A stretch of DNA of 33,498 nucleotides from Loktanella sp. GTDB lineage: Bacteria > Pseudomonadota > Alphaproteobacteria > Rhodobacterales > Rhodobacteraceae. Positions 1 through 33,498 of the stretch are shown one piece after another (position 1 is the stretch's first letter; every line of letters begins with the position of its first letter). The notes under the pieces were generated by a model. That model searched no databases. It saw nothing but the letters and a program-made list of their open reading frames with translations, and was not told where the DNA came from. A program made the position numbers and the translations under genes. The stretch covers positions 1-33,498 of the forward strand of contig JAIVHI010000012.1 in the NCBI GenBank assembly GCA_020201155.1, given 5' to 3'.

Positions 1-155
1 CGGTTGGTGTAGGTCACGAACCCCCGATCGAAGACCGCCGATGCACCTGCTATTTCCGTGATGGCAGCGGCGACGCCCCCTCCGGTGCAGCTTTCCGCAG
101 TGGCGATCATCACGCCCGCGTCGGTCGCGGCGCGAACAAGGGCAGCGGCGCTCAT
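1..155 (-). CDS. cinA: CinA C-terminal domain protein (nicotinamide-nucleotide amidohydrolase type), 3' part outside window
   Basis: Only the first 51 codons are in the window, and the gene runs off the left edge. The visible protein begins [15 protein letters not shown] and carries the family signature TAESCTGG followed by a SAVFDRGFVTYTN stretch, typical of the CinA C-terminal domain (PncC). Known PncC enzymes deamidate nicotinamide mononucleotide to nicotinic acid mononucleotide in the cytoplasm, recycling pyridine nucleotides. The start ATG at 155 overlaps the stop of pgpA by four bases (ATGA), so it is probably translationally coupled as the third gene of an ispF-pgpA-cinA operon. In roseobacters this gene is usually the short stand-alone form of about 160 residues, but length cannot be checked here. 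Confidence 0.88.
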   Translation of the reverse strand, partial: MSAAALVRAATDAGVMIATAESCTGGGVAAAITEIAGASAVFDRGFVTYTN

Positions 156-640
156 ACCAGAACCACGTGATAGAGCGCGGCAAGCGCGCCCACGCCGATG
201 GCTGCAAAGACACCGGCGATGACATCATCCAGCATGACACCCATCGCGTCGTTGCGCCGGTCGGCCCAGCCGATGATCCAGGGCTTGGTGATGTCGAAAA
301 GCCGGAACAAGACAAAGGCCGCGATCCATCCGGGCCAAAGCGCCAGGTAGCTCATGTCGTTGTTGGCCGCCCCGAAGGCGACCGGAAGCAGGGCGATCCA
401 TTGCCCCGCGACCTCGTCGATCACGATTTCGGACGGGTCATGGTCCGCTTGACCGCGTGTCTGCTGGACCGTCGCCCAATACCCTGCGCCAAAAGCGACG
501 ATCGACATGAAAAGAAGGCCGTAAGGGCCTGTAGTCCAAAGAATAACCAGCGCAACGGGCAGGGCGGCCAATGACCCCCAGGTGCCCGGTGCGGGTTTCA
601 GGTAGCCCACGTAAAAGAATGTCGCGACCAGTTGGCTCAT
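152..640 (-). CDS. pgpA: Phosphatidylglycerophosphatase A
   Basis: A 162-residue membrane protein of the PgpA family, which dephosphorylates phosphatidylglycerol phosphate to phosphatidylglycerol at the inner membrane. Visible family marks are the N-terminal APGTWGS motif (residues 17-23), the acidic IDEVAGQW motif in the middle, and [10 protein letters not shown] followed by a DDVIAG segment near the end. Several hydrophobic segments (about 25-55, 100-115 and 140-160) fit an integral membrane enzyme. The reading frame is open further upstream, but that part lies inside ispF. I chose the ATG at 640 because it overlaps the ispF stop by four bases and gives the normal family length. Confidence 0.9.
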
Positions 641-1116
641 ACTTTCACCAAGGTCGCGGTGGCAAGTGCTGCGATCCCTTCTTCCCGTCCGGTAAAGCCC
701 AGCCGTTCCGACGTCGTGGCCTTCACGCTGATGCGGTCCGCTGCAAGGCCTATGATCTGCGCCAGACACGTCTTCATCGCGTCCTGATGTGGCCCGATCT
801 TGGGCCGTTCGCAAATCAGCGTGCAATCGACATTGCCGATGGCGAACCCGCGTTCGCGGGCCAATTCGCAGGCGTGCCGCAAAAAGATGTGACTTTCCGC
901 CCCTTTCCACTGTGGGTCCGATGGGGGGAAGTGCTGGCCGATGTCACCCGCGCCCAAGGCGCCGTAGATCGCATCGGTTATGGCATGCATGCCGACGTCC
1001 GCGTCCGAATGGCCGTTCAGCCCATGGCTGTGAGGCACCGAGACCCCGCAAAGCCGGACGTGATCGCCCGGCTCGAAGCGGTGAACGTCAAAGCCGTTGC
1101 CCAGTCGAATATCCAT
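637..1116 (-). CDS. ispF: 2-C-methyl-D-erythritol 2,4-cyclodiphosphate synthase (stand-alone IspF)
   Basis: A 159-residue, full-length IspF, the enzyme of the non-mevalonate isoprenoid pathway that cyclises CDP-methylerythritol 2-phosphate with release of CMP. Seen in the sequence: GFDVH (residues 8-12, metal-binding Asp and His), the [15 protein letters not shown] segment with the third metal histidine, [19 protein letters not shown], and the C-terminal [16 protein letters not shown] motif. A GAAGGG ribosome-binding site lies about 10 bases before the ATG at 1116. In many Rhodobacteraceae IspF is fused behind IspD in one polypeptide. Here the protein starts directly at the IspF domain and the 198 bases upstream have no IspD coding. 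It heads an ispF-pgpA-cinA operon with 4-base overlaps. Confidence 0.93.
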
Positions 1117-1314
1117 AAGTCTGGCCCTTCAATGCTTGGCTTCGGTTTAGGATGCGCCGCGCCTGCGTGCAATCGCCAAGCATGCGTCAGGTTGCCCGCT
1201 TAATTTATAGGCACACCTTTGGGGCCGCACATTTTTACAGCACTTTCGATTGAGAGTGACTGAAACTGCCGTTACACGAAGGGCTAATACGACTCGAAAG
1301 TCTCGAATGATCCC
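1117..1314. promoter_or_regulatory. Divergent intergenic region between ispF and dusB-ntr
   Basis: This 198-base region should hold the promoters of the ispF operon (leftward) and of the dusB-ntrBC operon (rightward). It is more AT-rich toward the dusB side. A 9-base inverted repeat, ATGCTTGGC at 1132-1140 and GCCAAGCAT at 1175-1183, lies on the ispF side and could be an operator or leader hairpin. No strong sigma-70 or sigma-54 promoter is evident by eye, and no coding remnant of ispD is seen on the minus strand. Confidence 0.45.
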
Positions 1315-2213
1315 ATGCCGTCACTGACCCTTGGCTCTGCCCAACTTACCCCGCCGGTTGCACTTGCGCCCATGGCGGGGATCACTGACCTGCCGTTCCG
1401 CCAGCTTGTGGCCTCTTTTGGCGTGGGCTGGGTCGTGAGCGAAATGGTCGCCAGTCAAGAGATGGTGCAGGCCCGCCCCGGGACGCGTGAAAAGGCGGAA
1501 CTGGGCATGGATCAGCGTGCCACGGCCGTGCAGCTTGCCGGTCGGGATGCCTACTGGATGGGCGAAGCGGCACGTCTGGTCGCCGATCAGGGCGCGGCCT
1601 TCATCGACATCAACATGGGGTGCCCGGCCAAGCAGGTGACGGGCGGACAGTCCGGCTCGGCCCTGATGCGGACGCCCGATCATGCACTGCGCCTGATCGG
1701 CGCCGGGCAGAAAAGGCCGGTGTGGCGCTGGTCACGATCCACGGGCGCACGCGGTGTCAGTTTTACAAGGGACAGGCCGACTGGGCCGCGATCCGCCGCG
1801 TCAAGGACGCCGTGTCGATCCCCGTCATCGCGAATGGCGACATAATCGATCATTCAACCGCCCGCAAGGCACTGGACGCCTCGGGCGCCGATGGGGTGAT
1901 GGTCGGTCGCGGTGCGCAGGGGCGACCCTGGCAACTGGCGCAGATCGCCCACGCCCTCTACGGCACGCCTGCACCCGTCATTCCGGCGGGGCATGATCTG
2001 GCGGAGCTGGTGGCCACGCATTATGAAAGCATGCTGTCCTTCTATGGCACGTGCATCGGCGCCCGCGTCGCGCGCAAGCACCTTGGCTGGTACATGGACA
2101 ATGCCGGCACGCCAGCTGTCCTGCGCCGTCACATCCTGACCGCGCAAGCCCCGGCCCATGTTCTGTCAGCCCTGCCTGACGCGCTGTCAGACTATCGTCA
2201 GGACGCGGCATGA
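1315..2213 (+). pseudogene. dusB: tRNA-dihydrouridine synthase DusB (NifR3), disrupted by an internal deletion with frameshift
   Basis: The first part (1315 to about 1700) reads as a clean DusB N-terminus: APMAGITDLPFRQL, VVSEMVAS, and [10 protein letters not shown] containing the catalytic cysteine. The sequence then leaves frame after [14 protein letters not shown]. Family sequence resumes in another frame at about 1705 with [19 protein letters not shown] and continues normally through [16 protein letters not shown] and ARKHLGWY to a stop at 2213. Compared with E. coli DusB, about 31-33 residues between these points are gone, including the conserved Lys-x-Arg-x-Gly-Trp segment that contacts FMN. 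The missing length must be 1 modulo 3, for example 97 or 100 bases. This is a deletion, not a single-base slip. The stop overlaps the ntrB start (ATGA), as expected for the ancestral operon. Confidence 0.9.
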
Positions 2214-3280
2214 TCGACGATGGGATGATCTGGTCGGCGCTACCTGTCCCTGCCTTGCTGATCGACGGGGACGGTATCATCCTGCGCTCAAACCCCGCAT
2301 CCGAGAGTTTCCTGAACATGTCGGCGCGGTCGCTGGAGGGCTCGCCGGTCTGGGACAGGGTGATGATCGACGCGCCGCTCGAAGACGCCTTCGACCGGGT
2401 GCGGATCGCGAGTGCCGCACTTTTCATCAATGATGTCGATGTCGGATCGGGCAGCGCCGTGCCGCAGCACTGCAACGTCCAGATCGCCCCGCTCGAACGG
2501 GGCGGTGACGCGATCATCATGCTGATCTCGCCCCGCGAGATGGCGCACCGGATGACCAAGAACTCGCTTTCGGAAAAAGCGGCACGGTCGGCCATCGGCA
2601 TGGCGGAAATGCTGGCCCATGAAATCAAGAATCCGCTTGCCGGTATCACTGGTGCGGCGCAGCTTTTGTCCATGAGCCTCGACAAGGAGGATCAGGAAAT
2701 GACGGACCTGATCGTCGAGGAAAGCCGCCGGATCGTGAAACTGCTCGAACAGGTTGAACAGTTCGGCAATCTGCGCGCCCCCGAACGCAAGCCCGTGAAT
2801 ATCCACGACGTGCTTGACCGGGCCAAGCAATCCGCTTCTGTCGGCTTCGGGGCGCATATGATGTTCCTTGACGACTACGACCCATCCCTGCCTCCGGCTC
2901 TGGCGGATGCGGATCAGTTGCAGCAGGTCTTTCTGAACCTTCTCAAGAATGCATCGGAAGCCGGGACATCCGGCGGCACCATCACACTGCGCAGCTTCTA
3001 TGACCCGGCCTTGCGGGTGCGGCAACGCGAAGGCCCGCCCGCGCGGCTGCCGCTTCAGATCGAGGTGATCGACGACGGCCCCGGCCTGCCGGCCGAGATC
3101 GCGGACAGCGTGTTCGAGCCTTTCGTCTCGGGCCGTGAAAACGGCACCGGGCTGGGCCTCGCGCTGGTCAGCAAGTTGATACACGACGGTGGCGGCTGGA
3201 TCTCGGTCGTCAGCGTTCCGGGGCGCACGGTATTTCGCCTGTCGCTGCCCCAGGCCCAACCCGAACTGGAGAATGACTGA
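2210..3280 (+). CDS. ntrB: Nitrogen regulation sensor histidine kinase NtrB
   Basis: A 356-residue cytoplasmic kinase, the usual NtrB length, with no membrane segments. An N-terminal PAS domain (about residues 8-110) is followed by the phosphoacceptor helix [20 protein letters not shown] with the active His at residue 137, an N box around Asn247 (LLKNASEAG), and ATP-lid motifs DDGPGLP and GTGLGLAL. NtrB phosphorylates or dephosphorylates NtrC in response to PII signalling of nitrogen status. The ATG at 2210 overlaps the end of dusB by four bases, and its own TGA shares one base with the ntrC ATG (TGATG). Translation of ntrB may therefore have depended on dusB translation, so the lesion in dusB could reduce its expression (inference). 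Confidence 0.95.
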
Positions 3281-4650
3281 TGGATGGAACCATCTTGGTT
3301 GCGGATGACGACCGGACGATACGCACGGTTCTGACGCAGGCCCTGACGCGAGCGGGGTGCAAGGTTCATGCCACGTCCAGCCTTGTGACACTCATGCGGT
3401 GGGTCGACGAGGGGAAGGGCGATCTGGTCATTTCGGACGTGATCATGCCCGACGGAAACGGCTTGGAGCAGCTGCCGAAGATCTCTGAGGCGCGCCCCGG
3501 ACTGCCTGTGATCATCATCTCGGCACAGAACACGATCATGACCGCGATCCAGGCCACCGAGGCCGAAGCCTACGATTATCTGCCCAAACCCTTCGATCTG
3601 CCCGACCTGATGAAGCGCGCCTCGCGGGCCTTGGAGGTCAAACGCAGGCTGCCCCGCAAAGGGGCGCCCGAAACGGAGGATAATGGAACGAACGATCTGC
3701 CCCTGATCGGGCGCACGCCGGCGATGCAGGGGCTTTACCGCCTGATCGCCCGCGTCATCAACGCAAACCTGCCGGTGCTGATCGTCGGTGAAAGCGGGAC
3801 CGGAAAGTCGCTGATCGGCCGCGCAGTCCATGATTTCTCGGACCGCCGGAACCTGCCCTTTGTCACCGTTTCGGGCAGCGATCTGGACGGGCACGACGGC
3901 CCCTCGACGGTGCTGGCCCGCGCCAAGGGTGGCACGATCATCTTTGACGAAATTGCCGATTTCGACGAGGCCGCACAGGCCAAGACGGTGCGGATGCTGG
4001 ATAATCTGGGGTCCAATCCGCCCCGGATCATGGCGACCAGCAAGGCGGACCTGACAGAGATGATCGAGGCCGGTAACTTCCGCGACGATCTTTATTATCG
4101 TCTTGGCGGGGTCACTCTGAACGTTCCCGGACTGCGCGAACGCGTCGATGACATCCCCTTGCTCGCGGAACACTTCCTTGCCCGCGCGGCACAGGACGGT
4201 CATCCCGAACGCAGGCTGAAAGAGGACGCGATGGACCTCGTGCGCGTCTATTCGTGGCCCGGCAACGTGCGGCAATTGCAAAACGCGATTCGTCGCCTTG
4301 TGCATACCGCTGCCGAGGATGAAGTGACCCGGTCCGAAGTCGAGCTTGTGCTGGGCAATCAACCCGCGTCGGAACCGATCCAGTCGGGCGGGCAGGGCGA
4401 CCGGCTGTCCAACTCGGTTGCCCGGCATCTGCAACGCTACTTCGATCTGCACGGCGGCCAACTTCCCCCGCCCGGACTCTACGCCCGGATCTTGCGCGAG
4501 GTTGAAGCGCCTTTGATCGAAATCGCGCTTGATGCGACCGGGGGAAATCAGGCCAAATGCGCCGACCTGCTCGGGATCAACCGAAATACCCTTCGGAAAA
4601 AGATCACCGACCTCGATATTCGCGTGACACGCCGCCGCAAACTGATGTAA
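3280..4650 (+). CDS. ntrC: Nitrogen response regulator NtrC (Rhodobacter type, no GAFTGA)
   Basis: A 456-residue response regulator. The receiver domain (residues 1-120) has the phosphorylatable Asp53 in [12 protein letters not shown]. The AAA+ domain has Walker A GESGTGKS at 170-177 and Walker [13 protein letters not shown] from about 217. The C-terminal Fis-type helix-turn-helix reads [22 protein letters not shown]. Between Walker A and B the loop that in classical NtrC carries GAFTGA is shortened to a [21 protein letters not shown] stretch. In Rhodobacter capsulatus an NtrC with this loss is known to activate sigma-70 rather than sigma-54 polymerase, and this protein probably does likewise. 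It sits between ntrB and ntrYX and likely controls nitrogen assimilation genes. Confidence 0.95.
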
Positions 4651-4716
4651 AACCGCAACATAACAGTGACCCCGGGGGCGCAGCCTTCGGTAAGGATCAC
4701 ATAAAGCGGCGGTATA

Positions 4717-4731
4717 GGGGCCAAAGGCCCC
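4717..4731 (+). promoter_or_regulatory. Short GC hairpin in the ntrC-ntrY gap
   Basis: GGGGCC-AAA-GGCCCC is a perfect 6-base-pair stem with a 3-base loop. It lies in the 98-base gap between ntrC and ntrY, 5 bases before the likely ntrY ribosome-binding site (GGTGG near 4736-4740). No T-run follows, so it is not a classical terminator. It may tune ntrY translation or ntrBC mRNA stability. Confidence 0.4.
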
Positions 4732-4748
4732 GTCAGGTGGAAGCGGGC

Positions 4749-7004
4749 ATGCGCGTGCAGCGATCCCTCTTGGGTGTGGATTTGCGGGTTATCAGCCGCT
4801 GGCGTCGGTCGCGCCGGCTGCAGAACGCGATGACGCTCGGGCTTGTCCTGCTGGGACCGATACTGACCGCCGCGACCTTCGTTGTCCTTGGCGGACCGCT
4901 GGAACAGGCGGGGTCCAGCAACCTCTTGCGGGTCGTCCTGCTGCTGGACCTTGTCTATATCATCATCGTGGCCGCCCTCGTGTTGGGGCGCGTGACGCGG
5001 ATGATGGTGGCCCGGCGTAACCGGTCAGCCGGTTCGCAACTTCACGTACGGCTGACCTCGATCTTCGTGCTTCTGGCACTCATTCCGACGGTTCTGGTCG
5101 CCGTCTTTGCCGTCCTCTCCATCAACCTTGGCTTTGAAGGCTGGTTTTCCGAGCGTGTTCAAACAGTTCTGGGCACATCCTTACGCACGGCCGAAGCCTA
5201 CGAAAGCGAAGAACAGCGCGAGGTTCTGCGCGACGGGCAGGCGTTGGCCGCTTACCTGAACACGGAACGGCAGACGAATTTCTTCATGAACGACGGTGAC
5301 GTACGCCAATCGATCCAAGCCGTGCAGAACCAGATCGACCGCGGCCTGACCGAGGTTTTCTTCATCGACAGTGCAGGCGAAATCAAGACACGCGGGGCGC
5401 GGTCCTACGACTTCAACTACGAACGCCCCACGCGCGCCCAATTCACCGAAGCCCTGGAGACGGGCGTCACACTGATAGAGGATGGGGCCAACAACGAGTT
5501 TCGGGCTTTGATCCCGCTCGAGACATTTCCGGACCGGTTCTTGCTGGTCACACGGTCCGTTGACGGTGAAATCCTGTCACTGCTGGACGAAACAAAGCAG
5601 ACGGTGGCCCTTTACGAACAGCTCGAAAAGGATCGCGGCAGGCTGCTGTTCGGCTTCGGTGCGATCTACCTTGGCTTCGCCGTCATTCTGATCCTTGCCG
5701 CCACATGGTTGGGCCTGTGGTTTGCCGAACGGCTGTCCCGCCCCATCGGTCGCTTGGTCGGCGCGTCCCAAAGGGTCGGCACGGGCGATCTGGACGTGCA
5801 GGTTCTGGAAGACGACGGTGAAGATGAGATCGGTCAATTAGGTCGTAATTTCAATCAGATGACGACACAGCTTAAAGCGCAGCGCGAAGCCTTGCTGAAC
5901 AGCAATCGCCAGTCCGAACGCCGTCGCCGCCTGTTCGATTCCGTGCTCAGCTCTGTCACGTCCGGCGTTGTCGGTCTGGATGAGGAAGGGCGCGTCACCT
6001 TCGTCAATCCTTCGGCCAAGCGCCTGTTGGAGGTGGACGAAACCCAATCGGCGCAGGCCTTGGCAGTCGCCGTGCCCGAATTCGGAGTGCTGTTCGACAA
6101 GCTGGTCCGCGAGGGACGGCCCTTTGTGCAGGAACAGGTCAATCTGGCCCGTATGGGACAGCAGGAAAGCCTGCTGGTCAGGATGGCTCCGCGGCGAACG
6201 GTGAACGGGGACATCGAAGGCTATGTCGTTGCTTTCGATGACGTCACCGATCTTGTCAGCGCGCAGCGCATGGCCGCTTGGGGCGACGTGGCGCGGCGGA
6301 TCGCGCATGAAATCAAGAACCCGCTGACGCCCATCCGACTGTCGGCCGAGCGGATCGCACGCAAGTTCGGCGCCGAAGTCGAAGACAGCGAAAAGCTGGC
6401 GCAGATGACCGATGTCATCGTGCGCCAGACCGAAGACCTGCGGCGCATCGTCGACGAATTCTCCAAGTTCGCACGCATGCCGGAACCGGAATTGCAGACG
6501 CACGATCTGGTGGCACTGGTCCGCGATGCCGTGACCCTGCAAGAGGCTGGGCAGCCGGATGTGAAGATGGTGTTCGATCTGCCGCAAGGGCCGGTCATGG
6601 CGGATATCGACAGCACGATGATCAGTCAGGCCCTGACCAACTTGATCAAGAATGCCGGTGAAGCCATTGAAACACTGAAAGAAGAAACCGGCGACCTCAT
6701 CGTGGAACCCGAAATCCGCGTCACGATGACAGAATCTGAACACAGGGCGCGGATCGTGATCGAAGACAACGGTATCGGCCTGCCAGAGGACCGCGCCCGC
6801 CTTTTCGAACCCTACGTGACCACCCGCGACAAGGGGACGGGGCTGGGGCTTCCGATCGTCAAGAAGATCATCGAGGAACACGGCGGCCAGCTGACGCTGG
6901 TGGACGCCGACATATTCGAAGGACAGGACCGTTGTGGTGCTGCCGCCATCGTTGAATTGCCGATTGCACCTGATGTGCACGCGGCCAAGAAAATACCTGC
7001 TTAG
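4749..7004 (+). CDS. ntrY: Membrane sensor histidine kinase NtrY
   Basis: A 751-residue kinase of normal NtrY length. Three membrane segments lie near residues 28-48, 59-81 and 104-126. A periplasmic domain follows, then a fourth membrane segment (about 299-324), a HAMP linker, a PAS domain (about 410-510), the phosphoacceptor motif [15 protein letters not shown] with His520, and an ATPase domain with NLIKNAGEA, EDNGIGLP and GTGLGLPI. It pairs with NtrX; known roles in alphaproteobacteria include nitrogen metabolism and, in some species, redox or envelope control. The frame is open back into ntrC, but I chose the ATG at 4749, which has an AGGTGG ribosome-binding site 8 bases upstream and gives the family N-terminus. 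It is probably expressed with ntrX, which starts 8 bases downstream. Confidence 0.93.
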   Translation: MRVQRSLLGVDLRVISRWRRSRRLQNAMTLGLVLLGPILTAATFVVLGGPLEQAGSSNLLRVVLLLDLVYIIIVAALVLGRVTRMMVARRNRSAGSQLHVRLTSIFVLLALIPTVLVAVFAVLSINLGFEGWFSERVQTVLGTSLRTAEAYESEEQREVLRDGQALAAYLNTERQTNFFMNDGDVRQSIQAVQNQIDRGLTEVFFIDSAGEIKTRGARSYDFNYERPTRAQFTEALETGVTLIEDGANNEFRALIPLETFPDRFLLVTRSVDGEILSLLDETKQTVALYEQLEKDRGRLLFGFGAIYLGFAVILILAATWLGLWFAERLSRPIGRLVGASQRVGTGDLDVQVLEDDGEDEIGQLGRNFNQMTTQLKAQREALLNSNRQSERRRRLFDSVLSSVTSGVVGLDEEGRVTFVNPSAKRLLEVDETQSAQALAVAVPEFGVLFDKLVREGRPFVQEQVNLARMGQQESLLVRMAPRRTVNGDIEGYVVAFDDVTDLVSAQRMAAWGDVARRIAHEIKNPLTPIRLSAERIARKFGAEVEDSEKLAQMTDVIVRQTEDLRRIVDEFSKFARMPEPELQTHDLVALVRDAVTLQEAGQPDVKMVFDLPQGPVMADIDSTMISQALTNLIKNAGEAIETLKEETGDLIVEPEIRVTMTESEHRARIVIEDNGIGLPEDRARLFEPYVTTRDKGTGLGLPIVKKIIEEHGGQLTLVDADIFEGQDRCGAAAIVELPIAPDVHAAKKIPA

Positions 7005-7012
7005 GGGGACAT

Positions 7013-8410
7013 ATGGGCGATATTCTGATTACCGACGACGAACGCGATATCCGCGAACTGATCGGCGACATTCTGGAGGATGAGGGGTTCACGACCCGGC
7101 TTGCCGCAAATTCGGACCAGTGCATGAAGGAAATCGCGACCAGTCCGCCTGCGCTGATGATCCTCGATATCTGGCTGAAAGACAGCAACATGGACGGGAT
7201 CGACATACTCAAGTCGGTCAAACGCGATCATCCCGACATTCCCATCGTCATCATATCGGGACACGGCAACATTGAAATCGCCGTCGCGGCGATCAAGCAG
7301 GGCGCTTACGACTTTATCGAAAAACCCTTCAATATCGACCAGTTGATGGTCGTCATTCGGCGCGCGATGGAAACCAGTCGTTTGCGCCGCGAAAATATCG
7401 AACTCAAGCGCGGCGAGACGACGGCAACCGAGATGCTGGGGGAAAGCGCCGCCTTTCGTGCATTGAAAAGCCAGCTCGACAAGGTGACAAAATCCAATGG
7501 GCGCGTGATGCTGACCGGGCCTGCCGGTGCGGGCAAGGAGATCGCGGCGCGCTATATTCACGCCAATTCGACCCGGTCGTCTTCGCCCTTCATCACCGTG
7601 TCCTCTGCAAGCGTAGAGCCCGAGCGGATGGAAGAGGTGCTGTTCGGGCGTCAGACATCGTCCGGCGTGGAAAAGGGCCTTCTGGAAGAGGCGAACGGCG
7701 GGGTCATCTATTTTGACGAAATCGCCGATATGCCGATGGGGACGCAGTCCAAGATCCTGCGGGTTCTGGTCGATCAGACCTTTCACCGCGTCGGCGGGAA
7801 CGACAAGGTGCAGGTCGATCTGCGCGTCGTGTCTTCGACCAACCGCAACCTGCCCGGCGAGATCGAGGCAGGCACCTTCCGCGAAGAACTGTTCCACCGG
7901 CTGAACGTGGTGCCGATCCACGTCCCCAGCCTTGAGGAACGGCGCGAGGATATCCCGCTGCTGGCAGAATACTTCGTGGGATTCTTCAATCGAACGCAGG
8001 GTTTGCCGATGCGTACGCTGGCCGACGATGCGCGCGCGCTTTTGCAGACGATGATTTGGCCCGGCAATGTCCGCCAGCTCAAGAACGTCGTGGAACGTGT
8101 TCTGATTCTTGGAGATTCCTCGAACGAGATCACAGCAAAAGAGCTGCCCAATGCAGGCGATGCCAGTGCAGACGAAAGCCGGATCGTCCTGTCGGGCGGG
8201 CTTGCGACCTTACCGCTGCGCGAGGCCCGCGAATTGTTCGAGCGTGAATACCTGCTGACGCAGATCAACCGCTTCGGCGGAAACATCAGCCGTACGGCGT
8301 CCTTCGTGGGCATGGAACGGTCGGCCCTTCACCGCAAGCTCAAGTCCCTCGGTGTATCGACGACCAACAAGGCCGGCGCGCGCATCGCGCACATCGAAAG
8401 CAGTGCCTGA
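7013..8410 (+). CDS. ntrX: Response regulator NtrX
   Basis: A 465-residue regulator and partner of NtrY. The receiver domain has acidic residues Asp8 and Asp9, the phosphorylatable Asp52 (LMILDIWL), and the conserved Lys in EKPF. The AAA+ domain has a Walker A-like TGPAGAGKEIAARYIH and Walker B GGVIYFDEIADMP. The C-terminal Fis-type helix-turn-helix is GGNISRTASFVGMERSALHRKLKSL. As in the neighbouring NtrC, the loop between Walker A and B lacks GAFTGA (it reads VLFGRQTSSGVEKGLLEEA), so direct sigma-54 activation is unlikely. An AGGGGG ribosome-binding site precedes the ATG at 7013, immediately after the ntrY stop. A 57-base gap separates it from trkA. Confidence 0.94.
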   Translation: MGDILITDDERDIRELIGDILEDEGFTTRLAANSDQCMKEIATSPPALMILDIWLKDSNMDGIDILKSVKRDHPDIPIVIISGHGNIEIAVAAIKQGAYDFIEKPFNIDQLMVVIRRAMETSRLRRENIELKRGETTATEMLGESAAFRALKSQLDKVTKSNGRVMLTGPAGAGKEIAARYIHANSTRSSSPFITVSSASVEPERMEEVLFGRQTSSGVEKGLLEEANGGVIYFDEIADMPMGTQSKILRVLVDQTFHRVGGNDKVQVDLRVVSSTNRNLPGEIEAGTFREELFHRLNVVPIHVPSLEERREDIPLLAEYFVGFFNRTQGLPMRTLADDARALLQTMIWPGNVRQLKNVVERVLILGDSSNEITAKELPNAGDASADESRIVLSGGLATLPLREARELFEREYLLTQINRFGGNISRTASFVGMERSALHRKLKSLGVSTTNKAGARIAHIESSA

Positions 8411-8467
8411 ATTGACGGGACATGCGGCGCGTGTCACCTGTGTTTCTCAATGCAGGAGTAGCATGCG

Positions 8468-9844
8468 ATGAAGGTCATCATCTGCGGCGCGGGTCAGGTC
8501 GGTTGGCAGATCGCGCGGCACCTGTCGGGCGAGCAAAACGACGTGACCGTCGTGGACAACAATCCCGAACTTGTGCGCCGCGCGACCGATACGCTGGACG
8601 TGCAGGGGATCAGCGGGTTTGCCAGCTATCCAGATGTGCTTGACCGTGCGGGCGCACGCGACGCGGACATGATCATCGCAGCGACCCATTCGGACGAGGT
8701 CAACATGGTCACCTGTCAGGTGGCCCATTCGGTCTTTGCGATCCAGCGCAAGATCGCGCGTCTGCGGGCCCAAAGCTACATGGACGCGATCTATTCCGAT
8801 CTTTACCGGCGCGATCACCTTCCGATCGACGTGGTCATCAGCCCGGAGCGTGAGGTGGCGGATGCCGCCTTGCAGCGTCTTGCGGCGCCCGCGGCCTTCG
8901 ACGTGGAAAGCTTTCTTGAGGGAAAAGCACAGCTTCTGGGGATCACGATCGACGAAAACTGTCCGGTCATCAATACGCCCCTGCGGCAACTGACCGACCT
9001 TTTCTCGACCCTGAAGGCGATCGTCGTAGGCGTGCGACGATCCGGGCAGTTGTTCGTACCCGCGGCAGGCGACCAGCTTTTCGTCGGGGACGACGCCTAT
9101 ATCTTCACCGATACCCGCGACCTCGACCGGACGCTCGAGATCTTCGGCAAGACCCATAAAAAGCAAGAGCGGATCGTCATCATCGGGGGCGGAAACGTGG
9201 GCCTTGGCGTCGCCCGCGTGCTGGAATCGCGCACCGAACGGTTGCGCGTGAAAGTCATCGAACAGAACCGCACCCGCGCGGAACAGGCGGCGGACGTGCT
9301 GGACAGGACAATCGTGCTGAACGGGGACGGGCTGGATACGGCCATCCTGCAGGAAGCCGGAATCTCCAGCGCCGACGCTGTTCTTGCGGTGACGGACGAC
9401 GACAAGACGAACCTGCTGGCCTCGGTCCGAGCGAAAGAGCTTGGGTGCAAGATGGCGATCACGCTGATCAACGATCCCACGCTGGTGCCACTGATGGGTC
9501 CCTTGGATATCGACGCCTACATCAACCCGCGGTCCACGACCGTCAGTTCGATCCTGCGCCATATCCGCCACGGACGTGTGCGCGGTGTGTATTCGATCGG
9601 GGACGCCGAGGCGGAAATGATCGAAGCGCAGGTGCTGGGCACATCGTCGATCGCCGGCCGGACGATCAAGGAAATCGACTTTCCCGAAGGGACCATCGTG
9701 GGCGGGCTTCTCAAGGGTGGAAAACCCGTCCGGCCAACCGGTGACACCCGCATCGAAGAGGGCGACGTGATCGCCATTTTCGCCATGACCGGCGATGTTC
9801 CGGAGGTAGAGCAACTGCTTCAGGTCACGCTCGAATACTTCTGA
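8468..9844 (+). CDS. trkA: Trk potassium uptake regulatory subunit TrkA
   Basis: A 458-residue cytoplasmic protein built of two RCK units. Each has a Rossmann nucleotide-binding fold: CGAGQVGWQIARHL at residues 6-19 and IGGGNVGLGVARVLE from about 239. Each is followed by a TrkA-C regulatory domain. TrkA binds NAD(H)/ATP and gates the TrkH channel. AGGAG at 8454-8458 is well placed for the ATG at 8468; a nearer ATG at 8463 is followed at once by a stop and is not the start. The stop shares one base with the trkH ATG (TGATG), so the two subunits are translationally coupled. The trkAH pair following ntrYX is a recurring alphaproteobacterial arrangement. Confidence 0.95.
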   Translation: MKVIICGAGQVGWQIARHLSGEQNDVTVVDNNPELVRRATDTLDVQGISGFASYPDVLDRAGARDADMIIAATHSDEVNMVTCQVAHSVFAIQRKIARLRAQSYMDAIYSDLYRRDHLPIDVVISPEREVADAALQRLAAPAAFDVESFLEGKAQLLGITIDENCPVINTPLRQLTDLFSTLKAIVVGVRRSGQLFVPAAGDQLFVGDDAYIFTDTRDLDRTLEIFGKTHKKQERIVIIGGGNVGLGVARVLESRTERLRVKVIEQNRTRAEQAADVLDRTIVLNGDGLDTAILQEAGISSADAVLAVTDDDKTNLLASVRAKELGCKMAITLINDPTLVPLMGPLDIDAYINPRSTTVSSILRHIRHGRVRGVYSIGDAEAEMIEAQVLGTSSIAGRTIKEIDFPEGTIVGGLLKGGKPVRPTGDTRIEEGDVIAIFAMTGDVPEVEQLLQVTLEYF

Positions 9845-11364
9845 TGCTGCACCAGATCGCCCGCCTGCCTTTCTTCGTCCTGCTGATGGCGATCGGTGCA
9901 TCGGCGATGCTGGTGCCGTCTTTTCACGGCTGGGTGCTTGGCGACTTCGTCGCGATGCGCGTGTTCTTCTACGGCTTTCTGCTGTTCAGCTTTCTGACCG
10001 TCATGGTGGGGCTGGCGACTTTGGGCTACGATCCCGCCAGCGTGACGCGCAGCCAGCTTTTCGCATTGTTCGCAGCTTTCGCGGGACTGCCATTGATGCT
10101 GGCCGTGCCATTCTACGAAGCCGCGGGCAACACGACCTTTCTGAACGCCTGGTTCGAAATGGTGTCGTCGCTGACGACCACGGGGGCCACCGTCTACGAC
10201 AACGCCGGACGTTTGACGCCGTCGCTGCATTTGTGGCGCGCAACGGTCGGCTGGCTTGGCGGGCTTTTGATGTGGATCGTCGCGGTTGCGATCTTTGCGC
10301 CCATGAACCTTGGCGGCTTCGAGGTGCAGGCCGAAGGCGGCGTGGGCGGGGCCAGCACGCGGTTCCAGCACATTTCGCGCGCCGCCGATCCATCCGAGCG
10401 CCTGTCGCGTTTCGCGGTCCAGCTTTTCCCGATCTATGCCGGCCTGACGTTCCTGCTGTGGATCGGCCTCGTGATCATGGGAGAGGTGCCCTATGTGGCG
10501 CTGTGTCATGCGATGGCCGTTCTTTCGACCTCTGGCATTTCGCCGATCAACGGGCTTTACTACTCGGTTTCCGGCTTCTGGGGCGAGCTGCTGATCTTCG
10601 CCTTCTTCGTCTTTGCGATCTCGCGGATCACCTTTGCGCCCAAACGCTATGTGTCGCGCCGCAAGACCCTGCGCGACGACCCTGAACTGCAGCTTGCGGT
10701 TGTCTTGATTGTTTGCACGACACTGGCCCTGTTTCTGTTGCACTTCGTGGGATCGTTCGAAGCCGCGACCCAGACGACATGGACCAATGTTTTCGCGTCG
10801 ATCTGGGGCGCGCTTTTCACCGTGACCTCTTTTCTGACGACGACGGGCTTCGAGTCGCACTATTGGGACGGGGCGGCGGAATGGTCCAACCTTCAGACGC
10901 CGGGGCTGTTTTTGTTGGGTCTTGCCCTTATCGGAGGCGGTGTTGCGACGACGGCAGGCGGGGTCAAACTGTTGCGGATTTACGCGCTTTTCCGGCATAG
11001 CGAGCGCGAGTTGGGGCGGCTGCTGCACCCGTCATCGGTTGCGGGGGGCGGACGCGTCGCGCGGCGGATCAGGCGGCAGGGCGCCTATATCAGCTGGATC
11101 TTCTTCATGCTCTTTGCGCTTTCGATTGCGGCTGTGATGCTGCTGCTGTCGCTGACCGGCGTGCAGTTCGAAACCGCCATGGTCATGTCGGTCGCGGCCC
11201 TGTCCACGACCGGCCCACTTGCCCAGCTCGCCACCGAAAATCCGATCAGCTACGCGGGTATTCCCGACGCTGCCAAGATGGTTCTGGCGGCGGCGATGGT
11301 ATTGGGGCGGCTGGAAACGCTGGCAATCATCGCGCTGTTCAATCCGGAAGTGTGGCGACAATGA
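9844..11364 (+). CDS. trkH: Trk potassium channel subunit TrkH
   Basis: A 506-residue, highly hydrophobic integral membrane protein with about ten membrane segments. The four TrkH pore-loop motifs can be recognised: TTTGATV (residues 111-117), STSGISP, TTTGFES and STTGPLA. These line the K+ selectivity filter. The LETLAI motif near the C-terminus is typical of the family. It works with TrkA, whose gene it overlaps by one base, to take up potassium across the inner membrane. A 111-base gap to hfq probably contains the hfq promoter. Confidence 0.95.
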   Translation: MLHQIARLPFFVLLMAIGASAMLVPSFHGWVLGDFVAMRVFFYGFLLFSFLTVMVGLATLGYDPASVTRSQLFALFAAFAGLPLMLAVPFYEAAGNTTFLNAWFEMVSSLTTTGATVYDNAGRLTPSLHLWRATVGWLGGLLMWIVAVAIFAPMNLGGFEVQAEGGVGGASTRFQHISRAADPSERLSRFAVQLFPIYAGLTFLLWIGLVIMGEVPYVALCHAMAVLSTSGISPINGLYYSVSGFWGELLIFAFFVFAISRITFAPKRYVSRRKTLRDDPELQLAVVLIVCTTLALFLLHFVGSFEAATQTTWTNVFASIWGALFTVTSFLTTTGFESHYWDGAAEWSNLQTPGLFLLGLALIGGGVATTAGGVKLLRIYALFRHSERELGRLLHPSSVAGGGRVARRIRRQGAYISWIFFMLFALSIAAVMLLLSLTGVQFETAMVMSVAALSTTGPLAQLATENPISYAGIPDAAKMVLAAAMVLGRLETLAIIALFNPEVWRQ

Positions 11365-11475
11365 CACCCTCTTAAAAGGGGGCTGGAAACCCACTCGGCG
11401 CTTCGACATACTGCGAACGAATTTGGGGGGCCGGTCCTGGCCAATGAACAATAAGAAACGCCAAAGGGGATCGCC

Positions 11476-11709
11476 ATGGCATCCGACAAAGCCAATCTTC
11501 AAGACGCCTTTCTCAACCATGTCCGCAAGGCCAAGGTGCCGGTTACGATCTTTCTCGTGAACGGTGTCAAACTGCAGGGCGTCATCACGTGGTTCGACAG
11601 TTTCTGCGTTCTTCTGCGCCGCGACGGTCAAAGCCAGCTTGTCTACAAGTCGGCGATTTCGACCATCATGCCAAGCCAGCCCATCAGCCTGTACGAAGGC
11701 GAGGAATAA
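11476..11709 (+). CDS. hfq: RNA chaperone Hfq
   Basis: A 77-residue Hfq. The Sm1 segment ([21 protein letters not shown]) and the Sm2 segment ([10 protein letters not shown]) are clear. The N-terminal [18 protein letters not shown] is typical of alphaproteobacterial Hfq, where Sm2 reads YKSAIST in place of the enterobacterial YKHAIST. The short acidic tail (YEGEE) is normal for this class. Hfq is a hexameric RNA-binding protein that pairs small RNAs with mRNAs, and in this group it also affects nitrogen regulators. The ribosome-binding site AAAGGGGA lies just upstream of the ATG. hflX follows with no gap. Confidence 0.97.
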
Positions 11710-13002
11710 TTGCTTGAACACGACAAGCCCGTAACCCGGGCTTGGGTGCTGCACCCGGACATCAAATCAGACCAGAACCGTCGCGATGCGACGCAAGGGC
11801 TGGCCGAAGGCGTGGCCCTTGCCGCGGCCTTGCCCGATCTGGAAGTGGTCGGATCGGAAGTCGTGCGACTGCCGCGGCTGCACCCCGGCATGCTGTTCGG
11901 GTCCGGCAAGATCGAAGAGCTGAAGCAGCGGATGCAGGCCAGTGAGGTCGAACTTGTCCTGATCGATGGCCCAGTGAGCCCTGTGCAGCAGCGCAATCTG
12001 GAAAAGGCGTGGAAGGTCAAGATTCTCGACCGGACCGGCCTGATCCTCGAAATCTTCAGCGACCGCGCGCGCACATCAGAAGGTGTTTTGCAGGTCGAAA
12101 TGGCGGCTTTGTCCTATCAGCGGACACGGCTCGTGCGGGCCTGGACCCACCTTGAGCGCCAGCGCGGTGGTCTTGGGTTCGTCGGCGGCCCCGGCGAGAC
12201 GCAGATCGAAGCGGACCGGCGCGCGATCGACGAACAGTTGAACCGGCTGCGCAAACAGCTCGACAAGGTGGCCAAGACCCGCGAGTTGCACCGCTCCAGC
12301 AGGGCCAAGGTGCCGTTTCCGATCGTGGCGCTGGTTGGATACACCAACGCCGGCAAATCGACGCTGTTCAACCGCCTGACGGGGGCCGAGGTCTTCGCCA
12401 AGGACATGCTGTTCGCCACGCTCGATCCCACCATGCGGCGGATCGAGATCGAACAGGGCGACGAGGTGATCCTGTCCGATACCGTGGGTTTCATCAGCGA
12501 CCTGCCGACGGAACTGGTCGCCGCCTTCCGCGCCACGCTGGAAGAGGTGCTGGATGCCGATCTGATCGTGCATGTGCGCGATATCAGCCATCCGCAGACC
12601 GAAGAGCAGGCGGACGACGTTCATGCGATCCTGCAAGCGCTGGGTGTGGCTGACGAAGCGCCGATGATCGAGGTTTGGAACAAGATCGACCTGCTGGACG
12701 ACGATGCACGCAGCGGTTTGACCGCGCAGGCCGAGCGGGCCGAGGCTGTCTTTGCCGTCTCTGCCATCACCGGCGAAGGCGTGCCCGAATTGATGCAGGC
12801 GGTCGCACGGACGGTGCGGGAAGCCACGTTCGACGAGGTGCTGACGCTTGGCTTCGCCGAAGGGCGCGCACGCGCCTGGTTGTTCGAAACCGGCGTTGTG
12901 ACCGATGAACGGGCAACGGAAAATGGCAATGAGCTGCAATTGACATGGAGTGCGCGTCAGAAAGCCCAGTTCGAAAAGCTTCGGAATGGCGCCGACGACT
13001 AG
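11710..13002 (+). CDS. hflX: Ribosome-associated GTPase HflX
   Basis: A 430-residue GTPase. The N-terminal HflX domain includes HPGMLFGSGKIEEL and the LIDGPVSPVQQRNLE segment, then a coiled linker with GGPGETQIEADRR. The G domain has G1 GYTNAGKST at residues 210-218, G3 DTVGFI, and G4 NKID. HflX binds the 50S subunit and rescues stalled ribosomes under stress. The best start is TTG at 11710, directly after the hfq TAA, with GAGGAA at the end of hfq acting as ribosome-binding site. Start-codon choice is less certain than the gene itself. It converges on the diguanylate cyclase gene with only 3 bases between them and no visible terminator. Confidence 0.94.
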   Translation: MLEHDKPVTRAWVLHPDIKSDQNRRDATQGLAEGVALAAALPDLEVVGSEVVRLPRLHPGMLFGSGKIEELKQRMQASEVELVLIDGPVSPVQQRNLEKAWKVKILDRTGLILEIFSDRARTSEGVLQVEMAALSYQRTRLVRAWTHLERQRGGLGFVGGPGETQIEADRRAIDEQLNRLRKQLDKVAKTRELHRSSRAKVPFPIVALVGYTNAGKSTLFNRLTGAEVFAKDMLFATLDPTMRRIEIEQGDEVILSDTVGFISDLPTELVAAFRATLEEVLDADLIVHVRDISHPQTEEQADDVHAILQALGVADEAPMIEVWNKIDLLDDDARSGLTAQAERAEAVFAVSAITGEGVPELMQAVARTVREATFDEVLTLGFAEGRARAWLFETGVVTDERATENGNELQLTWSARQKAQFEKLRNGADD

Positions 13003-13005
13003 GAA

Positions 13006-13800
13006 CTAGCCCGCGCGGCGTCGCGGCGGAACGGGATCGGTCGGGACAAGCGTCTCAAAATGGTGTTCCCAATGCATCATGCGCGCGCGACCCGCGCTTT
13101 TTGCAAGGTAAAGCGCCTCGTCAGCCCTGTGCATGAAGGCCGAGACCCGTTCCCCGGATCGGCTTTGAGCGGCCCCGATGGACAGGGTGATCGTCAGGTT
13201 TTCAGGGCCTTCATCGACGCCAAGCACAATCGGCTTCAACAGCCTGCCTGCAATGATGTCCACTTCGCGTTCGGTGGACCTGCCAAGGAACATCGCGAAC
13301 TCCTCGCCTCCGATGCGTCCAAGATTGTCCTTGCCGCGGCAGCTTGAATTCAACTGTTCTGCAATCGTCTTGAGTGCGGCATCGCCAGCGGCATGGCCGT
13401 AGGTGTCGTTGATGGTCTTGAAGTGATCGGCATCGATGATCAGCAGATATCCGCCCTCGCCAGAACCAAGCCGGTCGCGCAGGGTTTCCAGAAAGAAGCG
13501 TCGGTTCGGCAACCCCGTCAGCGCGTCGGTTCGGGCCTGTTCCCGCAGTGCGGTGCGCAGTTGCTCCATCTTGCTGAATACAAAGAGCGAGGCCGCCACG
13601 AAAGGGCCACCCGACGCCAGGGTGACGACCAGCCGCGCCCAGTGAGCCATATGCAATTGTCCGGCCAGCCCGAATTCCATGCCAAGCGAAATCAGATGGA
13701 TGGTCGCCATGTAGGCCGCGAATTTGATGAACCCGTCCACGCTGCTTTTCGGCGCCAGGAATCTGCTTAGGCGCAGCAAGTAGGGGGAACGCTGGGTCAT
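13006..13800 (-). CDS. Membrane diguanylate cyclase (GGDEF domain)
   Basis: A 264-residue protein with two membrane segments (about 23-43 and 57-77) followed by a GGDEF domain beginning near residue 80. The active-site motif is GGEEF (164-168). The upstream TDALTGLPNRR and DADHFKTINDTYGH motifs are intact, so it should make cyclic di-GMP from two GTP. An RxxD motif (RGKD, 155-158) sits five residues before GGEEF, matching the product-inhibition I-site. There is no large periplasmic sensor domain; the short hydrophobic N-terminus may anchor or sense membrane state. The ATG at 13800 has no strong ribosome-binding site. Target behaviour (motility versus attachment) is inferred only from the family. 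Confidence 0.92.
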   Translation of the reverse strand: MTQRSPYLLRLSRFLAPKSSVDGFIKFAAYMATIHLISLGMEFGLAGQLHMAHWARLVVTLASGGPFVAASLFVFSKMEQLRTALREQARTDALTGLPNRRFFLETLRDRLGSGEGGYLLIIDADHFKTINDTYGHAAGDAALKTIAEQLNSSCRGKDNLGRIGGEEFAMFLGRSTEREVDIIAGRLLKPIVLGVDEGPENLTITLSIGAAQSRSGERVSAFMHRADEALYLAKSAGRARMMHWEHHFETLVPTDPVPPRRRAG

Positions 13801-13849
13801 TGGCGGGAAAAGTAGGTCGGCGACGTTAAAGGAAGGTTAAATACCGGGC

Positions 13850-16153
13850 TCATCTACTGGCTGTTTCCGGCGTCAGAACAATCGTGCCCAACTGCGCTGC
13901 GCGGGCCAGAGCCGGATCGAGAGACATGGGAATGTATTCGCCCCGTCGCCATAGTTCGCCCAGATCTTCGTAGTGTCGTGACAGCGGGTGCCCCGATTGG
14001 CCCGTTGCGGTGATGAAGACGCTGCTGTCGGGGTCGGCAAAATCGTAGACCCCACGGTAGCCTGCCGCATGGACGTTCTGGAACGGGTTGCGCCCCACGC
14101 CGCTGGTGCGTCCGCGTTCCAGCGTATTGTCGCCGCCGCTGGTGCTTTGGCGGATGTTCACGAACCAATTCAGCACCGGCACCTCGCCCAGGACCTGATG
14201 GTCGTGCGTCGCCTGATGCGCATCCCCCCAGCGCAGGCTTGCAATGGTGGTTCCATAGGTCTCGTTGATCCAGATCAGCGCGTCGTCCAAGGCCTGACGG
14301 CTGATGTCCGTGCAGGTTTCGACCTGCGCCGATTGCAGCACGTCGCACCAGGCCGATGCGCCGTCCACGTCACGGAAGACCCGTTCGATGAACACCGGAT
14401 CGGGGTGGGTGAACTCGGCGGTCAGGGGGCCGAGTTCGTCGCGGGTCAGCCTGTCCTGCAATGCCCGCAGCCACGCCGCGTAGATCAGCGGCTCTGGCAG
14501 GTGTTCGTTCATCTCGCCATTCCACGCGGCCAGAAGCTCCAGCGCCTGTTGACGGCGGCGTTCGGGCGTGTCGTCGGGTGACGGGTCGCCAGTGTACCAA
14601 AGGTCGGCACCGATCAGAGGCAAAAGCGCGCGGGCCGTGAAGCTGACCGTGTCAAGCTGCGCCTCGACGAAACTGCCCAACGTATGCACTTCGCGCGCTT
14701 GCATGAGCCCGCGCCAGCGGTTGATGCGCTGCGTGTCGCCCCAGGTGAAGCTGACATGCTCGGGAAACGGGCGGTCGATCATCTTGTTGTTGGTATTGCC
14801 GAGGATGCCGCCTTCAGGCTCCAGAAACTCCGGGTTGGTGTCGTAGGGCAGGATCCCTTGCCAGCGGTTCTCGACCCGCCATCCGGGCGCGGGCAGACGC
14901 CCCTGGCTTTGGTGGTCGGGATCGCGCGCCGGCATGGCGCCGATGGTCTTCATCGCGATACGGTTGCGGTCTGCGAGGATCAGGTTCTGGCTGGGGGCAA
15001 TGAATCCTTCGCCCGCGGCGATGCCGTCCTCGATGGTCCGGGCGCGCATCAGCGCCATGGCGGAAGACAGCGACGTGTCCTCTCGGCTCAGGGCGGTCCA
15101 GCCAAGTGTCGCCACATGACCTTCGGGCAGCACGTGGCGCAGATCGAACATGTCCCGCGACAGGACGGGGCCATTCTCGCTCCAGCGCAGCTTGATCGTC
15201 TCGGAGCCGCTGTCCTTGACGGTGATGATGCTGTCGCGTGACCGGAAAGTCGCCCAGCCGTCCGGCGTGCGGTACTGCGTCGAATCCTCGGGGTTCAGTT
15301 CTTCCAGAAAAATGTCCTGATCGTCGAGGTTGCTTGACGTGATACCCCATCCCAGATCGACGCTGCGCCCGGTCAGGATCACCGGCACCCCCGGGATCGT
15401 GCCGCCGATGACGCCACCGGTATCGGTCGGCGCATCGGGAAAAAGTGCTGCAAACTCGGGCAGGGCGGCCACACCGGTGCCCGGATCTTCGGGCAGGATG
15501 TCATGTAGCCGCTCATCGGGGATGGCGGGTTCGGATCCGATGCGCAGCGACACGCGGGCGCGCAGCACTTCCTGCTCGACATGGCTGGTCAATTGCAGCG
15601 CCATGACCTTGAGGATGGCAAGGCTGTCTGCAGGCTGCCACGGCGCGATGGATTGGTTGAAAAGCCACATCTCCGGCGCGCCACGTCCGCGCGCGCCTTC
15701 GTTCACCTTGCCAAGCCAAGCGTTCACCCCGGCTGAATAGGCATCAAGGGCCGCCTTGGTCGCATCGTCCTGCGCCGCCACCGAGGCGATGGCCGTGTTG
15801 TAAAGGTCAAGCCGGCGCAGCAGCCGGTCGGTGGGCAGCGTGCGCGGCCCGAACAGCTCTGACAGGCGGCCCTGCGCGGTGCGGCGCAGCATGGTCATCT
15901 GCCACATGCGGTCCTGCGCATGGGCATAGCCCAGCCCGAAGAACACGTCTTCGTCCGTGTCTCCGAAGATATGCGGCACCGCTGCATTGTCGCGGACGAT
16001 TTCCACCGGGGCCGAAAGACCGGCCACCGTCTCGTCCGCATCGTAGTCCACGAGCGACCGCGAGGCAAAATAGTAGGAAAGGGCGAAGGCCGCGACGATC
16101 AGCACGAAAAGGGCCGAGGCGATACGAAGCAACCAACGAAAAACAAGCGCCAT
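13850..16153 (-). CDS. Penicillin acylase family protein lacking its catalytic nucleophile (internal in-frame deletion)
   Basis: A 767-residue protein of the penicillin/acyl-homoserine-lactone acylase family, with an N-terminal membrane anchor (about residues 8-30). It has the alpha-chain marks VPHIFGDTDEDVFFGLGYAHAQ and LDAYSAGVN, then beta-chain marks such as DLGWGITSSNLDDQDIF and GGDNTLERGRTSGVGRN near the end. These Ntn hydrolases self-cleave before a Ser in a Gly-Ser-Asn-x-Trp motif. Here EFAALFPDAPTD runs straight into TGGVIGGTIPGVPVIL (residues about 233-260, near base 15420). The nucleophile motif and the following LLANDPHLG segment, roughly 50-60 residues, are absent. The frame stays open, but it should be unable to self-process or catalyse. 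It could be a decaying gene, a non-enzymatic derivative, or an assembly error. Confidence 0.85.
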   Translation of the reverse strand: MALVFRWLLRIASALFVLIVAAFALSYYFASRSLVDYDADETVAGLSAPVEIVRDNAAVPHIFGDTDEDVFFGLGYAHAQDRMWQMTMLRRTAQGRLSELFGPRTLPTDRLLRRLDLYNTAIASVAAQDDATKAALDAYSAGVNAWLGKVNEGARGRGAPEMWLFNQSIAPWQPADSLAILKVMALQLTSHVEQEVLRARVSLRIGSEPAIPDERLHDILPEDPGTGVAALPEFAALFPDAPTDTGGVIGGTIPGVPVILTGRSVDLGWGITSSNLDDQDIFLEELNPEDSTQYRTPDGWATFRSRDSIITVKDSGSETIKLRWSENGPVLSRDMFDLRHVLPEGHVATLGWTALSREDTSLSSAMALMRARTIEDGIAAGEGFIAPSQNLILADRNRIAMKTIGAMPARDPDHQSQGRLPAPGWRVENRWQGILPYDTNPEFLEPEGGILGNTNNKMIDRPFPEHVSFTWGDTQRINRWRGLMQAREVHTLGSFVEAQLDTVSFTARALLPLIGADLWYTGDPSPDDTPERRRQQALELLAAWNGEMNEHLPEPLIYAAWLRALQDRLTRDELGPLTAEFTHPDPVFIERVFRDVDGASAWCDVLQSAQVETCTDISRQALDDALIWINETYGTTIASLRWGDAHQATHDHQVLGEVPVLNWFVNIRQSTSGGDNTLERGRTSGVGRNPFQNVHAAGYRGVYDFADPDSSVFITATGQSGHPLSRHYEDLGELWRRGEYIPMSLDPALARAAQLGTIVLTPETASR

Positions 16154-16220
16154 GACGGGACCTTTGGGATTTCCGGTTGGTCCTCTTTAGCGAATGGCGC
16201 AGGGTGTTCAAAGGGGCACG

Positions 16221-16232
16221 GGTCAATTGACC
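16221..16232. promoter_or_regulatory. 12-base palindrome in the acylase / TolB-like divergent promoter region
   Basis: GGTCAATTGACC is a perfect 12-base palindrome in the 101-base gap between the leftward acylase gene and the rightward TolB-like gene, 23 bases before the latter's ATG. Its position would suit a repressor operator, but no regulator is identified and chance cannot be excluded. Confidence 0.35.
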
Positions 16233-16254
16233 GTCACGACATCAAGAGGACGAT

Positions 16255-17088
16255 ATGGGCAGCACAGTGGTCTTGCACGCAATCGAAACAGGCGCAGAAG
16301 AGGTCGCGTTTTATACCGATGACCTGATCGAGGCGCCGAACTGGTCGCCCTGCGGCAAATTCCTCGTGATAAATGGCGGCGGGCGGCTTTTTCGGCTGGA
16401 TCTGGCCCGACCGGACCGCTTGCATCCCATTGCCACCGCAGGGCTCAACGCGCTGAACAACGATCACGGCATATCGCCTGACGGCAGTCGGCTGGTGGTC
16501 AGCGACAGCCCGGGGCGCGGCACCTCGATCATCTACACGCTGCCCATTGACGGCGGCGAACCACAGCGCATCACGCCCAACACACCGTCATGGTGGCACG
16601 GATGGTCCCCCGACGGGGCCACGCTGGCCTATACGGCGCGACGGGGCGACACGTTCAATATCTTCACGATTCCTGTCGCAGGCGGGAACGAAACGCAGGT
16701 GACCTTTGGCGGCGGGCACAAGGACGGCCCGGACTATTCCCCCGACGGTGCGTGGATCTGGTACAATTCGGCCCATCACGGCGAAACACCGGACCTGTTT
16801 CGCGTCCCCGCCGCGGGGGGCACGCCAGAGCGCATGACGGCGGACGACCGGGTGAACTGGTTCCCGCATCCATCCCCCGATGGCCGACACGTCGTCTATC
16901 TGTCCTACGGCCCCGACGTAGAGGGGCACCCTGCCGACAAGCCCGTCGAATTGCGGTGCATCGCGCCTGACGGGTCCGGCAAACGCACGCTGGCGGCCTT
17001 CAATGGCGGGCAGGGCACCATCAACGTGCCCAGCTGGTCGCCCGACAGTGCCCGCTTTGCCTACGTCCGCTACGATCCGCCGTCGTAG
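16255..17088 (+). CDS. TolB-like beta-propeller protein (WD40-like PD40 repeats)
   Basis: A 277-residue protein made of about six repeats around the core pattern (W/G/Y)-SPDG or a variant: NWSPCGKFLVING, GISPDGSRLVVSD, GWSPDGATLAYTA, DYSPDGAWIWYN, HPSPDGRHVVYLS and SWSPDSARFAYV. This is the PD40/TolB propeller pattern. There is no signal peptide or N-terminal TolB domain, so it is probably cytoplasmic, unlike TolB itself. Such proteins are often annotated as biopolymer transporter TolB-like, but their function is unknown. AGAGGA gives a good ribosome-binding site for the ATG at 16255. It is transcribed away from the acylase and converges on livM with a 2-base gap. Confidence 0.82.
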   Translation: MGSTVVLHAIETGAEEVAFYTDDLIEAPNWSPCGKFLVINGGGRLFRLDLARPDRLHPIATAGLNALNNDHGISPDGSRLVVSDSPGRGTSIIYTLPIDGGEPQRITPNTPSWWHGWSPDGATLAYTARRGDTFNIFTIPVAGGNETQVTFGGGHKDGPDYSPDGAWIWYNSAHHGETPDLFRVPAAGGTPERMTADDRVNWFPHPSPDGRHVVYLSYGPDVEGHPADKPVELRCIAPDGSGKRTLAAFNGGQGTINVPSWSPDSARFAYVRYDPPS

Positions 17089-17090
17089 GG

Positions 17091-18425
17091 CTACTTTTCA
17101 GGCACCAGCCCACGTGGACTGAACCGCAGCACCAGCAACAGGATCACGCCCATGGTCAGCAGGCGCATATGGGCCGCGCCTTCTGTCAGGTGTTCTTTCA
17201 TGAAAGACCCGTCGGCCATTCCCGAGGTAATGAAGCCGATCAGCGCCAAGCCCATCGGTTCGACCTGCACCCAAAGCCACCAGATCAGCATACCGCCCAG
17301 AACGGCGCCGAAATTGTTGCCAGAGCCGCCGACGATCACCATAACCCAGATCAGGAAGGTGAAGCGCAGCGGCTGGTAGGTGCCCGGCGTCAACTGCCCG
17401 TCAAGCGTCGTCATCATCGCACCGGCGATGCCGACGATGGCCGAACCGAGGATGAAAATCTGCAGGTGCCGGCCCGTCACGTCCTTGCCCATGGCTTCGG
17501 CCGCGACCTCGTTGTCGCGGATCGCCCGCATCATCCGGCCCCATGGGCTGTTCAGCGCCCGCTGCGCCATCCACAGCAGCACGGCCAGAAAGATCGCGAA
17601 CAGGATCGCGTAGCCCATCTTGGAGTACAATGTCGACGCCATGGTCGGGTCGAGCCCGAATGACGCGGCACGTTCGACGAAGGACGGGTCGTTTTGCAGA
17701 TCGGTCTCGTAGGGCACGGGGCGTGGCAGTCCCGAGACGTTCTTGACGCCGCGCGACAGCCAGTCCTCGTTCTTGAGCACGGCGATGATGATCTCGGCGA
17801 TGCCCAGCGTCGCGATGGCAAGGTAATCGGATCGCAGTCCCAAAGCGGTCTTGCCGATGATCCACGCGGCCCCAGCGGCAAGCAGACCGCCCACGGGCCA
17901 TGCGATGATGGTCATCCAACCCCAGTCACGGTAGTTTTCCATCCCGAAATTGAGACCGCCCAGATAGCCTGTCCCGGCCGGATTGACCGATTCCACCAGA
18001 TCGACGCCGGTGTCGAAGACAGCCCGGAAGACAAAGAAACCGATCAGAAGGATCGCGACGACAGCGATGCCACGCGGCCAGCCTTTCGCCATCCGATTGA
18101 AGGCCATCACGGCCCCGACAATCATCGCGGCGCCCAAGGCGAGACCGCCCAGGATATGCATGCCGCCCGCGCTCCAAGCCTCCGGCACAGGCGGCATTGC
18201 GATCAGCACGGCGGCAAGCCCCCCAAGGGCCACGAAACCCATGATCCCGACGTTGAACAGCCCCGCGAATCCCCATTGCAGGTTCACGCCCAAGGCCATG
18301 ATCGCCGAGATCAGTCCGTAGTTGAGGATCGTCAGTGTCGCGTTCCAGCCCTGCACCAGACCGGTGCCGACAAGAAGGGCGATCACCAGCCCCAGCAAAA
18401 GGGGCGCGCGCATGGAATCGGTCAT
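17091..18425 (-). CDS. livM: Branched-chain amino acid type ABC transporter permease LivM
   Basis: A 444-residue inner-membrane permease with around ten hydrophobic segments. Family marks include LNYGLISAIMALGVNLQWGFAG near the N-terminus, LRSDYLAIATLGIAEII in the middle, and GRMMRAIRDNEVAAEAMGKDV, the cytoplasmic loop that contacts the ATPases. The C-terminal TMGVILLLVLRFSPRGL is also typical. It is longer than E. coli LivM's core because of an extra hydrophobic/loop stretch around residues 85-180, a form I associate with alphaproteobacterial members. The ATG at 18425 overlaps the livH stop by four bases. It is the last gene of the livJ-G-F-x-x-H-M cluster; no terminator is visible before the convergent TolB-like gene. 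Confidence 0.9.
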   Translation of the reverse strand: MTDSMRAPLLLGLVIALLVGTGLVQGWNATLTILNYGLISAIMALGVNLQWGFAGLFNVGIMGFVALGGLAAVLIAMPPVPEAWSAGGMHILGGLALGAAMIVGAVMAFNRMAKGWPRGIAVVAILLIGFFVFRAVFDTGVDLVESVNPAGTGYLGGLNFGMENYRDWGWMTIIAWPVGGLLAAGAAWIIGKTALGLRSDYLAIATLGIAEIIIAVLKNEDWLSRGVKNVSGLPRPVPYETDLQNDPSFVERAASFGLDPTMASTLYSKMGYAILFAIFLAVLLWMAQRALNSPWGRMMRAIRDNEVAAEAMGKDVTGRHLQIFILGSAIVGIAGAMMTTLDGQLTPGTYQPLRFTFLIWVMVIVGGSGNNFGAVLGGMLIWWLWVQVEPMGLALIGFITSGMADGSFMKEHLTEGAAHMRLLTMGVILLLVLRFSPRGLVPEK

Positions 18426-19432
18426 ATGGATTGTCCCTTGAACAGGCCGGTCGGGCGGAACAGCAGGACGATCAGCAGGATCACGAAGCTGACCGCGAAT
18501 TTGTAGTCGGTGGACAAAAGCTGCACCAGCCCGCTGGGCGCAAGGCTTTCAGGCAGCAGATAGCCAAGCACTTTCTTCAGCGGATAGGTAATCAGCACCT
18601 CGGCGAAGGCGATGACGAAACCGCCGACGATGGCACCCACGGGGTTGCCGATGCCGCCCACGATGGCCGCCGCGAAGATCGGCAGCAGAAGCTGGAAGTA
18701 AGTGAATGCCTTGAAGCTCTTGTCGAGCCCGTAAAGCACGCCTGCCGTCGTCGCCAGCGCTGCCACGATCAGCCATGTGACCATGACGACCTTTTCGGGG
18801 TTGATGCCGGACAGCAGCGCCAGATCCTCGTTGTCCGAGAAGGCGCGCATCGACTTGCCTGTGCGGGTCTTGTTGAGAAACCAGAACAGCACCGCCATGA
18901 CGATCACGGCTGTCACGACGGTGATGCCCTGCGTCGTCTTGATCGCCAGCCCTTCATCGAGGCCCGACCATTCGCGGAAATCGCGCGCGCCGATAATGAA
19001 CCGCTCCCCGTCCGTAAAGCCGATGTCACCGACGCCGATGATAAAACGCACGAGGCCGTTCATGACGAACATCACCCCCAGCGACACGATGACAAGGATC
19101 ACCGGCTTCGCCTTTTGCGCGCGGTAGAACCGGTAGACCAGACGGTCGGTGGCCAGAAGGAAGACCCCGGTGACCGCGATGGCGAAGGGCAGGGCCAGAA
19201 GCGCGGTTGGAAGGAACCCGAAAGTGATCCCCATCGCCTGAAAACCCCAGGTGATAAGAATGGCGCTCATGGTGCCGAACGCCATGGTGTCGCCATGGGC
19301 AAAGTTCGAAAACCGCAGGATCGCGTAGATGAGGGTGACCCCAAGTGCCCCCAGCGCCAGCTGCGCGCCATAGGCAAGGCCGGGGATGATGACGAAATTC
19401 GTCAGCGTCACGAGGGCGTTCAGATAATCCAT
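18422..19432 (-). CDS. livH: Branched-chain amino acid type ABC transporter permease LivH
   Basis: A 336-residue permease with about eight membrane segments. LivH signatures are present: GVTLIYAILRFSNFAHGDTMAFG near residue 30-55, VSLGVMFVMNGLVRF, GKSMRAFSDNEDLALLSGI (the ATPase-contact loop), and AAIVGGIGNPVGAIVGGFVIAFAE. It forms the transmembrane channel with LivM, driven by LivG and LivF. Its start at 19432 lies 40 bases after the end of a small exported protein gene, within the same leftward operon. Substrate is probably a branched-chain amino acid or another amino acid/amide and cannot be fixed from sequence. Confidence 0.92.
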   Translation of the reverse strand: MDYLNALVTLTNFVIIPGLAYGAQLALGALGVTLIYAILRFSNFAHGDTMAFGTMSAILITWGFQAMGITFGFLPTALLALPFAIAVTGVFLLATDRLVYRFYRAQKAKPVILVIVSLGVMFVMNGLVRFIIGVGDIGFTDGERFIIGARDFREWSGLDEGLAIKTTQGITVVTAVIVMAVLFWFLNKTRTGKSMRAFSDNEDLALLSGINPEKVVMVTWLIVAALATTAGVLYGLDKSFKAFTYFQLLLPIFAAAIVGGIGNPVGAIVGGFVIAFAEVLITYPLKKVLGYLLPESLAPSGLVQLLSTDYKFAVSFVILLIVLLFRPTGLFKGQSI

Positions 19433-19472
19433 TCGGATGCCTTTCTTGCGGCGAGGGGACAGGTGACCGCGG

Positions 19473-19817
19473 TCATGGTGTCACCTCGCAAGTACCGTCG
19501 ATCGCCAGACCGTCGCCCCGGCGTGTCAGTTGTGCCGTGCCGTCCTTGTGCACGACGAACATCATGTGGCTGTCGCTTGGACCTTCGGCGTGAAATCCGC
19601 GCATGTCGCCGATCAGGAAAGGTTCCGCGTGCAAGGTATCCGCGCCCATCCGGACCACGGTCGCCTTGCGGCGGATCGGCTCTTCCGGGCTGACGGCTGT
19701 CACGAACTGGTTGCGGTCGATCACAAAGGACAGCCCCGTGCCGTCCACCAGCACGCAGCTTACCGTGTCGGCCTGCGCAGGAAAGCCGACAAGAACCAAG
19801 GCAAGAGCGCGCATCAT
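19473..19817 (-). CDS. Small exported protein of unknown function inside the liv operon (114 aa)
   Basis: I do not recognise a named family. The protein has a short N-terminal hydrophobic segment ending AQA-DT, a plausible signal peptidase site after about residue 16, so it is probably periplasmic. The mature part has two cysteines, near the start (VSCVL) and the end (GTCEVTP), which could form a disulfide. The start ATG at 19817 overlaps the stop of the upstream 167-residue gene by four bases, so the two are probably coupled. Position between livF and livH suggests an accessory role in the transporter, but that is inference only. Confidence 0.72.
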   Translation of the reverse strand: MMRALALVLVGFPAQADTVSCVLVDGTGLSFVIDRNQFVTAVSPEEPIRRKATVVRMGADTLHAEPFLIGDMRGFHAEGPSDSHMMFVVHKDGTAQLTRRGDGLAIDGTCEVTP

Positions 19818-20317
19818 GCCGGCTGCTCCTCGCAGGTCCCGGTCATCTGCTTGCGCTGCGGCAGGACATACATTGCCATGCGCTGGATATGCAGGGTCGG
19901 GCGGATGCGGTCATCGGTCGGAACGACGACGGTCCAGAACTCGGATCGCTTGTCCGCATGGGTGCCTGCAATCAGGACGAGGTCGTCCTTTTGGACGGCG
20001 GCCTCTTGGGATGTCATGCTGTAGACGCGCGGGGCAAGGTCGCCCTGATCGTCGGGGAACAAGGCGGGCCAGCGGCTTGCCGGGGCGTTCCGGACGTGGC
20101 TCAGCTCTGGCGAGGCCGACACGGCCACGACCCCCAGACCGGCGCCGCCCATCGACATGAGCGTCATGTCCACGGATGGATCGACGCTGACACAGTCCTG
20201 TGCGTCGCATTCCACGTCGAACACGCAATCCAGCGGCTCGGGCAGCCGGTCGGCCAGCGCTGCGGTGCCAAAGCAGGTGGCCGCAAACGTCAGGATATGG
20301 CGGGTCACCCGCATCAT
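19814..20317 (-). CDS. Small exported protein of unknown function inside the liv operon (167 aa)
   Basis: Unrecognised family. The N-terminus MMRVTRHILTFAATCFGTAALA looks like a cleavable signal peptide, with cleavage before DRLPEPLDC. The mature protein carries a cluster of four cysteines near its start (DC-VFDVEC-DAQDC pattern plus the first C) and one near the end (GTCEEQPA). The final GTCE resembles the GTCEVTP end of its downstream neighbour, so the two genes may be related or share a fold. The ATG at 20317 overlaps the livF stop by four bases. Shared coupling with livF and the next gene supports a real gene despite the lack of a known domain. Confidence 0.74.
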   Translation of the reverse strand: MMRVTRHILTFAATCFGTAALADRLPEPLDCVFDVECDAQDCVSVDPSVDMTLMSMGGAGLGVVAVSASPELSHVRNAPASRWPALFPDDQGDLAPRVYSMTSQEAAVQKDDLVLIAGTHADKRSEFWTVVVPTDDRIRPTLHIQRMAMYVLPQRKQMTGTCEEQPA

Positions 20318-21135
20318 CCGCCCAGAAAGCTCCGCCGGACGTCCGCATCCGCCAAGAGTTCCTTGCCGGTGCCGGTATGCGCATTGCGGCCCTGCACGAG
20401 AACATAGCCTTTGTCTGCGATTTCAAGGGCCTGTCGGGCGTTCTGTTCCACCATCAGGATGGGAATCCCGGTGCGGGCGACCTCGATGATCCGGTCGAAA
20501 AGTTCGTCCATCACGATCGGGCTGACGCCGGCGGTGGGTTCGTCCAGCATCAGCACCTTGGGCTGGGTCATCAGCGCCCGGCCCACGGCGACCTGCTGGC
20601 GCTGTCCGCCGGACAATTCGCCCGCGGCCTGATAGCGCTTTTCCTTGAGGATCGGGAACAGCTCATAGACCTGCTCCATCGTCCCGCGAAAATCATCCGT
20701 GCGGATGAATGCGCCCATTTCGAGATTTTCCTCGACCGTGAGGCCGGTGAAGATGTTCGAGGTCTGCGGCACGAAGCCCATGCCCTTCTTGACCCTGTCC
20801 TGCGGCGTCAGCGCGGTGATGTCCTCGCCGTCCAGCATCACGCGGCCCGACCGCACCTCGAGCATGCCGAAAACCGCTTTCATCGCGGTGGACTTGCCCG
20901 CCCCATTGGGGCCCACGATGACGGCGATTTCACCGGGGTTCACCGCGATGGTGCACCCATGCAGAATATCCGGACCCTTGCCGTAGCCACCGGTCATGTC
21001 GTCACCGACCAGGAAGGGGGTGCCGGGTGCCGGATGCGTCTTTCCGCTGCGCCGCGTCGTATCGGTCGTGCCGCTGTCGGGACGGGTGATCGACCGGTCC
21101 TTGTTGCCGCGATCGTTCTGGTAGGGGTCACTCAT
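20314..21135 (-). CDS. livF: Branched-chain amino acid type ABC transporter ATPase LivF
   Basis: A 273-residue ATPase. Walker A is GPNGAGKST, the signature is ELSGGQRQQVAVGRAL, Walker B is VLMLDEPTAGVSP, and the switch His appears within the C-terminal part as LMVEQNARQALEIAD (LivF-type, with Gln in place of the usual His). The core begins around residue 42 (LVGDDMTGGYGKGPDIL). Before it is a hydrophilic extension of about 38 residues rich in Asp, Arg, Ser and Thr, unusual for LivF. I chose ATG 21135 because it overlaps the livG stop by four bases; the longer open frame upstream is inside livG. The ATPase works with LivG to power LivHM. Confidence 0.91.
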   Translation of the reverse strand: MSDPYQNDRGNKDRSITRPDSGTTDTTRRSGKTHPAPGTPFLVGDDMTGGYGKGPDILHGCTIAVNPGEIAVIVGPNGAGKSTAMKAVFGMLEVRSGRVMLDGEDITALTPQDRVKKGMGFVPQTSNIFTGLTVEENLEMGAFIRTDDFRGTMEQVYELFPILKEKRYQAAGELSGGQRQQVAVGRALMTQPKVLMLDEPTAGVSPIVMDELFDRIIEVARTGIPILMVEQNARQALEIADKGYVLVQGRNAHTGTGKELLADADVRRSFLGG

Positions 21136-21935
21136 AAGGTTGCCACCTGATCCTTGTTCTTGAGCCCGGTGCCCAGATAGGCCTCGATGACCTGTTCGTT
21201 GGCTTTGATCTCGGCCAAGGAGCCTTCGGCCAGAACCTTGCCCTCGGCCATGCAGATCACGTGGTCCGCCAGACGGTCGATGAAATCCATGTCGTGCTCG
21301 ATGACGACGAAAGTGTAGCCGCGTTCCTTGTTCAGCCGGATGATCGCGTCGCCGATGGTATTCAGCAGCGTCCGGTTCACGCCTGCGCCGACCTCGTCCA
21401 GAAAGACGATCCTTGCGTCCACCATCATGGTGCGGCCCAGTTCCAGCAGCTTTTTCTGCCCGCCGGAAATCTGCCCGGCCTTGTGGTCGGCCAGATGTTC
21501 GACGGTCAGGAATTCCAGCACCTCGTCGGCCTTGGCGCGCAGGGCACGTTCTTCCTCGGCGATGCGTTTGCGGCCGAACCAAGTGTTCCAAAGGCTTTCG
21601 CCTGACTGGGCGCCGGGCACCATCATCAGGTTTTCGCGGCAGGACATCGACGAAAACTCATGCGCGATCTGGAAGGTCCGCAGCAGCCCCTTGTGAAACA
21701 GCTCATGCGGCGGCAGGCCGGTTATATCCTCGCCGCCCATCCGCACGGTGCCTGACGTGGGCGCAAGAACGCCCGCGATCACATTGAAAAGCGTTGTTTT
21801 TCCGGCACCATTCGGGCCGATCAGCCCGGTAATCGCGCAGTCTTCGATCTGCAAGGTCGCACCATCAACGGCCCGAAAGCCGCCGAATTGCTTGACCAGC
21901 GAGTCGACTTCGATGATCGCCCCGTTTCCCGCCAT
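21132..21935 (-). CDS. livG: Branched-chain amino acid type ABC transporter ATPase LivG
   Basis: A 267-residue ATPase. Walker A is GPNGAGKTTLFN, the LivG-type RTFQIAHEFSSMSCRENLMM follows, the signature is QISGGQKKLLELGR, Walker B is IVFLDEVGAGVN, and the switch His is in VVIEHDMDFI. The start is ATG 21935, which has GGGAG 9 bases upstream; an in-frame ATG at 21944 is too close to that site. In Walker B the usual Glu-Pro after Asp reads Glu-Val (LDEVGAGV), an alternative common in some LivG relatives. It lies just after a strong hairpin that separates it from livJ. Confidence 0.91.
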   Translation of the reverse strand: MAGNGAIIEVDSLVKQFGGFRAVDGATLQIEDCAITGLIGPNGAGKTTLFNVIAGVLAPTSGTVRMGGEDITGLPPHELFHKGLLRTFQIAHEFSSMSCRENLMMVPGAQSGESLWNTWFGRKRIAEEERALRAKADEVLEFLTVEHLADHKAGQISGGQKKLLELGRTMMVDARIVFLDEVGAGVNRTLLNTIGDAIIRLNKERGYTFVVIEHDMDFIDRLADHVICMAEGKVLAEGSLAEIKANEQVIEAYLGTGLKNKDQVATL

Positions 21936-21958
21936 GAGAAACATCTCCCAAAGTGTTG

Positions 21959-21988
21959 AAACGGCGCGGGAAAGATCCCGCGCCGTTT
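21959..21988 (-). terminator. Strong hairpin between livJ and livG (attenuator or mRNA-processing signal)
   Basis: A perfect 13-base-pair stem (21959-21971 pairing with 21976-21988) with a 4-base loop, in the 70-base gap after the livJ stop. Read leftward it ends in GCCGTTT followed by CAACAC, so the T-run is short. Such hairpins after binding-protein genes commonly stabilise the upstream message or cause partial termination, giving more binding protein than membrane components. That role is inferred here. Confidence 0.75.
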
Positions 21989-22005
21989 GATCGTTGGCGT
22001 CAGTC

Positions 22006-23199
22006 TTAGCGGAAGTTGACCGTGACGATCTCGCCGTCCTGGATCTCGATCTCGCGGTAGTTGCCGGCGCTTTCACCGGGTCCGATCAGTTCGACGGAGG
22101 TCGCGCCGACATAGTCGATTTCTTCACCGGCTTTCAGAAGCTCGATCGCCTTGGCCAGCTCGCCCGGGAAGATCTCGGTGCCGGGGGCATTGGCGACATT
22201 CATCACCTCGGCGGCATAATCGCCCGGCTGGTTCGATCCTGCGGCTTCCATCGCCAGCATGATCAGCGCCGCAGCATCGTAGCTTTCGGGCGAGAAGGCA
22301 CCGGTGCCGTCAAAGTCGTCGCCGACCATTTCAAGGTACATTTCAGCACCCGCACTGTCGGTGCCCGGGAACTGGCCGAACGAGCCGTTCAGGTCAGAAC
22401 CGATGTCGTCGACAAGCTGCTGACCGACCATGCCGTCGGGCAGGACGAACGTGTCGAATGCGCCGCTGTCGATGCTGGACTGGATGATGCCCTTGCCGCC
22501 CTGATCGGTGTAACCGGCCACGACAAGAACTTCACCGCCTGCAGAGTCGAGTTCTCCGACTTCGGCCGAATAGTCGGCCTTGCCGTCCTCGTGCGAGGTC
22601 GAGATGGTGACAGAGCCGCCCGCTGCTTCGAAGGCCGACTGGAAGCTGTCTGCCAGACCCTTGCCGTAGTCGTTGTTGGTATAGGTCAGCGCCACTTCGT
22701 TGATGCCGCGATCCATCAGGATATCTGCCATCACGACACCTTGACGGGCGTCCGACGGGGCGGTGCGGAAGAACAGACCATCGTCGTCGGCTGTCGAAAG
22801 AGCCGGCGAGGTGGCCGAGGGCGAAATCATAACCATGCCGTTCGGCACAGCGACGTTCTGCAGGATCGCGCTGGTCACGCCGGAACAGTCGGCGCCCATG
22901 ATGCCGTGGATACCTTCGGAGGTCACCAGACGATCGGCGGCGGTCTGCGCGGCACCCGAGTCGATGCAGGTCGAATCAGCACGGATGGCTTCGACGGTCG
23001 CACCGTCCAGCAGCGTGCCCGCTTCGTTGACTTCGTCGATCGCCAGTTCGGCGCCGGCAGCCATGTCGGGTGTGATCGATTCCAGCGGGCCTGTGAAACC
23101 CAGAATGATGCCGATCTTGACGTCTCCGGTGTGCGCCTCGCCAAAGGCACCAGAAGCGATCATTGCCGTGGCCGCAGAGGCCATCATCATTTTTTTCAT
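22006..23199 (-). CDS. livJ: Periplasmic substrate-binding protein of a branched-chain amino acid type ABC transporter
   Basis: A 397-residue type I periplasmic binding protein. The N-terminus is a signal peptide (MKKMMMASAATAMIASGAFGEA). The mature protein starts with KIGIILGFTGPLESITPDMAAGAELAIDEVNEAG, the classical first lobe of the LivJ/amide-binding family, and includes VMISPSATSPALS and LTYTNNDYGKGLADSFQSAF. A cysteine pair (STCIDSG and GADCSG) could form a disulfide as in other members. It captures the ligand for LivHMGF. GGGAG lies 8 bases before the ATG at 23199. Ligand identity cannot be read from sequence; amino acids are most likely. The gene is 167 bases downstream of a GlxA-type regulator on the same strand. 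Confidence 0.92.
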   Translation of the reverse strand: MKKMMMASAATAMIASGAFGEAHTGDVKIGIILGFTGPLESITPDMAAGAELAIDEVNEAGTLLDGATVEAIRADSTCIDSGAAQTAADRLVTSEGIHGIMGADCSGVTSAILQNVAVPNGMVMISPSATSPALSTADDDGLFFRTAPSDARQGVVMADILMDRGINEVALTYTNNDYGKGLADSFQSAFEAAGGSVTISTSHEDGKADYSAEVGELDSAGGEVLVVAGYTDQGGKGIIQSSIDSGAFDTFVLPDGMVGQQLVDDIGSDLNGSFGQFPGTDSAGAEMYLEMVGDDFDGTGAFSPESYDAAALIMLAMEAAGSNQPGDYAAEVMNVANAPGTEIFPGELAKAIELLKAGEEIDYVGATSVELIGPGESAGNYREIEIQDGEIVTVNFR

Positions 23200-23366
23200 T
23201 GTTAGTCTCCCTGTTGGATTTTTTCCTGTCGGGCAGACTAGCAGGCGCGGCAGGGATGTGAAGCGGTCAATCGCCTGTTTGATGCCAAGTCAACGGGTGG
23301 AAGTATCGTTATTTGTCCTGCTGCATAAGGAGAAGTGACCCAAGCCGCGATTGACGCGCCGAAACC

Positions 23367-24368
23367 TCAGTGAGCCATCTTCGCGGCTTGCGTCCCGCGT
23401 TCCCGGTAAGGCGTGGTGTCGTAGTGTGATCTGTAGCATTTCGAGAAATGCGACGGCGAGGCAAAGCCGCAAGCCAGCGCCACGTTGATCACGCTCATGT
23501 CGGTCTGCATCAGCAGGTTGCGCGCCCGCTGCAGCCGCAGTTCCATGTAATAGCGCTTGGGGCTGCGGGACAGGTAGCGGCGAAACAGCCGTTCAAGCTG
23601 ACGGGTAGACATGTTCACGTCTTCGGCCAGAATCGCGGGGCTGATCGGATCCTCGATGTTCTGCTCCATCATCTGCACGACGCGCGACAGCTTGGGATGG
23701 CGCACACCGATGCGGGTGGGGATGGACAGGCGTTGGGTGTCGCGGTCCGTGCGGATCGACGAATAGATCAACTGATCTGCCACGGAATTGGCAAGTTCTT
23801 CGCCGTGGTCGTTGGCGATCAGCTTCAGCATCAGGTCGATCGACGCCGTGCCGCCCGCCGTCGTGATGCGGTTTCCGTCGATCACGAAGACCGATCTGGT
23901 CAGCGTGACGTCCTCGAACTCTTCCGCGAAACTGTCCTGGTTTTCCCAGTGGATCGTCGCCTTCTTGCCGTCCAGCAGACCGGCACGCGCCAGCGTATAG
24001 CCCGCCGTGCAAAGCCCCGCGACGATCGCACCGCGCCGGGCCTCGCGTCTCAGCCAGTTCAGCACCGGTTTGGTGGTGGCGGCCTGCACCTCGATGCCGC
24101 CGCACATCAGGATCGTGTCGTCGCGCGCAAGCTCGACCAGATCGCTGTCGAGCGCGAATGTGCAGCCGTTCGAACAGGTCGCCGTTTGCCCGCCTTCACC
24201 GATGATGGACCAGTCATAAAGTCGCTTGCCGCTGACGTAGTTCGCGATGCGCAGGCTTTCGACAGCGGCGGCAAAGCACAGCATGGTGAATTGCGGCATC
24301 AGAACGAAGACGAACCGTCGGGGCTTGCCGGAAAAGTCGACATCGACCTTGAGCGGTTCGTTGAGCAT
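23367..24368 (-). CDS. GlxA-family transcriptional regulator (DJ-1/PfpI-like domain plus AraC helix-turn-helix)
   Basis: A 333-residue regulator. The N-terminal half is a glutamine-amidotransferase-like DJ-1/PfpI domain (FVFVLMPQFTMLCFAAAVESLRIAN, then the elbow GLCTAGYTLARAGLL with its Cys). The C-terminal AraC domain contains ILAEDVNMSTRQLERLFRRYL and INVALACGFASPSHFSKCYRSHY. Relatives include regulators of choline, carnitine and arginine catabolism (GbdR, CdhR, ArgR types), usually activators responding to a nitrogenous metabolite. I chose ATG 24368, which has GGAGAGG 7 bases upstream, over the longer open frame. Its location just upstream of livJ suggests it may control the transporter. 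Confidence 0.9.
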   Translation of the reverse strand: MLNEPLKVDVDFSGKPRRFVFVLMPQFTMLCFAAAVESLRIANYVSGKRLYDWSIIGEGGQTATCSNGCTFALDSDLVELARDDTILMCGGIEVQAATTKPVLNWLRREARRGAIVAGLCTAGYTLARAGLLDGKKATIHWENQDSFAEEFEDVTLTRSVFVIDGNRITTAGGTASIDLMLKLIANDHGEELANSVADQLIYSSIRTDRDTQRLSIPTRIGVRHPKLSRVVQMMEQNIEDPISPAILAEDVNMSTRQLERLFRRYLSRSPKRYYMELRLQRARNLLMQTDMSVINVALACGFASPSHFSKCYRSHYDTTPYRERGTQAAKMAH

Positions 24369-24382
24369 TGCGAAACCTCTCC

Positions 24383-24409
24383 GTTCTGCAGTGTAGAAGC
24401 GAGCAGAAC
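24383..24409. promoter_or_regulatory. Inverted repeat in the regulator / DAHP synthase divergent region
   Basis: GTTCTGC at 24383-24389 and GCAGAAC at 24403-24409 form a 7-base inverted repeat 13 bases apart, followed on the plus strand by a run of six T. It lies just upstream of the GlxA-type gene in the 165-base divergent region. It could be an operator for autoregulation or a leader hairpin; the weak stem makes this tentative. Confidence 0.35.
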
Positions 24410-24533
24410 ACCTTTTTTCGAACCCGCGCAAGAGCACAGGACACGGCTTTTCGGACTCGGCTCTTGGACTATCGCAAGCTGAGGTCTATAGAACGCCCCT
24501 GTAACCGCTAATATCCGACTTTGGAGCATGACG

Positions 24534-25904
24534 ATGGCTGACTGGCAAAAATCTGACTGGCGCAACAAGCCGCGGGTCCAGATGCCTGACTATACCGACG
24601 CAGGGCCTTTGGCCGCCGTGGAAAAGCGTCTGTCCAGCTATCCACCGCTTGTCTTTGCCGGGGAAGTGCGCAGGCTCAAGGCCGAACTGGGGGCCGCGAG
24701 CCGTGGCGAAGCCTTTCTGCTGCAAGGTGGCGATTGTGCAGAAAGCTTTGCGGAATTCGCCGCCGACAACATCCGCGACACCTTCAAGGTCATGCTGCAG
24801 ATGGCGATGGTGCTGACCTATGGCGCCAAGGTGCCGGTGGTGAAGGTCGGCCGCATGGCGGGCCAGATGGCCAAGCCGCGCTCCGCACCCACCGAAACGG
24901 TCGACGGGGTGGAACTGCCAAGCTACCGCGGCGACATCATCAACGGCTTCGATTTCACGCCCGAAGCGCGGATACCGGACCCCGAGCGGATGGCGCAGGC
25001 CTACCTGCAGGCCGCCGCATCGCTGAACCTGTTGCGCGCCTTTTCGTCAGGCGGCTTTGCCGATGTGCGCAAGGTCCACCAGTGGACCCTTGGCTTCACC
25101 GACAAGCCCGAGGCGGAAAAATACCGTGAACTGGCCTCGCGGATCGGCGATACGCTGGATTTCATGGAAGCCGCAGGACTGACGTCGGCCACGAACCACG
25201 AATTGCAGACGGTCGATTTCTACACCAGCCACGAAGCGCTGCTGCTGGAATACGAAGAGGCGCTGTGCCGGATGGACAGCACGTCGGGCAAATGGCTTGC
25301 AGGCTCGGGCCACATGATCTGGATCGGCGATCGCACACGTCAGCCCGACGGCGCGCATGTGGAGTTCTGCAAGGGCGTGATGAACCCCATCGGGCTCAAG
25401 TGCGGCCCGTCGATGACAAGCGGGCACCTCAAGTCGCTGATGGCGACCTTGAACCCCGAGAACGAAGCAGGCCGCCTGACCCTGATCGCGCGCTTCGGCG
25501 CAGGATCGGTCGGTGAACACCTGCCGCGCCTGATCAAGGCCGTGGAAGAAGAGGGCGCCAAGGTCGTCTGGTCCTGCGACCCGATGCACGGCAACACGAT
25601 CAAATCCTCGACCGGATACAAGACCCGGCCTTTCGACAGCGTGCTGCGCGAGGTCAAGGAATTCTTCGCCATTCACAACGCCGAGGGCACGATCCCCGGC
25701 GGCGTGCATTTCGAGATGACCGGCCAGGACGTGACCGAATGCACAGGCGGCGTCCGCGACGTGACGGACGAAGACCTGTCGGATCGCTACCACACAGCCT
25801 GCGATCCGCGCCTGAACGCCTCGCAATCGCTGGAGCTTGCGTTCCTCGTGGCGGAAGAGCTGTCGGGACGTCGCGCGGGGCTGGAACGCGCCAAGGCGGT
25901 CTGA
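24534..25904 (+). CDS. aroG: 3-deoxy-7-phosphoheptulonate synthase, class II (DAHP synthase)
   Basis: A 456-residue class II (plant/actinobacterial-type) DAHP synthase, catalysing the first shikimate-pathway step from phosphoenolpyruvate and erythrose 4-phosphate. Diagnostic stretches are [69 protein letters not shown], and [13 protein letters not shown], then [15 protein letters not shown] near the C-terminus. The Cys of GGDC and the His/Glu/Asp metal ligands are present. Two in-frame ATGs compete: 24528 is only 1 base after GGAG, while 24534 has proper 7-base spacing and matches the family N-terminus [15 protein letters not shown] terminator hairpin follows the gene. Confidence 0.95.
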
Positions 25905-25925
25905 CAGCGGTCGGACTGATGCAAC

Positions 25926-25957
25926 ACAAGGGGCGCGACGAAGGCTGCGCCCCTTGT
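25926..25957 (+). terminator. Intrinsic-terminator-like hairpin after DAHP synthase
   Basis: An 11-base-pair perfect stem, ACAAGGGGCGC (25926-25936) with GCGCCCCTTGT (25947-25957), and a 10-base loop, 22 bases after the aroG stop. No long T-run follows. Because it is symmetrical it could also act on the convergent PAS gene, which ends at 25975. Confidence 0.75.
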
Positions 25958-25981
25958 CGTTCAACCATTGTCGTTCAACCG
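25954..25981 (+). repeat. 14-base tandem duplication at the aroG / PAS-gene junction
   Basis: TTGTCGTTCAACC plus A or G occurs twice in direct tandem (25954-25967 and 25968-25981), with a partial third TTGTCG following. The second copy includes the stop codon of the PAS protein gene, and the first copy overlaps the right arm of the terminator hairpin. It looks like a recent local slippage duplication. Confidence 0.7.
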
Positions 25982-26592
25982 TTGTCGACGACCAGCCGCA
26001 ACTGGGGCCGCCCCATGCGGGACGGGCGGGGCTGGGCCGCGCTGGGGTGCCCCGTCAGGGGCAGAATCTGCGGTTCGCACCGGACTTCGGAATCGCGGTC
26101 CAGATCGAAGCGGACACCCCTCAGCGCTGTCAGCCCGTCGGGCACCAATGCCCCCAGCACGCGGCCCGACCGGCCGTCGAGCGGGGTCATCGGCAGCAGC
26201 AGCAGGCTGGCGCGGGCAGGTTTGCGGATCAGGCGTCGTGTCACCACCAAGGATACCCCGACGATGGCCGGCAGGGTAAAGGCGGCCTCGGCCAGTTCCG
26301 CCACCGTCTCGCGGGAACGGTCCTCGAAAAAGGTCGTCAGCGACAGACCGCGCGGCTCCATCCCCGCGATACCGTGCAATGCCTGGCCTGCCACACGCAT
26401 CCGCGTGGCCCCCGGCGCCGTGCGTTCCAGCATGAAGGTATAGGGCAGGGCCGTGTCCAGTCGTGACGGATCCGCCAGCTCCGCCCGTCCGTTCATGCGG
26501 GCCCAGTCGGTCTCGAGCGCCGACAGGACCGACGCGGCCACGGGGTCTGTTGTCAGGGTGGTGTCCTGCGGGATCATAGGGGCATCGGTCAT
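25975..26592 (-). CDS. PAS-domain protein (PAS_5 type), unknown role
   Basis: A 205-residue soluble protein. Residues about 15-150 fit the PAS_5 family seen in many alphaproteobacteria: a DWARMNGRAELADPSRLD-like opening, LERTAPGATRMRVAGQALHGIAGMEPRGLSL, and LLLPMTPLDGRSGRVLGALVP. There is no output domain, so it is a sensor or binding module of unknown partner. The tail is basic and Pro-rich. The ATG at 26592 is preceded by a modest GAG-rich ribosome-binding site. It is divergent from yicC and converges on aroG across a terminator and a small tandem duplication. Confidence 0.8.
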   Translation of the reverse strand: MTDAPMIPQDTTLTTDPVAASVLSALETDWARMNGRAELADPSRLDTALPYTFMLERTAPGATRMRVAGQALHGIAGMEPRGLSLTTFFEDRSRETVAELAEAAFTLPAIVGVSLVVTRRLIRKPARASLLLLPMTPLDGRSGRVLGALVPDGLTALRGVRFDLDRDSEVRCEPQILPLTGHPSAAQPRPSRMGRPQLRLVVDNG

Positions 26593-26712
26593 AGGGCTCT
26601 CACATGCAAAACTTTCATCTATTTTTAACAGAAGTTGGCGAAGAATTAAGATGCCAAAGTCCTAAGCGGTTAATGCCGCCCTTGCCCCTCGGCGTCGTTT
26701 TGCCATAACTGC

Positions 26713-26729
26713 CCGCGATCATATCGCGG
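26713..26729. promoter_or_regulatory. Inverted repeat upstream of yicC
   Basis: CCGCGAT-CAT-ATCGCGG is a perfect 7-base inverted repeat immediately before the yicC ribosome-binding site (AAGGA, 26730-26734). It may be an operator or a 5'-leader hairpin affecting yicC-gmk translation. Only position and symmetry support this. Confidence 0.4.
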
Positions 26730-26743
26730 AAGGATGACACTGC

Positions 26744-27631
26744 ATGCAGTCGATGACGGCTTACGCCAGCCGTGGCGGAACGGCGAAGGGGCTGTCCTGG
26801 CAGTGGGAAATGCGCAGCGTGAACGCACGCGGACTGGATATTCGCCTGCGTCTGCCCGATGGCATCGACGGCTTGGAAACCACCATTCGCACCATGTTCA
26901 AGGCCGTGCTGAACCGCGGCAACGTGACGGTGTCGCTGCGTCTTGCACGCGAAGACAGCGCATCCAGCCTGCGTCTGGACGAGGCACAGCTTGACCGGGT
27001 TCTCGACGCGCTGGACGTGGTGCAGGACCGAGCGATGTCCAAGGGCGTGACGCTGGGGCAACCCACCGCCGCCGATGTGCTGGCCCACCGCGGCGTGCTG
27101 CTGTCCGATCAGGGCGACACCGACGACACCGGTCTGGCGACGACGTTGACCAGTGATCTGGCCCCGCTGCTGTCCGATTTCACCGCGATGCGCGGGAAAG
27201 AGGGCGCGGCGATGCAACGGGTTCTTGCCGACCAGCTTGACCGCATTTCCGAACTGGTGAAGGACGCAGCGACCATCGCCGCCGACCGTCTGCCCGCGAT
27301 GCGCAAGACGTTGCGGGCGCAATTCGCGCGGGTGTTGGCCGAAACCACCGAAGCGGACGAACAGAGAATTGCCCAAGAGCTCGCGCTGCTGGCCGTCAAG
27401 CAGGATATCACCGAAGAAATCGACCGCCTTGCCGCGCATGTCTCTGCCGCATGGGACCTGATCGAAAGCGACGGGCCGGTCGGGCGCAAGCTGGACTTTC
27501 TGGTGCAGGAGCTGAACCGCGAGGCCAATACGCTCTGCGCCAAGTCGCAGCACGCGCCGCTGACGCAGGTGGGGCTGGACCTCAAGGCCGTGATCGACCA
27601 GATGCGAGAGCAGGTCCAGAATGTGGAGTAA
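26744..27631 (+). CDS. yicC: YicC/YloC family endoribonuclease
   Basis: A 295-residue protein of the YicC family. The N-terminal SMTAYASRGG and EMRSVNARGLDIRLRLP are the family opening. The C-terminal DUF1732-type part has EEIDRLAAHVSAAWDLIESDGPVGRKLDFLVQELNREANTLCAKSQ, with the conserved Glu, Arg, His and Asp residues of this segment present. Characterised relatives are endoribonucleases that affect mRNA and small-RNA turnover. AAGGA lies 9 bases before the ATG. It is followed after 3 bases by gmk, a pairing conserved in many proteobacteria. Confidence 0.93.
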   Translation: MQSMTAYASRGGTAKGLSWQWEMRSVNARGLDIRLRLPDGIDGLETTIRTMFKAVLNRGNVTVSLRLAREDSASSLRLDEAQLDRVLDALDVVQDRAMSKGVTLGQPTAADVLAHRGVLLSDQGDTDDTGLATTLTSDLAPLLSDFTAMRGKEGAAMQRVLADQLDRISELVKDAATIAADRLPAMRKTLRAQFARVLAETTEADEQRIAQELALLAVKQDITEEIDRLAAHVSAAWDLIESDGPVGRKLDFLVQELNREANTLCAKSQHAPLTQVGLDLKAVIDQMREQVQNVE

Positions 27632-27634
27632 GAC

Positions 27635-28273
27635 ATGAGCCGCCGGGGACTTTTGATCGTGCTCTCCTCGCCCTCGGGTGCGGGCAAGACCACGCTGACA
27701 CGCCGCCTGCGGGACTGGGACACGACGCTGCGGTTCTCGGTCTCTGCCACGACCCGCGCGCCCCGTGCCGGTGAAATCGACGGCGAACACTACCATTTCA
27801 TCGACGAGGCCGCATTCAAGCACATGGTCGCCAGCGGCGACATGCTGGAACACGCGCAGGTCTTCGGAAACTACTACGGCAGCCCCGCAGGCCCTGTGCG
27901 TGCGGCGATCGACGGCGGGCGTGACGTTCTGTTCGACATCGACTGGCAGGGGGCGCAGCAGGTGTCGAATTCGTCCCTGCGCGACCACGTCCTGTCGATC
28001 TTCATCCTGCCGCCATCCATCGCGGAACTGCACCGCCGCCTGATCAGCCGGGGGCAGGACGACCCCGATACGATCTCGGGCCGCATGTCGAAAAGCTGGG
28101 ACGAAATCAGCCACTGGGACGGCTACGACTACGTTCTGGTGAACGACGACCTCGACAGCACCGAGGCGCAGTTGAAGACGATCATCACCGCCGAACGGCT
28201 GCGCCGGGCACAACAGCCCGACCTTCTGGATCACGTCCGTGCCTTGCAGGCCGAATACGAGGAGATGTCATGA
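27635..28273 (+). CDS. gmk: Guanylate kinase
   Basis: A 212-residue guanylate kinase that converts GMP to GDP using ATP. Walker A is [11 protein letters not shown] (residues 11-21). The GMP-binding region has [21 protein letters not shown], and the lid region is [24 protein letters not shown] and [10 protein letters not shown] are also classical. Length is normal. It begins 3 bases after the yicC stop, with GGAGTA at the end of yicC as ribosome-binding site, and its own stop overlaps the next gene's ATG by four bases. Confidence 0.96.
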
Positions 28274-28791
28274 CACTCTACGCACTCGATCAGATTTCCC
28301 CCACGGTCGCTGACAGCGCGTGGATCGCGCCCTGTTGCCACGTGATCGGCAAGGTGACCGTGGCCGACCGCGCCTCGGTCTGGTTCTGCACCACGATCCG
28401 GGGCGACAACGAGATGATCACCCTTGGCGAAGGATCGAACGTGCAGGAAAACTGCGTCCTGCACACCGACATGGGCTTTCCGCTGACCATCGGCGCGGGG
28501 TGCACCATCGGTCACAAGGCGATGCTGCACGGCTGCACGATCGGCGAAAACAGCCTGATCGGGATGGGGGCTGTCGTCCTGAACGGGGCGGTCATCGGGC
28601 GCGACTGCCTGATCGGGGCAGGGGCGCTGATCCCGGAAGGCAAGGTGATCCCCGATGGATCGCTTGTCATGGGCATGCCCGGCAAGGTCATCCGCGCGCT
28701 GGATGCAGAGGCGATTGAAAGGCTGCGCGCCTCGGCGCGGCACTATCAGGAGAACGCCGCGCGGTTCGCGAAAGATCTGCGGCCGCTCTAG
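28270..28791 (+). CDS. Gamma-carbonic-anhydrase-like hexapeptide-repeat protein
   Basis: A 173-residue left-handed beta-helix protein of the YrdA/gamma-carbonic anhydrase class. Hexapeptide repeats run through about residues 17-145 (for example [50 protein letters not shown]). The three metal-binding histidines are in place: His65 (VLHTD), His82 and His87 (GHKAMLHG). Active-site residues Arg44 and Asp46 (RGDN) are also visible. Trimeric relatives bind zinc or iron; carbonic anhydrase activity varies. The ATG overlaps the gmk stop by four bases. Its TAG overlaps that of the convergent small gene (CTAG). Confidence 0.92.
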
Positions 28792-29174
28792 CTGGCCTGC
28801 GCGACCCGCCCGCGCACGACCTGCACGTCCAGTTGCGGGGCGGCATGGCGCAGGTCCCGCGTCACCAGCGCCGGGTCCGGGACGTGGTTGCAAACCACCA
28901 GATAGCGCCCTTGAAACGAAAGCCTGCCAAGCAACAATGCAAGTTCGAGCGCATCGGCACTTCGATTGAAGAGCGGCGAAATGATGATGTCCGGCTGCCG
29001 GCTGAACAAAAGGCTCGCGTCTAGCTCGCTCACCTCGTGAAAATAGATGCCATCACACGCGGGTGTCGGCTGGTTCCAATCGCTCAGGTCCCCTAGAACG
29101 ATCATGCAGGGATATGTCCCTGCGCGGGAGATGGGCCAACCGTCGCCGGCATCAGGAGGGGCATTGTTGAACAT
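28788..29174 (-). CDS. Small conserved protein of unknown function (128 aa)
   Basis: No named domain. The central part, [34 protein letters not shown] followed by [22 protein letters not shown], resembles a response-regulator-like or Rossmann-like alpha/beta pattern that I associate with uncharacterised roseobacter proteins. It appears soluble and has no signal peptide. The ATG at 29174 lacks a clear ribosome-binding site; an internal ATG at 29105 (MIVLGDL) is an alternative, and would place a hairpin (29106-29123) immediately upstream. Its stop codon shares the palindrome CTAG with the convergent carbonic-anhydrase-like gene. It is divergent from phoR. Confidence 0.65.
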
Positions 29175-29290
29175 CGCGTGGGGATATGCCTCTTGTTCAG
29201 TGACGCCATGGGCGGGAAAGCAAAGATGAACCGAATCGAGATCAGCAACGATTGCGATCGCGCATGGGTTTGTACGATAATGGACAGTCG

Positions 29291-30163
29291 ATGACCGATC
29301 AACTGATCAAATTTATCGAGCATTTGCCACTTCCCGTCGTGCTGATCGGCGAAGACCGGCGGATCATCGCGTCGAATGCCACGATGCGGACCGTTCTGGG
29401 CGAGGACTGGCAGGGGCGGCATTTCATCACCGCCCTGAGACAACCCTTGCTGATCGAGGCGGTCGAGACGGCGCTGGTTACGGGTGCGGCGCAGCGCACC
29501 GTCTTTCTGGACCGCGACGGCGGGCGCGACCGCACCTTCAGCGTCGCCGTCTCGACCGAACCGGGCTACGTGGCCCGTGACCGCTTCCTGTCGATTATGG
29601 CCCGCGAGGCGGATCGGATGACGCGGCTGGTCGACGATCTTCTGTCGCTCAGCCGGGTCGAGGAAACGTCACGGATGCGACCGCAGGATCCCGTCGATCT
29701 GGCCGCATTGGTCGACTCCGCCCTGGTCGAAACCGGCCCTGTGATCGACACGGTCAAGGCACGGCTCAGCGTGTCGTTGACCAAGGGCACGATCGTTCCG
29801 GGCGACGCCGGGCAGTTGCGCCAGGTGATCGGCAACCTGATCGAGAACGCGGTCAAATACGGCCCCGAAGGTGGCACCATCACGATAACCCTGTCCGATA
29901 TCGGCCCGCAGCCAAGGCTGAGGGCGGATGGGGTGGCTCTGACCGTGCACAACGAAGGCGAAGGAATCGCGGAACATCATCTGCCGCGACTGACCGAACG
30001 CTTCTACCGCGTCGACAATCACCGCAGCCGCGCAAGGGGCGGCACCGGTCTGGGCCTGTCCATCGTCAAGCATATCATCACCCGCCATCGTGGCAGGCTG
30101 GAAATCGACAGCGCGCCGGGGCAGGGGGTCACCGTGCGGATCATCCTGCCCGTTCAAACCTGA
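29291..30163 (+). CDS. phoR: Phosphate-regulon sensor kinase PhoR lacking its phosphoacceptor histidine segment (in-frame deletion)
   Basis: A 290-residue PhoR-like protein. A PAS domain occupies residues about 8-90 (LPLPVVLIGEDRRIIASNATMRTVLG). The kinase part has DRFLSIMAREADRMTRLVDDLLSLSRVE, the second dimerisation helix, then N box NLIENAVKYG and ATP-lid motifs NEGEGI and GTGLGLSIVKHI. The first helix, with the invariant SHELRTPL-type phosphoacceptor His, is missing. FSVAVSTEPGY jumps into VARDRFL at residues about 88-95 (near base 29560), so roughly 50-60 residues are gone in frame. It should bind ATP but cannot autophosphorylate in the normal way. I chose ATG 29291; ATG 29264 and TTG 29252 are alternatives. 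Position before a Pho box and pstB-phoU-phoB fixes the identity. Confidence 0.85.
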   Translation: MTDQLIKFIEHLPLPVVLIGEDRRIIASNATMRTVLGEDWQGRHFITALRQPLLIEAVETALVTGAAQRTVFLDRDGGRDRTFSVAVSTEPGYVARDRFLSIMAREADRMTRLVDDLLSLSRVEETSRMRPQDPVDLAALVDSALVETGPVIDTVKARLSVSLTKGTIVPGDAGQLRQVIGNLIENAVKYGPEGGTITITLSDIGPQPRLRADGVALTVHNEGEGIAEHHLPRLTERFYRVDNHRSRARGGTGLGLSIVKHIITRHRGRLEIDSAPGQGVTVRIILPVQT

Positions 30164-30169
30164 CCCCGG

Positions 30170-30198
30170 CGTCACAAAACCTTAACCCCGCCGTCACA
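30170..30198 (+). promoter_or_regulatory. Pho box (PhoB-binding site) downstream of phoR
   Basis: Three 7-base units spaced exactly 11 bases apart: CGTCACA (30170-30176), CTTAACC (30181-30187) and CGTCACA (30192-30198), with 4-base spacers. This matches the direct-repeat layout recognised by PhoB dimers. In roseobacters such a site lies between phoR and pstS and drives the pst operon. Here the next recognisable gene is pstB, about 295 bases downstream. Confidence 0.75.
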
Positions 30199-30206
30199 GC
30201 AGCGTT

Positions 30207-30492
30207 TTGCGGAGGCTCTATCTGGGGTGCTACGGTTGGTGTGTCCCTGTCCCGGCAATGAAAGGCAACTTGGGTGGCGAATGTGGAGAATGCGACCGTC
30301 GGTGCAGAGATCTTCGTCGCAGCCCCACAGCATCCGATCTCTTCCCAAAAGTCGGCCGCGAGAGCTTTGCCAATCCGGCCTTTAACCGCACCGATTGCAG
30401 TGGCATGATTGACGGGCCGCTCAAGCTGGGCGTCGCACTGATGTGTTCACCGGTGCGGGGTCAGTTTCAATACCGCAAGTAAAGGGGTCAGA
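30207..30492. other. Non-coding, repeat-like stretch where pstS, pstC and pstA would be expected
   Basis: This 286-base stretch separates the Pho box from pstB. It has open frames on both strands (a 91-codon plus frame and a 64-codon minus frame), but neither shows a domain, signal peptide or ribosome-binding site, and their composition (Cys/Arg-rich, Pro/Ser/His-rich) is unlike the neighbours. No trace of PstS, PstC or PstA coding is recognisable in any frame. The sequence has the feel of a dispersed intergenic repeat of Rhodobacteraceae, which I cannot verify here. An AAGGGG ribosome-binding site for pstB lies at its right end. Confidence 0.55.
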
Positions 30493-31281
30493 ATGGACGA
30501 TTTGCACCGTACGGACCAAGCGACGGACACCAAGATCACGGCACGTGGCGTGCAGGTGTTCTACGGCGACACCCATGCCATCAAGGACGTCGACGTCGAC
30601 ATCGCCGACAAGATGGTCACCGCCTTTATCGGGCCGTCCGGCTGCGGCAAGTCGACGTTCCTGCGCTGTCTCAACCGGATGAACGACACCATCGCCATTG
30701 CCCGCGTGACGGGCGATATCCGCATCGACGGGGCGGATATCTATGACCCAAAGATCGACCCGGTGCAGTTGCGCGCCATGGTCGGTATGGTGTTCCAGAA
30801 ACCGAACCCTTTTCCCAAGTCGATATATGACAATGTGGCCTACGGGCCCAAGATCCACGGGCTGGCGAAGAGCAAGGCGGACCTAGATGAAATCGTTGAG
30901 AAAGCCCTGCGGCGCGGTGCGATCTGGGACGAGGTCAAGGACCGGCTGGACGCACCGGGCACCGGGCTTTCGGGCGGTCAACAACAACGCCTGTGCATCG
31001 CCCGCGCAGTGGCGACAGAGCCCGAGGTCCTGCTGATGGACGAGCCTTGCTCGGCCCTTGATCCCATCGCCACGGCACAGGTCGAAGAGCTGATCGACGA
31101 TCTGCGCAAACGCTATTCAGTGGTGATCGTGACCCATTCGATGCAGCAGGCCGCCCGCGTCAGCCAAAAGACCGCCTTTTTCCACCTTGGCAACCTTGTG
31201 GAGTTCGGCGCGACCGACAAGATATTCACAAATCCAGAAGACCCGCGCACCGAGAGCTACATCTCGGGTCGCATAGGGTGA
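30493..31281 (+). CDS. pstB: Phosphate ABC transporter ATPase PstB
   Basis: A 262-residue PstB, full length. Walker A is GPSGCGKST (residues 47-55), then the PstB-typical [32 protein letters not shown], signature [14 protein letters not shown], Walker [13 protein letters not shown], and switch His in [14 protein letters not shown]. It powers the PstCA phosphate permease and relays status to PhoR through PhoU. AAGGGG precedes the ATG at 30493. The oddity is the context: its partners PstS, PstC and PstA are not encoded upstream, where they usually lie, so either they are elsewhere in the genome or this ATPase is orphaned. Confidence 0.96.
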
Positions 31282-31295
31282 GGAGGCCCGCATAA

Positions 31296-32009
31296 ATGAC
31301 TGAGCAACAACATATTTCTTCCGCCTATGACCGCGACCTCGAATCCATCGTCACGATGATCGTCCGCATGGGTGGAATGGTCGAAGACGCGATTTTGCAA
31401 TCGTCCGACGCACTTGCGAACCGTGACGTGGAACTGGCCGAGAAGGTCAGGGCGGGTGACAAGCAGATCGACGCACTCGAAGAGCAGATCAACGAGGAAG
31501 CGGCCCGTATCATCGCCCTGCGCGCGCCGGTGTCCAAGGACCTGCGGTCGATCCTGACGGTCCTGCGCATCGCAGGCGCGCTCGAGCGGATCGGGGATTA
31601 CGCCAAGAACATCGCCAAGCGCACCTCGGCACTGGTCGAGATGGGGGCGATCAGCGGCACCGACGCATCGCTCAAGCGCATGGCGCGGTCGGTGCAGGAG
31701 ATGATGAAGGACACGCTGGACAGCTACATCAAGCACGACGCGGAACTTGCTGAAGACGTGAGACAACGCGACCACGACGTAGACCAGATGTACAATGCGC
31801 TGTTCCGCGAATTCCTGACCTTCATGATGGAAGATCCGCGTCAGATCACCGCCTGTATGCACCTGCATTTCGTCGCCAAGAACATCGAGCGCATGGGCGA
31901 TCTGACCACCAACATGGCCGAACAGGTCATCTACCTCGTCACCGGTGAAATGCCGGACGAGGACCGCCCGAAAGGCGACAAGACCTCTTACATGAGCGAG
32001 CTGAACTGA
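31296..32009 (+). CDS. phoU: Phosphate signalling regulator PhoU
   Basis: A 237-residue, all-helical protein with the two PhoU repeats. Family marks are MGGMVEDAI near the start, DLRSILTVLRIAGALERIGDYAKNIAKR ending the first repeat, and HLHFVAKNIERMGDLTTNMAEQV ending the second. The E-R-x-G-D metal-cluster motif is present in both. PhoU links PstB to PhoR and keeps the Pho regulon off when phosphate is plentiful. GAGGAG lies upstream of the ATG at 31296, 14 bases after pstB, and phoB follows after 4 bases. The gene looks intact despite the damaged phoR. Confidence 0.96.
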   Translation: MTEQQHISSAYDRDLESIVTMIVRMGGMVEDAILQSSDALANRDVELAEKVRAGDKQIDALEEQINEEAARIIALRAPVSKDLRSILTVLRIAGALERIGDYAKNIAKRTSALVEMGAISGTDASLKRMARSVQEMMKDTLDSYIKHDAELAEDVRQRDHDVDQMYNALFREFLTFMMEDPRQITACMHLHFVAKNIERMGDLTTNMAEQVIYLVTGEMPDEDRPKGDKTSYMSELN

Positions 32010-32013
32010 CACC

Positions 32014-32703
32014 ATGTCCCTGCCGCAGCCTCATGTCCTGATCGTGGAAGACGAAGCTTCTCAGCGCGAGGTGCTGGTCTACAACCTCACTGCCGAAGGG
32101 TTCCGCACGACCGCAGCCATGGACGGAGAAGAGGGGCTTTTGATGGTGGCCGAGGAAAAGCCCGATGTGGTCGTGCTGGACTGGATGCTGCCGCGTCTGA
32201 GCGGGATCGAGGTCTGCCGCCGGTTGAAAATCAACCCGGCCACCCGCGAGATACCGATCATCATGCTGTCGGCCCGATCCGAGGAGGTGGACAAGGTGCG
32301 CGGCCTCGAGACGGGCGCGGATGACTACATGGTCAAACCCTATTCGATCAGCGAACTCATGGCGCGGGTCCGCACGCAGCTGCGTCGCGTGCGCCCCTCG
32401 AGCATCGGCGAGATGCTGACCTTCGAGGACATCGCGCTCGATAGCGAAACCCATCGGGTCACCCGGGCCGGACAGCCGCTCAAACTAGGGCCGACCGAAT
32501 TCCGGCTGCTTTCGACCTTCATGGAACGGCCCGGTCGCGTCTGGTCGCGCGACCAGCTTCTCGACCTTGTCTGGGGCCGTGATGTCTATGTCGATACCCG
32601 CACGGTCGATGTCCACGTGGGCCGACTTCGTAAGGCCCTGACGGCTGCCGGTGGCGAAGATCCGGTGCGAACGGTACGCGGTGCGGGCTATGCGCTCGGC
32701 TAG
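32014..32703 (+). CDS. phoB: Phosphate regulon response regulator PhoB
   Basis: A 229-residue OmpR/PhoB-type regulator. The receiver has acidic Glu12/Asp13, the phosphorylatable Asp56 (VVLDWMLPRLSG), and the Lys of MVKPYS. The C-terminal winged helix has TEFRLLSTFMERPGRVWSRDQLLDLVWG and VDTRTVDVHVGRLRKAL with the RTVRGAGYAL ending. It binds Pho boxes such as the one at 30170. It is intact, but its cognate kinase in this window lacks the phosphoacceptor segment, so it may depend on another kinase or stay unphosphorylated (inference). Confidence 0.96.
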   Translation: MSLPQPHVLIVEDEASQREVLVYNLTAEGFRTTAAMDGEEGLLMVAEEKPDVVVLDWMLPRLSGIEVCRRLKINPATREIPIIMLSARSEEVDKVRGLETGADDYMVKPYSISELMARVRTQLRRVRPSSIGEMLTFEDIALDSETHRVTRAGQPLKLGPTEFRLLSTFMERPGRVWSRDQLLDLVWGRDVYVDTRTVDVHVGRLRKALTAAGGEDPVRTVRGAGYALG

Positions 32704-32742
32704 GGGATAGACAGCCCGATGACGTCGGGGCAGGGTGGCGCA

Positions 32743-33498
32743 ATGAGCAATCCTGACCCCGCTTTCAGCCCCGCCGAATACGCCGACAGACTGGCCCGCG
32801 TCCGCCGTTCCATGGACGCCGCCGGTCTGGACACCCTTTTCATCACCGACCCATCGAACATGGCCTGGCTGACCGGCTATGACGGCTGGTCGTTTTACGT
32901 CCACCAAGGCGTGATCGTCGGCCCAAAGGGCGACCCGCATTGGTGGGGCCGCGGCATGGATGCCGCGGGTGCTTTGCGCACCGTCTACATGGCCGACGAC
33001 CACGTCCATGGCTACGAAGACCACTTGGTCCAGAACCCGCAAGCGCATCCGATGACCGATCTGGCGCAGGTCCTGTCGGACCTCGGCCTGACGAAGGGCC
33101 GGATCGGCGTCGAGATGGACAACTACTATTTCTCTGCCAAGGCCTGCGATACGCTGCGCGACGCAGGATTGGCACCGATGGATGCGACGGGCCTTGTGAA
33201 CTGGTGCCGTCTGGTCAAATCCCGGGCCGAACAGGACTTCATGCGCCGGGCAGGTGCCATCGTGACGCGGATGCACAGCGTCATCGCCGAAATGGCCGAA
33301 GCCGGGATGCCCAAGAACCGTCTTGTCGCGGAAATCACCAAGGTCGGGATCGAAGGCGTCGAAGGTGCCTGGGGTGACTACCCCGCCATCGTGCCGATCA
33401 CGCCCTCCGGCATGGATGCAACGGCAGCTCATCTGACGTGGGATGACAGCCCCTTGCCACGCGACACGCCGACCTTTTTCGAAATCGCAGGTGTTTAC
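32743..33498 (+). CDS. doeA: M24-family hydrolase, probably ectoine hydrolase DoeA (5' part only)
   Basis: The first 252 codons are present and the gene runs off the right edge. The creatinase-like N-terminal domain shows MDAAGLDTLFITDPSNMAWLTGYDGWSFYVHQGVIV, DPHWWGRGMDAAGALRTVYM and HPMTDLA, a combination I associate with ectoine hydrolase (DoeA/EutD) of roseobacters and halomonads, which opens ectoine to N-acetyl-diaminobutyrate. The metal-binding pita-bread domain begins about residue 160 but its ligands lie beyond the window. I prefer ATG 32743 (AGGGTGG upstream); ATG 32719 in the same frame is an alternative. A general Xaa-Pro peptidase or creatinase cannot be excluded. It begins 39 bases after phoB. 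Confidence 0.75.
   Translation, partial: MSNPDPAFSPAEYADRLARVRRSMDAAGLDTLFITDPSNMAWLTGYDGWSFYVHQGVIVGPKGDPHWWGRGMDAAGALRTVYMADDHVHGYEDHLVQNPQAHPMTDLAQVLSDLGLTKGRIGVEMDNYYFSAKACDTLRDAGLAPMDATGLVNWCRLVKSRAEQDFMRRAGAIVTRMHSVIAEMAEAGMPKNRLVAEITKVGIEGVEGAWGDYPAIVPITPSGMDATAAHLTWDDSPLPRDTPTFFEIAGVY

Follow-up and report, generated by a model that had tools for sequence, protein, structure and literature searches.

In Escherichia coli, the DHp domain of the sensor kinase PhoR is described in the relevant passages of PMC4423584 as serving dimerisation, bearing the phosphorylated histidine and contributing the phosphatase activity towards phospho-PhoB, and the interaction of PhoR with PhoU as relying on its PAS domain. 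That a kinase devoid of the histidine can be repurposed is illustrated by DivL, in the account given in PMC4211667. Another line of work bears on how broken or shortened genes are to be read, since PMC11017572, in the parts that concern us here, attributes many putative bacterial pseudogenes to assembly errors and regards inflated counts of them as the mark of a poor assembly.

With regard to the present locus, the window that was analysed is a stretch of 33,498 nucleotides, which makes up the whole of contig C6 in a draft genome of Loktanella sp. (342 contigs, 91.48% complete, 2.35% contaminated). Its phoR region comprises the following features.

29264..30163, + strand: phoR open reading frame as assembled, 299 residues, continuous, with an alternative start at 29291
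29318..29548, + strand: PAS domain (PAS_4, residues 19-95; Pfam, 21.8 bits, slightly below the 23.1 cut-off)
29566..29573, + strand: join at which about 51-57 residues, the H box among them, are missing relative to relatives, from alignments to the latter
29579..29665, + strand: second dimerisation (DHp) helix (HisKA profile positions 37-65; the lone helix, residues 106-135, of the structural model)
29801..30157, + strand: HATPase_c, the catalytic, ATP-binding domain (Pfam, residues 180-298, E 4.2e-30)
30493..31281, + strand: pstB, 82-89% identical to its counterparts in L010, L011 and L018
31296..32009, + strand: phoU
32014..32703, + strand: phoB

A sequence-only reading of this DNA had held that the PAS domain is followed directly by the second dimerisation helix and that the preceding helix, with the H box, is missing in frame. 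Both points are borne out by Pfam and by alignments to relatives: the PAS domain runs almost straight into the second helix, and HisKA is matched at profile positions 37-65 of 66 alone (23.9 bits, below the 26.9 cut-off), the match in the PhoR of the relative L018 spanning positions 2-65. Compared with L018 and L011, the gap amounts to 153 bp (51 residues) and is in frame, while the alignment to L010 contains 57 gapped columns in total. A scripted H-box pattern was present in phoR of 80 out of 80 relatives (the best 80 of 400 matches) and absent from phoR of the window. The description of the ATPase domain as perfectly conserved went too far, as the stretch VHNEGEGI (29945-29968), which we take to be its G1 box, carries Asn in place of the usual Asp, a replacement also found in L018.

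The features that define a PhoR are thus present in part: the PAS domain lies ahead of the kinase core (as also aligned to relatives), HATPase_c follows and pstB, phoU and phoB are adjacent, but a HisKA domain with the phosphoacceptor histidine is missing. The match to the PhoR family profile TIGR02966 (201.6 bits, profile positions 149-332) falls below the cut-off of 334.2, a score that says little alone, the cut-off being exceeded in just one of 14 control genomes. A second complete phoR was also sought in the draft, as had been proposed, and no other match lay above this cut-off. The next-best match, on contig C157, was rejected as a second PhoR, being a different, multi-PAS kinase with an internal stop. 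This histidine kinase (L252, around 5980) is interrupted right after ASHDL at its apparent H box, and its similarity to other kinases goes on in the same frame past the stop; the gene beside it is CheY-like by eye. An AlphaFold2 model of the short PhoR, built with six sequences (mean pLDDT 68, pTM 0.50), displays a PAS-like portion, one lone helix (residues 106-135, pLDDT 33-52) and an ATPase domain in which pLDDT mostly exceeds 80, except around residues 231-270. As weak evidence, the model is consistent with a loss of the DHp bundle.

Upstream of phoR are located what are presumably gmk and a gamma-carbonic-anhydrase-like gene, as well as a 128-residue open reading frame (28788-29174, - strand), a conserved small gene with no Pfam match, whose counterparts (30-46% identical) are found just upstream of phoR in relatives including L018, L015, L017, L045 and L067. 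Downstream, the window is without the pstS-pstC-pstA genes that separate phoR from pstB in L018, L010 and L011. Remains of PstS, PstC or PstA gave no match in 30166-30492, the 91-residue open reading frame of this segment has no Pfam match, and its DNA has no match in the loci searched, which excluded L001-L009 and hence L009 of Loktanella fryxellensis. Other, more divergent pst genes occur elsewhere in the draft, on contigs C199 and C103 (PstS of C199 is 41% identical to that of L018, compared with 75% between L018 and L010), and pstC on C199 is split, its middle part missing. In L019, L020, L026, L044, L056 and L072, phoU begins within 300 bp after phoR, the H box is normal and no pst gene adjoins phoR. 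In L. fryxellensis L009, phoR is followed by about 640 bp without a pst match (8999-9640), and then by phoU; this arrangement, like those of L019, L020 and L026, indicates that the linkage of phoR and pst varies in the group. The missing pstS-pstC-pstA was accordingly rejected as a further lesion, since pst genes are likewise absent at this place from relatives whose H box is normal, and since divergent pst genes are carried on C199 and C103.

The gap in phoR has counterparts in other genes, both in the window and on contig C298 of the same draft.

1350..2213, + strand: dusB, broken between 1699 and 1700, with a gap of about 88 bp, frame shifted
13850..16153, - strand: penicillin-amidase-type gene, with an in-frame gap near 15421, 132 bp in most protein alignments
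C298 (L179), at 6364: hemC, with about 365 bp lost, frame shifted
C298: galactose-epimerase-like gene, with a gap of about 133 bp, frame shifted
C298: family 36 glycosidase gene (Melibiase domain), with a 471 bp gap, in frame

Within the window, a protein-level comparison with seven relatives revealed three internal gaps, in dusB, the penicillin-amidase gene and phoR. All three were seen with four relatives and with G088, two with G050 and none with G018 (nine genes tested), and the same comparison of the seven relatives among themselves yielded zero such gaps. When the first 20 kb of the window were mapped to eight genome entries, two of which (G006 and G148) are evidently one genome since their coordinates are identical, the matches broke at about 1699 in dusB, with some 88-90 bp missing versus each entry. 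As for short repeats as a cause of the joins, none shared was seen at dusB, on the weak evidence of two relatives that stand in for the intact sequence; the phoR join was compared in part, with one relative.

One further 20-kb stretch each of C298 and C108 was matched with relatives and, together with C6, formed the basis of a count restricted to genes for which two or more relatives allowed a test. Internal gaps of at least 50 bp were present in 6 of 45 draft genes, versus 0/43, 0/46, 0/47 and 1/47 in four relatives (1/183 overall; Fisher p ~3e-4). C6 had been chosen because of the phoR finding, and the count without it is 3/27. Five of the six gaps are supported by all four relatives and the one in the epimerase-like gene by three. 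The frame is shifted in half of them (dusB, the galactose-epimerase-like gene and hemC) and kept in the other three. Among the relatives a single event was counted (L239, near 4278); of its two supports, one derives from an open reading frame of G149 whose predicted length exceeds that in the other genomes. On C34, a GH1 beta-glucosidase gene is also frameshifted, by a gap of about 119 bp that was seen with one relative only. In a broad comparison, 20 draft stretches (364 kb) were set against about 0.9 Mb of two relatives, which allowed 19 genes to be tested (4 + 15) and returned one gap; the same script, applied to G147 versus G148, returned two events in 81 genes and two in 89, one of them a 1-base shift. 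As few shared genes were obtained in this way, the broad comparison was replaced by the matched stretches.

Taken together, the comparison with relatives points to a draft with several silent internal gaps, half of which are in frame, and the missing H-box stretch is probably a lesion of the draft assembly, the organism itself most likely having an ordinary PhoR that phosphorylates PhoB. Contig C6 would have been joined over some 150-170 bp of phoR, the reading frame being kept by chance, and C6 and C298 would likewise have been joined over missing stretches of other genes; alternatively, the sequence may have been lost in another technical step. We infer a technical origin of the gaps, in sequencing or assembly and not in the cell, and the phoR lesion is read in this way because other conserved genes of the draft, unrelated to phoR, have comparable gaps, which are rare or absent in relatives. 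Several observations run against this explanation. The phoR gap, like two others, is in frame. C108 is free of gaps supported by two relatives in the 11 genes tested, so that the lesions are not uniform. Finally, events supported by one relative only, which were not counted, are found in relatives too (1, 2, 1 and 0 in G150, G148, G149 and G147, versus 1 in the draft), and the comparison of G147 with G148 likewise yielded events, two in 81 and two in 89 genes.

A real and recent in-frame deletion in a gene-losing genome, leaving PhoR inactive and PhoB either off or served by other phosphodonors, would account for the preserved frame, for the absence of pstS-pstC-pstA between phoR and pstB, unlike in L018, L010 and L011, and for the stop near the H box of the kinase on C157; several gaps within one genome would also suit genome erosion. 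We nevertheless regard such a deletion as unlikely, as genes are damaged here without wider decay. Outside the gap, PhoR shares 53-55% identity with its counterparts in four relatives, among which the identities are 47-75%, and PhoU is 73-78% identical to those of relatives, versus 73-85% among the latter; PhoR therefore diverges no faster than in relatives, shows no sign of decay and looks normally constrained. On either side of the gaps in dusB and hemC, the DNA likewise remains about 72-78% identical to that of relatives, and a phoR without adjoining pst genes, as in the six loci named above, whose H box is normal, is by itself no sign of decay. A profile search of the draft found hemC as two pieces on C298 alone, covering profile positions 2-78 and 203-291 in different frames, with no other hemC match; a heme-requiring alphaproteobacterium would hardly tolerate the loss of its only hemC, although an intact copy could sit in the 8-9% of the genome that is missing from the assembly. 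Far less probable still is a functional pseudo-kinase, in which a living bacterium would keep a helix-less, in-frame PhoR with constrained PAS and ATPase domains as a partner of PhoU and PhoB that would bind PhoU and ATP and, much like DivL, sense phosphate or serve as a decoy for PhoB with no phosphotransfer. The intact reading frame, the retained PAS and ATPase domains and the adjoining pstB, phoU and phoB would fit this idea, for which DivL offers a precedent. Against it, the short form occurs in none of the 80 best relatives, the remaining DHp helix is modelled at low pLDDT (33-52), the other gaps of the draft need no such purpose, and DivL retains its DHp helices with Tyr in place of His, while the short PhoR is without the whole helix. 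A search of the open-access literature on pseudo-kinases returned no paper on PhoR, judging by titles and abstract openings.

An assembly lesion being the preferred explanation, the short phoR is most likely an assembly flaw and not new biology. Read at face value, the gene would imply that the response to phosphate does without a sensor kinase. From its domains, a protein of this exact sequence could not be expected to work as a normal PhoR: if real, it would be predicted to be unable to phosphorylate PhoB, and should lose kinase activity and probably also phosphatase activity and dimerisation, while binding of PhoU might persist. The earlier conclusion that such a protein could not phosphorylate PhoB normally is in this sense upheld as a reading of the domains, but probably does not apply to the organism, since the assembled sequence is very probably not that of the real gene, given the gaps in unrelated genes, the only hemC found among them. 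In-frame gaps produce believable false proteins that are missed by a frameshift check, and for this reason the absence of a catalytic motif in a single draft should be weighed against the rate of gaps elsewhere in the assembly.

Compared with known systems, the window protein resembles PhoR (TIGR02966) in its PAS domain, second DHp helix, ATPase domain and place beside pstB-phoU-phoB, and differs from it in being without the first DHp helix, which bears the H box. With DivL-type pseudo-histidine kinases it shares the absence of a phosphorylatable histidine and the retention of the ATPase domain; however, these have their DHp helix with the histidine substituted, by Tyr in the case of DivL as portrayed in PMC4211667, whereas in the short PhoR the first DHp helix itself is gone. 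There is also a likeness to the spurious pseudogenes that PMC11017572 ascribes to assembly errors, in that conserved genes are broken in the draft and intact in relatives, with the difference that this work, in the parts considered here, treats frameshifts and internal stops, while the present draft contains gaps of about 90-470 bp.
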